DNA of 64,000 nucleotides from Adhaeribacter rhizoryzae (lineage in GTDB: Bacteria > Bacteroidota > Bacteroidia > Cytophagales > Hymenobacteraceae). Location: positions 62,001 to 126,000 of the forward strand of contig NZ_VWSF01000002.1 in NCBI RefSeq assembly GCF_008629685.1, written 5' to 3'. Below the pieces are notes generated by a model. That model was not told the origin of the DNA. It did not search any database and saw nothing but the letters and a program-made list of their open reading frames with translations. Below are positions 1 through 64,000 of the stretch, one piece after another; the first letter of the stretch is position 1; each line of letters opens with the position of its first letter. Made by a program: the position numbers and the translations under genes.

Positions 1-1
1 T

Positions 2-493
2 TTGTTTTCGCCGGCCAATATTAGCCCCGCTATAGAGCAGGCGGCACAGGATTTGGCTACCCAGGTAATTCAGGCTTTTGATATGGTAGGTTTGTTAGCC
101 GTAGAAATGTTTTTAACGCCAGCCGGCGAACTGCTGGTAAACGAAGTAGCTCCAAGACCCCACAACAGCGGCCACCATACTTATAAAGCCAACTATACTT
201 CGCAGTTCGAACAACATTTGCGGGCCATCTTAAATTTGCCTTTGGGTAATACTGGTTTGCATAGTGCCGCTGTAATGCTCAACTTACTTGGCGAAGCCGG
301 TTTTTCCGGGGAAGCGCAGTACGAAGGGGCTGATGCAGCTTTGGCAGTGTCGGGTGTTACCATTCATTTATACGGCAAAAAATATACCCGGCCTTTCCGT
401 AAAATGGGTCACCTCACCATTACCGCGCCAACAGTGGCCGAAGCCCGGCAAAAAGCCGAACACGTAAGAAATTTAGTTAAAGTAAAAGCATGA
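2..493 (+). CDS. purK: PurK, N5-carboxyaminoimidazole ribonucleotide synthase (C-terminal part, 5' end outside window)
   Basis: This is the C-terminal ~163 residues of the ATP-grasp enzyme that carboxylates aminoimidazole ribonucleotide with ATP and bicarbonate in de novo purine synthesis. The ATP-grasp metal-binding stretch is visible ([20 protein letters not shown]), followed by HNSGHHT and the small C-terminal PurK domain ending in a Lys/Val-rich tail. The frame is open to the left edge, so the true start lies upstream. The stop overlaps the purE start by 4 bases (ATGA), implying translational coupling. PurK makes the substrate of PurE, so the order fits the pathway. Identification is confident; only the N-terminus is missing. 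Confidence 0.95.
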
Positions 494-1023
494 GCACAAC
501 TCCACAAGCTTCTCAAACCCCGGTTGTAGGAATTATTATGGGCAGCCAGTCCGATTTAAAAGTTATGCAGCCGGCCGCCGATATTTTAAAAGGGTTTAAT
601 ATTCCGTTCGAAATAACCATTGTATCGGCCCACCGCACGCCCCATCGCATGTTCGAGTACGCCGAAAATGCCCGGCAGCGGGGTTTAAAAGTAATTATTG
701 CCGGTGCCGGCGGAGCAGCGCATTTGCCCGGCATGGTCGCTGCTATTACCACCTTACCCGTTATTGGGGTGCCGGTAAAATCCAGTAATTCCATTGATGG
801 CTGGGATTCGGTTTTATCTATTCTGCAAATGCCTACCGGGGTGCCTGTGGCCACTGTAGCCCTGAACGGCGCCGCCAATGCCGGTTTACTTGCTGCCCAA
901 ATATTAAGTACAGCCAACCCAACAATTGCTGAAGCTTTAACACAACACCGCGAAACCCAGAAAAACAAAGTAATGCAATCCGTTGAAGAACTGCGGCAAA
1001 GCAATTTGGGCGCAGCAGAATAA
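490..1023 (+). CDS. purE: PurE, N5-carboxyaminoimidazole ribonucleotide mutase
   Basis: A 177-residue class I PurE, which moves the carboxyl group of N5-CAIR to C4 to give CAIR in purine synthesis; it is cytosolic and octameric in characterised relatives. Visible family motifs are GSQSDLKVM near residue 18, the catalytic-loop SAHRTPHR around residue 45, [14 protein letters not shown] around residue 72 and a C-terminal half rich in Ala/Gly with [11 protein letters not shown]. Length is as expected for PurE with a short C-terminal extension. It overlaps purK by 4 bases and is followed after 15 bases by an acyltransferase gene, so all three are probably one transcript. Confidence 0.97.
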
Positions 1024-1038
1024 AATAATAATATAGGC

Positions 1039-2139
1039 ATGACCGAACAGCCACCCCGGTTGTTTTACCCGGCCTTAACCGGTTTGCGGTTTGTGGCTGC
1101 CTCCATGGTGTTTGTGCTGCATTACAAGAGTGGCATTTTTCCGGCTGCCCCGGTTTGGCTGGCTAATTTATTAGGCGAGTTTCATACCGGGGTAGCCATT
1201 TTTTTTGTACTCAGCGGTTTTCTCATAACCCACCAGTACCTGCATTATAATTTTACCTCGGTTAGTAAATATTCTGCCTACCTGCTTATACGGTTGGGGC
1301 GTATTTTGCCTCTGTATATTCCGGTATTTTTGGAGGTACACAGCCGTTGGCTTTTTGCCGTACCCGATTTGTTTTTGCATTTAACGCTACTAAAAGGCTT
1401 TTTCAAAAAAGTGCACCTAACCGGGGTAATACAGTCCTGGACCTTAACCGTAGAACTTACTTTTTACGTACTCGCACCCTTGCTTTTTTGGCTGGCCCGC
1501 AAAGGTACTTTGCTGCTCCCATATATTTTTGCACTGCTAACCGGGATAATATTAACTGGCATTGGTTTTGGCTTGAGTACGCTTGGCCATAACCCGTTCG
1601 GCTTTATGCCCGATTTTGCTTTTACTGCCTTGAGTACCTTCTTTGGCCGCGCTACCGAGTTTTTTGTAGGCATGGGGTTGGCCTATTACATCAATTCCCA
1701 ACATAATATTTCACGCATTTCCGCTCCGGTTACGGGTTTTTTCACCTACAGCGGTTTAGGCTTGTTCTGGTTGTTGTTATTCCTGATTTCAACAGGAGCC
1801 AATGGTAACCAGGCGGGCATTAACACTTGGTACGGATTATTGCTGCATAACTTGTTTTTGCCATTGGGTATTGGACTGCTGCTGTTCGGGTTGATGTACG
1901 AGAAAACCTGGCTGAGTCAAATACTTTCTTCGCGCCTCTTTATTTTGCTGGGCAATGCTTCTTACGCTTTTTACCTCTTGCATTTGGGCCGGGCCGGAAA
2001 TATTGCCGGCGAATTAACCCGAAATATGCTACCGCTGCAATTTTTGTTGCTTTGGGGTTTTTCCATTTCTATTTACCTGGTCTGGGAAAAGCCAATTTAT
2101 AAGCTGATAAAAGTTAAAGTGCAAGCAGCCTTATCTTAA
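1039..2139 (+). CDS. acyltransferase 3 family membrane protein (OafA/YrhL-like)
   Basis: A 366-residue polytopic inner-membrane protein of the acyltransferase 3 family, whose members move acetyl or other acyl groups onto extracytoplasmic sugars (O-antigen, exopolysaccharide, peptidoglycan). The N-terminal signature is clear: LTGLRFVAASMVFVLHY with the conserved Arg and His, then GVAIFFVLSGFLIT. About ten hydrophobic helices follow and no SGNH domain is fused to the end. The start lies 15 bases after purE, so co-transcription with purKE is likely although no functional tie is evident. The acceptor cannot be told from sequence. A 170-base AT-rich gap separates it from the next gene. Confidence 0.88.
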   Translation: MTEQPPRLFYPALTGLRFVAASMVFVLHYKSGIFPAAPVWLANLLGEFHTGVAIFFVLSGFLITHQYLHYNFTSVSKYSAYLLIRLGRILPLYIPVFLEVHSRWLFAVPDLFLHLTLLKGFFKKVHLTGVIQSWTLTVELTFYVLAPLLFWLARKGTLLLPYIFALLTGIILTGIGFGLSTLGHNPFGFMPDFAFTALSTFFGRATEFFVGMGLAYYINSQHNISRISAPVTGFFTYSGLGLFWLLLFLISTGANGNQAGINTWYGLLLHNLFLPLGIGLLLFGLMYEKTWLSQILSSRLFILLGNASYAFYLLHLGRAGNIAGELTRNMLPLQFLLLWGFSISIYLVWEKPIYKLIKVKVQAALS

Positions 2140-2309
2140 CTCCAACCCACTTCCCAACTTCTTTTTAAATCTTTTCTGATTAGTAAAAAATTAATATAAC
2201 CTTTTAAGGCTTTAGAAGTATATTGTTCTAAAATTTAGGTCAGTCTAAAAATATATTATAAATTACAGTATAATTAATTTAGCTTTACTAAATTTAAAAT
2301 GGTATTTAT

Positions 2310-4568
2310 ATGCTTATGATAAAAAAACTACTTCTAATCTGGATACTACTACTAGTAAAAGCAGGAGCTATTCAGGCGCAGGAGCAAAACGGCGAAATAA
2401 GAGGTCGGGTATTTTCGGGTTCAGAGCCGGTGGCTTTTGCCACGGTGGGCTTGGTTGGTACTACCCAAGGCACAAACTCCGACGAAAACGGCAATTTCAG
2501 CCTCCGGAATATTGCGGCGGGGCCTTACCGGGTGCAGGTAAGCGCGGTTGGGTATATAAAAGTCTTAAAATCTGTAACCGTTAATGGACAGCCGGTGCAG
2601 CTAAATATTAACCTGGCTAAATCGGAGCAGCAATTGCAGGAGGTGGTGGTTACGGGTAATATGAAAGAAACGCATACCAAGCTTTCGCCTATTCACGTGG
2701 AGGTTTATACGCCTAAGCTTTTCCGGAAGAACCCAACACCCAGCATTTTTGAAGCCTTGCAAATGGTGAACGGCGTGCAACCGCAGCTAAACTGCAACGT
2801 GTGCAACACCGGCGATATTCACATCAACGGCATGGAAGGGCCTTATACCATGGTAACCCTCGACGGCATGCCCATTGTGAGTTCTTTGGCCAGCGTGTAC
2901 GGTCTGAGCGGTATTCCCAACAGCATGATTCAGCGCATTGAGGTGGTAAAAGGTCCGGCCTCTACCTTGTATGGTTCCGAAGCTGTGGGTGGTTTGGTAA
3001 ATATTATTACTAAGAACCCCGCCGAGGCACCCCGACTAGCGATAGATGTAATGGCAACTTCGCACCAGGAGTACAACGCCGATGTGGCTTTAAAAGCGAA
3101 TTTAAAAAAAGCCAGCACGCTGGTGGGCGTAAACACCTTTTGGTTCGATAACCGTCGCGATGTAAACCAGGATAATTTTACCGATATAACGCTGCAAAAG
3201 CGACTCTCTTTATTTAATAAATGGAGTTTGAGCCGGCCTAACAATAAAGTGGCTAACCTGGCGGCCCGTTACCTGTACGAAGACCGCTGGGGCGGTGAAA
3301 TGCAGTGGACACCAACTTTCCGGGGCGGCGACAGCATTTACGGCGAATCTATTTACACCAGCCGCCTGGAACTGATTGGCGCGTACCAGTTGCCCACCAC
3401 CGAAAATATTACTTGGCAATTTTCTTATAACAGCCATAACCAGAACTCCGCCTACGGTAAAACCATGTTTCAGGCGCAGCAAAATATTGCTTTCTCGCAG
3501 TTTCTATGGAATAAACAATTTGCTCGGCACGATTTATTGGTAGGAGTGCCTTTCCGGTTTACTTTTTACGATGATAATACGCCCGGCACCCAAACCAAAA
3601 GCGGTACTAACCAGGCCCAGCACATTTATTTGCCCGGCATTTTTGTGCAGGACGAAATAAAAAGCAGCGATAAGTTTACTTCGCTTTTTGGCCTGCGCTA
3701 CGATTACAATTTTACGCACGGCGGCATTTTTTCGCCGCGCGTAAGTTTTAAGTTGGCCCCTAATCAACAGAATATTTTCCGGCTGAATATTGGCAACGGC
3801 TACCGGGTTGTTAATTTATTTACCGAAGACCATGCTGCCCTCACCGGCTCCCGCGAAGTACTGGTGCAGGATAACCTGAAGCCCGAACGCAGTTGGAACG
3901 CCAGCCTGAACTACCAAAAGTTTATCGACCAAAACAATGGCTATTTAGGTTTGGATGGCAGCCTATTCTACACCTATTTTACCAACCGAATTATAGGTGA
4001 TTTCTTAACCAACCCCGACCAGATTATTTACCAGAACCTGCAAGGCTACGCCATCTCGCGCGGACTAACCCTTAACATCGATTGGGCTTTTACTTTTCCG
4101 TTAAAAGTTAATGCCGGAGCTACCTTTATGGAAGTATATTCGGTGCAGGATAAAGAAACCGGCCAGTCGGAGAAAATACCGCAACTACACGCCCCCAAAA
4201 CATCGGGTACTTACGCCGTAAGTTATACTTTCCGGAAGGCCGGTGTTTCTGTTGATTATACCGGCCGTTTGTACGGACCGATGTTTTTGCCGGTGCTGGC
4301 CAACGATTTCCGGCCCGATAAATCGCCCTGGTTTTCACAGGACAACCTGCAGGTTACCAAAAAGCTGCCGCACGGCCTGGAACTGTACGCCGGCCTAAAA
4401 AACCTCTACAACTTTCTGCCCCGCGACCCCTTGATGCGGCCCTTCGACCCGTTTGATAAACATATTCACCTGAACAACCCCAACGGCTATTCTTTTGATA
4501 CCTCGTACAATTACGCGCCCATGCAGGGCAGGAGAGGCTTTATCGGTTTGCGCTGGACAGTGAAATAG
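2310..4568 (+). CDS. TonB-dependent outer-membrane receptor with N-terminal carboxypeptidase-like domain
   Basis: A 752-residue outer-membrane receptor. In order: signal peptide (about 1-24, ending IQAQ), CarboxypepD_reg-like beta-sandwich (about 28-105, with SDENGNFSLRNIAAGPYRV), plug domain (about 115-235, with DIHINGMEGPYTMVTLDGMP and VVKGPASTLYGSEAVGGL), then a 22-strand-type barrel ending in the aromatic-rich GFIGLRWTVK. The plug carries a Cys pair in NCNVCNTGD, a distinctive motif in a Bacteroidota receptor subset. The ligand is not determinable; siderophore, cobalamin-like or metal-complex uptake are all possible. No transporter or SusD gene is adjacent. An alternative ATG lies two codons downstream. 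Confidence 0.9.
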   Translation: MLMIKKLLLIWILLLVKAGAIQAQEQNGEIRGRVFSGSEPVAFATVGLVGTTQGTNSDENGNFSLRNIAAGPYRVQVSAVGYIKVLKSVTVNGQPVQLNINLAKSEQQLQEVVVTGNMKETHTKLSPIHVEVYTPKLFRKNPTPSIFEALQMVNGVQPQLNCNVCNTGDIHINGMEGPYTMVTLDGMPIVSSLASVYGLSGIPNSMIQRIEVVKGPASTLYGSEAVGGLVNIITKNPAEAPRLAIDVMATSHQEYNADVALKANLKKASTLVGVNTFWFDNRRDVNQDNFTDITLQKRLSLFNKWSLSRPNNKVANLAARYLYEDRWGGEMQWTPTFRGGDSIYGESIYTSRLELIGAYQLPTTENITWQFSYNSHNQNSAYGKTMFQAQQNIAFSQFLWNKQFARHDLLVGVPFRFTFYDDNTPGTQTKSGTNQAQHIYLPGIFVQDEIKSSDKFTSLFGLRYDYNFTHGGIFSPRVSFKLAPNQQNIFRLNIGNGYRVVNLFTEDHAALTGSREVLVQDNLKPERSWNASLNYQKFIDQNNGYLGLDGSLFYTYFTNRIIGDFLTNPDQIIYQNLQGYAISRGLTLNIDWAFTFPLKVNAGATFMEVYSVQDKETGQSEKIPQLHAPKTSGTYAVSYTFRKAGVSVDYTGRLYGPMFLPVLANDFRPDKSPWFSQDNLQVTKKLPHGLELYAGLKNLYNFLPRDPLMRPFDPFDKHIHLNNPNGYSFDTSYNYAPMQGRRGFIGLRWTVK

Positions 4569-4619
4569 AAGGTTTTGATTAGTAAAGCAATATTAGTAGC
4601 TGGGTCAGTTTGATAACTT

Positions 4620-4785
4620 AATAATACCACTATAAAAGAGAAAGTGTGCTTAAAAACGAATTTTGGTCATCCTGAGCTTGTCGAAGGATCTATAACAGCA
4701 TTGTAAAGTAGATTTAGATGTTTCGGCAAGCTCAACATGACTACAATAATGTAAGCGCATAAACCTTAGAATAAGTGGTATTATT
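4620..4785. repeat. composite palindromic intergenic repeat (REP/MITE-like)
   Basis: Nested inverted repeat of about 166 bases. The outer arms are aataataccact (4620-4631) and its exact reverse complement (4774-4785). The inner arms are gtcatcctgagcttgtcgaa (4666-4685) and its imperfect complement (4722-4741). The inner core closely matches the core of the inverted repeats around the GIY-YIG gene at 47988-48515, so it belongs to a dispersed family. It sits between two converging genes. Confidence 0.75.
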
Positions 4786-4815
4786 TATAATAACAAGAAT
4801 AGCCGAGCACTTGAG

Positions 4816-4853
4816 ACTAAAAAAAGAAGGCAGGCTTTATAAAAGCCTGCCTT
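4816..4853 (-). terminator. intrinsic terminator of the Spy-like gene
   Basis: On the minus strand an 11-base stem (aaggcaggctt with its complement, 4827-4853) is followed by a run of T (4818-4826). It lies about 33 bases beyond the stop of the gene at 4886-5302. Confidence 0.85.
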
Positions 4854-4885
4854 ACCAGAAAAAAATATTAAAAACAGGAATTTTC

Positions 4886-5302
4886 TTACCGCTGGCCTTG
4901 TGGCCGGTTACCTCCTTGGCCGCCCCGGCCACCTCTAAACTGGTCGCGGTTAGCTTCGTACTTGGTGTACTGGTCGGCGGTTAATACGGCTTTGTACTCG
5001 GTGTCATATTTTTGCGTTAGCGCCCGCATCTGGGTCATCATGGCCTCGCGGTCGCCCCCGGCCTGCATTTTTTCACGCATAGCCTGCTGCTCCGTAAACC
5101 TTCTGGTATTTATTTCCTGAATTTTAGTGCTTTGGTCGGCGGTTAAGGTTAGCACTTCGTTCATCCGTTTGGTAAGGTTTTCCGCTCTTTCCTGCGGGGT
5201 ACCCATTGGGCCCTGCTGAATTACCGGTGAGATAGCGGCGTTTGCCGGAGCGGCTCCTGTTCCCAGAACAGCTAAAGCCATTACAAAAATAATTTTCTTC
5301 AT
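4886..5302 (-). CDS. Spy/LTXXQ-like small periplasmic protein
   Basis: A 138-residue exported protein: signal peptide about 1-22 (MKKIIFVMALAVLGTGAAPA), then an amphipathic helical region with the LTADQ motif occurring twice (LTLTADQSTKIQEIN and AVLTADQYTKYEA), as in Spy/CpxP-type periplasmic proteins. The tail is Gly/Arg/Gln-rich (RGGRGGQGG). Relatives act as periplasmic chaperones or envelope-stress sensors; the precise role here is unknown. A terminator follows and a 17-base palindrome lies 67 bases upstream of the ATG. It is monocistronic by spacing. Confidence 0.75.
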   Translation of the reverse strand: MKKIIFVMALAVLGTGAAPANAAISPVIQQGPMGTPQERAENLTKRMNEVLTLTADQSTKIQEINTRRFTEQQAMREKMQAGGDREAMMTQMRALTQKYDTEYKAVLTADQYTKYEANRDQFRGGRGGQGGNRPQGQR

Positions 5303-5368
5303 GAGTTGGTGTTTAAATTTATCTTTTGATTGGCCAACCCGGCCAAAGTTTAATAAGAAAAGAAAATT

Positions 5369-5385
5369 ATTTCAGATTCTGAAAT
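5369..5385. promoter_or_regulatory. 17-base palindrome upstream of the Spy-like gene
   Basis: The sequence atttcaga-t-tctgaaat is a perfect 8+1+8 dyad, 67 bases before the ATG of the gene at 4886-5302 and within the region shared with the divergent PAS-LuxR gene. Position and symmetry suit an operator; no regulator is identified. Confidence 0.35.
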
Positions 5386-5865
5386 TTCTAAGATAAATGC
5401 TAGATAAATTAGGTATTGGCAGAATGCTTCTTTGAATTATTACGATACTACAGTTACTTTATAATTAAATTACTAATAATCAATTATTTAAATCAAACAA
5501 TAAATATAACGCGTTTCTAACTTCGTGTAGGATTGGTTGAGTTTTATAATTAATATATGATTCTACTAATATTTAGGAATTAGGTTTTGGATTATTTTTT
5601 TATAAAATATAACAGAAAACTTTACAATTATAAATCACAATTGTATATTGTAAGGGAATTGTTAAAGTCATATCAGTAATAAAAATCCAACTTAAACTAC
5701 GGTTAAATTATGAAGCCATAATTATTACTTATTAATTTACTATTTTCTGCTCCTCGCCTCAAGTAAGCTCCCCGGTTTGCCTTGATACTGCATTGTCTTT
5801 ACTTATCCGGAATAATCCTTTTTAACCAACCTAGTTGTACTATTCAACTACATAATCCAACTTTT
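5386..5865. other. AT-rich intergenic region, no gene seen
   Basis: Divergent intergenic region between the Spy-like gene and the PAS-LuxR gene. It is strongly AT-rich, with stops in all frames. It should contain the promoter of the PAS-LuxR gene, but no convincing -33/-7 pair was found. The hydrophobic reading frame from 5782 up to the first ATG at 5866 begins with TTG and is not needed for a complete protein. Confidence 0.6.
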
Positions 5866-6690
5866 ATGCAAGGAGTACATTTAAAATTAACGAGGGATGA
5901 ACAAAATAGTCCGGCACCAGCATCCTCCATATTTACCAAACTTTGTAGTATGTGGTTAAACCAGCCATATGGCCAGGTGCCGATTAGCTATGATACATAC
6001 GTAAAGAATAATCCGGCTTTGGAAACCATATTAAATAATGGCCCTTGTATAACCTGGATACTGGATTTACGCACCCTGCATTTTTCATTTTTAAGCCAGA
6101 ATGTTCAGGAAATATTTGGGTATAGTAACCAAATCTTCAAAGAAAAGGGTTTAACCTATCTGAACCAGATTGTGCACCCGGATGATGTGGCGCCTACCTG
6201 GCTCCGGGTAATACAGAACTGGCAGTACCTGATAGCTTTACCTCCCCTCCAACGGAAAGAACAGAAATTAAATATTCGCTACCGCATCATAAAACCCAAC
6301 GGCAAAATTATGCAGGTTCTGGAGCAAAGTACGGTGCTACAACAAGACGACCTAGGCCATGTAACCCACCTAATGGGCGTTTGTTCCGATATTTCGTTGC
6401 TGGAAAAAATCGAGGATGAAATACTAACCACAAAGCCAATAGGCCATAAGGTTAAAGATTTAAATACTCCTGTTAGCGACATAACCCAAGCTATATTAAG
6501 TAAAAGAGAACTACAAATCGTAAAACTTATTGCGGCTGGCTACAAAAGCCGCGACATTGCCAGAGAGTTATTTATCAGTTTTCACACGGTAAATACCCAC
6601 CGCCAGAAAATGATTGAGAAAACCAACAGCAAAAATACCGGTGAACTCATTCAGTACGTCATGACCCGTAAGCTTATTAAATTTGATTAA
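5866..6690 (+). CDS. PAS domain protein with C-terminal LuxR-type HTH
   Basis: A 274-residue regulator from the first ATG at 5866; the open frame reaches back to a TTG at 5782 and another ATG lies at 5950, so the start is uncertain. A PAS fold covers about residues 60-175 (FLSQNVQEIFGYS, IVHPDDVAP, then the PAC-like RIIKPNGKIMQVLEQ and MGVCSDIS). A LuxR/GerE helix-turn-helix covers about 208-270 (LSKRELQIVKLIAAGYKSRD, then ARELFISFHTVNTHRQKMIE). No receiver domain is present, so it probably senses a ligand or redox signal directly through PAS and binds DNA. The target is unknown. This architecture is common in Bacteroidota. Confidence 0.85.
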   Translation: MQGVHLKLTRDEQNSPAPASSIFTKLCSMWLNQPYGQVPISYDTYVKNNPALETILNNGPCITWILDLRTLHFSFLSQNVQEIFGYSNQIFKEKGLTYLNQIVHPDDVAPTWLRVIQNWQYLIALPPLQRKEQKLNIRYRIIKPNGKIMQVLEQSTVLQQDDLGHVTHLMGVCSDISLLEKIEDEILTTKPIGHKVKDLNTPVSDITQAILSKRELQIVKLIAAGYKSRDIARELFISFHTVNTHRQKMIEKTNSKNTGELIQYVMTRKLIKFD

Positions 6691-7051
6691 TTTAATCTAA
6701 GCAAGTTCATTTGCCTTAAAAAGGTTAATCAAAGAGCCATTTAGCATTCTAAAATGAACGGAAGAAAAGCCTCTTTTATATTGAGAGAAGTAGTAATTTA
6801 ATGTTTAATTGTGCGTGAGTGCTAAAGGGCAAGGACTTAAACTAAAGTTTAAATTAGGAAAGCTTTAGATGAGTAAGATTAAGTTGCTAATTATAGATTG
6901 CTGGTAATCTTTCTTCCTTTATAAATAAAACTCACTATTTGAATAATAAGAGAATAATAATTATTTTAATTTAATATTTTATTAAAGCATAACAGCTAAG
7001 GCTTACTTCCTTAGCAAAGTGAACCGCATATTTAACTAAAAATTAAAACCT
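6691..7051. other. AT-rich intergenic region, nothing recognised
   Basis: About 360 bases between two plus-strand genes. It is AT-rich, with no coding frame and no stem with a T-run. It should hold the promoter of the gene at 7052, but no clear box was found. Confidence 0.5.
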
Positions 7052-7825
7052 ATGGCTTTAAATATTAAAGAAGATGCGTTTGTAGAACAATTTGCTTTGC
7101 AAGGCGACGAGAAAACCAAACCCCAGGGTATTTCTACTTCTAAAAACGTTACCGGCATTGAGGTGCGTTTATCGCGGGCTTTTATTATTAATAACAAAAC
7201 GCCCAAAATTGGTCCTTTCCCCGGTTTTTCTAAAATGTACCTGATGGTGGTGGTGGTAAGCGATACTGGCGATGTATTGCAGAACCTGGACCTGAAAAGT
7301 TTTGCCAAAGTAGGCGACGATGAAGATTTGCCCGTTGACAAAACCATTTATTTCTGGAAGCAACAGCAGAAAAAAGATAAAAGCCCTTCCCAAATTCATG
7401 TGCTGGCTTCCATTGTAAAAAGCAAACAAAGCCTGCGCGATGTAGCTAAAATATTGGCCGATGTGAAAAACGATTCGGAGTATGCCGATGTGGTTTCTTC
7501 TATTAAAGAGGTAGTCCGGAATGCCGCTGCCGTAACCCAGATTTCCGATTTGTTGTTTTCAGTAGCTGCCGTAGTTGGTAAGTTCCTGGGTAAAGTAGAT
7601 GATAAACCGCTACTTACCTGGGTGCAAAGTTTTACCGATATTAACGGGGATTTCGATAAGCTGGGCAAAACCACTATTGGCCGGAAGAACGATTTTGCGG
7701 CCTTAGATTTATCTATAATTATCCGGGATACGCACCGGGAAATAGAATTGGCTAGTCTTCAGAATGCTGTAATTGAGGAATTGGAAATTGCTAAAGTTGG
7801 CGAAATAAGTAACAAGTTGCCATAA
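7052..7825 (+). CDS. hypothetical protein, 257 residues, no recognised family
   Basis: I do not recognise this protein. It has no signal peptide or membrane segment and is probably cytosolic. The N-terminal half reads as a beta-rich domain (RLSRAFIINNKTPKIG, then MYLMVVVVSDTGDVLQN), the middle as charged alpha-helices (KSKQSLRDVAKILADVKND), and the C-terminal part resembles a second beta domain (LDLSIIIRDTHREIELA). Codon use resembles the core genes rather than the AT-rich gene downstream, and the frame is intact. It stands alone between two long non-coding stretches in an accessory region. A C2-like or effector-like beta-sandwich is possible but speculative. Confidence 0.75.
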   Translation: MALNIKEDAFVEQFALQGDEKTKPQGISTSKNVTGIEVRLSRAFIINNKTPKIGPFPGFSKMYLMVVVVSDTGDVLQNLDLKSFAKVGDDEDLPVDKTIYFWKQQQKKDKSPSQIHVLASIVKSKQSLRDVAKILADVKNDSEYADVVSSIKEVVRNAAAVTQISDLLFSVAAVVGKFLGKVDDKPLLTWVQSFTDINGDFDKLGKTTIGRKNDFAALDLSIIIRDTHREIELASLQNAVIEELEIAKVGEISNKLP

Positions 7826-8439
7826 AATATACTTATAGAATTTTAATTTGTTTTCAAAATTTGGCGCTAAATTCGTTTTGCTGCTTTTTAATTTTGATAA
7901 TGCTATTTCGGAATGCCTAAAGAATTTTTCCGGCCGGTTTGTCAAAAGTTAAAATCAAGAATTCTGTCTTGATTAGGTTTGCTAGCTTACTAGCCACTAC
8001 TCAGCGGAAATAGCTTTTACGTTTCTGCGGAATTACCCGCAATACCATCAAAGAACTCCAGAAAATTATTTGGTTCTTGGCTCAACCAACAATTACCTTG
8101 CCTTTATTTGCTGAGCGTCTATGCAACTTTTGCAGAAACTTTGGGACGTCCTAAGCCGGATATATTTCTTAAGAATGCTGCCATTATTCCAATTAGGAGA
8201 TTATAGCAGAGTTGTTTAAATGGTGAAGGCTTTTGTTTGAAAGGAAGTAGCAATTATTTCTAAAAAATACTGAAAAATCAGTATTGCAGAAAGGGTTATA
8301 ACCAGCTACTATTACAATCAAAAACATTAATTAAATAAAATCATAAGCATATTACAATTTTGAAAAATTCCCAAAGGAGATGGAAGAATGTTGTCTTGTC
8401 GAAGTGGATTATAGATATGTAGAACCATAGGTTATTGCA
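7826..8439. other. non-coding, possibly decayed region
   Basis: About 610 bases with no intact gene. A plus-strand frame at 8014-8151 contains GITRNTIKELQ, which faintly resembles the helix-turn-helix of IS21-type transposases, but it is bounded by stops and too short to call. With the broken LuxR-like gene at 8440 it suggests a decayed accessory segment. Confidence 0.35.
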
Positions 8440-8625
8440 ATGGATTTTTTAAGTAAGCGGGAGAACGAGGTGCTGGAGTGTTTAAAGCGCGGATTGGCTG
8501 TAAGGCAAATTTAGGAAGAACTATTTATTGCTAATAGAACTGTAAGGAAGCACCTGGAGCATATAAATGGGAAATTACATGTGAATTCCGGTAGTGGAGC
8601 AATCTTAAAAGGAATAGAAAGATAA
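8440..8625 (+). pseudogene. LuxR-type HTH protein gene interrupted by an in-frame TAG
   Basis: Reading from the ATG at 8440 gives MDFLSKRENEVLECLKRG and then LAVRQI, a TAG stop at 8512-8514, and then in the same frame EELFIANRTVRKHLEHINGK to a TAA at 8623-8625. The two halves together are a nearly complete LuxR/GerE domain of about 61 codons, comparable to the intact HTH of the gene at 5866-6690. A stop lies just upstream (8428-8430), so no larger N-terminal domain is joined. Most likely a nonsense-inactivated short regulator or the relic of a longer one; a sequencing error is the alternative. Confidence 0.7.
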
Positions 8626-8754
8626 CTCAAGATTACAGATTTAAATAAAATTGTTGAATTCTATAGTAGAAAAAGATTTTATTATACTTTAAATGCTTAA
8701 ATACAAAATTTTACAAAGTAAATCATAAAATTAATTTAATCAATAAATTTAATT

Positions 8755-10482
8755 ATGACCAGATTAATGTTATTCTTTTTTAATATATGGATTTTACTGG
8801 GAGTAACTCCATTAAAAGCTTTAAGCTCTTTCAATTATGTTAAAATTAATCCAAATATATCTAAAATTAATATTTTAGAAGAACCAGAACACCATGAAAT
8901 TATTTATTCAAACAGTTTCTTATTTAAACAAAGGGTATTTACATTAATTTTTCAACAATTACCAGCAACTTCTCAGCCTTTTACAAACAAAGTTATATTA
9001 CAATATAACAGAGAAAAAGAAAGAGGGCATATAATTGGTGGCAATGGATGTCCCCCGTTGACGGAAACACAAGAGATAGGAATAGTTCAAATATGTGCTT
9101 CATTAGTTAAACTTGAGAGAGAGATTTTGGTTACTTCTTTAGTTGAACCTTTAAAAAAAGCTTCCTTGTTTACTAGTGATACAAGTGATTATTTATTAAA
9201 AGATGATGAAAGTATAAATAATCTTTCAAATAAAATTAGAGATGAATTTATTAATTTTCAACAAAATCAATTAAAATTAATTGATGCTCCAATTGCAGGC
9301 ATTATGCAGATAAAAAAAGATGTTTTGTTAGAGGAAATTAATAATTCATTTTTTGGCTCAAAGACAACAGACGAAGTAGAAGAGAAATTCGTTGTAGATT
9401 CTGTTCAAATTCAAGTTGAGGATGGGAATATTACTAATCTTCACGCTTTTGGAAGTTTAGGGAATGAAACTATGATGTTTTATAATCATAGTCCTATTGG
9501 AATATCTAATCGCAATAATATTAATAAATGGTATAAGTCATATTTAGTAGCTAAGAGAAACGATAATAAATACAAAACAATGCATTTGAGTGATTTGTTA
9601 GAATACATTCCTAACCTCACCAGTAGAAGTGATGATTGGAGCCCGGCTGACGGGGTATATGTTTTGAAACCAAATACTTCTAGAGTTGAAAGGACCTTAT
9701 TTAAAGCTGCAAGTAGTAGAATTTTACAAGCAAGGATATATTCTGACTTAATTGGAGTTGATAATGATAGGCCTAATGGGTTAATACAATTAGAAGTTGA
9801 AAAGAAAATAATTATAAATAACACAACTCCTGGAACAAGTTCCTTTATGCGAGTAGGATTCTTAAATTACTTTAAACCAACTTTGTCGATTAATAAGGTT
9901 GAAGAAAAAAATAAAGCTATAAATACTAGATCCGAGTTTCTAGTTAAACCTAAAATTGATGCAATTGAAATAGTAAGCCATATTAATTCTAGTATAGGCC
10001 TTGAAGTTAATGCCGTATCAATCTTTATCCCTGCCTTAAAATCAACTTTACATGTTGATTATGGTGTAAAAATAAACAGAGTTGCATTAGTAGATTCTTC
10101 TTTTGATTCAAGTAATGATACTTATAAGGTATTAGATACTAACTTGAATATACTTGCTCATGGATTGATATTTAAAGCCAGCATTAGACCTGACTCTCGA
10201 TTTGGGGTTGATTTGAAGTTTAGTAGGTCAAGATTAAAGGCAGTCTCAGATGATGTTGAAGTAGTTAAAATTGGAAATACAACATTTGGACAGTTATCAT
10301 CATACGAATTATTAGGATGGGCTAAAATCACAGAAAGTAGTGAATTATTTATACGCCCTCAAATAACTCATTTAGCGAAAAAAGAAGTTAGTAATAAGTC
10401 CTATTTCCAAATGCAAGTTGGGTATCAGTTTGATATCTTTTCAAAAAACAGAGACAAACCACTGATTAAACAGGTTTTTTAA
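8755..10482 (+). CDS. AT-rich exported protein of unknown function, possible C-terminal beta-barrel
   Basis: A 575-residue protein I do not recognise. A signal peptide is likely at about 1-23 (MTRLMLFFFNIWILLGVTPL, cut near KALS). Residues ~80-230 are mixed and partly helical; the C-terminal ~220 residues have alternating hydrophobic strands and end FQMQVGYQFDIF, like the last strands of outer-membrane barrels, so an outer-membrane location is plausible. Base composition is markedly more AT-rich than neighbouring genes, with heavy use of A/T-ending codons (AAT, ATT, TTA), which suggests horizontal origin. The frame is intact and a perfect hairpin terminator follows. It has no operon partner. 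Confidence 0.8.
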   Translation: MTRLMLFFFNIWILLGVTPLKALSSFNYVKINPNISKINILEEPEHHEIIYSNSFLFKQRVFTLIFQQLPATSQPFTNKVILQYNREKERGHIIGGNGCPPLTETQEIGIVQICASLVKLEREILVTSLVEPLKKASLFTSDTSDYLLKDDESINNLSNKIRDEFINFQQNQLKLIDAPIAGIMQIKKDVLLEEINNSFFGSKTTDEVEEKFVVDSVQIQVEDGNITNLHAFGSLGNETMMFYNHSPIGISNRNNINKWYKSYLVAKRNDNKYKTMHLSDLLEYIPNLTSRSDDWSPADGVYVLKPNTSRVERTLFKAASSRILQARIYSDLIGVDNDRPNGLIQLEVEKKIIINNTTPGTSSFMRVGFLNYFKPTLSINKVEEKNKAINTRSEFLVKPKIDAIEIVSHINSSIGLEVNAVSIFIPALKSTLHVDYGVKINRVALVDSSFDSSNDTYKVLDTNLNILAHGLIFKASIRPDSRFGVDLKFSRSRLKAVSDDVEVVKIGNTTFGQLSSYELLGWAKITESSELFIRPQITHLAKKEVSNKSYFQMQVGYQFDIFSKNRDKPLIKQVF

Positions 10483-10493
10483 ATAACAATAAT

Positions 10494-10531
10494 AAAGAAG
10501 CCATTTAAAATTAATTTTAAATGGCTTCTTT
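10494..10531 (+). terminator. perfect 19+19 base hairpin after the AT-rich gene
   Basis: aaagaagccatttaaaatt is followed directly by its exact reverse complement, 12 bases after the stop at 10482. The stem ends in T-rich sequence on both strands, so it could terminate in either direction. Confidence 0.8.
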
Positions 10532-11121
10532 ATCAAACCCTAAATTCTAAAAAGATATAAGAAAAGGTTCCTAAGAATTGATGGAAAAAATTTTATAATA
10601 GAATGAATACCTTAGAAATCAAAATTTAAGTTAAAGAATTATTTTATATCTGTTTAAAATAATGTTTAAGTATTAATCATTTATTTCTGGTTTTTAATAT
10701 TTAGTTTTTAAACTTTAAATACTAATATTCTATTACCTTAATAATCAATTTAGGTGCTCTCTGCCCATCATTAAATACCGAGTAGCTGATTTAATATGAA
10801 TTTTTGAATTAGTCTGATAGTTATTTGAAACTGTTGTGGGTTGTTACTTGCAAGTGTTAAGAAATAAATTTTGATTTGTACATAAATATGCTACCTTTTT
10901 AAAGATGTGCAGTAAAAACCAATATTCCATATTTTACAGGCATAACAGCGTTGAATGGAAAATATTTAGGTTTTCGAGACTGTTCTGTATTTACCTCGCA
11001 TTATTCTAAATTACACCATTTACTGGTACCTGCTTTTATTGTCGATTCAGCCGTGTAGTCTAGGTATAAATCTCCAACTTGCGCCGGTTATGCTGATGAT
11101 TTTAGTGAAGAAGCGAAAAAA
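10532..11121. other. AT-rich intergenic region
   Basis: About 590 bases with no intact gene. The only coding-like fragment is the short minus-strand remnant at 10722-10790. No terminator is evident beyond the methyltransferase stop at 11122. Confidence 0.5.
10722..10790 (-). pseudogene. possible 3'-end remnant of a surface-protein gene
   Basis: The minus strand reads ISYSVFNDGQRAPKLIIKVI, then EY and a TAG stop at 10722-10724. This looks like the final strands of a secreted beta-domain protein. The same frame upstream meets TAA at 10791-10793 and further stops, so nothing intact remains. The call rests only on protein-like composition. Confidence 0.25.
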
Positions 11122-11907
11122 CTAATCCTGAGCCTTGTTATACAACATAAAATGCTGAATAGGTAGAAAATTTTCCCTTTTATAAAGCTTAAAATTATTC
11201 AGTTCCAATTCCTTATTAACTTGGGTTATACTCATTTTATGCAATTCTTTTATTTGTACAGTTGGATCCTCGGCCTGGTACTCTAGTAACAATAATTTGC
11301 CGGTAGGCTTAAGGGCTTTATGGATGGATTGCAGCATTTCCTGTGGGTATTCCAATTCGTGGTACACATCTACCATAATGGCTAAATCAACAGAAGCTTC
11401 GGGTAGGTTAGGAGATTGGTTGCTGCCTTTTATTACTTCTACGTTAGCTAGTCCGAGTTCCTTTTTCCGGTTTTCTAAAGCTGAGATAAATTCATCTTGC
11501 ACTTCTACGGCGTATACTTTGCCCTGTGGTACTTTAGGGGCAATCCGGAAAGTGTAGTAACCGGTGCCTGCGCCAATATCGGCTACTACGCTATTGGGGG
11601 AGAGATTTAATTTGGAAATGGCTAAAGCTACGTTCTCCTCCTGTTGCCGGGTGTTGCGTTCTAGCCACTCGCCACCGGCCGCACTCATTACGTGGGCTAT
11701 TTCACGGCCAAGGTAAACCTTGCCGATGCCATCGGGATGCGGGGTTTTGTAGGTGTAAACTGAATCTGGGTGTTGAGAAACCTGGTTTGTATCTTGATTA
11801 TTGTCAGGTTTGGGTTTAACTTGGCAGCCCAAAAATAAGATTAGTAAAATCAATAGGTTTAAGCGAACAAATTGATGTTGCCGGAAAAATGGTTTTGGAG
11901 GGTTCAT
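11122..11907 (-). CDS. class I SAM-dependent methyltransferase with lipoprotein signal
   Basis: A 261-residue protein. The N-terminus has a hydrophobic segment with a lipobox-like LILFLGC (Cys about residue 28), predicting an exported lipoprotein, then a low-complexity linker. A Rossmann methyltransferase core follows: motif I VVADIGAGTGYYTFRIA, the acidic motif II region VYAVEVQDE, and a post-motif stretch DLAIMVDVYHEL. The C-terminal part (GKLLLLEYQAEDPTVQIKE) resembles small-molecule methyltransferases. A SAM-dependent enzyme on a lipoprotein anchor is unexpected because the periplasm lacks SAM, yet this class recurs in Bacteroidota. The substrate is unknown. It is monocistronic. Confidence 0.82.
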   Translation of the reverse strand: MNPPKPFFRQHQFVRLNLLILLILFLGCQVKPKPDNNQDTNQVSQHPDSVYTYKTPHPDGIGKVYLGREIAHVMSAAGGEWLERNTRQQEENVALAISKLNLSPNSVVADIGAGTGYYTFRIAPKVPQGKVYAVEVQDEFISALENRKKELGLANVEVIKGSNQSPNLPEASVDLAIMVDVYHELEYPQEMLQSIHKALKPTGKLLLLEYQAEDPTVQIKELHKMSITQVNKELELNNFKLYKRENFLPIQHFMLYNKAQD

Positions 11908-12163
11908 GGAAATACTTTAAACAAGAATTTGACTTTTGGATAACTACCATTTCAGGGTTGTATTTGTTTTATTTTGTTTAACGGCTGTTTCCTCCCTAAT
12001 ATTCAAGAAGGTTTCACGCTCCCTTCAAAATAGAAACTAGTACTTTTTTTCTGGCATTGTCCGGAAATATTAGTTAAGAATAGGCATTTTGAATAGTAAA
12101 ATTTTATAGGATAAAATTCAGGACTTGATGCAAAATTCAATTTTTGAAAACTTACCAAAACAA

Positions 12164-12195
12164 AAAAGCCTTTCCGGTATTCCGGAAAGGCTTTT
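12164..12195 (-). terminator. intrinsic terminator of dnaK
   Basis: A strong stem, aaaagcctttccgg with its complement around a short loop, lies 21 bases beyond the dnaK stop. On the minus strand the stem is followed by T residues. Confidence 0.88.
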
Positions 12196-12215
12196 ACAAT
12201 AATTCAGATTATGTA

Positions 12216-14180
12216 TTAACGGTTGCTGCCGTCTACTTCTTCGTAGTCAACGTCGGTTACATTGTCGGTATGGCCTTGGCCCTGACCGTTAGCGCCAGTG
12301 TTACCACCTGGTTGTCCGTTAGCACCTGGCTGCCCGCCGAAGCCGGCATCAGCACCTGGGGCACCGGCACCTTGGGTAGCCGCGTACATTTCCTGCGAAG
12401 CAGCCTGCCAGGCGTTGTTGATGTTAGCCATGGCCGCATCTACTGCCGCTACGTCTTTGCTGCTGTGGGCCGTACGCAGTTGCTCTAAGGCACTCTCAAT
12501 AGCCGTTTTGTTGCCAGCCGATAATTTATCGCCGTACTCTTTCAACTGTTTCTCGGTCTGGAAGATCATGGAGTCGGCCTGGTTCAGCTTGTCAATGCGC
12601 ACGCGCTCGGTTTTATCGGCTTCTTCGTTGGCCTTGGCTTCGTTGCGCATCCGCTCAATTTCAGCTTCAGATAAACCAGAAGACGCTTCGATCCGGATTT
12701 TCTGCTCTTTACCAGTTGCCTTATCTTTAGCCGTTACGTGCAGGATACCGTTGGCATCAATATCGAAAATTACTTCGATTTGGGGCACACCGCGCGGAGC
12801 AGGTGGAATACCATCTAAGTGGAAACGACCAATGGTGCGGTTATCGCGGGCCATCGAACGTTCACCCTGCAACACGTGAATTTCTACAGACGGCTGGTTA
12901 TCAGAAGCCGTCGAGAATGTTTCGGATTTTTTGGTCGGGATGGTTGTGTTCGACTCGATTAATTTGGTCATCACGCCACCCATGGTTTCGATACCTAAAG
13001 AAAGTGGTGTTACGTCTAAGAGCAACACATCTTTTACTTCACCGGTTAATACACCACCCTGAATAGCGGCACCAATGGCCACTACCTCATCGGGGTTAAC
13101 ACCTTTAGAAGGTTTCTTACCGAAGAATTTTTCTACTTCTTCCTGAATACGCGGAATACGGGTAGAACCACCTACCAGAATTACTTCGTCGATATCGTTC
13201 GCAGACAAGCCGGCATCCTGTAAAGCTTTGCGGCAAGGTTCCATCGAACGACGAATCAGGCTATCGGCCAATTGTTCGAATTTAGCACGGCTTAATTTAC
13301 GCACCAAGTGTTTTGGACCAGTTTGGGTAGCCGTAATATACGGCAGGTTAATTTCGGTTTCGGTTGAGCTGGATAACTCAATTTTAGCTTTTTCAGCGGC
13401 TTCTTTTAAACGCTGCAAGGCCATTGGGTCTTTGCGCAGGTCCATGTTTTCTTCGCTCTGGAACTCCTGGGCCAACCACGCAATAATTACCTGGTCAAAG
13501 TCGTCACCACCCAGGTGGGTATCACCGTTGGTAGATAATACTTCAAAAACGCCGTCGCCTAATTCCAGGATAGAAATATCGAAAGTACCGCCACCTAAGT
13601 CGTAAACGGCAATTTTTTGGTCTTTATGTTTTTTGTCCAGACCGTAGGCCAGAGCGGCAGCGGTTGGCTCGTTTATGATACGCTTTACATCTAAACCCGC
13701 AATTGCACCGGCTTCTTTCGTTGCTTGGCGCTGGGCATCGTTAAAGTAAGCTGGTACGGTAATAACCGCTTCGGTTACGGTAGTACCCAAATAATCTTCG
13801 GCAGTCTGCTTCATTTTCTGCAGTACCATAGCCGAAATTTCTTGTGGCGTAAACTGGCGGTCACCAATTTTTACGCGAACGGTATTATTGCTACCGCTTT
13901 CAACATTATAAGAAACGTGCTGGGTTTCGCCGGTTACTTCAGAGAAGCCACGACCCATAAAACGCTTGATAGAAGCAATTGTATTTTGTGGGTTGGTAAT
14001 TGCCTGGCGTTTTGCCGGATCACCTACCTTGCGCTCACCGTTCCCGTTGTCCAGGAAAGCCACAATAGAAGGTGTGGTTCTGCGGCCTTCGCTGTTTGGT
14101 ATTACCACTGGTTCGTTACCTTCCATTACGGCAACGCACGAGTTGGTCGTACCTAAGTCAATTCCTATTATTTTTCCCAT
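12216..14180 (-). CDS. dnaK: DnaK, Hsp70 chaperone
   Basis: A 654-residue Hsp70 that folds and protects cytosolic proteins through ATP-driven cycles with DnaJ and GrpE. The nucleotide-binding domain (about 1-385) shows [17 protein letters not shown], the [13 protein letters not shown] phosphate loop and the linker [19 protein letters not shown]. The substrate-binding domain and helical lid follow, then a Gly/Ala/Gln-rich tail ending [15 protein letters not shown], close to the EEVD-like ending of bacterial DnaK. Full length and intact. Neither dnaJ nor grpE is adjacent. A sigma-54-like promoter and a dyad lie upstream, and an intrinsic terminator follows. Confidence 0.98.
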
Positions 14181-14232
14181 TATCTATATTATTTTAAGTT
14201 AGGTTTCACAGTTTTATTAACTACCGGGTTTA

Positions 14233-14249
14233 TAACAAGCTATGTGCCA
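14233..14249 (-). promoter_or_regulatory. sigma-54-like -24/-12 element upstream of dnaK
   Basis: The minus strand reads TGGCAC-ATAGC-TTGTTA (14249 down to 14233), which matches the sigma-54 pattern TGGCAC-N5-TTGC except for T instead of C at the -12 box. It lies 53-69 bases before the dnaK ATG. The perfect dyad gtgaca-gat-tgtcac at 14272-14286 sits about 23 bases further upstream, where an activator could bind. This is read by eye and untested. Confidence 0.45.
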
Positions 14250-14572
14250 TTGCTCCAAAAAGGCCTTTTCTGTGACAGATTGTCACGATGCGGCAGACTA
14301 TAAAATTGTATTTCTGCCGAAGCTGCCTGTTAATTACATTCTCTTTATTTTGCTTTTCCTTTTCTGGCAGAAAAGTCTTTTTTGTACCAGCCTTAAGGGA
14401 ATAATGTTGCGGAGCCGGCGAATAAATAAACTTATTAGCGGCTTTTATGAAAGGTTAATAGGTAATAATTTCCCTGTTTTACTTGTTGATTAGGTCCTGA
14501 TTTTTCCCGGATCTACCGCTGTTCTGGGAGTTCCTGAATAATTATGTACTGGTAAAAACATTACGATGCTGG

Positions 14573-14692
14573 CGCGAGCGTCCCGCTCGTGACTATATTA
14601 ATCAGGCCTCTGGCTTATGTAATAAATATGTTTTATTTTAATATTTACGCGGCTAGAGGCCGGAAGAAGAAATCACGAGCGGGACGCTCGCG
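14573..14692. repeat. palindromic intergenic element, copy A (3' of rluE)
   Basis: The outer arms cgcgagcgtcccgctcgtga (14573-14592) and their exact complement (14673-14692) enclose a weaker inner pair around aggcctctggc and gctagaggccg. The same organisation and sequence recur at 42094-42222, so it is a dispersed family. It begins 40 bases beyond the rluE stop and could fold as a long hairpin in that transcript. The rest of 14287-14731 shows no gene. Confidence 0.8.
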
Positions 14693-14731
14693 ATAGGGAA
14701 GGAGAATTTTGGGTAATATTACGATTACATG

Positions 14732-15304
14732 TTACCTCATTCCGGAACGGAGCGCGTGGACTTCGGTAGGAGAGAGGGAACGGTACTGACCGGGGGCTAA
14801 ACCGGTTAAAGTTAGAGAGCCAATGCTGAAGCGGATAAGGCGTAAGGTCGGGAAACCAACGGCCGCGGTCATTTTGCGCACCTGGCGATTCATGCCTTGG
14901 GTTAATTTTAGCTCTATCCAACTCGTCGGGATATTTTGGCGGAACCGAATGGGTTTGGTGCGTTCCCAAACCTGAGGCTCTTCGGTTAACAACCGGGCTT
15001 TGGCAGGGGCAGTTTTAATATTTTTGATATATACGCCGGCCCGCAAGTTGGCCAAAGCTTCTTCGGTGGGAATGCCTTCTACCTGCGCCCAGTAAGTTTT
15101 TTCGATTTTAAATTTAGGGTTAGAGAGGCGGTGCTGGAGAATATTGTCATCAGTTAATAAAACCAAACCTTCGCTGTCGTAATCCAAACGGCCTACCGGG
15201 TATATATTGGGTATCGGTACAAAGTCTTTTAATGTGGCCCGACCGTTCTCATCGGTAAATTGGGTGAGTACTTCGAAAGGTTTGTTTAATAAGATGTATT
15301 GCAT
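14732..15304 (-). CDS. rluE: rRNA large-subunit pseudouridine synthase E-like
   Basis: A 190-residue pseudouridine synthase of the RsuA/RluB/E/F family. The catalytic signature [16 protein letters not shown] is present with the nucleophilic Asp at residue 41; [12 protein letters not shown] and [10 protein letters not shown] are the other family motifs. There is no N-terminal S4 domain and the size fits RluE, which in E. coli modifies U2457 of 23S rRNA, so the target here is inferred from family. It is monocistronic, with a large palindromic repeat immediately 3'. Confidence 0.9.
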
Positions 15305-15569
15305 GTATTTATTTTATGGCCGATAAGCCACAATTGTTGGCGCCAATTTAGCGGAGCGTAACTGGTGTCTGTTTATGACAGGAAGTTTTTAACTTCCGGC
15401 AGTTGGAGACTTCTTTTTATTTATTTCTAATAGCAGAAAGTGACGCGAGTGGTAGTTCTATATTCTAATTTAAATTTCCTTGTTGCTGCCGCCCTTGAAT
15501 CAGCAAAATAGGTTCCTCCTGAATGACAATATTTAGTGAATTACCACTTAGTAAATATTATGTATTGCC

Positions 15570-17654
15570 TTAATAACTGCCGTGGTATTTGCGTAGCGTC
15601 CATTCAACGGAAACAAGTAGTAAAAGCACAAAGAACAGCCATTTAAGGTTTACCAGGTCTTCGAGTTTTTCATTCGGGTAAATAATATTTTTATAATCGG
15701 CTTTTAAGATGTCGGCTTGTAGCTGCTCCAGTTGATTTGGGTAATAAAGACGACTGTTGGTTTTCTGGGCCAGTTGGAAAAGCAGATTATGGTCGGCGAG
15801 GGCGTTTAACGCTTCGAGTTGGAGTTCCTGCACTACAAACTGGCCGCGGTCTTGTTCAGTTTTACCTTCTATAGTAGTACTGGCCACGTAAGAATATACG
15901 CCGCCCGGTAAGTTGCCAATATTTAAGCCCGAAAAGCCTTCTCCGTTGTTGAAACTAAACGTACGGCTTTTGTTCTTCTCGTCGGTAATGCGCAGGTTAA
16001 TTTCCTGACCATAAATGCGTTCGTAAATGGCGTTGTACACTTCGGCTTCAAACCGGATATCGTCGGTTACATAATATTCGTCCTGCACCGGGTACACATT
16101 CAGACGTTTTTTGTTTTGCTGGGCCGTAAGGAGTTGCACCGTACTTACCATTAATTTATCGAATATGGCCGGGTTCTCGGTGGCGGCTCCTTCCGTTATC
16201 CGCCATTGCCAAATGCCTTCGGCGAGCAGGGTAGCGGTGTGTTTCTGGTTTTTAACCGAAGCCGCTAATAATGGTTTGGTGGTTTTTACCCGACCTACTT
16301 GTTGCAATAATATTACTTCCGTGCCCGGCGAAATATTAAAATCGGCAAAAGGCACATCGGCGGGCGGGTATTTCTCGAAAGCAGTAGAAGTGGTTTGGTC
16401 GATTTGGAATTTCCGGAAAGAAGCATTTAAAACAGGCGTAACTTCATCGGTTTGCACGCCCCGGCGGTTAATGGTAAGACCCGTACCCAACTGGTTATAA
16501 GCCGCCAAATCGGTTTGGGAACCCACAATGTACAAAGACGGAATATTTTTTTGTCGTACATACGCCAGCGCTTCGTTATTCGCCGATAAGCGCGAAGGCA
16601 ATTGGTGCAACACCGCTACATCGTATTTTTCGGGTTTAAACGGCATAATGCCCGGAATATACAAAACCGTTTCGAAGTTGTCGTTGGTTTGAATAGCGGC
16701 CCGAATGGCCCGGATATCGGGGTGCGGCGCGGCAGCGGCAATGAGTACGGTTAACTTACCTTTAATAATATCGAGGTAAGCGTGTTTCGTATTATTCAGA
16801 GTCGAGAACTCGCCTTTCTGCGGTAAAGCTTCTATTTCGTAGTGCTTTTTGCCGGGTGCGGTGGCCGTTAAGGTAAACTCCGCGCGGGTAGGCTGACCGT
16901 CCTGGCGGAGGGTAATATTTTTGCGATCTAATATTTTGCCGTTTTCTTTTAAGAGTACGGTGGCCGCATTGCCTTTAAAACCTTCGTGCTGGATTTCGGC
17001 GACTACCGGAAATTTATTGCCGCTGTAAGCGATTTTGTTGTACAACACCGAACTAACCGTAATATCTTTCTTCGCTACGGTATCGCCTACGGCAACCGGG
17101 TACACAGTAAAATTGAAATCAGAATAAGTAGGCGATTTTCCTTTGTTAATAATGCCATCAGATAACAGCACCACGCCGGCTAAGTTGCGGCTTTCATAAA
17201 CGGCCTGCACGTGGCCCAGCAGTTCATCCAGGTTAGTAGTGGGGTTATCGAATTTTACTTCGGAGGGCTTGGCTTTATTTTTATTTAAATCGAGGGTTTG
17301 AAATTCTACCCGAAAATCTTCATCTGCTAAGGATGCAGCCAGTTTTTCTAAGTCCTGCGAAGTTTTAGTTAAGGTATTTTTATTCGTGTAAAGGCCTACC
17401 GATTGCGAGTTATCGAGAGCTACTACAATGGTGGGCTTTTCGGCGGTGTTGGTGATGGCTTTCAGGTAAGGCCCCAGCAGCAAAAAGCACAAAAAGCTTA
17501 CCACCGCAAACCGGAGGAAAGCTAACAAATAATTTAGTTTGGCCGACCAGGGTGCCTTGCGGGCGTACAAAGCCCAACTGTACAGGGCTCCCACCACCAG
17601 GCAAACCAATACTAGCCACGGCGAATAAGCAGTAAGAAGTTTAAATTGACTCAA
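15570..17654 (-). CDS. VWA-like membrane protein (BatA-type / glutamine-amidotransferase-like domains)
   Basis: A 694-residue inner-membrane protein. Two hydrophobic helices lie at about 8-27 and 38-63, followed by a von Willebrand A-like region starting TIVVALDNSQSVGL (a DxSxS-type MIDAS) with AGVVLLSDGIINKG. A central section with DVAVLHQLPS and IPSLYIVGSQTDLAA resembles a degenerate class I amidotransferase fold. Ig-like segments follow and a final membrane helix sits near residue 675 (NLKWLFFVLLLLVSVEW). Such proteins are common in Bacteroidota; their function is unknown. The start codon is TTG and no ATG is available in frame after the upstream stop. Confidence 0.75.
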   Translation of the reverse strand: MSQFKLLTAYSPWLVLVCLVVGALYSWALYARKAPWSAKLNYLLAFLRFAVVSFLCFLLLGPYLKAITNTAEKPTIVVALDNSQSVGLYTNKNTLTKTSQDLEKLAASLADEDFRVEFQTLDLNKNKAKPSEVKFDNPTTNLDELLGHVQAVYESRNLAGVVLLSDGIINKGKSPTYSDFNFTVYPVAVGDTVAKKDITVSSVLYNKIAYSGNKFPVVAEIQHEGFKGNAATVLLKENGKILDRKNITLRQDGQPTRAEFTLTATAPGKKHYEIEALPQKGEFSTLNNTKHAYLDIIKGKLTVLIAAAAPHPDIRAIRAAIQTNDNFETVLYIPGIMPFKPEKYDVAVLHQLPSRLSANNEALAYVRQKNIPSLYIVGSQTDLAAYNQLGTGLTINRRGVQTDEVTPVLNASFRKFQIDQTTSTAFEKYPPADVPFADFNISPGTEVILLQQVGRVKTTKPLLAASVKNQKHTATLLAEGIWQWRITEGAATENPAIFDKLMVSTVQLLTAQQNKKRLNVYPVQDEYYVTDDIRFEAEVYNAIYERIYGQEINLRITDEKNKSRTFSFNNGEGFSGLNIGNLPGGVYSYVASTTIEGKTEQDRGQFVVQELQLEALNALADHNLLFQLAQKTNSRLYYPNQLEQLQADILKADYKNIIYPNEKLEDLVNLKWLFFVLLLLVSVEWTLRKYHGSY

Positions 17655-17748
17655 GTTTCGTGATGCGTTAGACGTTCCTCGTTATTCGAAAATAAGCAAT
17701 ATTATTTAAACGGTTTAACAGTTTAAATAATATTTGGTTTTGGATAAT

Positions 17749-17783
17749 AAAAATAGCGTAAGGTTTAATCTTACGCTATTTTT
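17749..17783 (-). terminator. intrinsic terminator of fabG
   Basis: The stem aaaaatagcgtaag with its exact complement around an 7-base loop lies 81 bases beyond the fabG stop. T-runs on both sides make it usable in both directions, but only fabG transcribes into it. Confidence 0.85.
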
Positions 17784-17863
17784 AAAAACTATATGTTGTA
17801 TTTCCGGAATATATTTTAAACACTACAAACCGGATAACGACCAACGCTTAACGAACTACGAAA

Positions 17864-18610
17864 CTACGTCAGCATGCCGCCATCTACCTGAATAACCTGG
17901 CCGGAGATGTATGCTGATAAATCGGAAGCGAGGAATACGGTAGTGTTGGCTACGTCTTCGGGAGTGCCGCCGCGGCGCAACGGAATCGCCTTTTTCCATT
18001 CTTCTACTACCGCCGCATCCAGTTCGCCGGTCATTTCGGTTTCGATGAATCCGGGCGCAATGGCGTTGCTGCGAATATTACGGGAGCCTAACTCCAGGGC
18101 TACTGATTTGGTTAAGCCAATAATACCGGCTTTGGAAGCCGCATAATTTACCTGGCCGGCGTTGCCTTTGATGCCCACTACCGAAGTCATGTTAATAATA
18201 GAACCACTTTTCTGGCGCATCATCGGTTTGGTAGCAGCTTTGGTGAGGTTAAAAACCGATTTCAAATTGGTGTTGATAACGCTATCCCACTGCTCTTCGG
18301 TCATGCGCATCAGCAATCCGTCGCGGGTAATACCGGCATTATTTACCAGAATATCCAGGCGGCCAAATTCTTTTACTACATCTTCTACCAGCTTTTCGGC
18401 CTGGGCAAAATCCGAAGCATCGGAGCGGTAACCTTTTACTTTGGTGCCGCCGGCGGCTAGTTCCTGTTCCAGGGCCTGACCTTTCTCTACACTTGATAAA
18501 TACGTAAACGCAACCTGCGCGCCCATTTCTACAAATTTTTGGGCAATGGCCCGCCCAATTCCTTTAGACGCGCCGGTGATTAATGCTATTTTTCCTTCGA
18601 GTAGTTTCAT
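17864..18610 (-). CDS. fabG: FabG, 3-oxoacyl-[acyl-carrier-protein] reductase
   Basis: A 248-residue short-chain dehydrogenase that reduces 3-oxoacyl-ACP with NADPH in fatty acid elongation. It shows the cofactor motif TGASKGIG (about 12-19), NNAG (90-93) and the catalytic Ser143, Tyr156 and Lys160 (YAASK), and ends SGQVIQVDGGMLT as is typical of FabG. The start is placed at MKLLEGK (18610); the open frame runs 27 codons further upstream but that part has no family similarity and covers the promoter. No other fatty-acid gene is adjacent. Confidence 0.94.
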   Translation of the reverse strand: MKLLEGKIALITGASKGIGRAIAQKFVEMGAQVAFTYLSSVEKGQALEQELAAGGTKVKGYRSDASDFAQAEKLVEDVVKEFGRLDILVNNAGITRDGLLMRMTEEQWDSVINTNLKSVFNLTKAATKPMMRQKSGSIINMTSVVGIKGNAGQVNYAASKAGIIGLTKSVALELGSRNIRSNAIAPGFIETEMTGELDAAVVEEWKKAIPLRRGGTPEDVANTTVFLASDLSAYISGQVIQVDGGMLT

Positions 18611-18614
18611 GCGC

Positions 18615-18647
18615 CAAAGGTAGCCAAAGATTTTAAAATTAGGCAAA
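18615..18647 (-). promoter_or_regulatory. Bacteroidota-type promoter of fabG
   Basis: The minus strand has TTTG (18647-18644), 21 bases, then TACCTTTG (18622-18615), matching the TTTG/TAnnTTTG pattern. Only four bases separate the -7 box from the ATG, so the message could be leaderless or nearly so. Confidence 0.5.
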
Positions 18648-18777
18648 AGCCTTAGGTTAAATACCTTTGGTACCGCCACAAACGCCCGCACGGAAATTTG
18701 TTTTAAGTAAAAAATGCCAAATCAATTTTTATTAGGTTTTGTAAATAGCTAAAATTGCAGGCATTTTACCGGCAGAG

Positions 18778-19362
18778 ATGAGAAGCGCAGCAGTAATAAT
18801 ATTCTTTTTTTTAAGTACTAGCCTGGTGGCGCAGGCCCAAAGTGAAGCCCCAATAATATTAGACCCGGCGGTGGCAAGCCCCGCTGATTCGGTGCAGGTA
18901 GTAGCTAAACCGCTTACGGCGGAAGAACTTTTAGCGAAAGAACGTTTGGAAAAACAACTGTTAGCGAAGTTAGATAAGAAAAACGGCTTCCGGGATGTGC
19001 AGTTGGGTACGCACATTAAATTCTTTAAGAAAACTAAGCGCGAATGGCAGGAAGAAGAAGATTATAATTGCCGTCGCGCCACCGATAAATTATCGATTAA
19101 TGGTATGCCGCTTACCGAAATTGTTTACGGTTTTCATAAGGGGCGCCTGAACCATATTTACATTACCGCACCCGGTATTGAGAATAGCCGCGAGTTGTTA
19201 AAGTTTTTCCAATCGGTTTATGGACCGGGACAGTTGGTTTATGAAGAAACTGCAGAATTTGATAATATGGTGGAGTGGGCCGGTAAAAAAATAATATTAA
19301 CTTACAGCGAAGTAGCCAGTAAAAAAGAAGGCTTTTTTCACTTTTTTGCCGCTGATAAATAA
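18778..19362 (+). CDS. small exported protein of unknown function
   Basis: A 194-residue protein with a signal peptide (about 1-20, ending LVAQAQS). A short charged helix follows (LTAEELLAKERLEKQLLAKL), then a compact alpha/beta region with FRDVQLGTHIKFFKK, YNCRRATDKLSING, IVYGFHKGRLNHIYI and a C-terminal WAGKKIILTYSEV. I do not recognise a family with certainty; the pattern resembles small periplasmic proteins of about 150 residues. It is divergent from fabG and convergent with the TPR gene at 19483, with a shared terminator between. Confidence 0.75.
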   Translation: MRSAAVIIFFFLSTSLVAQAQSEAPIILDPAVASPADSVQVVAKPLTAEELLAKERLEKQLLAKLDKKNGFRDVQLGTHIKFFKKTKREWQEEEDYNCRRATDKLSINGMPLTEIVYGFHKGRLNHIYITAPGIENSRELLKFFQSVYGPGQLVYEETAEFDNMVEWAGKKIILTYSEVASKKEGFFHFFAADK

Positions 19363-19423
19363 AAGCAGTTATCAGTTAACAGTAATCAATAAACAGTTAG
19401 CAGTTAGAATTGAATATTGGGGA

Positions 19424-19475
19424 AATAAACAAAGCGCCCTTGCTTTTAAGTAAAAGCAAGGGCGCTTTGTTTATT
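19424..19475. terminator. bidirectional intrinsic terminator
   Basis: A perfect 25-base stem (19424-19448 with 19451-19475; core caaagcgcccttgctttta) and 2-base loop lies between two converging genes (ends 19362 and 19483). A/T runs on either side let it serve both strands. Confidence 0.93.
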
Positions 19476-19482
19476 GCAATAG

Positions 19483-20088
19483 TTATTCTTTGCAGTATTT
19501 ATTTAAAGCTTTTTCCGCCCGTTCATCGTTAGGAGCGATTTTTTTCCAGTCGGCGCAGGCGCCTTTATCGTCCCGTATTTCGTATTTGGCCAAGCCCCGG
19601 TTGTAGTAAGCTTCGGTAAAAGTAGAATCGAGTTTTATGACATAATTATAATCCTGGATAGCGGCCCGACTGTTTAACATGCCCATTTTGGCCGCTGCCC
19701 GGTACATATACATATCCTTATCATCGGGTTTTAGCTTGATAATTTTTGTAAAATCGGCTACGGCGCCGCGGTAATCATCAATTTTTACTTTTGCCACGGC
19801 GCGGTTATAATAAGCATCCAGGTTGGTTGGCTCGTACCGGATTACTGTGTTGTAATCTTTTATGGCTTCTTTGTAGTTCTTCAGTTCAATATTGGCCTTG
19901 GCCCGGCTTTTATAGGCATCTACGTTTTTCGGGTTTACTTCTATTACGTTCGAGTAAAATTTTACTTGCCGCTTATGTTCCGAAACCGGAATTTTTACCG
20001 TGGGTGCGTTGGTTGCCATCATTGAAGTTTGGGAAAAGCCCACACTTGCCAGCAGCAATAAAGGAATAAAGAGTAAAATTTTTTTCAT
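19483..20088 (-). CDS. exported TPR-repeat protein
   Basis: A 201-residue protein with a signal peptide (MKKILLFIPLLLLASVGFSQ) and about four tetratricopeptide repeats between residues 35 and 185 (for example YKEAIKDYNTVIRYEPTNLD and YRGAVADFTKIIKLKPDDKD). TPR proteins mediate protein-protein contacts; the partner is unknown. The C-terminus has DDKGACADWKKIA and ends NKYCKE, an ending shared with the next gene (QAACQDWTMARDKG, KKYCSK), so the two are tandem paralogues. The gap between them is 160 bases, so co-transcription is uncertain. Confidence 0.85.
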   Translation of the reverse strand: MKKILLFIPLLLLASVGFSQTSMMATNAPTVKIPVSEHKRQVKFYSNVIEVNPKNVDAYKSRAKANIELKNYKEAIKDYNTVIRYEPTNLDAYYNRAVAKVKIDDYRGAVADFTKIIKLKPDDKDMYMYRAAAKMGMLNSRAAIQDYNYVIKLDSTFTEAYYNRGLAKYEIRDDKGACADWKKIAPNDERAEKALNKYCKE

Positions 20089-20248
20089 ACCTCTTCGTTT
20101 TTATAGATTTTACACCAGTTTTTTTACCAGGATTGGAAAGTTAGTAAAAAAAAGTATTATTATCCTATAAAAAAGTGCTTTTTTAAAGCGGATTGGCAGA
20201 TTTTTTAATAAATCTGTTAGTATAAATATTTGCTCCCAAGGGGTTAGC

Positions 20249-20962
20249 TCATTTACTGCAATATTTTTTCAGGTAATTTTCGGCGGTGCTAATACCTTTG
20301 TCGCGGGCCATGGTCCAATCCTGGCAAGCAGCTTGGTTTTCTTTTAAGGTCCTATGAATAATGCCGCGGTTAAAGTAAGCTTCGGCCAAATCCGGATTGT
20401 ATTCAATAGCTTTGTTGTAATCGGCTAATGCTTCCTGAAAAGATTTGGTCCGGAAAAAAGCGTTAGCCCGGTTCTGGTAAGCTACCGCGTAATCGGGTTT
20501 TAGCATCAGGGCTTTGTTGTAATCGGTAATAGCACCGGTAATATCTTTTAGCTTGGCCCGGGAATAACCCCGGTTATTATAGGCATTGGCGTAATCGGCA
20601 TTTAGCGTTAAAGCTTTGTTGTAGTCGGTAATGGCGCCTTTAAAATCTTTTTGCTGGGTTTTAACATCGCCGCGGTATTTATAAGCCTCCGGGTCACCGT
20701 CTTTCAGTACCAGCGATTGGTTCAGGTCTTCGGTAGCGCCCCCAAAATCTTTAAGTTCGTAACGGGCAATTCCTCTTAGTTTGTAAAGCTCCGGGTCGTC
20801 CGGTTTTTTTTCCAGGGCTTTGGTATATTCCGCAATAGCGCCTTCGTAATCGTTGCGTTCGGCCAGGCTTAAACCGCTTTTAGCGTAATATTTTGCTCCT
20901 TTGGGTAAGCACGCGGTTGTTAATAACAAAGCCAGAAAAATCAGGTTCAGGTAGAATTTCAT
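20249..20962 (-). CDS. TPR-repeat lipoprotein
   Basis: A 237-residue protein with a lipoprotein signal (LALLLTTAC, Cys about residue 18) and about five consecutive TPR motifs (DYEGAIAEYTKALEKKPDDP, DFKGAITDYNKALTLNADYA and so on). It is a paralogue of the TPR gene at 19483-20088, sharing the Cys-Asp-Trp C-terminal signature and a KYC ending; the paired Cys residues might form a disulphide. Probably anchored in the envelope and acting as a scaffold. Substrate or partner unknown. Confidence 0.87.
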   Translation of the reverse strand: MKFYLNLIFLALLLTTACLPKGAKYYAKSGLSLAERNDYEGAIAEYTKALEKKPDDPELYKLRGIARYELKDFGGATEDLNQSLVLKDGDPEAYKYRGDVKTQQKDFKGAITDYNKALTLNADYANAYNNRGYSRAKLKDITGAITDYNKALMLKPDYAVAYQNRANAFFRTKSFQEALADYNKAIEYNPDLAEAYFNRGIIHRTLKENQAACQDWTMARDKGISTAENYLKKYCSK

Positions 20963-21105
20963 AGTAAAGGTTGTAGCTGGTGGTTTGGGGTACCGGAATT
21001 TAATTGTGTTTACACTTACTGCTTAACGCAAAAATTGTTCCTGATAAATATAATTATAAACCTATATTTTTATAAGCCGTTACGCTATACGGCTTCCTGT
21101 TTAAT

Positions 21106-21141
21106 CCGTTTGTGAAATAGAGACCGTTTGTGAAATAGAGA
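21106..21141 (+). repeat. 2 x 18-base perfect tandem duplication in the lpdA promoter
   Basis: ccgtttgtgaaatagaga occurs at 21106-21123 and again at 21124-21141 with no spacer. Each copy holds a TTTG, so the duplication doubles the -33 promoter box of lpdA. Confidence 0.9.
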
Positions 21142-21157
21142 TATTCAGGTAAATTTG
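21127..21157 (+). promoter_or_regulatory. Bacteroidota housekeeping promoter of lpdA
   Basis: TTTG (21127-21130), a 19-base spacer, then TAAATTTG (21150-21157) is a full match to the TTTG/TAnnTTTG primary-sigma consensus of Bacteroidota. The predicted transcription start near 21163 gives a leader of about 27 bases to the ATG at 21191. Confidence 0.75.
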
Positions 21158-21190
21158 CGCCATCTTTAATAAACGTAAAACGCTATCAAA

Positions 21191-22588
21191 ATGGCATCAG
21201 CATCATACGATTTAATAGTAATAGGTAGTGGACCAGGCGGTTACGTAGCCGCTATCCGGGCTTCGCAATTAGGCCTGAAAGTAGGCGTGGTAGAAAAAGC
21301 CGAATTGGGCGGCATTTGTTTGAACTGGGGCTGTATTCCTACCAAAGCTTTATTAAAAAGTGCACAGGTTTTCGAATATATTCAACACGCTAAAGATTAC
21401 GGCATTAACGTAACCGATGCTTCTGCTGATTTTGGCGCGGTAGTAGCTCGCAGCCGCGGCGTAGCCAATGGCATGAGCAAAGGCATTCAGTTTTTGTTCC
21501 GGAAAAATAAAATAGATCATATTGCCGGTTACGGTAAGTTAATGGGCAATAAAAAAATAGAAGTTACCGCCGCCGATGGCACCAAAAGCACCGTGGAAGC
21601 GCCGCATATTATTCTGGCAACCGGTGCCCGCTCGCGCGAACTGCCCAACCTGCCCATCGACGGCAAGAAAATTATTGGCTACCGCGAGGCCATGGTACTG
21701 GAAAATCAACCTAAATCAATGGTAGTAGTTGGTTCCGGCGCTATTGGGGTAGAGTTTGCTTATTTCTACAACGCCATGGGTACCCAGGTAACCATTGTGG
21801 AATATATGCCCAATGTGGTGCCCATTGAAGACGAAGAAGTTTCGAAACAACTCGAAAAATCGTTTAAAAAAGCCGGTATTAATATTTTAACCAATGCTTC
21901 GGTAGAGGCCGTAGATACCAGCGGCGAAGGCTGCAAAGTACGGGTTAAAAAAGCCAACGGCGAAGAGTTTATCGATTGCGATATTGTGTTATCGGCGGTA
22001 GGTATTGCCACTAACCTGGAGAACTTAGGCCTGGAAGAAGTAGGCGTAGCCGTAGAAAAAGGCCGCGTAGTAACCGACGATTTTTACAAAACCAATATAG
22101 AAGGCATTTACGCCATCGGCGATATTGTAAAAGGTCCGGCTTTGGCGCACGTTGCTTCGGCCGAAGGTATTATTTGCGTAGAAAAAATTGCCGGTCACCA
22201 TCCGGAGCCGCTCGATTACAAAAATATTCCGGGTTGTACTTATTGCGCGCCCGAAATTGCATCGGTAGGTTACACCGAAAAAGAAGCCCGCGCTTTGGGT
22301 CGTGAAATTAAAGTAGGTAAATTTCCGTTCTCCGCTTCGGGTAAAGCCAGCGCCGGCGGCGTAAAAGATGGCTTTATTAAAGTTATTTTCGATGCCAAAT
22401 ACGGCGAGTGGTTAGGTGCCCACATGATTGGCGCGAACGTAACCGAAATGATTGCCGAGGTAGTGGTTGCCCGTAAACTTGAAACCACCGGCCACGAAAT
22501 TATTAAATCGGTGCACCCGCACCCAACTATGTCGGAAGCCATTATGGAAGCAACTGCTGCCGCTTACGACGAGGTAATTCACTTGTAA
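21191..22588 (+). CDS. lpdA: dihydrolipoyl dehydrogenase (E3)
   Basis: A 465-residue FAD/NAD disulphide oxidoreductase, the E3 component that reoxidises dihydrolipoamide in 2-oxoacid dehydrogenase and glycine-cleavage complexes. It shows the FAD motif VIGSGPGGYVAA, the redox pair in GGICLNWGCIPTK (Cys43, Cys48), the NAD motif VVVGSGAIGVEFA, the second FAD contact YAIGDI and the active-site SVHPHPTMSE near the C-terminus. E1/E2 genes are not in the window. It has a clear promoter with a duplicated -33 box, and a terminator follows. Confidence 0.97.
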   Translation: MASASYDLIVIGSGPGGYVAAIRASQLGLKVGVVEKAELGGICLNWGCIPTKALLKSAQVFEYIQHAKDYGINVTDASADFGAVVARSRGVANGMSKGIQFLFRKNKIDHIAGYGKLMGNKKIEVTAADGTKSTVEAPHIILATGARSRELPNLPIDGKKIIGYREAMVLENQPKSMVVVGSGAIGVEFAYFYNAMGTQVTIVEYMPNVVPIEDEEVSKQLEKSFKKAGINILTNASVEAVDTSGEGCKVRVKKANGEEFIDCDIVLSAVGIATNLENLGLEEVGVAVEKGRVVTDDFYKTNIEGIYAIGDIVKGPALAHVASAEGIICVEKIAGHHPEPLDYKNIPGCTYCAPEIASVGYTEKEARALGREIKVGKFPFSASGKASAGGVKDGFIKVIFDAKYGEWLGAHMIGANVTEMIAEVVVARKLETTGHEIIKSVHPHPTMSEAIMEATAAAYDEVIHL

Positions 22589-22669
22589 AACGTTTTTACG
22601 TGATACGTTAGACGTAGTACGTTTTAAGTAAGACGTAAAACTTAGAACCTAGAACAGAATACTTAATTC

Positions 22670-22724
22670 GTCCCGGAATAGCAAGGCTTAGCGAATAGCC
22701 AACCTGTTCCGGGACTTGTTTTTT
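22670..22724 (+). terminator. terminator of lpdA
   Basis: gtcccggaa (22670-22678) pairs with ttccgggac (22707-22715) around an internally folded loop, followed by tgtttttt. It spans the region before ddl and shows that the open frame from 22716 is not the true ddl start. Confidence 0.75.
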
Positions 22725-22766
22725 AAGAAGAATATTTATCTTGTGCTTTTAAATATTAATAGCAGC

Positions 22767-23762
22767 ATGAAAAAAATAATAGCGCTGGTTACGGGCGGTT
22801 TTACCGGTGAATCGGTTATCTCGCTGAAAAGTGCGGCGGTAATTGGCCGGAACTTAGACCCGGAAAAGTTTGACGTTTATAAAATAATCATCACGCCCGA
22901 AAGCTGGTATTACGAAGACGAGAACGGTGGTAAATCTGAAATAAATAAAAACGATTTTTCTTTAACGCTGAACGGAAGCGTAGTTAAGTTCGACTGCGTA
23001 TTTATTGGTTTACACGGGTCGCCGGGCGAAGATGGCAAACTCCAGGGCTATTTCGATATGTTGAATATTCCGTATACTACCTGCGATGCGCTCACCTCGG
23101 CTATTACCATGAACAAAGGTTACACCAAAGCCATTGTGCAGGATATTCCGGAGTTACACGTAGCCAAATCTATCCAGTTATTTTCGAATAATGCCGATAA
23201 TGCTGCCCGGCTAACCCAAAACCTGCGCTTGCCCTTGTTTGTAAAACCGAATAATGGTGGTAGCAGCATTGGCATGAGCAAAGTTAAAGCAGAAGCCGAC
23301 CTGCCTGAAGCTTTGGCGAAAGCTTTTAACGAAGATACGCAGGTGCTGGTAGAAGAATTTATTAACGGCCGGGAATTTACCATTGGCATTTACCGGGGTA
23401 AGCAGGGTATTGCCGTGTTGCCGTCTACCGAAATTGTGAGCTCGAAAGAGTTTTTTGATTTTGAAGCCAAATATACCACCGGCGTTACCGAAGAAATTAC
23501 GCCCGGTCGCCTAACGCCCGACGAAAATCTGCGCGTAGAGAAAATTGCTAAAGCAGTTTTTGAAAAGCTAAATTGCAAAGGCGTAACCCGCATGGATTAT
23601 ATCCTGGAAGAAGGAAGCAATAATTTCTACTTCATCGAGATAAACACCGTGCCAGGCCAAACTGAGAACAGTTTAATTCCGCAACAGGTAAGAGCTGCCG
23701 GCCGCACCATTCAGGATTTTTATACCGAGTTGATAGAAGCTGCTTTGATTAGTAAGAAATAA
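22767..23762 (+). CDS. ddl: D-alanine--D-alanine ligase
   Basis: A 331-residue ATP-grasp ligase that joins two D-alanines for peptidoglycan precursors in the cytosol. Visible are the N-terminal IIALVTGGFTGESVISLKSA, the D-Ala site GLHGSPGEDGKLQGYFD, the ATP-binding FVKPNNGGSSIGMSKV and the metal and product site INTVPGQTENSLIPQQ. I place the start at 22767 (MKKIIALV); the longer frame from 22716 begins inside the lpdA terminator. A weak promoter (TTG, 18 bases, TATCTTG) overlaps that terminator. Full length for Ddl; monocistronic. Confidence 0.95.
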   Translation: MKKIIALVTGGFTGESVISLKSAAVIGRNLDPEKFDVYKIIITPESWYYEDENGGKSEINKNDFSLTLNGSVVKFDCVFIGLHGSPGEDGKLQGYFDMLNIPYTTCDALTSAITMNKGYTKAIVQDIPELHVAKSIQLFSNNADNAARLTQNLRLPLFVKPNNGGSSIGMSKVKAEADLPEALAKAFNEDTQVLVEEFINGREFTIGIYRGKQGIAVLPSTEIVSSKEFFDFEAKYTTGVTEEITPGRLTPDENLRVEKIAKAVFEKLNCKGVTRMDYILEEGSNNFYFIEINTVPGQTENSLIPQQVRAAGRTIQDFYTELIEAALISKK

Positions 23763-23783
23763 ATAATAGGCAACTAATATTTT

Positions 23784-23827
23784 AAATCCTGAACTACCGC
23801 TTGCCAAAGCTTGGTTCAGGATTTTTC
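23784..23827 (+). terminator. terminator of ddl
   Basis: aaatcctgaac and gttcaggattt form a stem around a 19-base loop, followed by ttttcttt, 22 bases after the ddl stop. Confidence 0.75.
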
Positions 23828-24559
23828 TTTTATATTGGTTCATTATTTCTGTTTTGAACAGACTCTTATGCCCTTAGTCGTATTATCACCGCCAACTTCA
23901 AAGCTTGCTTGCTGGTGTCGCCGGCGCAGCGTATTGGCTTCAGCCAATTAGTATTTCAGCCAAATTATTAACTGAAGTTATGCAAATGTTGAAAAAACAG
24001 GTTTAATGAACCCAATACTGTCATTCAGAAGGAACCTATTTAGCAGGTAACCAAATAGTTTCCTCCTGAATGACAGGGGTGGGCTCCTCTGACTAATATA
24101 CTGTTCAGAAGAATTTTTACGTAACAACACAAACTAAATATTAACAGCTTCTTTCTTTGAGAGAAGTAAAAGGCATGTAAATTAATATTAGTGTACTAAT
24201 ACTTTTCCTGACTTATAAATATTTTATCTACTTAGCAGGTGCTTATCTTCCTGGTATATTAAAAAAAACTAAAGGAAAAGTTATTTTTCGCCCTTGTTTT
24301 GGTTTGATTATACATTATATATTTCTATATTTAAGCTATAGCGAGTATGGTTTGCCTGCTTGCTGTATTTCCATTTCGACCCCATTTAAACCTTTAAAAC
24401 ACCATTTGCTAAATAGGCCTTCCGCAGCTTTAATAAATTGCTGGCTTGGGTATGTTGCAATACGCTCCTGATTGGATAATTTTCTTTTGTGCTGTAGCTT
24501 ATTAATAATAAAGGTTTACATAATCCTGTAATGAATATTTAAATATTAAATGGTGCATT
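23828..24559. other. intergenic region with palindromic repeat, upstream of susC-like gene
   Basis: About 730 bases with no gene. It contains a short dyad attggct-tc-agccaat (23933-23948), the palindromic element at 24018-24076, and a long AT-rich stretch that should hold the promoter of the SusC-like gene. A weak dyad tattagt-gt-actaata lies at 24186-24201. No regulator gene is present. Confidence 0.55.
24018..24076. repeat. palindromic element of the TGTCATTCAGGAGGAA family
   Basis: Arms of 24 bases (24018-24041 and 24053-24076) are complementary at 22 positions. A related, longer element lies at 44163-44290 and a single half-arm at 15507-15528, so this is a dispersed REP-like family in non-coding DNA. 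Confidence 0.75.
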
Positions 24560-27500
24560 ATGAAAAGAATATTTACTATAATAATGCTGTTGCTGCTAAT
24601 TATTGGTTTCCGGGAGGCGTGGGCCCAGGAAAAGGAAGTAAGCGGCATTGTTACCGACGAAAATAATACCGGCTTGCCGGGCGTGAGTGTTTTGTTAAAG
24701 GGCACCAGCACCGGAACTGCCACCGATGCCAACGGCAATTACCGGCTACGGGTTCCCGGCAACGAGGCCGTACTGGTATTTAGCTTTATTGGGTACGTTA
24801 CCCGCGAGGTGGCGGTAGGTAATCAAACAAATATTAACCTAAATCTGGCGGCCGACAGCAAACAACTAAACGAAGTGGTTGTAACGGCCTTGGGGATTTC
24901 GCGCGAAGCCCGCTCGCTGGGTTATGCCACGCAGGTAGTAGCTACCGAAGAAATAACCCGCAACCGGCAGGCCAATGTAGTAAATGCTTTGCAGGGGAAA
25001 GTAGCTGGCGCGCAAATATCGAGTACCGGTGGTGGGCCGGGCCAAGGCGCCAGCATTCGCATCCGCGGCATTAATTCCATTGATCATACCCGGCCCAACG
25101 AACCGCTGTTTGTAATTGATGGCATGCTGATGGATAACTCTACCAACACTTTTGGCGGTTCTTTAACCGAACTAAGAGGTTTGAGCAATCGGGCCGCCGA
25201 TATAAATCCGGATGATATTGAAAGCATTAACGTGCTGAAAGGAGGGGCGGCTACGGCTTTGTACGGTTTGCGCGGAGCTAATGGCGTAGTGGTTATTACC
25301 ACAAAAAAAGGCAGCGGCAACGGCATTCGGGTAAATTATACCGGCACTTACGGTTTCGAAAATATTAACAAAGTGCCCGAGGTGCAAACTACTTATACGG
25401 CCGGTGCTTTAGGCGTTTATAACCCAATTGCGCTGGCGCCGGCCTGGGGACCAACCATTGCCGAAGCAAAAGCCATTGACCCGGATCATCCGGATAAGTT
25501 GTACGAAAATTACAAACGGGCTTTCGATACCGGGCACCAGTTCCGTAATACCGTAAATTTTGCGGGTGGTACCGATGCCGCTAAGTTTTACGCGTCGTTG
25601 TCGCACTTCGACCACCAGGGCATGCTGCCGTTTACCAACTATAAAAATTATGCGGCCCGCTTAAACACCGATATTAAACTCAGCGATAAAGTCCGGACCG
25701 GGTTTAATATGAGTTTTACCAATTCGGGCGGCGACCGCTATAACTACGATCGGTTCGGCGAAAGTTTAGCTTATTTTTCGGGCCGTTGGGATGTACGCGA
25801 TTACCTAAACCCCGATGGTACCCAGGTGTGGCGTGGCACTAATAATCCCATTTACGGCGCGGCCACCAATAAATTACGCGATAACGTTAACCGTTTCCTG
25901 GGTGGCGTAACTTTTGGCTATGCGCCGTTCAAATGGCTCGATTTAAGTTACAAAGTTGGCCTCGATACCTACACCGATAACCGCTTCCGGACGGCACCCG
26001 CCCCCCGTGGCATTACCGGCGAACGCTTGTACGACAACGGCAGCGGTTTGGTAGGCGAATACAACACCAACTTCCGGACCTTTAACTCTACTTTTATTGC
26101 CACGCTAAACTCAAAATTCGGCGAAAATATAAATGCCACGTTGCGTTTGGGCCAAGATATTTACGACCGCAATGTAAAAAATACCGGGGTAGAAGGTACT
26201 GAATTAACGGTTTTCGACTGGTTTGTGCTTTCGAATGCCAAGGTGTTAACGCCCATCCGGCCTAATACCGAAAAATACCGGTTAATGGGGCTTTTTGGCG
26301 AAGCCACCCTGGACTATAAAAACTTTTTGTTTTTATCGGTTACCGGCCGCAACGATATTACCTCTTCTTTGCTCAAACCCAATAATTCTTTCTTTTACCC
26401 GTCGGTTAGTTTGGGTTATGTTTTTACCGAAAACTTCGATTTGCCCGCTTTTATTTCTTACGGAAAGCTGCGGGCCTCATACGCGGGTATTGGTAAAGAT
26501 GCTTTGCCTTATTCTACCACCACCGGTTACTCGCCTTACATTGGGGCTATCACGGGTACTATCATGAATAGTAATTTGCCTGCCGGCGTTACCGGTTTTA
26601 CCCGGGCTGCGTTGTTAGGCGATCCGGGGCTAAAGCCGGAATTTACGAATACCTACGAAGGTGGCCTGGAAATGAATTTTCTGGATAACCGGCTGGGCTT
26701 AGACCTGACATATTATTATTCCAAAAGCGTGGATCAAATTATACAGGCCAATATTTCGCCGGCCACCGGCTACGTGCGGGCCGCGGTTAATGCGGGCGAT
26801 ATGCTGAACAAAGGCATAGAGTTGGTTATGCGGGGTACGCCCGTAAAAACGACTGATTTTAACTGGGATATTAATTTGAATTTCTCGGCCAACCGCAATA
26901 AAATATTGAGCATCCGCGAAGACCTGACCCAGATTACTTACGCCGAACAGTTTGGCTACAGCGGCTCTACGGTTACCATGAAACTGATTCCGGGCGAGGC
27001 TTACGGCAATATTTACGGTTCGCATTATTTGCGGTACTACGGCAACGAAACCGAAGACCCTTTAAGAATAGATTACGCCAGACCCCTGGTAATTGGTGCC
27101 AACGGTTTTCCGATACGGGCGCCGCTCGCCAGCCAGAAAATATTGGGCAACACCCAACCTGATTGGATTGGCGGTATTACCAACACCTTTACCTATAAAA
27201 ACCTAAGCTTATCCGGATTAGTAGATGCCCGCTGGGGTTTCGAAAAATATAACCAGCTCGAAAACTTTTATTCAGCGTTTGGGATTGCCGATTATACTGC
27301 TAACCGCCGTGAAACCAAAGTTTTTGAAGGCGTTTTAGCCGATGGCACCCCAAATACCAAAGAAGTGTGGCTGGGCCAGGGTACCGGACCCGATGGCGTA
27401 GCTTACGGCGAAGGCTTTTACCGCAATTACCACCGCAACGTTTCCGAAAACTTTGTGCAGGATGCTTCCTGGATTCGGTTGCGCTCTTTAACCCTGGCGT

Positions 27501-27709
27501 ATAGTTTACCTCCGGCCTGGCTGCCCCGCAAATTTATCCGGAATGCCTCTGCATCGGTTACAGGTAATAATTTATGGCTCCATACCAATTACTACGGCCT
27601 CGATCCGGAGTCAAGTTCCGATAACAGCGGCAGCAACGTCGATGGTTTTGCCGGGTTTACTTATCCGGCCGCCCGCACCATTTTATTTACGTTAAACCTT
27701 GGCTTTTAA
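24560..27709 (+). CDS. SusC/RagA-type TonB-linked outer-membrane transporter
   Basis: A 1049-residue SusC-type transporter that takes up large ligands such as glycans or peptides across the outer membrane with its SusD partner. Order: signal peptide (about 1-22, ending EAWAQ), CarboxypepD_reg-like domain (about 26-105, GVSVLLKGTSTGTATDANGN), conserved NEVVVTALGI linker, plug (about 118-235, with VVNALQGKVAGAQI and VLKGGAATALYGLRGANGVV), and a barrel ending FTLNLGF. The SusD gene starts 14 bases after its stop. No glycoside hydrolase, peptidase or sigma/anti-sigma genes flank the pair, so its ligand is open. Confidence 0.96.
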   Translation: MKRIFTIIMLLLLIIGFREAWAQEKEVSGIVTDENNTGLPGVSVLLKGTSTGTATDANGNYRLRVPGNEAVLVFSFIGYVTREVAVGNQTNINLNLAADSKQLNEVVVTALGISREARSLGYATQVVATEEITRNRQANVVNALQGKVAGAQISSTGGGPGQGASIRIRGINSIDHTRPNEPLFVIDGMLMDNSTNTFGGSLTELRGLSNRAADINPDDIESINVLKGGAATALYGLRGANGVVVITTKKGSGNGIRVNYTGTYGFENINKVPEVQTTYTAGALGVYNPIALAPAWGPTIAEAKAIDPDHPDKLYENYKRAFDTGHQFRNTVNFAGGTDAAKFYASLSHFDHQGMLPFTNYKNYAARLNTDIKLSDKVRTGFNMSFTNSGGDRYNYDRFGESLAYFSGRWDVRDYLNPDGTQVWRGTNNPIYGAATNKLRDNVNRFLGGVTFGYAPFKWLDLSYKVGLDTYTDNRFRTAPAPRGITGERLYDNGSGLVGEYNTNFRTFNSTFIATLNSKFGENINATLRLGQDIYDRNVKNTGVEGTELTVFDWFVLSNAKVLTPIRPNTEKYRLMGLFGEATLDYKNFLFLSVTGRNDITSSLLKPNNSFFYPSVSLGYVFTENFDLPAFISYGKLRASYAGIGKDALPYSTTTGYSPYIGAITGTIMNSNLPAGVTGFTRAALLGDPGLKPEFTNTYEGGLEMNFLDNRLGLDLTYYYSKSVDQIIQANISPATGYVRAAVNAGDMLNKGIELVMRGTPVKTTDFNWDINLNFSANRNKILSIREDLTQITYAEQFGYSGSTVTMKLIPGEAYGNIYGSHYLRYYGNETEDPLRIDYARPLVIGANGFPIRAPLASQKILGNTQPDWIGGITNTFTYKNLSLSGLVDARWGFEKYNQLENFYSAFGIADYTANRRETKVFEGVLADGTPNTKEVWLGQGTGPDGVAYGEGFYRNYHRNVSENFVQDASWIRLRSLTLAYSLPPAWLPRKFIRNASASVTGNNLWLHTNYYGLDPESSSDNSGSNVDGFAGFTYPAARTILFTLNLGF

Positions 27710-27723
27710 TTCTTGGTGGCAGT

Positions 27724-29148
27724 ATGAAAAAAATAGCTGAATATACCTTACTCCTGGCTGTAGCCGGAACCCTAAGCTTGCAGGGATGCGACGATTATTT
27801 CGATTTAAATACCAACCCTAACCAGGTTTCTAATCCGCCGCTGGCTTCGCTGCTGAGTACGGTTACTCATAAAACCGGCATAAACAACTACAATGTTGGT
27901 AGCGCCATCGCGCCTTACGTCCAATATATTGCCAATGCAACACCAAGTGCCGCCAGCGATACCTACCAGATTGTCGATTTTTCTACTACCTGGGATGGCT
28001 TGTACTTTGCCATGGCCGATATTTATGATCTAAAGCAAACCGCCATCACCCAAGGTTCCAGCGAATATTTAGGCGTAGCCAATGTATTAATGGCTTACCA
28101 CCTAAGTTTGGTAACTGACTTGTGGGGCGATGCGCCATACTCCGAGGCTTTTAATTTAAGCACGTTTACGCCCAAGTACGATTCACAGCAAGACCTGTAC
28201 AATACCAGTTTAACTTTGCTGGATGAAGCTATTACGGAGTTAGGTAAAACCAATGCTACCATCAAGTTAACCGCAGCCAACGATTTAATCCACGGCGGCG
28301 ACCGTGCCAAATGGCTGAAAACTACTTATGCCCTAAAAGCCCGGCTGTTGAATAAAGTAAGCAAAACCCCGCAATACAATCCCACACTCGTTTTGCAAAC
28401 CTTGGCCAACGCTTACACTTCTAACGCCGACGATGCCGGTATGGCAGCTTTCTCGTTGCGGAATCCGTGGGCCCAGGTTGCGGTAAATAATGCCGGCTTA
28501 AGTTTAGGTGGCTGGCTGTCTGAGCAATTAATCGAACACCTGAACGGCACCACTTACGGCGTAGTAGACCCGCGGCTGAAAAAAATTACCGACCCAACCG
28601 TTACGGGTACTTACATAGGTACCACAAACGGAGCCGGTAACCGGCCGCCGGCCACGAATACTGTTCAGGACGAAAACTATGTTTCGGTTAATTCGCCGTG
28701 GACCAATAATACAGCACCGGTTTTAATTATTACTTACGCCGAACTAAAGTTTATAGAAGCCGAGGCAGCCTTGCGGGCCGGCGATAAAACCAATTCCTAT
28801 GATGCTTACTTAGGCGGTATTCGGGCCAATATGGATAAGCTACAAGTACCAACCCCCGAACGCGAAGCTTACCTCCAGAACCCAGTTGTAGCCGTTGGTG
28901 CCGATAATATTACTTTAGCCTTAATATTTAAAGAAAAGTACGTAGCTACTTACTTAAACCCGGAAGCCTGGAACGATGCCCGTCGGTTTAACTACGCCTA
29001 CAAAGATTTTACATTGCCGGTTAATGCGGCTTTACCCACTTTTATCCGCCGACTAGAATACCCCACAACCAGCGAAAGAAGCCGCAACGCCGCCAATGTG
29101 CCAAGCGTTGGTTCGCTCTCCGATCGGCTTTGGTGGGATGTTCAATAA
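27724..29148 (+). CDS. SusD/RagB-type surface lipoprotein
   Basis: A 474-residue lipoprotein paired with the SusC gene 14 bases upstream. Lipobox SLQGC with Cys22 is followed by DDYFDLNTNPNQV, a typical SusD N-terminus. The body is helical with the TPR-like SusD fold (YLGVANVLMAYHLSLVTDLW, then FIEAEAALRAGD and IFKEKYVATYLNPEAWNDAR). It resembles the SusD-like_2 subfamily. It forms the lid that binds ligand over the SusC barrel at the cell surface. A terminator follows. Confidence 0.95.
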   Translation: MKKIAEYTLLLAVAGTLSLQGCDDYFDLNTNPNQVSNPPLASLLSTVTHKTGINNYNVGSAIAPYVQYIANATPSAASDTYQIVDFSTTWDGLYFAMADIYDLKQTAITQGSSEYLGVANVLMAYHLSLVTDLWGDAPYSEAFNLSTFTPKYDSQQDLYNTSLTLLDEAITELGKTNATIKLTAANDLIHGGDRAKWLKTTYALKARLLNKVSKTPQYNPTLVLQTLANAYTSNADDAGMAAFSLRNPWAQVAVNNAGLSLGGWLSEQLIEHLNGTTYGVVDPRLKKITDPTVTGTYIGTTNGAGNRPPATNTVQDENYVSVNSPWTNNTAPVLIITYAELKFIEAEAALRAGDKTNSYDAYLGGIRANMDKLQVPTPEREAYLQNPVVAVGADNITLALIFKEKYVATYLNPEAWNDARRFNYAYKDFTLPVNAALPTFIRRLEYPTTSERSRNAANVPSVGSLSDRLWWDVQ

Positions 29149-29193
29149 ACGCAATAAACCAATACCCAATTCAATTTTAATATGCAAAGTAAG

Positions 29194-29223
29194 CTCCGGC
29201 CTTTTGGGCCGGAGTTTCTTTTT
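29194..29223 (+). terminator. terminator of the SusCD operon
   Basis: The stem ctccggcc-tttt-gggccggag followed by tttctttttg, 46 bases after the SusD stop. Confidence 0.9.
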
Positions 29224-29319
29224 GAATTAAAAAACGGATAAAAGAACAGAAGCCAGCACGTGCAGAATATTGCGGCGAATAATATTTAACTTGCAGCCGG
29301 AAAATAAAATTAGCTGCGC

Positions 29320-30588
29320 ATGAATAGTCCTAAAATACCACTGGCCGAACGCATGCGGCCGCATACCTTGGATCAGTTTGCCGGTCAGAAACACCTGGTG
29401 GGCGAAAAAGGCATCTTACGCCGCTACCTCGATTCGGGTATGATTCCGTCGATGATTTTGTGGGGGCCGCCAGGGGTAGGCAAAACTACACTGGCCAATA
29501 TTATTGCTTCGCAACTGAAACTGCCGTTTACGGCGCTTAGTGCCATAAATGCGGGCGTAAAAGACGTGCGCGAAGTAATTGAAAAGGCTAAAACCCGACC
29601 TGGCACCATTTTGTTCATCGACGAAATTCACCGCTTTAGCAAATCGCAACAGGACGCACTGCTAGGTGCCGTGGAAAAAGGTATTGTAACCTTAATTGGT
29701 GCCACCACCGAAAACCCAAGCTTTGAAGTGATTTCGGCTTTGTTATCGCGGTCGCAGGTTTACGTACTCAAGCACCTTTCCAAAGACGAATTGATTGCTT
29801 TGGTTAATAAAGCCATTGCCGAAGATGAATTCTTGAAAAAGAAAAATATTCAGGTAGACGAGTACGATGCCTTGCTCATGCTATCGGGTGGCGATGCCCG
29901 CAAACTCCTGAATTTGTTAGATATTGTGGTAGAAGGGGCCAATGCCGATGTGCTGGTAATTACAGATGCGTTTGTGCAGGAAATGGCGCAGCAGCACATT
30001 GCCATGTACGACAAATCGGGCGAGATGCACTACGATATTATTTCGGCTTTTATTAAATCTATGCGGGGCAGCGACCCGAATGCGGCGCTTTATTGGCTGG
30101 CCCGCATGATAGAAGGCGGCGAAGATCCTAAATTTATTGCCCGCCGGATGCTAATCCTGGCTTCGGAAGATATTGGTAATGCCAACCCTACGGCTTTGAT
30201 TATGGCCAATACTTGTTTCCAGTCGGTGCAGGTAATTGGCTACCCCGAAAGTAATATTATTTTATCCCAAACGGCGGTTTACCTGGCTACTTCGCCTAAG
30301 AGCAACTCGTCGTACATGGCCATTTGGGAAGCCCAGGAATTGGTGAAACAAACCGGTAATTTGCCCGTGCCGCTGCCGCTGCGCAATGCGCCCACCAAAC
30401 TGATGAAAGAACTGGGCTACGGCAAAAACTACAAATACGCGCACGATTACGACCAGAACTTTGTACCCCAGGAATTTATGCCGGAGCAACTGCAAAGCAA
30501 AAAACTCTTCGAGCCCGGTAATAATGCCCGCGAAAACGAAATGCGCAAAAACCTGCGTAACTGGTGGGGCGAGAAGTATGGGTATTGA
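29320..30588 (+). CDS. rarA: RarA/MgsA, replication-associated recombination AAA+ ATPase
   Basis: A 422-residue AAA+ ATPase of the RarA/WRNIP1 family that acts at stalled replication forks and gaps with SSB and the clamp. It begins [20 protein letters not shown] as is usual, with Walker [10 protein letters not shown] (about 49-57), Walker [11 protein letters not shown] (about 97-106), sensor 1 GATTENPSF and the arginine-finger region SRSQVYVL. The C-terminal tetramerisation domain contains [19 protein letters not shown] and EDIGNANP. Full length; monocistronic. Confidence 0.96.
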
Positions 30589-30664
30589 CAGTTGGCAGTA
30601 AACAGTAAACAGTTATCAATTATTGGTAAGCAGTTAATTGAGTTAACTATCCTGTTAATACGGA

Positions 30665-30697
30665 ATAGGCAATATTTGAAAAGAATATTCTGCCTAT
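30665..30697. terminator. possible terminator between rarA and the converging glycosyltransferase gene
   Basis: ataggca-atatt and its complement (30665-30697) form a stem between two converging genes (ends 30588 and 30722). There is no clear T-run, so the call is tentative. Confidence 0.4.
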
Positions 30698-30721
30698 CGA
30701 AAAGCTTTAATTAGCGGAAGG

Positions 30722-32308
30722 TTACTTTTCGTAGATATAGAAGTTGAATTTTCCGGTAATTATTTCGGCTAATTGTTTATACTGGTTGTTTGGGGTTTGT
30801 AATACGTAAAGGTTTTTACTTGTAGCTTCTTGGGCTATTTGTTCAATTTCAGGCCGGCTTAAAAAGTAATATTTATCTAGTTGTACCAAATGGTCCCAGC
30901 CGGCTACAATAGGTTCGTTTCGCTTTATTGCTCTCTGAAACGCTAATGGGTGCATGTCGCAATAGCGGGCAATATAAATATAAGGCTGGTTATGACCTTT
31001 ATCTTCAATGTAAATTCTGGCATATTTATCTTTATAATTATTTAACTTTTTAGCTAACTGAACCAGGTGATTCTGTTGAATAGCGCTTCTTAGAAAATAA
31101 GACTGGGTATAATGTTTTACAAAAAATGCCAGGTTTACGAGGAGCAAAGAAATTGTTACAAGCAAAAAAAAGTTTCGCCACTTAACCTTATTTATGTGCC
31201 GGTAAACAAACAATATTCCGGTGGCCGAAATTATTGGAAGTAATACAATTATACCGGATGTTCTTAAAGCATTAGGGTTTTGGGTGGTTAGCGCACTCGG
31301 GAAAAGGCAAATAGCTATAAATAAGTAAAAATATACCGGAGGAAAATGCGTTGTTTTTTTATGGACTAGCGGGAAAAAAAATAAACCAAGGTAGAAAAAT
31401 AAGAATTCGGTATTTAGTAACCTGCCCATGGTTAAAAAATTATAATCTTCAAAACTAAAGAATAGATATTCAGGCGATAAGTTGGAAAAAAAGTTGCGCA
31501 GGAAAGTGTTCAAAAAATGGTAAGAAAAGGAAATATCAATCATGCCATCGTGGGTACGGGCGAAAAATTGCTCTGGCAGGGTAAAAACCGTGTAAATCTG
31601 GGGTAAAGCACCTGCAAAACAGGCTAAGCCTAAGAAGCCTATTTTCTTAAGCTTAGCAGATGAGGAATAGAAGAATATATCGGCGGCTATAAGTATAGCA
31701 ATAAATAAAAAATAAAGTTTGCTCGATTGATACGTATTCGTTCCGAGGCCGATTATGAACCCCAGCAATAGCAAATATTTACTGTTGTAGTCTTTACTTC
31801 TTGTTTTTAGCCACAGATAAAAACTACTAATAATAAAGAACGAGGGCAGAATGGTGGGTTCGGTGCCAAGTCTGGAATATATAATGTGCCACGGTGATAA
31901 GGTAACTAATAATAAAGCCAGAAAAGCAAATAAGCGACCGCCAAGCCTTAAGGTAGTTAAAAATATAAGCACTGCAGAAAAAAAGCCTAGAATAGCAGAA
32001 GGCATACGGCCGGCAAAAGTAGAATAGCCAAAAACTTTTATACTTAAAGCACAAAGCCAGGCATACATAGGAGGGCGGTTATCGTGGTCACCAAATCCTC
32101 TTAATATAGTAGGGTATTTCAGGCCCCATCTATCGGCACCTGTTTCCAGAATTGAATAACCATCGTAAAAATTAGAAAGCTCATCCACATGACTCTCTGC
32201 CGGATATCTTTCTAACTGGTATGTTCTAAGAAACAGGCAAAGCATTAAGGTAGCTACTACAGCAATATAAAAGATGTAACCTTTTTGAGTTAACGCGCTT
32301 AATTTCAT
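30722..32308 (-). CDS. GT39/ArnT-like membrane glycosyltransferase
   Basis: A 528-residue membrane protein with about eleven hydrophobic helices. The first periplasmic loop has the acidic motif of GT-C enzymes (SHVDELSNFYDG) and the dolichyl-mannosyltransferase-like NRPPMYAWLCALSIKVFGYS; LSPWHIIYSRLGTEPT follows the next helices. Such enzymes use polyprenyl-phosphate sugars to modify lipid A, proteins or polysaccharides from the periplasmic face. Acceptor and sugar cannot be inferred. The C-terminal ~120 residues form a soluble domain. It stands alone. Confidence 0.83.
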   Translation of the reverse strand: MKLSALTQKGYIFYIAVVATLMLCLFLRTYQLERYPAESHVDELSNFYDGYSILETGADRWGLKYPTILRGFGDHDNRPPMYAWLCALSIKVFGYSTFAGRMPSAILGFFSAVLIFLTTLRLGGRLFAFLALLLVTLSPWHIIYSRLGTEPTILPSFFIISSFYLWLKTRSKDYNSKYLLLLGFIIGLGTNTYQSSKLYFLFIAILIAADIFFYSSSAKLKKIGFLGLACFAGALPQIYTVFTLPEQFFARTHDGMIDISFSYHFLNTFLRNFFSNLSPEYLFFSFEDYNFLTMGRLLNTEFLFFYLGLFFFPLVHKKTTHFPPVYFYLFIAICLFPSALTTQNPNALRTSGIIVLLPIISATGILFVYRHINKVKWRNFFLLVTISLLLVNLAFFVKHYTQSYFLRSAIQQNHLVQLAKKLNNYKDKYARIYIEDKGHNQPYIYIARYCDMHPLAFQRAIKRNEPIVAGWDHLVQLDKYYFLSRPEIEQIAQEATSKNLYVLQTPNNQYKQLAEIITGKFNFYIYEK

Positions 32309-32536
32309 AGCTTAAAACTGGTAGCAAAGATTCTTTAGGTTTAGGCAGTAGTTGAGGTGAAATTTATGATAACAATTATAAAATTTAAGTTATTCCTGAA
32401 AATCCTATATAGCCGAAAATATTCACAACTTCTTATTTCAGCATACCCCAACTCATAATTCCACCAAAATTCTCCCTTTTTACCCAAACAATTTGTAGCT
32501 TGTACCCATTATTATTAAGTAGAAAATTTAACCTGT

Positions 32537-34297
32537 ATGTTACAGTTTTTTAAATACACCTTGGCCACCCTTGTCGGCCTTTTTTTATTTTTTTTCCTAA
32601 TGTTCCTGATTCTGTTGGGAATTGCTGCCGCGGCTGCCTCAGAAGATGAGGTAACGGTAAGAAAAAATTCCATTCTGGAGTTAAAACTTGACCGTGAAAT
32701 TGACGAACGGGGAGAGGACGATCCGTTTGAGGGTATGGGCTTGTTAGGCGGCTTGGGTAACGCCAAATACGGTCTCGACGAAATAAAAGCTTCTATCCGC
32801 CACGCCAAATCCGATGACAATATTAAAGGTATTTACCTGAGCACCGAAATATTGAGCGCTGGTATGGCCACTGTGGAAGAAATCCGGAACGAACTTCTGG
32901 ACTTTAAAAAATCAGGTAAGTTTATTGTGGCCTACAACGATATCTGTTCTGAAAAAGCGTATTACCTGACTTCGGTAGCCGATAAACAATTTTTGAATCC
33001 GCAGGGAGCCTTGGAAATTAACGGCTTAAGCTCCGAAATAATGTTTTTTAAAGGCACTTTGGAGAAACTCGATATTCAGCCCGAAATATTTAAAGTAGGA
33101 GAATTTAAAAGTGCCGTAGAACCGTTTGTACTTGATAAAATGAGCGCGCCTAACCGCTTGCAGGTTACGTCTTTCCTCAACTCCCTGAATAATCATTATT
33201 TGCAAAATGTTGCCAAAGCCCGCAATAAATCTTTTGGCGATATGAAGAAAATATCAGACTCGATGCTGATTCATTACCCCGAAGATGCTTTGAAGCACGG
33301 TATTATTACCAACGTGGGTTATTACGACCAGGCGGTAGATTACATGAAACAGCGAACCGGCCTGAAAAAAACCGATAAACTGAATGTGGTAGAACTGAAA
33401 AGTTACCGCAAAGTGGCCAAAGAAGAAGATAAATATTCTAAAAACCGTATTGCGGTAATTTATGCTACCGGCGAAATTGTAAACGGCGAAGGTGGCAAAG
33501 ATAATATTGGGGGTACCAAGTTTGCCGAGGAGATTCGCAAAGCCCGCCGCGATAAAAATGTAAAAGCCATTGTATTGCGCATTAACTCGCCGGGCGGCAG
33601 TGCCATGGCTTCGGATGTAATCTGGCGTGAAATAACCCTGGCTAAAAAAGAAAAACCCGTAATTGCTTCTATGTCGGATGTGGCCGCTTCGGGTGGTTAT
33701 TACATTGCCATGGCCGCCGATACGATTGTAGCCTACCCCAACACCATAACCGGCAGCATTGGCGTATTTGGTATTCTGGCTAACCTGGAAGGTTTCCTCG
33801 ATAATAAACTCGGCATTACCGTAGATCGGGTTAAAACCGGCCGATTCTCGGATATGCCTACCATTACCCGCCAGTTGAACCCCGCGGAACGCCAGATTAT
33901 ACAGCACGGCGTAGAACGCATTTACGATGATTTTACTTCTAAAGCAGCGGCCGGCCGCAACATGCCGGTTGCGCAATTGCGTAATTTAGCCGGTGGCCGG
34001 GTATGGTCGGGTATCGAAGCCAAAGAACGCGGGCTGGTAGATGTACTGGGTGGTTTAGACAAGGCCATTGAAATTGCAGCTAAACGGGCCGGCATCGAAA
34101 AAGAATATACCCTTAAAAAACAGCCTCACCAGAAAACCTTCCTGGAAACCTTTATGTCGGGTATGGAAACCAGCGCCCGTACGCGTTTCTTGAAAGCCGA
34201 ACTCGGAGAAATGTATCCGTATTACGAAAAAGCTAAAAAGATGCAGCAGTTGCAAGGTATTCAGGTGCGCATGCCTTACGATTTTTCAATTCAATAA
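32537..34297 (+). CDS. sppA: SppA, signal peptide peptidase, 67-kDa type
   Basis: A 586-residue S49 serine protease, which degrades cleaved signal peptides in the inner membrane. One membrane helix lies at about 8-33, then two tandem S49 domains. The catalytic Lys is Lys191 in the N-terminal repeat (VGEFKSAVEP) and the nucleophile is Ser385 in the C-terminal repeat (SDVAASGGYYIAMAAD), matching the Lys/Ser dyad arrangement of E. coli SppA. SPGGSAMASD marks the oxyanion-hole region. Full length; it stands alone with a terminator-like stem after it. Confidence 0.95.
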   Translation: MLQFFKYTLATLVGLFLFFFLMFLILLGIAAAAASEDEVTVRKNSILELKLDREIDERGEDDPFEGMGLLGGLGNAKYGLDEIKASIRHAKSDDNIKGIYLSTEILSAGMATVEEIRNELLDFKKSGKFIVAYNDICSEKAYYLTSVADKQFLNPQGALEINGLSSEIMFFKGTLEKLDIQPEIFKVGEFKSAVEPFVLDKMSAPNRLQVTSFLNSLNNHYLQNVAKARNKSFGDMKKISDSMLIHYPEDALKHGIITNVGYYDQAVDYMKQRTGLKKTDKLNVVELKSYRKVAKEEDKYSKNRIAVIYATGEIVNGEGGKDNIGGTKFAEEIRKARRDKNVKAIVLRINSPGGSAMASDVIWREITLAKKEKPVIASMSDVAASGGYYIAMAADTIVAYPNTITGSIGVFGILANLEGFLDNKLGITVDRVKTGRFSDMPTITRQLNPAERQIIQHGVERIYDDFTSKAAAGRNMPVAQLRNLAGGRVWSGIEAKERGLVDVLGGLDKAIEIAAKRAGIEKEYTLKKQPHQKTFLETFMSGMETSARTRFLKAELGEMYPYYEKAKKMQQLQGIQVRMPYDFSIQ

Positions 34298-34323
34298 AAT
34301 TATATTAATTGTTATTTAATAAA

Positions 34324-34361
34324 GCCGGAGAAGCCTACCCTTCATACAGGACTTCTCCGGC
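34324..34361 (+). terminator. terminator-like stem after sppA
   Basis: gccggagaag (34324-34333) pairs with cttctccggc (34352-34361), 27 bases after the sppA stop. The following sequence is only weakly T-rich. Confidence 0.6.
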
Positions 34362-34511
34362 AAAATGGTTGGCTCTTTTTATTAGTCTCCTAAGCCAATA
34401 GCCCGCAATATTTTCGCAACGTCGTTCCATTGTTCGGCGTGAAGCTCCTTTCTCCAAAATAATCTAAAATATAGGTCTGCCGGGTGCAGCCAAATAAATA
34501 ATATAGTAACC

Positions 34512-35339
34512 ATGGAAAAACAAATGCAGCAACTACAGGATGCTAGTGATTTCCTGATTCAGCAAACCAACAGTTTTGCCCCTGATTTCGGAATAATCTT
34601 GGGTACGGGCTTAGGCGATTTGGTAAATGATATAAAAATTCAGTACAGCTTACCTTACGACGAAATTCCGCATTTCCCGGTATCTACCGTCGAGAGCCAT
34701 TCGGGTAAATTAATATTCGGGTACCTGGGCGAAAGAAGGGTGGTGGTAATGCAGGGCCGTTTTCATTATTACGAAGGCTATACCATGGAGCAGGTGGTTT
34801 TTCCGGTACGGGTTATGAAAATACTCGGCATTGGGAAATTATTTGTTTCGAATGCTGCCGGCGGCCTGAACCCGGATTTTAGTACTTCTGATTTAATGGT
34901 AATTACCGACCACATTAACCTGCAACCACAAAACCCTTTAATTGGTAAAAATTTAGAAGCGCTGGGCTCCCGCTTTCCCGATATGAGTGACGTGTACGAT
35001 GAAACTTTGGTAAACCAGGCGCTAGCCATTGCGGGGCAGAACGGGTTTGCCTTGCAAACCGGCGTATACGTAAGTGTGCCGGGCCCCATGCTCGAAACCA
35101 AAGCCGAATATAAGTTTTTGGCTAATATTGGCGCCGATGCGGTAGGTATGTCTACAGTGCCCGAAATTATTGCGGCCCGGCACATGGGGCTTACTTGTTT
35201 TGCGCTATCGGTAATTACAGATATGTGTGTGCCCGGTAAAATTAAAAAAGTAGTTTTGCTGGATATATTAGAAGCGGCAGCCCGGGCCGAACCCCGTATG
35301 ACTTTTCTAATCAAAGAGTTAATTCGGAACCAAGACTAA
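34512..35339 (+). CDS. purine nucleoside phosphorylase (class I trimeric type)
   Basis: A 275-residue enzyme that splits purine nucleosides with phosphate to free base and ribose-1-phosphate in salvage. Motifs: IILGTGLGDL near the N-terminus (phosphate site), ESHSGKLIFGYLGERRVVVM, QGRFHYYEGY, SNAAGGLNPDF and the purine-site stretch DAVGMSTVPEIIAARHMG. This fits the trimeric PunA/PNP-II type acting on guanosine and inosine rather than the hexameric DeoD. Full length; no pathway neighbour. Confidence 0.93.
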   Translation: MEKQMQQLQDASDFLIQQTNSFAPDFGIILGTGLGDLVNDIKIQYSLPYDEIPHFPVSTVESHSGKLIFGYLGERRVVVMQGRFHYYEGYTMEQVVFPVRVMKILGIGKLFVSNAAGGLNPDFSTSDLMVITDHINLQPQNPLIGKNLEALGSRFPDMSDVYDETLVNQALAIAGQNGFALQTGVYVSVPGPMLETKAEYKFLANIGADAVGMSTVPEIIAARHMGLTCFALSVITDMCVPGKIKKVVLLDILEAAARAEPRMTFLIKELIRNQD

Positions 35340-35861
35340 AAGATATTTGTATAAGGTATTATAAAACCAATAAAGAGTATAGCTTTTAGATAATTCCAAG
35401 GTCAAGTATTTGTATGTCTTACCAGCATGGAACAGTTTCTGCCTAAATCCACCATATCCTGCTCTTTTCACAAAAAGCTATACTGGGCCCAATATTCGAG
35501 CCTTTGCGATAAAAAGCAGTTTTAAATGTTTTGCTTTAATAAATTTGTATAATTTTTAATAAATAGAAATTTAATTAATCAGATTTTTAAACAAACTTTA
35601 TTCTGAAGGCCTATATTAAATATTTTTTAATATTTTTGCTTCAAACAACAACTTAACGGTGTTATAATTCTCAAAGGTTAAGATTAATATTATGAAAAGT
35701 TATTTTTCTTTAATACTTTGAAACTACAAAACTTAAAAACTGCTAAATTAACGCTGTTTTAATAGGTTATTAATCGGGCAGATTTTATAAGATCAGTCTT
35801 AGCTGAAGAAAAAAATACCATATCGCGAATATAATTTTTTTAGTATAGAATAAATACGATA
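35340..35861. other. AT-rich region upstream of gltB
   Basis: About 520 bases without a gene. It should contain the gltB promoter. Two TAnnTTTG-like boxes are present (35540-35547 and 35631-35638), but neither has a TTTG about 19 bases upstream, so no promoter is called. No stem with a T-run was seen for the upstream gene. Confidence 0.5.
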
Positions 35862-38800
35862 ATGTCAGACCAAAACAATTTGGGTTTATATCATCCATCA
35901 TTTGAACATGATTCGTGTGGCATCGGCTTTGTAGCCCACTTAAAAGGCCGGAAGTCGCATGATATTGTGGCGGATGCCTTGCATATGCTGGCCCGCATGG
36001 AGCACCGGGGAGCCTGTGGTTGCGAAACCAATACCGGCGACGGCGCAGGTATTCTGATTCAGGTACCGCATGAATTTTTTGTGGATGAATGCTTAAAACT
36101 AGGCATTAAGCTGCCGCCGTTCAGCCAGTATGGCGTAGGATTGGTGTTTTTTCCGCAGGACGAGAAACTGCGCGAAGAATGCCGCGATATCCTGAACCGT
36201 AATATTGAAAAGCTGGGCATGCAACTTTTGGGCTACCGCAAATTGCCGACGTATAACGGCGAAATTGGCGAGAGTGCCCTGAAAGTAGAACCCGTAATGG
36301 AACACGTTTTCATTAAGCGGCCTGACCTGATTACGAATCCGGAAGAATTTGAACGGAAGCTTTTTGTATTGCGCAACTATACTACTCGTTTAATCCGGGA
36401 GTCGGTAGCTTTGCCTAATATTAACGATGCTTTTTATATTGCTACACTATCGTATAAAACCATTGTATACAAAGGCCAGTTTACGACGGCGCAGGTGCGG
36501 TCTTACTTCCCGGATTTGCAGCATAAAAATGTAGTTTCGGCTTTAGCGGTAGTTCACTCGCGTTTCTCCACCAATACCTTCCCGTCTTTCCGGTTAGCGC
36601 AGCCTTTCCGGTACATTGCCCACAACGGCGAGATTAATACGGTAAAAGGAAACACCAACTGGATGGGCGCGGCCGAAGCAGCTTTCAGTTCGAAATATTT
36701 CTCACGGGAAGAACTGGATATGATCCTGCCGATTTGTGATCCAACCCAGTCTGACTCAGCTAATCTCGACAACGTAGTTGAATTATTAACTTTGAGTGGC
36801 CGTTCTTTGCCGCACGTAATGATGATGCTGATTCCGGAAGCCTGGGATGGCAACAACCACATGAGCGAAAAGAAACGTGCTTTCTACGAATACCATGCAG
36901 CCCTGATGGAGCCCTGGGATGGCCCGGCTTCTATCTCGTTTACCGATGGTAAAATTGTTGGTGCTACTTTAGACCGGAACGGCTTGCGTCCGTCGCGTTA
37001 CTTGGTAACTAGCGACGACAAAGTAATTATGGCATCAGAAGCGGGTGTTTTGGAAGTAGACCCGGCTAAAATTGTAAAGAAAGGCCGCTTGCAGCCTGGT
37101 AAAATGTTTGTGGCCGATTTAGAGCAAGGCCGCATTATTTCTGACGAAGAACTGAAAGACGATATTTGTTCGCGTCAGCCTTACCATGAGTGGTTAAAAA
37201 ATAAAATCCGGTTGAAAGATATGCCGGAAGCTTTGGGTACTTTCCATCACCCAAGCCCAACCGCGCTCTTGAAGCACCAGCAGGCTTTTGGTTATACCTC
37301 GGAAGACCTAAAAGTAATTATTGGCGAAATGGCCCAAACCGGTAAAGAGCCTTTAGGTTCAATGGGTACCGATACGCCGTTGGCAATATTATCTGACCAG
37401 AGCCAGCATTTTTCGAGTTACTTTAAGCAATTATTTGCCCAGGTAACCAACCCGCCCATCGACCCCATCCGGGAGCGAATGGTAATGTCTTTGACTTCAT
37501 ACGTAGGTGGTGGCCTGAATTTACTGGAAGAAAGTCCGCTGCACTGCCGCATGGTAGAATTGCAACAGCCGGTGCTTTCGAATAAAGAACTGGAAAAAAT
37601 ACGGTTCTTAGACCAGTCGTATTTTCAAACCAAAACCATCTATACCTACTTTAAAGCCGATGGCCAGCCGGGCTCGATGGAAAAAGCCATCAAACGGATT
37701 TGCCAGTATGCGGCCGATGCGGTAGAAGATGGTTTCTCTATTATTTTATTATCAGACCGGAGCCTGGATAGCAGCCACGCCCCAATTCCTTCATTGCTGG
37801 CAACTTCTGCCGTACACCATCATTTAATGCGCAAAGGTTTACGCGGTAAAGTGGGTATTGTGGTAGAGTGCGGCGATGCCTGGGAAGTACATCATTTTGC
37901 TACGCTCATCAGCTTCGGTGCTTCGGCGGTTAACCCGTATTTAGCTTTCGATACCATTGTGGATATGAAAGCCAAAGGATTAATTGAATCGAACGCGGCC
38001 GACGAAAAGTTATTCTATAATTACATTAAAGCCATAAACGACGGCTTGCTGAAGGTATTCTCTAAAATGGGTATCTCCACCATGCAGTCGTACCAGGGAG
38101 CCCAAATATTCGAAGCGCTTGGTATTAGCAAAGATGTAATTGATAAATATTTTACCCGTACGGTTTCCCGGATTGGCGGCTTAACCCTGGATTGCATTGC
38201 TAAAGAAGCTTTAATCAAGCATAAACTGGCTTTCCCGGATAAGTTTGTACCGAATCCGAAACTGGAAGTTGGTGGTATTTACCAGTGGAAACGCCGCGGC
38301 GAGTACCACCTGTTTAACCCGCAGACCATTCACTTGCTGCAACAGGCTACCCGCACCAACGATTACGGGGTATATAAAAAATATTCAAAACTGGTAAACG
38401 AGCAAGGCGTAAAAGCCTGTACCTTGCGCAGCTTACTTAAGTTTAAAGAAGGCAAATCTATTCCGATCAGCGAGGTAGAACCAGTCGAAAGTATCTTTAA
38501 GCGTTTTGCCACCGGTGCCATGTCGTTCGGGTCAATTTCGCACGAAGCCCATACCACGCTGGCCATTGCCATGAACCGCATTGGTGGCAAGAGCAACAGC
38601 GGCGAGGGCGGCGAAGACGAAATCCGTTTTGAGCGTAAGCCAAACGGCGACTGGGAACGGTCGGCTATTAAGCAGGTAGCATCCGGGCGTTTTGGAGTAA
38701 CCAGCTATTATTTAGCTAACGCTGATGAATTACAAATTAAAATGGCCCAGGGCGCTAAGCCCGGCGAAGGTGGTCAGTTGCCCGGTCATAAAGTAGATGA

Positions 38801-40412
38801 GTGGATTGGTCGCGTGCGTCATTCTACCCCGGGGGTAGGTTTAATTTCGCCGCCGCCGCACCACGATATTTACTCGATTGAAGATTTAGCCCAACTAATA
38901 TTTGACCTGAAAAATTCTAATCCAAAATCCCGTATCAACGTGAAATTGGTATCGGAAGCGGGGGTAGGAACAGTAGCAGCCGGGGTAGCAAAAGCTTTCT
39001 CCGATGTGGTACTGATTTCGGGTTACGATGGTGGTACCGGTGCTTCGCCGATTAGCTCGATTAAGCACGCTGGTTTGCCTTGGGAACTTGGTTTAGCCGA
39101 AGCCCACCAGACCTTGGTTCGCAACAAACTACGCAGCCGCATTGTGGTGCAGGCCGATGGTCAGATGAAAACTGGTCGTGACTTAGCCATTGCGGCCTTA
39201 TTAGGTGCGGAAGAGTGGGGCGTAGCTACAGCAGCCCTGGTTACTGCCGGTTGTATTATGATGCGGAAGTGTCATTTAAATACCTGCCCGGTTGGGGTTG
39301 CCACCCAGAACCCGGAATTACGGGCGTTGTTTAGCGGTAAGCCGGAAGATGTGGTTAATTTATTCCACTTCTTGGCCGAAGAATTACGCGAGATAATGGC
39401 TGAATTAGGTTTCCGGACCATTAACGAAATGGTGGGCCAGGTTGACCGCTTGGAAATGCGGAAAGACTTCACCAACTGGAAACATAAGTTAATAGATCTT
39501 TCTGCCGTATTGCATAAAGAACCGGCCGGTCCGGAAGTTGGCATCTATAAGCAAGAAGAGCAGCAGCATGCCTTAGAAGCGGTACTGGACGTGGATTTAA
39601 TTAAATCTGCGCAGCCAGCCCTGGAAAATGTAGAACCTGTATTTGATCAATTTTACATCTCCAACACCGATCGCGCTACGGGCACTATGCTGTCTTACGA
39701 GATTTCGAAGAAGTATAAAGGCGTTGGATTACCGGCCGGTACCATTCACTACAAATTTACCGGCTCTGCCGGACAAAGCTTTGGGGCGTTTGGTGCACCA
39801 GGTATTAAATTTGAACTGGAAGGCGAAGCCAATGACTACTTTGGTAAAGGTTTATCGGGCGGTCAGTTAATCCTGTATCCACCAAAAACCGCTAAGTTTA
39901 AAGCCAGCGAGAATATTATTGCGGGTAACGTAGCGTTTTACGGGGCTACTGCCGGCGAGGCTTACATTCGCGGTCAGGCGGGCGAACGTTTCTGCGTGCG
40001 TAATTCTGGTGCCAAAGCAGTAGTAGAAGGCGTTGGCGACCACGGCTGCGAATATATGACGGGTGGTATTGCGGTAATATTAGGCGAAACCGGACGTAAC
40101 TTTGCGGCAGGTATGAGCGGTGGTATTGCTTATGTATACAACCCCGGCCAACGGTTTCCGCAGCAATGCAACATGGAAATGGTAGAATTTGATGAAATGG
40201 AAGCAGAGGATGTAACCGAACTGAAACGGTTAATCCAAAACCATTTTGATTTTACCGGCAGTGCCGTAGCAGAAGGAATTCTGAATAACTGGGATAATGC
40301 CGTAAGTCATTTTATTAAAGTAATGCCAAGCGATTACAAAAAGGTATTGCTGAAAAGAAGAGAGTTAAAAGAAGTAGGAATCGATAATTTGGAGGCTGTA
40401 GTAAATGGGTAA
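35862..40412 (+). CDS. gltB: glutamate synthase large subunit
   Basis: A 1516-residue GOGAT alpha subunit that makes two glutamates from glutamine and 2-oxoglutarate. After a short propeptide the N-terminal nucleophile is Cys19 (DSCGIGFVAHLKG), starting the class II glutaminase domain (to about 430). The FMN synthase domain (about 830-1200) includes SGYDGGTGASP and the 3Fe-4S Cys set Cys1131, Cys1137 and Cys1142 (CIMMRKCHLNTCPVGVA). The C-terminal GXGXG helix domain (about 1270-1460) contains SGGQLILYPP. All expected elements are present. The end overlaps gltD by 8 bases. Confidence 0.98.
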   Translation: MSDQNNLGLYHPSFEHDSCGIGFVAHLKGRKSHDIVADALHMLARMEHRGACGCETNTGDGAGILIQVPHEFFVDECLKLGIKLPPFSQYGVGLVFFPQDEKLREECRDILNRNIEKLGMQLLGYRKLPTYNGEIGESALKVEPVMEHVFIKRPDLITNPEEFERKLFVLRNYTTRLIRESVALPNINDAFYIATLSYKTIVYKGQFTTAQVRSYFPDLQHKNVVSALAVVHSRFSTNTFPSFRLAQPFRYIAHNGEINTVKGNTNWMGAAEAAFSSKYFSREELDMILPICDPTQSDSANLDNVVELLTLSGRSLPHVMMMLIPEAWDGNNHMSEKKRAFYEYHAALMEPWDGPASISFTDGKIVGATLDRNGLRPSRYLVTSDDKVIMASEAGVLEVDPAKIVKKGRLQPGKMFVADLEQGRIISDEELKDDICSRQPYHEWLKNKIRLKDMPEALGTFHHPSPTALLKHQQAFGYTSEDLKVIIGEMAQTGKEPLGSMGTDTPLAILSDQSQHFSSYFKQLFAQVTNPPIDPIRERMVMSLTSYVGGGLNLLEESPLHCRMVELQQPVLSNKELEKIRFLDQSYFQTKTIYTYFKADGQPGSMEKAIKRICQYAADAVEDGFSIILLSDRSLDSSHAPIPSLLATSAVHHHLMRKGLRGKVGIVVECGDAWEVHHFATLISFGASAVNPYLAFDTIVDMKAKGLIESNAADEKLFYNYIKAINDGLLKVFSKMGISTMQSYQGAQIFEALGISKDVIDKYFTRTVSRIGGLTLDCIAKEALIKHKLAFPDKFVPNPKLEVGGIYQWKRRGEYHLFNPQTIHLLQQATRTNDYGVYKKYSKLVNEQGVKACTLRSLLKFKEGKSIPISEVEPVESIFKRFATGAMSFGSISHEAHTTLAIAMNRIGGKSNSGEGGEDEIRFERKPNGDWERSAIKQVASGRFGVTSYYLANADELQIKMAQGAKPGEGGQLPGHKVDEWIGRVRHSTPGVGLISPPPHHDIYSIEDLAQLIFDLKNSNPKSRINVKLVSEAGVGTVAAGVAKAFSDVVLISGYDGGTGASPISSIKHAGLPWELGLAEAHQTLVRNKLRSRIVVQADGQMKTGRDLAIAALLGAEEWGVATAALVTAGCIMMRKCHLNTCPVGVATQNPELRALFSGKPEDVVNLFHFLAEELREIMAELGFRTINEMVGQVDRLEMRKDFTNWKHKLIDLSAVLHKEPAGPEVGIYKQEEQQHALEAVLDVDLIKSAQPALENVEPVFDQFYISNTDRATGTMLSYEISKKYKGVGLPAGTIHYKFTGSAGQSFGAFGAPGIKFELEGEANDYFGKGLSGGQLILYPPKTAKFKASENIIAGNVAFYGATAGEAYIRGQAGERFCVRNSGAKAVVEGVGDHGCEYMTGGIAVILGETGRNFAAGMSGGIAYVYNPGQRFPQQCNMEMVEFDEMEAEDVTELKRLIQNHFDFTGSAVAEGILNNWDNAVSHFIKVMPSDYKKVLLKRRELKEVGIDNLEAVVNG

Positions 40413-41892
40413 GCCAACAGGATTTTTAGAGTTCGGCCGGGAGTTGCCGAAAAAACGTGATCCGAAATTGCGGATTAACGATTACAATGAACTTTACGAA
40501 GAATTCGGCGAAGAGAAAATAGCCACGCAGGCAGCCCGTTGCATGGATTGCGGCGTACCTTTCTGCCACAGTGGTTGCCCTTTGGGTAATATTATTCCGG
40601 AATTTAACGATGCTGTATACGAGCAAAATTGGGAATTAGCCGCGGAGATTCTTTTTTCTACGAACAACTTTCCGGAATTTACCGGCCGTATTTGCCCGGC
40701 TCCTTGCGAGGCTGCCTGCGTGTTAGGCATTAACAAACCGCCGGTAACCATCGAAGAAATTGAGAAGAGCATTGCCGAAGTTGCTTTTGAAAAAGGTTAC
40801 GTGCGGGCCAAAACCCCAATATTACGTACCGGCAAAAAAGTAGCGGTAGTAGGTTCGGGGCCGGCTGGTTTAGCCGCTGCCGCTCAGTTAAACAGCGCCG
40901 GTCATTCGGTAACGGTATTTGAGCGCGCCGATAAAATTGGTGGCTTGTTACGCTACGGTATTCCGGACTTTAAACTGGAAAAATGGGTAGTAGATCGTCG
41001 GTTAGCGGTGATGGAAGAAGAAGGTGTGGTATTTATGACCAACGCCAACGTAGGTGAAAATATTAAAGTAACCGATATTATGCGTTCTTTCGATGCTGTG
41101 GTTTTAACCGGTGGCTCTACAGTAGCCCGTGATTTAGGTATTCCGGGCCGCGATCTGAAAGGTGTTCATTTTGCGATGGATTTCTTAACGCAGCAAAACG
41201 GCCGCATCAGCGGCAAAGAATTTGCGCCGGAAGAAGAAATCTGGGCAACCGATAAAAACGTGGTAGTTATTGGTGGCGGCGATACCGGCTCCGACTGTGT
41301 AGGTACTTCTAACCGGCACCGGGCTAAATCGGTAACGCAGATTGAAGTATTGGCTAAGCCTCCTGGCGAACGTCATGCTTCTACGCCGTGGCCGAACTGG
41401 CCCATGCAATTACGTACGTCTACTTCGCACGAAGAAGGCTGCGACCGCAACTGGGCTATTGTGACCAAAGAATTTATCGGTGACGAAGAAGGTAAACTCA
41501 AAGCCTTGAAAGTAGCGCAGATGGATTTTTGCAGCGCCAAACCCGGCGAAGCACCTAAATTCCAGGAAGTGCCCGGCACCGAAAAAGAAATTCCTTGTGA
41601 ACTGGCCTTATTGGCAATAGGTTTCGTGCACCCGCAGCACAAAGGCATGATCGAAGAACTGGGCCTGGACCTGGACGAGCGCGGCAACGTAAAATGCAAT
41701 ACCAGCTACCAGACCAGTGTATCCAAAGTATTTGCTGCCGGCGATATGCGCCGCGGACAATCTTTAGTAGTTTGGGCTATTTCAGAAGGTCGTGAAGCTG
41801 CTCGTGAAGTTGATATTTTCCTGATGGGACAAACCAAGCTCGAAGCCAAAGATGTTTCGATGCTGAATACCACCAGTGTTTACGCGATTTAA
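40405..41892 (+). CDS. gltD: glutamate synthase small subunit
   Basis: A 495-residue GOGAT beta subunit that passes NAD(P)H electrons through FAD and two 4Fe-4S clusters to the large subunit. The N-terminal cluster-binding cysteines are in [19 protein letters not shown] and [16 protein letters not shown]. The FAD motif is [17 protein letters not shown], the NAD(P)H motif [13 protein letters not shown] and a C-terminal FAD contact is [18 protein letters not shown]. The start ATG lies within the last codons of gltB (8-base overlap), so translation is coupled. A strong terminator follows. Confidence 0.98.
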
Positions 41893-41913
41893 GTAAGACA
41901 AATATTATTAAGT

Positions 41914-41948
41914 AAAAAGCTTCCGGAATTTTCCGGAAGCTTTTTTGT
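41914..41948 (+). terminator. terminator of gltBD
   Basis: aaaagcttccggaa with its complement forms a tight hairpin followed by a T-run, 22 bases after the gltD stop. Confidence 0.92.
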
Positions 41949-42093
41949 TTTAGTGGGGAATTCCCTGAATGATGCTCTACTGTAGCGAAACTAATATTGT
42001 GCTTGCCAGTTTTTATTGTTTTCTTTCACTCGCATAGGCGTTCTTGCCGGAACCTAACTTGTCGCTTGTATCGATTAAACAGTTGGTGGTATA

Positions 42094-42222
42094 TGTCTCG
42101 GGCGTCCTCGCCCGTGTCTTCTTCTTGCGGCCTCTGGCCACTATTATTAATGAAGAATATTTTAATTGTTTATAGCGGCCAGAGGCCGCAAGGAATAATC
42201 ACCAGCGAGGACGCTGGCGATA
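42094..42222. repeat. palindromic intergenic element, copy B (3' of clpP)
   Basis: The inner arms ttgcggcctctggcc (42125-42139) and their exact complement (42177-42191) are enclosed by imperfect outer arms around gggcgtcctcgcccgtg and caccagcgaggacgctgg. Both arms and the AT-rich centre align with copy A at 14573-14692. It starts about 20 bases beyond the clpP stop. The rest of 41949-42241 shows no gene. Confidence 0.8.
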
Positions 42223-42241
42223 GAGAAAAATCTAACCATTT

Positions 42242-42919
42242 TCATCGCAGCAGCACTTCATCTATTAACCCGTATGCTTTTGCTTCTTCGGCTTTAAGCC
42301 AATAATCCCGGTCAGAGTTTTCGTGTACTTCCTGGTAGCTTTTCCCACTGTGGTGGGCAATAATTTCGTATAATTCTTTTTTAATTTTTAATATTTCGCG
42401 GGTAGAAATTTCTATATCTGAAGCCTGACCTTGCGCGCCACCTAAGGGCTGGTGAATCATGACGCGAGCGTGGGGCAAGGCCGAGCGTTTGTTGGCTGCA
42501 CCGCCGCATAACAACACGGCCCCCATCGAAAGAGCTACTCCGGTACAAATTGTAGCTACGTCGGGTTTAATAAATTGCATGGTATCGTAAATACCTAAAC
42601 CCGCGTAAACTGATCCGCCCGGACTGTTGATGTACAGCAAAATATCTTTTTTAGGATCTACTGATTCCAGGAAAAGCAACTGAGCCACAATAATATTAGC
42701 AATATTATCATCTACAGCCGTACCCAGAAAAACAATCCGGTCAGCCATCAGCCGGGAGAAAACATCTACTTCCCGGAAATTTACCGGCCGTTCTTCAATT
42801 ACCGAGCGGGTCATGTTTTCGATGTAGTTAATATATTTATCTACGGCCAGGGTATTCTGGTTTAAGCCTTGTACCGCAAATTTTCTGAATTCATTTTGGT
42901 TATATCCGGAGGTAAACAT
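42242..42919 (-). CDS. clpP: ClpP, ATP-dependent Clp protease proteolytic subunit
   Basis: A 225-residue S14 serine peptidase that forms the tetradecameric chamber fed by ClpX or ClpA/C. The catalytic triad is present: Ser131 ([10 protein letters not shown]), His156 ([11 protein letters not shown]) and Asp205 (NSDRDYWL). The [19 protein letters not shown] handle region is intact. The N-terminus is about 30 residues longer than the E. coli protein and is probably processed, as is known for ClpP. Neither clpX nor tig is adjacent. The palindromic element (copy B) lies immediately 3'. Confidence 0.96.
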
Positions 42920-43136
42920 AGGGTTCTGTTGTTTATGGGGTTATAAAAAAGACATGAAAATTCCAGTCGACTTTAAAAAGCCGATTGAAGCGTTTAAAGT
43001 GAAGTAAAAATCTAGATTAGGTTTATTCTAAATATTGCCGCCGGCTAATTGGGATTTCTGATGTCGCAACTTTCCTTTGTTAGCGGGCGCTTAAGAAATG
43101 AGCAAAGAAAAATAACTGGTAAATAAAGCAGGCAAC

Positions 43137-43358
43137 TTAAGTAGAAAATAACCGGGTATGAATGGCTTTTAATTCTTGCCGGAGTTGTTGCCGTCCGGCA
43201 TCCTGAATAGCCCGGTAGGCAAGTTGTTGAAGCTGAAATTTTTGTTTAAAATATTCGTCCCACAAAAGCCTTATTTCAAGCTCCTGGCTTTCTTCTTCTG
43301 GTAAACTGCCGTTCACAAAAGCTTCCAGTGTTTTTATTTCTTCTAAAGCTGGTCGCAT
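43137..43358 (-). CDS. small acidic helical protein, possible partner of the adjacent sigma factor
   Basis: A 73-residue cytosolic protein, mostly helical and charged (EEIKTLEAFVNGSLPEEESQ, then ELEIRLLWDEYFKQKF). It resembles the N-terminal helical part of Bacteroidota anti-sigma or cytoplasmic sensor proteins, where a helix is followed by a GxLPEEE-type turn, but it has no zinc ligands and no membrane segment. It lies 79 bases downstream of, and on the same strand as, a sigma factor gene, so the pair is probably co-transcribed. A regulatory role is inference from context. Confidence 0.6.
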   Translation of the reverse strand: MRPALEEIKTLEAFVNGSLPEEESQELEIRLLWDEYFKQKFQLQQLAYRAIQDAGRQQLRQELKAIHTRLFST

Positions 43359-43437
43359 AAAATAAAAATTTAAGTATTTACAAAAATTAATCTAATAGAG
43401 CTTAGAGCGGTTCTAATCAAAAGCACAAATATTTACC

Positions 43438-44004
43438 TTACCGGAAATCGTTAATAGTAAAGTTGGCTAAAGATTGGCGGAGACGTTCCAGGCATTTAAA
43501 TTTTTGTACGGTAGCAGTATGCACATTGCGGTACGCGTGTTGAGCCGCAATTTGGGGCATGTTGTGGCCGAAATAATAAAAGGAGACTAATATTTCCTGG
43601 CACTTTTTACCCAACTGTGCTACAAACGTACCCAAATCAAGGTTAGTTTGTTCGGATGCAATCGTGGGTTCTTCCCAATTTGGGCTGGTTTGGGTCAGGA
43701 ATATTCTGGCTTGGCGCTGCCGCTTTTCCAGCTCCTGGTGCCATTTATTTTTGCAGATAGCTAGTAAATAGGTGGTGGCCGATGCTGTTAATACCAGTTG
43801 CTCGTGCATTACTTTTTCGTAAAACAGAATAATAGCTTCCTGTAATAAATCCTGCGCATCTTCTGGGGTGCCGTTGTGCTGTTTTACAAAGTGTAGCACC
43901 ATGGGGTAAGTTTGCGCATACACACGGGTTAAAGTTTTTTCCCGGTCTGTGATAAAGGAATGGCGCCAGTCTGTAGCCATTACCGGGCTTGTTAAAGTCT
44001 GCAT
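43438..44004 (-). CDS. sigma-70 family (ECF-type) RNA polymerase sigma factor
   Basis: A 188-residue sigma factor with region 2 at about residues 25-95 (GTPEDAQDLLQEAIILFYEK is the region 2.2 signature) and region 4 at about 125-180 (CQEILVSFYYFGHNMPQIAA, a helix-turn-helix followed by ATVQKFKCLERLRQ). Regions 1 and 3 are absent, as in ECF sigmas. No FecR-type anti-sigma gene is adjacent; a 73-residue protein gene follows instead. Upstream lies a DUF4249/TonB-receptor pair on the same strand, but a repeat-filled gap of 324 bases separates them. The regulon is unknown. Confidence 0.87.
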   Translation of the reverse strand: MQTLTSPVMATDWRHSFITDREKTLTRVYAQTYPMVLHFVKQHNGTPEDAQDLLQEAIILFYEKVMHEQLVLTASATTYLLAICKNKWHQELEKRQRQARIFLTQTSPNWEEPTIASEQTNLDLGTFVAQLGKKCQEILVSFYYFGHNMPQIAAQHAYRNVHTATVQKFKCLERLRQSLANFTINDFR

Positions 44005-44162
44005 AGGCTTTTTAGGTTAATCCGGTTTCTGAAAGAATATCACCCTAATTTCTTAAATTATTTTTAAGGAATATTACTTTGTGCCTTTTAATAGCAAAGG
44101 ATTTATACCAAGTAGTATGAATAATCTTCCATAACTGAAAACTTAAATTATTCTATCCTTGC

Positions 44163-44290
44163 CTGTCATTCCGGAGGAATCTTCTGCATAGGAAGCATTA
44201 CAGGTAAATTCAAGACTAAGTTTATCACCTGTTTATCCAACTTATGCAGAAGATTCTTTTGAAATTCTGCGAATTCTCCTGAATGACGGG
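44163..44290. repeat. long palindromic element of the TGTCATTC..GGAGGAA family
   Basis: ctgtcattccggaggaatct with cttctgcat (44163-44191) faces atgcagaagatt and ctcctgaatgac (44243-44288) in inverted orientation. It matches the element at 24018-24076 at its tips but has a longer middle. It occupies the gap (44005-44328) between the sigma factor and DUF4249 genes; no gene was seen there. Confidence 0.65.
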
Positions 44291-44328
44291 TAGAGGAAGC
44301 TATTTGCTACGCTATTAAGACCGGGATA

Positions 44329-45150
44329 TTACTTCAGAATAATCTTTTTTCGGTCGTAAACCAGGTTGGTGAAAACGCCATAGCCACCTTGTACGGTAGA
44401 TATGACGGTAGCGGGTTGAGCAAAAGGATTGCCATTGGCATCGCGGGCGCCTTCCACGGAGTTAAAGAAATCATAATAAGGTTTTTCGAGGTGGTAAAGC
44501 GATACAAACACCGTGTCGTCTTTTTCGAAGTCGTAGCCGGTGCCGAACGCAGAAAGTTTGCCGTTGCTGAGGTTATCGTCGGCGGTATAATCTATCTCGG
44601 CCCGATTGTTTACGCTATCGCGCTGTACACTAAAAAAATAATAATTAGCAGTATTACCCGGGTCGGAATATTTTGCTACCAGAAAAGCTTTTTTGCGGTC
44701 GTTGTAAGTATATTCAACGGTATCGAGGAGTACTACGGGTAAAACGGTGGTGGTGCCGGTGAGCTTGCGGCCCTGGTTATCGGTTATTTGCAAGCTATAG
44801 GTATCGCCGGGTTTGCCTGCCATAACGGTAGGAGAAACGTGGGTATAATATTTACGGGTAAACTTGTCGTAAAAAGGCGCATAACGTAAGGTATCGGGCT
44901 GGCCTTTGTAAAAAATAATAACCGTGGCTTCTTTAACCAGCGGAATTTCCGGAGCGGCCAGGTAATTGGTGCTTTCGGTTAAAGTTAAGCGGTAAGGCTG
45001 GCCGGGCTCCAGGTAACATTCGGCTACCAGTTGCGATGCCATAACCGGTAAATCTACTTCAAAGTTTTTTTCCATGTTACAGCCGTACGGCAGCACCGAT
45101 AAGGCCAGAAGTAAACAGAAAATATAATATTTGGAACGAAACAAACGCAT
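44329..45150 (-). CDS. DUF4249 family lipoprotein
   Basis: A 273-residue protein with a lipoprotein signal (LLALSVLPYGC, Cys about residue 24) and the DUF4249 layout: an N-terminal beta-sandwich with VDLPVMASQLVAECYLEPGQ and YRLTLTES, then a second domain with NTANYYFFSVQRDS and a C-terminal GGYGVFTNLVYD. It overlaps the TonB-receptor gene by one base (TGATG), so the two are translationally coupled. DUF4249 proteins regularly accompany such receptors in Bacteroidota and may play a SusD-like surface role, which is inference. Confidence 0.9.
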   Translation of the reverse strand: MRLFRSKYYIFCLLLALSVLPYGCNMEKNFEVDLPVMASQLVAECYLEPGQPYRLTLTESTNYLAAPEIPLVKEATVIIFYKGQPDTLRYAPFYDKFTRKYYTHVSPTVMAGKPGDTYSLQITDNQGRKLTGTTTVLPVVLLDTVEYTYNDRKKAFLVAKYSDPGNTANYYFFSVQRDSVNNRAEIDYTADDNLSNGKLSAFGTGYDFEKDDTVFVSLYHLEKPYYDFFNSVEGARDANGNPFAQPATVISTVQGGYGVFTNLVYDRKKIILK

Positions 45151-47507
45151 CAGAATTTAAAATTATAAGTAACCGACGGAATAACCGGGAACAAAGAAAC
45201 CTGCCGGCCCCGGAAGCCAATGGTTAATTCGTCGGATTGGTCTTTTAGCTGTTCGAAATACACAAAATACGGATTGCGGCGGTTGTAGGCATTGTAAACA
45301 CTAAAGGTCAGGTCCGATTCGCCGCGCTTGGGCCGCAACTTGTAAACCAAGCCCAAATCTAACCGGTGATAAGCCGCTTGGCGGTAAGCATTGCGTTCGG
45401 TGTAAATAGGTACAAAAGATTCGTTGTTGCCGGTTTGGCCTTGTAATATAATGCGCGAAACGGGCACCGAAAAAGCATTGCCGGTGCCGTAAACCCAGGT
45501 GCCGGTCAGGTGGAGGCGGGGGCTGAGTTGGTGCAAGCCTACAATGCTAATGTCGTGGCGACGGTCGTAGCGGTTCGGAAACCAGCGGCCTTCGTTTATT
45601 TCGGCAAACTGCCGGTAGGTCCAGGAAAGGGTGTAACCAACCCAGCCGGTGGTGCGGCCTTCTTTTTTCTCCAGGTATATTTCGTTGCCGTAACTGCGGC
45701 CCCGCCCGAATAAAAATTCCTGATCCAGGTTATTGTTTACAAATAATTGCGCCCCATTGCGGAAATCTACCTGGTTGGCCATCCATTTGTAATATACTTC
45801 GTTCGTGATTAAATATTTGCCTTTGCCAGCTAATTGGCTAATACCCAGCGCTACCTGCTGCGAGCGTTGCGGCCGCACCGTATTGTTAGACGGGTACCAA
45901 ATATCGGTAGGCAGCGAAGCGCCCGAATTAGAAACCAAATGAATATATTGCAGCATGCGGGTATAACTGCCTTTAAGCGAAGTATTTTCTGATAAAGCAT
46001 AGCGGGCTGATACCCGCGGTTCCAGGCCGTTAAAATTGCTTTTGCCGTTGGTAAAGCCTGAAAACCGCAAGCCATAATTTAAGGTAAAGTTAGGAGTGGG
46101 GTTATAATCATCGGCGGCATAAACGCCGTATTCTACGCCGGTAAACGAAGAACCCGAACTAAAGGCAATGGTGTTATCTTCGGAGCCGGCTTTTAAACGA
46201 CCCACATCAAAAGTATGCTTAACGGCCTGCACGCCAAATTTAAAGCTGTGGGCATTGCCGGGTACGTAATCAAAATCTGACTTAAAGCTTAAATCTTTTA
46301 TGTTGGAGGTAAGATCAAAGCTAAAGCCTTCGAGGCTGTTTTTAATATTGTAGCGGTAACTCGAAGCGGTAACGGAAGTATTGGCAAATAACCGGGGGTT
46401 GAAAATGTGATTCCAGCGCAAGGTGCCGGCCCGGTTACCCCAGTTAAAATCGAAATTAAAGCCGCTGTTCCGGAAGCCAATCAAATCGTCGCCGAGGTAG
46501 CCGCTCAGGTACAAACGGTCGTTTGGGCCAATATCGTAATTTACCTTTGCGTTCAGGTCGTAGAAATAATACCCCGGAATAGGGTTGTACTCGGGGTTGT
46601 CTTTGTTTATTTTATTTACCAACCCCGTAAAAACATCTACATAAGTGCGCCGGCCCGAAATAATAAAAGAGCCTTTGTTTTTCTTGAGGGGGCCTTCGAG
46701 GGTGAGGCGGGAGGCAATTAGCCCCAAGCCACCGCTGGCGGCAAAGCGTTTGTTGTTACCTTCTTTTAGCTTAACATCTACCACCGACGACAAGCGGCCG
46801 CCAAACTGCGCCGGGAAACCGCCTTTGTACAAATCGACGCTGCGCACCGCATCTGAATTAAAAATACTGAAAAACCCAAACAGGTGCGACGCGTTGTAAA
46901 CGGTAGCTTCGTCGAGTAAAAATAAGTTCTGGTCGGGGCCGCCGCCGCGCACGTACAAACCCGCGCTGCCTTCGCCGCCCGATTGGATGCCGGGCTTCAA
47001 CTGCAAAGTTTTTAAAATATCTACTTCGCCAAACAGGGCCGGCAGTAGTTTGGCTTCCCGTACCGATAACTGGTCCACGCTCATTTGAGAGGTTTTTAGT
47101 TTCTCCTGCAAGCTACCCGCTTCTATTAATACCTCGCCGAGTTCCTGCGCCGTAACTGGTAATTCAATATTTAGTTTGGTGTTTTGGGTAACGGTAATTT
47201 CGCGCCGCTGGGTTTGGTAACCAATATAAGAATATACCACCGTATGGGTGCCGGGCGGAACCGATAAACTGTAAAAGCCATAGGTGTTGGTACTGGTACC
47301 GGACTGTAAAGCCGGAATCTGCACGGCCACGCCTACCAAATTTTCGCCGCTAACGCCGGCCCGTACGGTACCGCTAATGGTAATTTTACTTTGGGAAAAA
47401 GTATAATTTGGTATACAACTTAAAAACAATATTGCCCACAGGAACACCTTGAAAGTTAGAACGGGTAATTTAAAAGGGATATTTATGTAAAATTTGCCGG
47501 TAACCAA
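45150..47507 (-). CDS. TonB-dependent receptor paired with a DUF4249 lipoprotein
   Basis: A 785-residue outer-membrane receptor: signal anchor (about 20-40, FLWAILFLSCIPNYTFSQ), CarboxypepD_reg-like domain (about 42-125, GTSTNTYGFYSLSVPPGTHT), plug (about 150-240, with VDILKTLQLKPGIQSGGEGS, GLYVRGGGPDQNLFLLDEA and DLYKGGFPAQFGGRLSSVVD), then the barrel ending VIPSVTYNFKF. The ligand is unknown. The frame has no ATG between the upstream stop and the signal peptide; TTG at 47507 is the best start. It is followed with one-base overlap by the DUF4249 gene, forming a two-gene operon. Confidence 0.92.
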   Translation of the reverse strand: MVTGKFYINIPFKLPVLTFKVFLWAILFLSCIPNYTFSQSKITISGTVRAGVSGENLVGVAVQIPALQSGTSTNTYGFYSLSVPPGTHTVVYSYIGYQTQRREITVTQNTKLNIELPVTAQELGEVLIEAGSLQEKLKTSQMSVDQLSVREAKLLPALFGEVDILKTLQLKPGIQSGGEGSAGLYVRGGGPDQNLFLLDEATVYNASHLFGFFSIFNSDAVRSVDLYKGGFPAQFGGRLSSVVDVKLKEGNNKRFAASGGLGLIASRLTLEGPLKKNKGSFIISGRRTYVDVFTGLVNKINKDNPEYNPIPGYYFYDLNAKVNYDIGPNDRLYLSGYLGDDLIGFRNSGFNFDFNWGNRAGTLRWNHIFNPRLFANTSVTASSYRYNIKNSLEGFSFDLTSNIKDLSFKSDFDYVPGNAHSFKFGVQAVKHTFDVGRLKAGSEDNTIAFSSGSSFTGVEYGVYAADDYNPTPNFTLNYGLRFSGFTNGKSNFNGLEPRVSARYALSENTSLKGSYTRMLQYIHLVSNSGASLPTDIWYPSNNTVRPQRSQQVALGISQLAGKGKYLITNEVYYKWMANQVDFRNGAQLFVNNNLDQEFLFGRGRSYGNEIYLEKKEGRTTGWVGYTLSWTYRQFAEINEGRWFPNRYDRRHDISIVGLHQLSPRLHLTGTWVYGTGNAFSVPVSRIILQGQTGNNESFVPIYTERNAYRQAAYHRLDLGLVYKLRPKRGESDLTFSVYNAYNRRNPYFVYFEQLKDQSDELTIGFRGRQVSLFPVIPSVTYNFKF

Positions 47508-47987
47508 GGGAGTTAATATTTGTGCCTGTACTAATCAGATAAATAACGCCCGAAGGTACAATATGTTTTGAGGAATTTTGCCGGCAATGCGCTTTACTGA
47601 AACAGCAAATATTACTTTACGGTTAAGTATCAAATCACCTCCTCACTCTTTAGCCAAGGAGGGGAACCGAGCTGATGAATAAGTAGCGGTTTTTCTGAGA
47701 AATTAGGGCACTGTTTATGATGTTAGCCAACAGTAACGCGTGAAATATTGATCTTTACTCTATTAATTATTTACTACTTTTACTTTTAATACCTCTCACT
47801 TTTATTCCTTCTTTTTTTACTGCTTTTCACTGGTTTAACCGCCGGCCTGTAATTTGTAGGAGTTCTTTTCTTCGCTGCGTATTTCAGCTAAAAATCAGCT
47901 AGAAGTTCTATTAACCACCAACCCGTAATATTTAAGAAAGGATTATTTCGAACCTAATGAGAAATCAATTACAACCGAAATCACCAA
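47508..47987. other. intergenic region, no gene seen
   Basis: About 480 bases upstream of the TonB-receptor gene. No coding frame is supported. An isolated cctcctcactctttagccaaggaggg stretch near 47638 may be another repeat half. The right end runs into the inverted repeat at 47988. The sequence ccaaccc followed by gtaatatttaagaaagga (near 47920) partly resembles the start of that repeat. Confidence 0.5.
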
Positions 47988-48515
47988 CCCGAAATGCTTA
48001 GGAAAAATGCCGGCTTACGCGTCATCCCGAGCCTGTCGAGGGAACTATTACCGCAATTTTAGCTAACCTTTAACAGAATCCTTATGGCTATTCAAATGCC
48101 AGCTCATTTAAGAACTTTAAGTTTGGATTCTGCTTTCGGATTAAGGCTTCTTTCTTACTGCGGCTCCAGCCTTTGAGTTGCTTTTCCCGGTCGATAGCTT
48201 GGTTAGGGGAAGGGTAGCGTTCAAAATAAATAAGGTTATAACAGAAATATTTGCCGGCGAAAGTGCCAGGCTTACCACTATTCTCAAAGTGCTCGGTTAA
48301 GCGTCTTGGTAAATCGTTTGTTACACCAATGTAATAGGTGGTGCGGTTTGGGTTGGTGGTGATGTAAACAAAATAGTTGTGGTTAAACATAACTGTTTAT
48401 GTATAAAGAAGCAACTATAAGATAAGGGCAGAAGTTCCTGAAATAATTGCTGTAATAGATCCCTCGACAGGCTCGGGATGACGCGTAAGCCGGCGTTTTT
48501 CCTAAGCATTTCGGG
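47988..48515. mobile_element. inverted-repeat unit enclosing a GIY-YIG nuclease gene
   Basis: The left arm (47988-48058) and the right arm (48445-48515) are inverted copies 71 bases long that match at 68 positions. The arms contain the palindrome-prone core gtcatcccgagcctgtcgag, related to the inner arms of the repeat at 4620-4785. Inside is one complete gene, a GIY-YIG nuclease (48088-48390), and little else. The unit is about 528 bases and has the form of a small mobile or self-spreading element. No target-site duplication was recognised. Confidence 0.65.
48088..48390 (-). CDS. GIY-YIG domain nuclease, small stand-alone type
   Basis: A 100-residue protein consisting only of a GIY-YIG endonuclease domain (UPF0213/YhbQ-like). 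The first signature is FVYITT and YYIGVTNDLPRRLTEH, with the catalytic Tyr and the Arg after the second motif; IDREKQLKGWSRSKKEALI supplies the conserved metal-binding Glu. Family members cut DNA, or are of unknown role when this short. The gene fills most of the space between two 71-base inverted repeats that begin about 30 bases and 55 bases from its ends. The association resembles that of a transposase-like enzyme with its repeat and is the basis of the main finding. Confidence 0.92.
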   Translation of the reverse strand: MFNHNYFVYITTNPNRTTYYIGVTNDLPRRLTEHFENSGKPGTFAGKYFCYNLIYFERYPSPNQAIDREKQLKGWSRSKKEALIRKQNPNLKFLNELAFE

Positions 48516-48758
48516 CTGTTGAGGTAGTTTGAGGTAGTTTTCGGCTTTGGTGGTTTTATTTGGTGAATTTGGAATGCTGCTGAATTAGCGTGTTGCTGCT
48601 GAATTATTGGCTGTTAGCTGGTTTACTAATTGAATAAAATTGCCATAGGAAGTGAAAACTTGGGTAAAACAGTAGAGTGGCGGGAGCGGGTGGGTAAAAG
48701 CAAAAAATCCTTACGCCAACGGTAAGGATTTTTGTTTTAAGATAAGGTTAGCCCGAAA
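48391..48758. other. intergenic region with right arm of inverted repeat and kinase-gene terminator
   Basis: About 370 bases. It holds the right arm of the GIY-YIG unit (48445-48515), a short tandem ttgaggtagt duplication near 48518-48538, and the terminator at 48702-48733. No gene was seen. Confidence 0.6.
48702..48733 (-). terminator. terminator of the CheB-CheR-kinase gene
   Basis: aaaaaatccttac pairs with gtaaggattttt around a 7-base loop, 26 bases beyond the stop at 48759. On the minus strand the stem is followed by T residues. Confidence 0.88.
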
Positions 48759-51700
48759 TTAATCTTGGTCGGTGGCGGCCGGAACAGAAGCGGGCCGGCT
48801 TTTAATAATAATATCAACGCTGGTGCCCTGGCCGGGACGGGAATCGATTTTTAATTTGCCATCGAGCAACTTTACGCGATTTCGAATGCTGCTTAATCCA
48901 ATGCCTTTGCTATTCCTTTTTTCAGCGGAGTTAAAGCCGTTGCCATTGTCTTGTACGCGCAAGTAAAGCTGGTTTTTTCTGTTTTCCAGTTCTATGTGTA
49001 CGGTTGTGGCTTCGGCGTGCTTCATGGTGTTATTCAGCAGCTCTTGTATAATGCGGTAAAGCGATATTTCTATTAAATCTTCGAACCGTTCTTCTAAACC
49101 TACCAAGTCGCTGGTAACATTAAGTGCGGGGCTATCAAGCCGTCGGATGAGTTCTTCAATGGCTGTTTTCAGACCAAAATCGCGGAGTACAGTGGGTGTT
49201 AGCTCAAAAGAAATATTGCGGGTGGCGCTGATTGCCTGATTTAGCAAGTTGTTTATCCGGCCTTTTGTTTCCTGCTGCGCTTCGTTTTTGTTTTCCAGGT
49301 GGTCGAGGTTTAGTTTAGCGGCGTAGAGCAACTGGCCCAAACCATTGTGCAGGGCTTCCGAAATGCGTTTACGTTCGGCTTCCTGGGTTTGTAAAACGGC
49401 TTTTAATATTTGTTTTTGCTGTTGCAGCCGGAGTTGAATGGTTGCTTCTTCGGCGTCTTTCTGGTCCTGAATATCGGTGGCGGTGCCAATCCAGAGGCTT
49501 ATCTGGCTCTGATTGTTCCGGATGGGAACGGCTTTTACTAAATGCCAGCGATATTGGTTATCGGATTGGCGCAACAGGCGAGCCTGAATATTTAAGACTT
49601 TTCCGTTGGTAAGTACTTCTTTGTAAGCTGCCAGATAATTTTCTAAATCGTCGGGGTGGATAGCTTTGGTCCAGCCCCAACCCTGCGATTCTTCTTTGGT
49701 AAAGCCGGTAAAATCGTACCAGGCTTGGTTGAAAGATTCGTTCTCGCCGCTGGAGTGGTGGGTCCAGGTAATGTGGGGCACGGCTTCCAGCAAAATACGA
49801 AAACGATCGGCGTTAGCATGTATTTCTGCTTTTTGTTGCAGCAGTTGCTGTTGGTAGTTTTTGCGGCTGGTAACATTCTGCATGGTTAGCACTAAACCAT
49901 CGTTTAGTTTTACCCCAATCAGGTGTACCCAACGGTCGGCGTTTCCCGGAAGCTGTTGTATCTGTTCAATATCCAGCACTTCGCCATCATTTACTACTTT
50001 TAAATATTGCGTAAACAAATCGTTTTGCAGTAACGGCGCATAGGCTTTGCTCAGGGGTTTGGCCCGCAAATCGGTTTCTTTAACCTTTAATATTTCTTCG
50101 GCTTTAGAGTTTAACAGAATACATTCAAAATCAACAATAACATTCAGGTTGTTGCGAATGGCTCTTAAAGCCAGAATAGCGTTTGGCGAACTGTCGAGAA
50201 TGCTGGCCTGCATCAGGTGCATATTCTTCAGTTCGTTAATATTTATAAACAGAATAATGGCCCCATCGGTAATGCGGTTCTGGCTAATGTAAGGCAAAAT
50301 GCGCAATAAATACCAGATGCCGTTTTTATCCTGCACTTCGCGCTCAACAGCCACCGTATTTTTAATGGCTTCCAGAATATCGTTTATAAAATCCGGATGT
50401 TGAATATTATGCGTAATCTGGAGTATAGACCGGCCAATATCGCCTTCGATTAAGTTTATTTGCTGCATAGCAGCCGGCGTAAATTTGCGGATAATGAGCT
50501 GACTATCTACGTAAATCTGGCCAATATCGGTGCTCCGGAAAAAGTTATTCAGGTCGTCGTCTAGCTCTACCAGCATTTTTATTTTGTACTGGTGCTCGGC
50601 GTTTATGGTATTCAGCTCTTCGTTTAACGATTGCAGTTCTTCATTGGCGCTCTGGAGTTCTTCGTTCGACGATAATAATTCTTCGTTGGTGCTTTGCAGT
50701 TCTTCGTTGGCGGTTTCGAGCTCTTCTACCACACTCTGCAAATCTTCGCGGGTAAGTTGCAGTTCCAGCTCCAGCTCGTGTACCCGGGTTTCGTAATGAA
50801 TTTCTTTCCGGGATAGTTGCGGTTCGTTTAAGGTATAGGCTTGTTCGGGATCTTCGCTAAATAATACCAGTATAAAGCGGTCGAATAATTTTTTATCGCT
50901 GAGGTAAGGTTTTATAACAATGTTTATGTGGCGCATGGTATCGCCATCGCGATATTGGAGGCCATGGGCTACAATTTTCTCTTTATTTTGTTCGGCTTTG
51001 CGCAGCAGGGCACCCAGGTCCAGGGCTAAATCCTGCGGTAACAATTTTAAAATATTAAAGCTAAGCTGGCGCTCAGGCAAAGATACAAGTTTGGTGTAAT
51101 CGCCGTAACCATGAATTACATCGTAATTTTCGTCGAGGTAAACGGCCGCAAATGCATATTCTTCCAGAATAGCATCGTTCAGCATCTCAACTAGGCGATG
51201 TTGCAATTTTTGCCGTGGGTTAAAGTCCCGGGTCCGGAGCGGTACGTTTAAGTCGGGTTTCCGGAAGTTAGTCCCCGGACTCATAAAGTTTTCCAGACCC
51301 AGGGAGCCAGAGGCTGTGGTGCTCTGAAAAATTTTCCACTTTTTATTTACCTCCGTAAATTTGGTAAAATCGCCCAGGCTTTCGCTGGGGCCTAAAAATA
51401 AATAACCGCCTACATTAAGCGCATAATGAAGCTTACTCAATACTTTTTTCTGTAGCACCGGGCTTAAATAAATAAGCATGTTGCGGCAGCTTACCAAATC
51501 CATGCGGCTAAAGGGCGGATCGTTGATGAGGTTATGTTGGGCAAAAATAACCATGCGCCTGATGCGTGGAGCAACCCGGTACTTGCCGTCTTCTAAAGTA
51601 AAAAAGTTTTCCCGGCGTTCTTCCGATACTTCGGAAAGCGAACTGGCGGGATACAGGCCGGCACCGGCAAAATCCAGGGCATCGCGGTCTATGTCGGAGG

Positions 51701-52769
51701 CAAATATTTTTACTTCTACTTCTTTTTTTACCGTATCCAGGTGTTCCCGCACCAGCATGGCAATAGAATAAGCTTCTTCGCCGGTAGAGCAAGCCGTTAC
51801 CCAAATGCGTAAGGTGTTGTTAAGGTTTAATGCTTCGGCCAGCGGCGGTATAACTTCTTTGGCTAAAATATCATAAGCTTCGGGGTCGCGGAAAAACTTA
51901 GTTACGCCAATTAAAAACTCTTTGCTTAAGGTTTCGGTTTCTTCGGGGTTCAGGTTCAGGTAATCTACATAATTGGCCAGCGAATCTATATTGCAATGGG
52001 CCATGCGGCGGCTAATACGCCGGATTAGGGTAGGTTGCTTGTAATTATTAAAATCGAAGCCGGTACGTTCTCTTACTATTTCCAGTATGTGCAGAAAAGA
52101 AGGATCGTTAGAAAATTGCATTTCCTTCATCTGCTTGGCCAGCGGCGAAACCTTTACAAAGTCAAAAATAGCTTCCGGAATCATTTCGGGTGGCAATACT
52201 TTGTCTATCAGGCCCGCATTAATGGCGTTGCGCGGCATGCCATCAAACTTGGCAGTTTCGGGGTCTTGCACCAATACCAGGCCCTTGTTTTTTTTAATGG
52301 CCAGTACGCCTTCGGTACCATCAGTACCGGTGCCCGATAAAATAACGCCTATTGCCTTGGGGCCTTTGTCCATGGCCAGCGACTTAAAAAATAAATCTAT
52401 GGTACGGCCACCGGCAATATCCGGCGAACGCTCGGTTAGCTGTAAACGGTTGTTTTTAATGGTTAAAAATTTGCCCGACGGAATAATATAAACATTGTTT
52501 ATTTCTACCAGTTGGTCGTGTTCGGCCTCTCTGAAATTTAATTGTTGGTGTCGGTTTAATATTTGGGTTAACAGGCTGCGGTGTTCGGGGGCCAGGTGCT
52601 GTACAATTACGTAGGCCACACTATCGTGCGGAACATTACTAAACAATGCATCCATTGCTTGTAAGCCACCCGCCGAAGCGCCAATACCAATTATATAGGG
52701 GTCTTTCAGGGTAAATTTAGGTTTATCCTGGTTTAAATTATTTTCTGATGAATTTGATTTTTTGCTCAT
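48759..52769 (-). CDS. CheB-CheR-PAS-histidine kinase fusion protein
   Basis: A 1336-residue soluble multidomain protein. CheB methylesterase at about 25-205 with Ser32 (GIGASAGG), His58 (IVQHLAP) and Asp150 (LSGTGTDG). CheR methyltransferase at about 215-480 (WVTACSTGEEAYSIAMLV, then LVSCRNMLIYLSP). A long coiled coil at about 650-740 with repeats of EELQSxN. PAS-type domains between about 745 and 1120 (QAWYDFTGFTKEESQGWGW in the last). A HisKA_3 and HATPase_c kinase to the end (ERKRISEALHNGLGQLL, VQDNGNGFNSAEKRNSKGIG). The phosphorylated His is His1141, followed by Asn1142 where Asp is usual. There is no receiver domain, no membrane segment and no other chemotaxis gene nearby. Substrate and signal are unknown. 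Confidence 0.93.
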   Translation of the reverse strand: MSKKSNSSENNLNQDKPKFTLKDPYIIGIGASAGGLQAMDALFSNVPHDSVAYVIVQHLAPEHRSLLTQILNRHQQLNFREAEHDQLVEINNVYIIPSGKFLTIKNNRLQLTERSPDIAGGRTIDLFFKSLAMDKGPKAIGVILSGTGTDGTEGVLAIKKNKGLVLVQDPETAKFDGMPRNAINAGLIDKVLPPEMIPEAIFDFVKVSPLAKQMKEMQFSNDPSFLHILEIVRERTGFDFNNYKQPTLIRRISRRMAHCNIDSLANYVDYLNLNPEETETLSKEFLIGVTKFFRDPEAYDILAKEVIPPLAEALNLNNTLRIWVTACSTGEEAYSIAMLVREHLDTVKKEVEVKIFASDIDRDALDFAGAGLYPASSLSEVSEERRENFFTLEDGKYRVAPRIRRMVIFAQHNLINDPPFSRMDLVSCRNMLIYLSPVLQKKVLSKLHYALNVGGYLFLGPSESLGDFTKFTEVNKKWKIFQSTTASGSLGLENFMSPGTNFRKPDLNVPLRTRDFNPRQKLQHRLVEMLNDAILEEYAFAAVYLDENYDVIHGYGDYTKLVSLPERQLSFNILKLLPQDLALDLGALLRKAEQNKEKIVAHGLQYRDGDTMRHINIVIKPYLSDKKLFDRFILVLFSEDPEQAYTLNEPQLSRKEIHYETRVHELELELQLTREDLQSVVEELETANEELQSTNEELLSSNEELQSANEELQSLNEELNTINAEHQYKIKMLVELDDDLNNFFRSTDIGQIYVDSQLIIRKFTPAAMQQINLIEGDIGRSILQITHNIQHPDFINDILEAIKNTVAVEREVQDKNGIWYLLRILPYISQNRITDGAIILFININELKNMHLMQASILDSSPNAILALRAIRNNLNVIVDFECILLNSKAEEILKVKETDLRAKPLSKAYAPLLQNDLFTQYLKVVNDGEVLDIEQIQQLPGNADRWVHLIGVKLNDGLVLTMQNVTSRKNYQQQLLQQKAEIHANADRFRILLEAVPHITWTHHSSGENESFNQAWYDFTGFTKEESQGWGWTKAIHPDDLENYLAAYKEVLTNGKVLNIQARLLRQSDNQYRWHLVKAVPIRNNQSQISLWIGTATDIQDQKDAEEATIQLRLQQQKQILKAVLQTQEAERKRISEALHNGLGQLLYAAKLNLDHLENKNEAQQETKGRINNLLNQAISATRNISFELTPTVLRDFGLKTAIEELIRRLDSPALNVTSDLVGLEERFEDLIEISLYRIIQELLNNTMKHAEATTVHIELENRKNQLYLRVQDNGNGFNSAEKRNSKGIGLSSIRNRVKLLDGKLKIDSRPGQGTSVDIIIKSRPASVPAATDQD

Positions 52770-53096
52770 GCGCTGACCTCGCTGATCTCGCTGACCCTTT
52801 GGGCTGTTTGTAATTAAAGATAACCACTAAATTACTTAAATCATTTAGCAGAAAAAATGTTTATCTAAACCCTTGGGGTAAATACGTATTTAACAGAAGT
52901 TAATTCCTGTTTTATTCGCCGATGCTATTTTTTACTTACTCATCTTAAATTTAAAATTAGCCCATCAGAAACTGCAGCTACCATCAAATCAAGAAAAGAA
53001 TATTTAAGCCCGATTTAGCAATAGTAAATATTAATTGTGTTGTGGTTGGTTTATCTTAGTCTGTTGCTTGCCGGTTGGTAGGGGTTGTAAATAGCC
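52770..53096. other. intergenic region with 9-base tandem repeat next to kinase start
   Basis: About 330 bases. Directly upstream of the ATG of the CheB-CheR-kinase gene are three copies of a 9-base unit (gctgacctc, gctgatctc, gctgaccct; 52772-52798), covering the ribosome-binding position. The remainder is AT-rich with no gene seen. Confidence 0.6.
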
Positions 53097-53333
53097 TTAA
53101 AGCTGTTGTTGCAAGAAGCGCGGTTGGTAAATAAAAGATTGAACACTGGCTGTGTCTAGTTCTAATAATTTACGGCCCAGCTTTATTTTATAGCCATAAT
53201 ATTTTACTTGTTGGGGTATGGGCATACCCGGCGTAATAATTTCGTCCAGGTAATGCAAGTGGTCCAGCACTTCTTGCCGGGTTAGTGGTTGGGTATCTAC
53301 ATTACTAAATATAAAATCTAAAAGGCCAAGCAT
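53097..53333 (-). CDS. small hypothetical protein, 78 residues
   Basis: Not recognised. A short helical, soluble protein (QPLTRQEVLDHLHYLDEIIT, then KYYGYKIKLGRKLLEL) with no Cys, signal peptide or membrane segment. The good ATG, codon use like neighbouring genes and same-strand position between a CheB gene and the CheB-CheR-kinase gene support it being real. It could encode a small adaptor, but that is a guess. Confidence 0.5.
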   Translation of the reverse strand: MLGLLDFIFSNVDTQPLTRQEVLDHLHYLDEIITPGMPIPQQVKYYGYKIKLGRKLLELDTASVQSFIYQPRFLQQQL

Positions 53334-53586
53334 TATTCTGAAATATAAAAAAAAGTTATACCAATAAGCCAGATTAATACGAGATTAATTTAAATAAATT
53401 TAGGTATTAGCATAATTTTTACGCCGAATATTGTTAAAAAATAACCTAATTAAAAAATGTTAGCTCTCCTAATTCTTGCCGGCGGCATTATAGTTGAGCG
53501 AGAATATATTTATTGGTGGTTAGTAGCTTTGCTGTTGAAAGAGGCAATATTTTAATTGTTGCGTTATTTGATGAATGGTTCAGGCA

Positions 53587-53885
53587 GCGCAATTTGATTG
53601 GCTATGCTGCCATGTCAGGTGTTTTGCGCTAATTACCATTAGTTTCTGCTGTGTCAGGTGTTATCACCTGACACTCTTATCACTTTTCTTGTATTTATCC
53701 GGTTTTAATAAATGCTTCTATTCCTGTACGGTGGTTGTGAAAAACTGCGGATGTTCGGTTATCATAGGCATAGTTCTTACTTGCGTCAAATATATGAGCT
53801 GGGGAAGGGGATGGTGTCAGGTGATAACACCTGACACGGCAGAAGAACCCAACAGGGCAGCATGCTTCAGACAAAGCAATTTGCC
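53587..53885. repeat. MITE-like element with inverted 24-base palindromes
   Basis: A 24-base near-palindrome built on gtgtcaggtg and cacctgacac occurs at 53651-53674 and in inverted orientation at 53814-53837, with a third half (gtcaggtgtt) near 53614. Outside them, gcaatttg and atgctgcc on the left (about 53588-53611) match the reversed right end (53856-53885). The whole is about 300 bases with inverted ends and a non-coding middle. It lies between the 78-residue gene and a CheB gene; the gap 53334-53896 holds no supported gene. Confidence 0.65.
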
Positions 53886-53896
53886 ATTAGTTATTA

Positions 53897-54976
53897 CTAT
53901 TTACCCTGATTATTTTTTGGTTTCTTCTTCTGAAACTGGATGTCGCCGCTCAATAATTGGTGCTGAAAAATGGAATCGTGAATAATGCAGGCTTGTTTGA
54001 CCATAATATCGGCTTTGCCAAAAAATATTTTGGCTACATCTTTTTTCTTTATCTCCTCAAAATGTTTGCCTAATTGCACCAGCAACATGTTGGTTTCTTC
54101 CAGCCCCCGCATGGCCTGGAACATTGCGCTTTCTACGGTTTCGGTTACCTCGGCTAATAATGCACTTATGGTGTAGGCGTGGCCGGTATGGCACCGGAAC
54201 CGGATTAAATTACCTTCTATTAGTTTGGTTAGGGCACCGTGGCAATCAGGACAGGTAAAAGGGGTGAGTTCGCCTTTTTCTATAATTCCCATCCTAAAAG
54301 CATTATCGTGGCGGGCAATAGCCAGTTCTATTTCCAGCCGATCGAGGTCTTCTTTTTTTACTTTTAGTTCTCCGGTAGCCGGTTTGGTGGTGAGTTGCGT
54401 TAATAAAGCCGCTAATTCGGCAATGGGCACTATATGGTCTACTTCCACAAATTCCAGTACATTCGTGGGCATGTCCGGGTAAGTAGCATCTTCCGGATCT
54501 TGTATAATGGTGGTGCCGCCCAGTCTTTTCACCGACCACAACCCAGAAGTGCCATCGTCGAGGTAACCCGAAAGTACTACACCAATAACCCGCGGGCCGT
54601 ACACGTAAGCCGCCGACCGGAAAAGCGCATCTACCGACGGCCGAAACCGGTTTTCTTTTGGCCCCCGCTTTATTAATACTTTGCCATCTTCCAGCAACAA
54701 GTGAAAATCGGGTGGGGCAATGTAAATCCGGCCCGGTTCAATGGCTTGACCGTCTTGGGGGTGTTCGGCCGGTATTGGCCCCATGCTGGTTAATATTTCA
54801 GGCAGGTGGCTTTCGCTATAAGGCGCCACGTGCTGCGCTATAAAAATAGAACCCAGGAAATCGCGTGGCAAACCTTTTACTAATTCGGTCAGCGCTTTTA
54901 CGCCACCAGCCGAGGAGCCAATTACAATTATATCTTGTTTGGCTTTTACTGGTTCCGGTTTTAGTTTCCTGGCCAT
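53897..54976 (-). CDS. stand-alone CheB-type methylesterase without receiver domain (CheB1)
   Basis: A 359-residue protein. The CheB catalytic domain at about 15-195 has all three catalytic residues: Ser22 (IGSSAGG), His49 (IAQHVAP) and Asp141 ([11 protein letters not shown]). The usual N-terminal receiver domain is missing, so activity is not controlled by CheA phosphorylation. A C-terminal domain starts with a zinc-ribbon-like CPDCHGAL and [11 protein letters not shown] (about 240-275), then helices, a layout shared with the CheB at 55217. It is divergent from that gene with a 240-base gap. Methyl-accepting or other glutamyl-methyl ester targets are not in the window. Confidence 0.92.
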
Positions 54977-55216
54977 GTTTTGGGGTTATTTATAAAAAAA
55001 CAAAGTAGTTGTAAGTACGTGTGGCCAAGTGGTAAGTTAGTTTTAACCAAATACGGCGCGGGAAAGCAACTGCTTCAGTAATAAACGGATGAACTGTTAG
55101 AGATGAAAATAACCAGTACCCGGGTACTAATCTGCTAGCTGTTATTAAATACAGCCGGAATAAAACAACATCCGTAAACAAATATTCTGAAGCCACTAAA
55201 CCTGAAACCTGAAAAC

Positions 55217-56254
55217 GTGCAGATAACTGGTCATAATATTATTGTAATTGGTACGTCGGCCGGCGGCATGGAAGCTTTGTGCCGGTTAGTTGAACCCTTT
55301 CCTGCTGATTTACCCGCCGCTGTTTTTATTGTGCAGCACTTGTCTGCCGATTCCAACATCCAATATTTGTTAAAACGATTAGCGAGCCACACCAAGTTAA
55401 GCTGCGTAGTGGCCGAACATAATACCCACATCGAGTACAATGCCATTTACATGGCTCCGCCTGATCATCATTTGCTCATCGATAAAAAACATATTCTGGT
55501 GGCCAGAGGACCACGCGAAAACCAGTTCCGGCCTTCCATCGACCCGCTATTCCGGTCAGCGGCGGCTTTTCACGGGGCTCAAACCATTGGCGTAATTTTA
55601 ACCGGATTTTTGAGCGACGGCCTGGTAGGCATGAATGCCGTACAGCGCTGCGGGGGCTTTACAGTAGTGCAGGACCCAACCGATGCGGAGTATTCTGATT
55701 TGCCCCGGAATATTTTGCGCCATATGCCGGTAACCCATACGGCACCCATTGCCCAAATGGGACAACTTTTAACGCAATTGGTACACCAGCCCGCACCCGA
55801 CTCGGTAACGGTACAACCCGATATTTTATTAGAAGCTCAAATTGCCCAACGGATTATGATAAATAGCGAAAATGCCAATATTGGCGACATGGATAAACTT
55901 GGCAAACGGGTGCCTTATACCTGCCCTGATTGCGGTGGTACGCTGTGGGAATTAACCCGTGAGAAAGATAATGTGCAGCGATTCCGATGCCATACCGGCC
56001 ACGCCTACACCGACCAAAGCTTGCTCTCCAGCATGAACAATAATTTAGAAGAAACCCTTTATGTAGCCATGCGCACCCTGGAAGAACGCCGCAACATGTT
56101 AATGAGTATGGCCAACCAGGAAACAGGCAATGCCAAGTGGGCTACGCTACAACGCGACCGTGCCGAAGAAATGAAAACCCACATTGAGCGCATCCGCCGC
56201 ATTCTGGAAGCCGCCACCGTTTCGGACCAGGAGCACCAGCGGGAAGCAGGTTGA
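55217..56254 (+). CDS. stand-alone CheB-type methylesterase without receiver domain (CheB2)
   Basis: A 345-residue paralogue of the CheB at 53897-54976. Catalytic residues are Ser14 (IGTSAGG), His41 (IVQHLSA) and Asp134 (LTGFLSDGLVG). It too lacks a receiver domain and has the same C-terminal zinc-ribbon-like motif ([19 protein letters not shown]) followed by a helical bundle with TLEERRNMLMSMA. The start is GTG at 55217, right before the catalytic fold; no ATG lies near. It is divergent from CheB1, so the two probably share a regulatory region (54977-55216). Function is inferred from family; the substrate is unknown. Confidence 0.92.
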   Translation: MQITGHNIIVIGTSAGGMEALCRLVEPFPADLPAAVFIVQHLSADSNIQYLLKRLASHTKLSCVVAEHNTHIEYNAIYMAPPDHHLLIDKKHILVARGPRENQFRPSIDPLFRSAAAFHGAQTIGVILTGFLSDGLVGMNAVQRCGGFTVVQDPTDAEYSDLPRNILRHMPVTHTAPIAQMGQLLTQLVHQPAPDSVTVQPDILLEAQIAQRIMINSENANIGDMDKLGKRVPYTCPDCGGTLWELTREKDNVQRFRCHTGHAYTDQSLLSSMNNNLEETLYVAMRTLEERRNMLMSMANQETGNAKWATLQRDRAEEMKTHIERIRRILEAATVSDQEHQREAG

Positions 56255-56535
56255 TTTTCGTTAATCGTTGTTCGTTAATCGTTATTCGGTACGCTTAATT
56301 TATTATTCGAGTGCTTGCCAGGCATTAAGCTGTGCTGGCCTGATACCTTAAATAAAATATCTAAGCTCTTCCTCGCTTATAATAGTATGGCACAATCTCC
56401 TCTTTGGAGAGGTAAGGATAAGTTTTAAGGTTAGCTTACTTCAACTATCCTGGTTCTCGGATGCCCCAAAATGTTTTAAGGCTGAAATATTATTTTTATA
56501 AATTAAGTTTTTCTATTACAAGCCATGGTTAGGAA

Positions 56536-57267
56536 TTAGCCGGATGCAGGTACTTTTCTTTTGCTCAGCATCAACTTTAAATAACTTATACTTTCGGTGG
56601 CCAAAATGCGGAAACTTAAAGCGCCAAAGGTAATATTGGGTTTTAACGTTACCTGTACGGAGCTTACGCTAAGGTGGGCTTTGGCAGCCAGCAATATAAA
56701 TTCAAAATCGAAGAGATAGCGCTTGGTAACGGTTTTCAAAAACAGCTCGCGCCCCCTCTGGTTAAATCCTTTAAGGCCGCATTGGGTATCGTAAAGCGGT
56801 AGCTTTATTGTTTTTGTAAGCACAAACCGGAATAATTTAGATACGCGGGAGCGAACATCCGGAATATTGCTATAATAGGCCTTGTCTCTTACGCCTGCCA
56901 CCAGGTCGGCTTGGCCGCTGCGCAAAGCCTGGTAAATCTGTAAAAAATCCTTTTCGTAGTACGGGAAATCAATATCGGTATAAATGCAATATTGGTGGCC
57001 CGCGGCCGCTACACCCGTGCGTAAAGCATGGCCTTTACCCTGGTTTGGCGTATAAGCCAGGTAAGTAAAGTTTTTCAGTGATTGGCGGAGCTGGTCAATA
57101 TCGGTCGGGGTAATGCCCGTGGTAGAGCCATCGTTTACCAGGTAAATAAATAGTTCGGTGTCGGGGAGGCACTGTTGTAAATAAGTCAGGCTGGCAATAA
57201 CCGTAGCGACCCAATTTTTACCCGGGTTATAACAAGGCAATACAATATCTAACTGGTGCGCCAACAT
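56536..57267 (-). CDS. GT2 family glycosyltransferase (DPM1-like)
   Basis: A 243-residue cytosolic glycosyltransferase of the GT-A fold. It starts DIVLPCYNPGKNW, has VNDGSTTG, the NQGKGHALRTGV motif and an acidic metal-site YTDIDFP (DxD-like), followed by DTQCGLKGFN, a stretch typical of dolichyl-phosphate mannose or undecaprenyl-phosphate sugar synthases. No C-terminal membrane helices are seen. It probably makes a polyprenyl-phosphate sugar or adds a sugar to a glycan. It is divergent from the membrane protein gene at 57580, with which it may act. Confidence 0.9.
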   Translation of the reverse strand: MLAHQLDIVLPCYNPGKNWVATVIASLTYLQQCLPDTELFIYLVNDGSTTGITPTDIDQLRQSLKNFTYLAYTPNQGKGHALRTGVAAAGHQYCIYTDIDFPYYEKDFLQIYQALRSGQADLVAGVRDKAYYSNIPDVRSRVSKLFRFVLTKTIKLPLYDTQCGLKGFNQRGRELFLKTVTKRYLFDFEFILLAAKAHLSVSSVQVTLKPNITFGALSFRILATESISYLKLMLSKRKVPASG

Positions 57268-57579
57268 CTATTCTCAGAAAACAAATTACCTGCAAATATC
57301 AGCTATTTATTTAATTAAATATATGCTACTAGCGGTGCGCATAAATCTGGTTACTTATTAATACCCGGCCTGGTAATATTACGTTTGCACCTGCTTGGCA
57401 CAAACTATACTCAACTTGGCTATTCCGGAATAAAGCATACTAGTTGCAGGAGCGGTTTTATTAGTTGCTTTAGCTTTTATTTTCATTATGCCAGGCCTAC
57501 CGTGTAATAATATGCGGGCAGCATGATATTGGTTAAACAGGAGGTTGTAATTTCGGGTAAAATTTAGCTTCTACTTAAT
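57268..57579. other. divergent intergenic region
   Basis: About 310 bases between the GT2 gene and the membrane protein gene, expected to hold both promoters. No clear TTTG/TAnnTTTG pair and no gene were seen. Confidence 0.5.
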
Positions 57580-59442
57580 ATGTTAAAAAGCGGGCAACGT
57601 TGGTTTAATATAACTTTTTTGCTTTTAGTGCAGACCATTCTGATTTTAATAGTTTTTAGCCCGCTTTTGCTCCAACACAACAAATTTTTATTAGCCGCAA
57701 GAAATATTGATTGGCTTAAGAATTACTTTACTTTCCAGGCCTATTTGCAACAGCCATTTGCCCTGGGCCTGCTTAAATTCGAGCATTTTAATTACCCTTT
57801 TGGGGAATATATTTTGTACACCGATAACTCGCCGGTATTTGCGATTGCCGTAAAGTTATTCTCCAATTATATATTTGATGTTTCGGCAGATGGACTATTT
57901 GTTTATCATTTGTTTTTAGTGAGCGGCATATTATTAAGCACTTTTTTGCTGTTTCAAATACTTACTTGTCTTATTCAGGATCGGGCATGTATAATTTTCT
58001 TTAGCTTAATTTTACCTTGGTTACAGCCCCAATTGTTCCGGTTGGGCGGGCATTTTAGTCTCAGTTTTTCTTTTGTATTGCTGCTGGGTATTCTGTTTCT
58101 GTTGCGTAGTTATAGGCATTTTTATACTGGTAAAAACATAATTAAAGAACTATTTTGGTTTGTACCGGCTCTAATTATTGTTTCTTTTATTCATTTGTAT
58201 TACCTGCCTTTGGTGCTGGTTTTGGTAGGATATTTTTGTGCGGCTTGGGTGCTGCAAGCATTTTTCCGGAACGAGAACTATCGTTTTTTAATAGCCTGGA
58301 GTATAGCTGCAGTACTTATTCCGTTATGCGTAACTTATAGCATAATACGTTTAACAGATGGATATTATGAGCTTCGGCCCGATAAAGCAACAGGTTATAG
58401 TTTTGTTGGCAATAAATTACACTTATCCGACTTGTACACGGCCTATGCTCATAACCATTTAAAATTTAATTATTTGTTTACCCCGGAGCCTTCGGGAAAC
58501 TGGGAGCCGTACGCCTATTTGGGTTCCTTTGCCCTGTATGTGGGGGCGCTGTTGTTGATTATGGGGGTTTTTAGGCTTTTTTTTAAAGCTGCTTTTTTCC
58601 CGTCAGTTGCTAACCACGAGTTTACCCGCAGCTTTCTTTTGTTGTTTGGAGTGGCATCATTCGGCTCACTTTTTATATCGTTGGGCGATTACTTTAATTT
58701 ATTTAGCAGTGACCTTCCAGTGCGTAATTATTTAAATATTTTCCGGTATCTAAAAAAAATAACAGAAAGTGTAACGCACTTTAGAGCGCTGGATAGGTTT
58801 GGTTGGGTATTTTTCTGGTTTATTAATTTGTTGGTTATTTACTACTATGATCAACTTTTACAAAGCAAGTCAGGCAAGATAGTTAGGTTCGTGGCTTATA
58901 CTTTAGCCCTTTTGGCCCTTTCGGATACTTTAGATGCCTTTGCTTATTATCACCGGAATGTGATAGCGAATGAATTAACAGACCCTACCCTTAAAAAGGA
59001 ACTCTATTTGGCAGAGGGTATTCAGGTCTCCGACTTCCAGGCCATTCTGCCCATCCCTTTTTACTACATTGGTACCGAAGAAACTGATCTGGAAATGTCC
59101 GTGCCAGAAGATTTTCAGACCAAAACCATTCAGTTATCACTTACTTCAAATTTGCCTTTAATGGCTAGTCAAATGTCGCGCACGGCACCAGCGCAGGCAA
59201 AGGAAATATTCAGCTTAATTACGGGCCAGGCAAGCTCAAATTTGAAAAGCAAGTTAAATAACAAGCCTTTACTGGTAGCTGTTGATACTACGCTATACAA
59301 CCAGCATATAAAATACTGCGAAAAAGTACCGTTCCGGAGTTCTTGCCAGGTTTACGAAGCGGGCCGGACTTTTGTACAGCGGCACCAGTTGCAGCCCATT
59401 GGTAAGTTCCGGAACGTAATCCTGTATAGCTATAAATATTAG
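57580..59442 (+). CDS. polytopic membrane protein, probable GT-C type glycosyltransferase
   Basis: A 620-residue inner-membrane protein with about ten to twelve hydrophobic helices and a C-terminal soluble domain of roughly 140 residues. The first loop has acidic residues (LAARNIDWLKN, later YTDNSPVFAI) in the position where GT-C enzymes carry catalytic acids. It resembles Bacteroidota membrane glycosyltransferase-like proteins of unknown acceptor. The divergent GT2 gene could supply its lipid-linked donor. This functional link is inference from neighbourhood. Confidence 0.65.
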   Translation: MLKSGQRWFNITFLLLVQTILILIVFSPLLLQHNKFLLAARNIDWLKNYFTFQAYLQQPFALGLLKFEHFNYPFGEYILYTDNSPVFAIAVKLFSNYIFDVSADGLFVYHLFLVSGILLSTFLLFQILTCLIQDRACIIFFSLILPWLQPQLFRLGGHFSLSFSFVLLLGILFLLRSYRHFYTGKNIIKELFWFVPALIIVSFIHLYYLPLVLVLVGYFCAAWVLQAFFRNENYRFLIAWSIAAVLIPLCVTYSIIRLTDGYYELRPDKATGYSFVGNKLHLSDLYTAYAHNHLKFNYLFTPEPSGNWEPYAYLGSFALYVGALLLIMGVFRLFFKAAFFPSVANHEFTRSFLLLFGVASFGSLFISLGDYFNLFSSDLPVRNYLNIFRYLKKITESVTHFRALDRFGWVFFWFINLLVIYYYDQLLQSKSGKIVRFVAYTLALLALSDTLDAFAYYHRNVIANELTDPTLKKELYLAEGIQVSDFQAILPIPFYYIGTEETDLEMSVPEDFQTKTIQLSLTSNLPLMASQMSRTAPAQAKEIFSLITGQASSNLKSKLNNKPLLVAVDTTLYNQHIKYCEKVPFRSSCQVYEAGRTFVQRHQLQPIGKFRNVILYSYKY

Positions 59443-59871
59443 CCTGGTTGGTAAATTATCTGCTGCTCTCTTAAATATAATCAGGTCATTTTCTCTTTCT
59501 GTTTACTTTAATAAAGCAAGGCAAATTCTGGTAATTTTTTATTTAGCCAAACAAAATTATTTGCCGATAGATGATGCTGGTAAAAATCAGGTACAAAATT
59601 TGAAAGCTAGCCAAATGAGACCAACCAGCTCAAAAAACAGTAAGTTTAGCCAGCTATTAGCAGCAGCTTTTAATTGCGGTAGCGCCAGTAGGCTATAATA
59701 ATATTTAGTTTCGCGCGTAAGTAAGGTTTAATGGGTAATTATTAACCAAGCAAGAAGCATAATTTTGGGCAACCCTTAATATTGATTTTCCATATAACGA
59801 ACCGGTTAACCTAATGCGGGTGGTTGGCTGTTTTAACGTTGTTTACCCAATATTTTTACCAACAATCTATT
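59443..59871. other. intergenic region, nothing recognised
   Basis: About 430 bases between two plus-strand genes. No terminator and no repeat family member was recognised. The open frame upstream of 59872 does not resemble a signal peptide and is treated as leader. Confidence 0.5.
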
Positions 59872-60438
59872 ATGAAAAAAAATACCATATTACTCTTTTT
59901 ACTTTTGCTTACCAGTTTTTCAGCTTTTGCGCAAAAATACCGCACAAATATTGGCGCCCGCCTGGGCCGGAACGACTTTGGGGTATCGCTGCAGCAGAAA
60001 ATATTAGAAGAAGTTACCTTAGAAGGAATTGCCGGGGTGGGTAGCCGCGAAGCCGATTTTACTTTGCTGGTAGAAAAACATTATCCGCTTATAGGTAAGG
60101 GTTTTAATTATTACATAGGTGCCGGGGCACACGTAGGCACGGTTAAAGAATACGGCGGATTTTACGGGGCCGATGTTATTTTGGGTACCGAACTGAAACT
60201 GCCTATTTTTCCGTTGGTAATATCGCTGGATATTAAACCGGCCATTCATGCCAGCCATTCTGATTGGTTTGCGTTTGATGGTGGCTTTACTTTGCGCTAT
60301 ATTTTGGTAAAAGAAAAAGTAGAAAAGAAAAGGTTTGGCATTTTTGGCGGGGGCAACCGGAACGATGACAATGACCGCAATCGGCGGAACAAGAAAAACA
60401 AAAAAGAAGCGCCCAAACGCCGTTTATTCGAATTTTAG
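59872..60438 (+). CDS. small exported protein, possible outer-membrane barrel
   Basis: A 188-residue protein. The start is placed at 59872, where MKKNTILLFLLLLTSFSAFA forms a standard signal peptide; the frame extends 16 codons further upstream without one. Alternating strand pattern follows (EVTLEGIAGVGSREADFTLL, FNYYIGAGAHVGTV, FAFDGGFTLRYILV), as in small eight-strand outer-membrane proteins, then a very basic tail (RNRRNKKNKKEAPKRR) ending LFEF. The function is unknown. It lies 88 bases before the TerB-like gene. Confidence 0.75.
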   Translation: MKKNTILLFLLLLTSFSAFAQKYRTNIGARLGRNDFGVSLQQKILEEVTLEGIAGVGSREADFTLLVEKHYPLIGKGFNYYIGAGAHVGTVKEYGGFYGADVILGTELKLPIFPLVISLDIKPAIHASHSDWFAFDGGFTLRYILVKEKVEKKRFGIFGGGNRNDDNDRNRRNKKNKKEAPKRRLFEF

Positions 60439-60526
60439 AAAGCCCTAACGGCGATCTGGTAATGCCTAACAACTTTCGGGGGAGTACCCCGTTGAACAAA
60501 TTTAACCACCATTAATTTAGATTAGT

Positions 60527-60910
60527 ATGCAGGAAGAACGCTCAATAGAAAGTTTGCTCGATACCCAGCAAAAAAAGCTGGCCTTTTTTCAGAATTTAAT
60601 TTTGCTGGCTGCCGCCGATGGCATTTTAGAAAATGATGAAGGCCGGTTTCTGCTGGATATAGGAAATAAATTAGGGCTGGCCCCTGAAGATGTAATGCCC
60701 ATTGCCGATAATTTGAGCGTGTTAAGCTTTATAATCCCGTCGGAGGGTATGCAGAAAACAATGGAACTGCAAACTTTAGTGCAAATGATGCTCGAAGACG
60801 GAAAAATTCACGATCGCGAATATGCGCTTTGCTTAGATTATGCCCACCGCATTGGGTATGGTAAAGATATTCTGAATGATATGATAAAGCAATTATCTGG
60901 CGGGAAGTAG
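60527..60910 (+). CDS. TerB-like (tellurite-resistance TerB fold) protein
   Basis: A 127-residue all-helical protein with the TerB-type signature: an acidic helix pair LILLAAADGILENDEGRFLL near the N-terminus and, about 55 residues later, a second acidic repeat VQMMLEDGKIHDREYALCLD. Stand-alone TerB-like proteins are frequent in Bacteroidota; the acidic sites may bind metal. No other ter gene is present, so tellurite resistance is not implied. It follows the exported protein gene and precedes a strong terminator. Confidence 0.78.
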   Translation: MQEERSIESLLDTQQKKLAFFQNLILLAAADGILENDEGRFLLDIGNKLGLAPEDVMPIADNLSVLSFIIPSEGMQKTMELQTLVQMMLEDGKIHDREYALCLDYAHRIGYGKDILNDMIKQLSGGK

Positions 60911-61013
60911 CCGCAAGGATGTTTATTGCTAAATATTTAAATAAATTATAGTAGAACGGAAGAATAAAAAGCTGTAAAGGCGGGCAGTTTTGGAATTGCA
61001 AAAAGTAAAGAGC

Positions 61014-61047
61014 AAAATAAAAGCACGCTTAAGCGTGCTTTTATTTT
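61014..61047 (+). terminator. terminator after the TerB-like gene
   Basis: aaaataaaagcacgctt is followed directly by its exact complement (17+17 bases), ending in ttttatttt, 104 bases beyond the stop at 60910. Symmetry allows use in both directions. Confidence 0.88.
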
Positions 61048-61328
61048 AAAGTTGAACACACAAACAAAAAACTACTTATTCTATTATTAAATCCCTTTTT
61101 AATTGTTAATTACACCAGGCTTAAGTATTGTTGGCCCGGAGTTGGCTCTCCTAAATATTAGAGGCTTTTTTATTTAATCTCTTAGCCTTGTTACAGGCTG
61201 TTTCTGCTGTTTAGCTTTTAATTTTTAGTGGCTGCTTCCGAAACAGACACTAAAAAAGCTTTATTTTATATTAAGGTGTAGCGCGAACGCTCTTTAAAAC
61301 CTTATGGCGTTAGTGTAAAAGTTTATCC

Positions 61329-61808
61329 TTAGGCAATAAATTCGTAGCTCTTCAAATATAACCGACCTTCAATGGTTAATTTAACCAGTAATTTATCGTT
61401 CAAAACTTTGGCTTCAATCCAGTTTTGTTTTAATAAATAACGGGTAAATTCAACCAGTTGTAACCAGGCTTTTGTTTCTAAACCGGGTAGGTCTGCTATA
61501 TCATGAAACCGGTGCGGTTCGCAGTTAAGCGTATTTAGCACAATCTGCGTTAAGGTAAATACTTCCTCAGGCGCAACCTGCTGAATGCCGATGGTGTTAA
61601 TGGCTGCGTTAAAAACATTCTGCGATTCGTAACGGTAATACGTGCGCAGGTAACCGCGTTCGGCTAGTTCTAAGCCAATGGCTTCGCTCTGGTGTTGTTC
61701 GCCAATCGAGTCTAAGTAACCAGTAATATCCCACATGTTGCCGGGTACTTCTTGCTCCTTATTGTAAAGCCAGGCCAGGGTTTTGTTTAAAATTTCGGAA
61801 GTAATCAT
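61329..61808 (-). CDS. hypothetical protein, 159 residues
   Basis: I do not recognise this protein. It is soluble, with an N-terminal helical part (ILNKTLAWLYNKEQEVPGNM, then YLDSIGEQHQSEAIGLELAE) and a winged-helix-like C-terminal end (LTIEGRLYLKSYEF). The pattern of helices followed by a strand pair with LLVKLTIEGR suggests a winged-helix DNA- or protein-binding fold, but no family match is claimed. It stands alone; the ATG at 61808 is the only good start. Confidence 0.65.
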   Translation of the reverse strand: MITSEILNKTLAWLYNKEQEVPGNMWDITGYLDSIGEQHQSEAIGLELAERGYLRTYYRYESQNVFNAAINTIGIQQVAPEEVFTLTQIVLNTLNCEPHRFHDIADLPGLETKAWLQLVEFTRYLLKQNWIEAKVLNDKLLVKLTIEGRLYLKSYEFIA

Positions 61809-62067
61809 GTATTCGCAGATTTTATTAAGACAAACATAACACCTTCATTATCTTAATAAAAGGACAGTGTTGGCTAAAAAGTAACATACTTTTGTGATAG
61901 GAATATTTAAATAAGATGCTTTCTATGGTGTTTTAAAGCATTTTATTAATGTTAAATGGCGTAAATAGGTTTAAAAAGTAACAAATGTATTGGTTTAAAT
62001 TATTGTTAAATTTTCTTTTTTTTAGCGCTTAAAACAACGTCAAAGCCTTTGCTAAATAATAAAAAGC

Positions 62068-62114
62068 AGAAAATCCGGCTATTCTCATTTTTTGGAGAAC
62101 AAGCCAGATTTTCT
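62068..62114 (-). terminator. terminator of the M61 peptidase gene
   Basis: agaaaatccggct (62068-62080) and agccagattttct (62102-62114) pair at 12 of 13 positions, 27 bases beyond the stop at 62141. The rest of 61809-62140 is AT-rich with no gene seen. Confidence 0.75.
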
Positions 62115-62140
62115 TCTTTTTGTTATACGAAAAAATTAGG

Positions 62141-64000
62141 CTATAATCCGCTGTAAAGCCAGGCTTCCCGGAGCTGTTTTTGCTGGTCGGTAGCGGCCGG
62201 ATCGAGGCGCAATAAATGTTGGGTTTCAACGGGTGTTTGGGTAATAGTGCCGGTTAATTTTTGCGTAACTGCGTTGCCTTTTTTGTCTTTTCGGCTAACG
62301 GTTACTTCCAGGTTGGCTCCCACGGGCGCATTGGTAACTTGCTGCGCAATAATTTTAGGAGCGGTGGTAGCCGTTACTTCCTGGCCATTTATAGCCATAA
62401 TTACATCGCCGGCTTGGTAGCCCATTTCTTTACCGAAATCGTTCATGTTGCTGGTGCCGGCAATTACCATGCGGCCTTCTTTGTTCAGGGCGGTTTCTAC
62501 CCGGCCAAAAGTATTTACCATTTCGGTGCCCTGGGGCGCGTAGGTTACCCCAACGGTTTTGAATATTTCGGTGTAAGGCAATGGTGTTGCGCCTTCTACA
62601 TACTGCCGGAAAAAGTCGCGTATTGGCGGGTAAGTGAGCTCGGTAATCTTATCGAAGAGTTCTTCGTCTTTAAAGGATTGGTCTTTGCCGTAGGTTTTGG
62701 CCAGGTCGTTCATCAGGTTGCGAATTCCGTATTTCCCGCCCGATAATTCCCGGAGTTTAATATCCAGCGCCATGCCAATTAATGCACCTTTCTGGTACAC
62801 GTTGCCGTACTGGTTTTCGTGTTTATCCAGAGCCCCTTTGCTCATTACTGTAAACGGCAGCGTATCGTTGTATTTAAGCGAACCGGCAATGTAGGCGCGC
62901 AGCTTGGTTAAATATTCTTCGGGACTGATTAACTTTTGATTTGCCTGCACGTGCGAAGCAAAATATTCCGTTACGCCTTCGTACAACCACAAGTGCTTCG
63001 ACATTTGGGGATTGATGTAGTCGAAGTCGCCGATTTCTTCAGAATGAATATTTAAAGGCGTTACAATGTGAAAAAACTCATGGGCCGCAATGCCTCTGAT
63101 TTGGTTGGCAATTTGCTGCGAATTAAAAGGCGGCAAATAATAAACCGAAGAATAAGAGTGCTCCAAAGCGCCGTAAGAACCGGTGGTGTTGTAAGCATCG
63201 TCTACGTAAATCAGGAAAGCGTATTTTTCGACGGGTAGTTTGCCGCCCAGGTAATTTTTCTGGGCTTCCAGTATTTCTTTAATATTTTCGGCAATTATAC
63301 CCGATTGCACATCTTTTTTGGCAGTATACACCGATACCAATACTTCGGCGCCGCCAATCTGCATCATGGCGGTATCGGGCACGTTGTACATCAGCGGCGA
63401 ATCTACCACATCCATGTAAGAATCGATGCGGTAAGTATCGGCGGTTGGGGTGGTTTTAACGGCTTTTAAGGGCGTAGAACCGTAAAATCCCTGGGGTTTG
63501 GTAATGGTTAGTTCGTAGGGTACACGCTTCAGGCCATCGAAGTAGCCAATAAACCCGTGTGTGTTGAGCAAAAAGTTTTTGTTTTCTTCGATGTTGGTGC
63601 CGGCCGGTTCAAAAACAATATCTTCTTTTTTGGTATTATCAAAAGTATCGCCGGCCCAGTAGGTAATCTGGTCCAGGTTTTTGGCTTTGCTTATTTTCCA
63701 GCGGTTCTCGTCGAGTTTAGTAACCGGCAAAGCGCGGCCTTTTTTATCGAGCGCCTTAAAATCCGAAATATATTTGCCGAAGTTATACACGGCGTAAGTG
63801 CCGGGTACCATTTTGGGCATATTGTAAATAATTTCGGATTCTTTTATTTCGGGTGCTTTCAGGGTAACTTGTATGCGATCGTTTTGCACCTGGGTTAAAT
63901 TCAGGTTAAACTGGTAAACTTTGTTTTTAGCTAATTCATCCGAAGCAAAAGAAACTTGCCGCAAACTCAAAGCCAGCAGCAACAGCCATATTTTTCTCAT
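62141..64000 (-). CDS. M61 family glycyl aminopeptidase-like metallopeptidase with PDZ domain
   Basis: A 619-residue exported peptidase. The signal peptide is about 1-19 (MRKIWLLLLALSLRQVSFA); an N-terminal beta domain follows. The zinc site is HEFFH at 307-311 with the third ligand Glu341 in WLYEGVTEYFASH, both typical of M61. GALEHSYSSVYYLPP lies just upstream as in the family. A PDZ domain spans about 500-590 (GYQAGDVIMAINGQ). M61 enzymes release N-terminal Gly or Ala from peptides. The ATG is the last codon of the window, so a longer N-terminus cannot be excluded, though the signal peptide argues against it. Confidence 0.92.
   Translation of the reverse strand: MRKIWLLLLALSLRQVSFASDELAKNKVYQFNLNLTQVQNDRIQVTLKAPEIKESEIIYNMPKMVPGTYAVYNFGKYISDFKALDKKGRALPVTKLDENRWKISKAKNLDQITYWAGDTFDNTKKEDIVFEPAGTNIEENKNFLLNTHGFIGYFDGLKRVPYELTITKPQGFYGSTPLKAVKTTPTADTYRIDSYMDVVDSPLMYNVPDTAMMQIGGAEVLVSVYTAKKDVQSGIIAENIKEILEAQKNYLGGKLPVEKYAFLIYVDDAYNTTGSYGALEHSYSSVYYLPPFNSQQIANQIRGIAAHEFFHIVTPLNIHSEEIGDFDYINPQMSKHLWLYEGVTEYFASHVQANQKLISPEEYLTKLRAYIAGSLKYNDTLPFTVMSKGALDKHENQYGNVYQKGALIGMALDIKLRELSGGKYGIRNLMNDLAKTYGKDQSFKDEELFDKITELTYPPIRDFFRQYVEGATPLPYTEIFKTVGVTYAPQGTEMVNTFGRVETALNKEGRMVIAGTSNMNDFGKEMGYQAGDVIMAINGQEVTATTAPKIIAQQVTNAPVGANLEVTVSRKDKKGNAVTQKLTGTITQTPVETQHLLRLDPAATDQQKQLREAWLYSGL

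Follow-up and report, generated by a model that had tools for sequence, protein, structure and literature searches.

Does the small nuclease gene that lies between two inverted repeats in this genome form a unit with them, or is it an ordinary gene in a place where repeats are common? The window, i.e., the whole stretch of 64,000 nucleotides that was analysed, comes from a 6.5 Mb genome of Adhaeribacter (Bacteroidota). As stated in the original prediction, and confirmed by arm alignment and a profile match to PF01541, a gene for a GIY-YIG nuclease of 100 residues (48088-48390, minus strand) is enclosed by inverted arms of 71 bases that match at 68 positions, or 96% (left arm, 47988-48058, plus strand; right arm, the left arm inverted, 48445-48515, minus strand). 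It is the sole gene between the arms, and ungapped extension of the inverted match reached 107 nt with 83% identity. The left arm begins with 33 nt particular to the locus and continues into a CGTC-tagged REP, GTCATCCCGAGCCTGTCGAGGGAACTATT, reading inward. The arm core, TCATCCYGAGC..GTCGARGGA, was found in the window at 48022-48043 (plus strand, left arm), 48460-48481 (minus strand, right arm) and 4667-4688 (plus strand), and not once in shuffled windows. The prediction had spoken of 71-base inverted repeats. Only the portion that begins with GTCAT and extends inward turned out to be dispersed, while the 33 nt outside it in each arm gave no other match in the genome at E 0.001. A different sequence of 27 nt (AACCACCAACCCGTAAT...) is present in three direct copies at 47837, 47913 and 47979, a series that runs up to the left arm and overlaps its start.

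CGTC REPs form a superfamily that includes dRS3 and spans several phyla, with Neisseria, Rickettsia and Bacteroidota among the hosts; they carry the tag CGTC or TGTC and a stem of 8-9 bp whose first letters are AT, and they occur mainly as head-to-head dimers, sometimes within longer palindromes (PMC3733652). The arms studied here have a tag (C/T)GTC, a stem of the form AT-NNN...N'N'N'-A, an arrangement mostly in head-to-head pairs, and an occasional position inside longer palindromes. The window arm reads CGTC-AT-CCC, and GTCAT is common to the arms throughout the relatives. They differ from the surveyed REPs in their shorter stems and in a tail that is often CTATT or CT, not CCA. The stem of the window arm comprises 4-5 bp with a longer loop; it starts with AT, and its first letters covary. 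Over 160 arms, complementarity between the three letters after GTCAT and the three before the 3' anchor was 90%, against 45% when stem halves were re-dealt (52% in the largest of 1000 re-dealings). Since 11 different triplets occur fully paired, pairing is kept while the stem letters change. Single arms folded as single-stranded DNA were predicted to be no more stable than shuffles, owing to stems of only 4-5 bp; folding energy thus gives a stable single-arm hairpin no support, and although the unit as a whole folds strongly, this only restates the presence of the arms. We treat the arms, on their sequence features, as CGTC-type REPs with a shorter stem.

The protein itself matched PF01541 with 63.5 bits (E 2.3e-17, profile search) and was predicted to fold with good confidence (pLDDT 88.5). 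The residues conserved in GIY-YIG nucleases were kept in nearly all of 160 relatives (Y9 in 96%, Y20, R30 and E69 in 99% each, N88 in 97%). The nearest solved structure is the UPF0213 protein 1zg2 (UPF0213 matches, PDB 1zg2 and 1ywl: profile E 4.5e-7, Foldseek E 1.2e-4), followed by weaker resemblance to Slx1, UvrC and I-TevI and by weak matches to homing endonuclease families. A dN/dS of about 0.06, alike in moved and unmoved pairs and only a rough ratio because dS is near 1, points to a gene under selection. A phage origin was rejected, as the nuclease had no match in 50,697 phage records and only weaker matches, at 13 loci, in IMG/VR. PADLOC gave no convincing match to a defence system and Rfam no match to a structured RNA, and both candidates were dropped.

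The association of gene and arms was followed at three levels. Firstly, the host genome has 8 matches to PF01541. Four are small stand-alone genes, one of them with stops, and all four have inverted arms close by; no inverted pair flanks the gene in this way at the other four. The arms of the four small genes differ in sequence and have in common GTCAT and a paired stem, often with ACTATT. Secondly, the small GIY-YIG genes of this type in the genus, 12 of them intact and one interrupted by stops, all have a palindromic repeat on both sides, in inverted orientation. Inverted-match scores were 21-71 in 12 of the 13 and 15 in one, against shuffle maxima of 13-18; the weakest arms, those of L080, are barely above their own shuffles. 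Thirdly, among 80 named relatives the score was at least 20 at 53 loci, compared to 0.1% of 890 shifted positions at the same loci, and the motif GTCAT-X3-loop-X3'-A.C pointed inward on both sides at 50 loci, compared to none of the 890. In the bacterial family to which the host belongs, distant GIY-YIG paralogues had the motif on neither side (0 of 19). The control comprises 19 loci; L342, the twentieth fetched, was left out as a closer relative by score, and it has the motif. Homologues of the nuclease that usually lacked arms would have spoken against the original prediction, and this is not what we found. Approximately one third of the 80 relatives have no clear arm pair. At the nuclease genes L247, L248, L250-L254 and L258 the inward motif was seen on the 3' side alone, with no matching left arm. 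Beyond Bacteroidota, homologues were found in Sinorhizobium, Shinella, Planktothrix, Aeromonas and Neisseria gonorrhoeae, several of them with such repeats beside the gene; the alphaproteobacterial homologues L220 and L221 had none beside theirs. The plasmid-collection records of N. gonorrhoeae (2.2 Mb, L217) and Aeromonas caviae (4.9 Mb, L223) look like entire chromosomes labelled as plasmids. The 2013 survey by Di Nocera et al. reported no associated enzyme, and CGTC REPs have apparently been without a dedicated transposase (PMC3733652), whereas the arms described here are consistently accompanied by a GIY-YIG gene.

The type of nuclease also goes with the type of repeat. Arms resembled each other more within one element (0.67) than between elements (0.22), and protein similarity correlated with arm similarity (Mantel r 0.54, permutation maximum 0.13), a test in which host relatedness is still included. 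The match between clade and repeat within the genus is the cleaner test. Repeats of the TCATCCYGAGC type are abundant only where the corresponding nuclease clade occurs, i.e., 93 in the host genome G000 and 14 in G002, compared to 0-6 in the others. The GGARGRAACTA type is found in every genome of the genus except G002, the sole genome with only the TCATCCYGAGC-type clade, to which its single nuclease belongs. G002 is Adhaeribacter aquaticus: over 3.3 kb its unit L078 shows no difference from L129, a locus recorded under that name. Judged from these comparisons, each repeat type is tied to its own GIY-YIG nuclease as a cognate pair.

Most of the repeats have no gene. Pattern searches gave genome-wide counts of 93 copies of the core family and 260 of another family. 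Only one pair among the 93 core copies encloses a GIY-YIG gene; the original prediction had regarded an arm that occurs mostly without the gene as adverse, and REP/RAYT systems look likewise. Pairs of the core family at most 250 bp apart were head-to-head in 15 of 16 cases, and the doublets of the sister type had spacings near 52 or 132 bp. The window contains one such gene-less head-to-head doublet of the sister type at 4620-4785 (core 4667-4688), within a longer AT-rich palindrome, and the link originally drawn between this repeat and the arms was right. A second gene-less head-to-head doublet, at 24021-24073, belongs to another repeat type of the host genome (TCATTCAGRAGGAA.CTA), which encloses the L088 nuclease gene, and a lone copy of that type lies at 15509-15526 on the minus strand. 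Gene-less doublets outnumber nuclease genes many times, as with REPINs. Repeats persist without the nuclease, since G005 and G007 carry repeats and have no nuclease gene; in nuclease-free genomes both single copies and doublets are kept. At several doublets of the arms' repeat type (L021, L017, L020) the two arms are bordered on the outside by a further inverted repeat, whose sequence changes from locus to locus, with approximately 27 identical nt in L020. These outer palindromes resemble the 41 bp palindromes that contain the CGTC-1 dimers of H. neapolitanus (PMC3733652), and either insertion into palindromes or arm-to-arm correction could explain them.

Comparison of element pairs at least 72% identical separated two situations. 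In 70 pairs at unrelated sites the alignment covers the gene and the arms and then stops on both sides, while in 53 pairs it runs far past the unit on at least one side, which marks the same site. Of the alignment ends in the 70 pairs, 90% lay within 15 nt of a GTCAT start; for random points the figure was 33%. The unit, i.e., the gene with two head-to-head REPs, approximately 0.4-0.5 kb, thus appears to have moved as one block, although recombination at REPs or horizontal transfer could also produce such a block-like dispersal. Gene-less alleles of orthologous sites were found; their absence would have told against the original prediction. At the L100 site the flanks occur without the unit in G041, G047 and G025 of the same genus, and G017 has a gene-less doublet with the same arms; in G041 and G047 no REP of the L100 type occupies the position of the unit. 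Where S. meliloti Ak57 carries REP-gene-REP, Sinorhizobium K101 shows only one REP, between flanks of 95% identity, which may reflect an empty site or equally a deletion. The whole REP-gene cluster of L224 is missing from Shinella H4-D48 (L319). For the window unit, the nearest congener G001 was tried as an empty site; the flanking genes are present with a gap of 580 bp compared to 1143 bp, and the intergenic sequence is too diverged to give an edge. The comparison of the doublet in G025 with G021 was likewise set aside as a clean insertion, as several changes in the region leave no clean edge. No target-site duplication or exact insertion edge could be read at the gene-less sites, where flanks are too diverged or rearranged. 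There were two side observations in this material. A second, unrelated inverted repeat family (GACACTCGTAGGAGCTGCGCACACTACGAGGTC) surrounds the L100 intergenic site in several species (L100, L292, L293, L295), and S. meliloti Ak57 shows an apparent tandem duplication of the unit (L222, approximately 1160-1965), with one nuclease copy reduced to its end.

The nuclease and the CGTC REPs that it would recognise probably represent a single instance of a two-part system that is widespread, a mobile unit with gene-less derivatives. According to this proposal the GIY-YIG enzyme would read the single-stranded REP in each arm through the (C/T)GTC tag and the AT-NNN stem and would cut single strands at the arm REPs; the cuts would allow DNA bounded by REPs, whether or not it includes the gene, to be copied or inserted at other places, and the gene-less head-to-head doublets would be non-autonomous derivatives of the unit. 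RAYT transposases are thought to act in this way on GTAG REPs. The unit resembles the REPtron (RAYT with GTAG REPs and REPINs) in that inverted REPs enclose the enzyme gene, which occurs in few copies beside many gene-less doublets, and in that the enzyme type matches the repeat type (PMC3733652). The difference is in the enzyme and the tag, a HUH tyrosine transposase with GTAG in the REPtron, and GIY-YIG with CGTC or TGTC here. The RAYT-like part that the original prediction gave to the enzyme therefore fits the comparative evidence as regards arms, cognate pairing and block dispersal, while catalysis, cutting of the arms and the resulting transposition are steps that we infer. Comparison of sequences is what carries the association, the specificity, the cognate pairing, the block-like dispersal, the gene-less sites and the selection. 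A wider claim would make small GIY-YIG nucleases the dedicated mobilisers of the CGTC REP superfamily as a whole, as counterparts of the RAYT transposases; we give it somewhat less than an even chance.

The best surviving rival is that the nuclease serves the host. The N. gonorrhoeae homologue, with 37.9% identity to the window protein (E 4e-9), lies among dRS3/CGTC-1-type repeats (also NTS/dRS3-type). We take it to be Ssn, the closest known relative in kind, which Chenal et al. (Nature Communications, 2025) reportedly described as a family of GIY-YIG enzymes that cut single strands site-specifically, with the NTS repeat as target in Neisseria. The kind of enzyme is thus probably known already. 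Both Ssn and the window protein are small stand-alone GIY-YIG proteins whose genes are surrounded by cognate palindromic repeats; the window unit, known from its sequence, would be distinguished by head-to-head REPs that enclose the gene, signs of movement and gene-less derivatives, and we place the protein near Ssn and claim no membership. An Ssn-like enzyme would cut incoming or replicating single-stranded DNA at cognate repeats and so tune uptake and exchange, the repeats would spread otherwise, and the gene would merely lie in a repeat-rich place. The neisserial setting agrees with such a role, as does the part in transformation that Ssn and NTS reportedly play, and the low dN/dS together with syntenic conservation points the same way. 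Taken alone it leaves unexplained the inward arms that flank the gene in most relatives, the unit ends at the arms at unrelated sites and the gene-less doublets at orthologous sites, and we consider it unlikely as the full account. The strong conservation of the gene, at the 53 syntenic pairs included, suggests that the enzyme may serve the host too, and a part played for the host in DNA exchange is still a strong competing explanation, or a complementary one.

Homing into existing REPs is more improbable still. The nuclease would here cut a REP elsewhere, and repair would copy REP-gene-REP into it with the arms as homology, in the manner of homing endonuclease genes. GIY-YIG is a homing endonuclease fold, with the weak family matches noted above, and the single REP of K101 stands exactly at the place of REP-gene-REP in Ak57, but K101 may be a deletion instead, G041 and G047 show no REP of the type at the place of the unit, and most doublets are gene-less, yet must spread too. 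That two repeats landed by chance on either side of an ordinary gene, as the original prediction had allowed and as a genome this rich in both repeat families might suggest, is rejected by the shifted-position and paralogue controls, with next to no probability left.

In the literature searched for a link of GIY-YIG with REP or RAYT, nothing relevant was found. What is new is the comparative evidence for a REPtron-like unit and, in its nuclease, the best candidate enzyme for CGTC REPs. The pairing of repeat type with nuclease and the compactness of the units open the old question of the missing CGTC REP transposase to direct tests. Should the enzyme move the repeats, GIY-YIG proteins would be added to the few enzymes that spread DNA repeats, and if this were true for the whole CGTC REP superfamily, a GIY-YIG enzyme of approximately 100 residues would be driving a kind of transposition in bacteria. 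If it does not mobilise them, the repeats would be recognition sites, and the widespread nuclease that reads them may influence DNA exchange.
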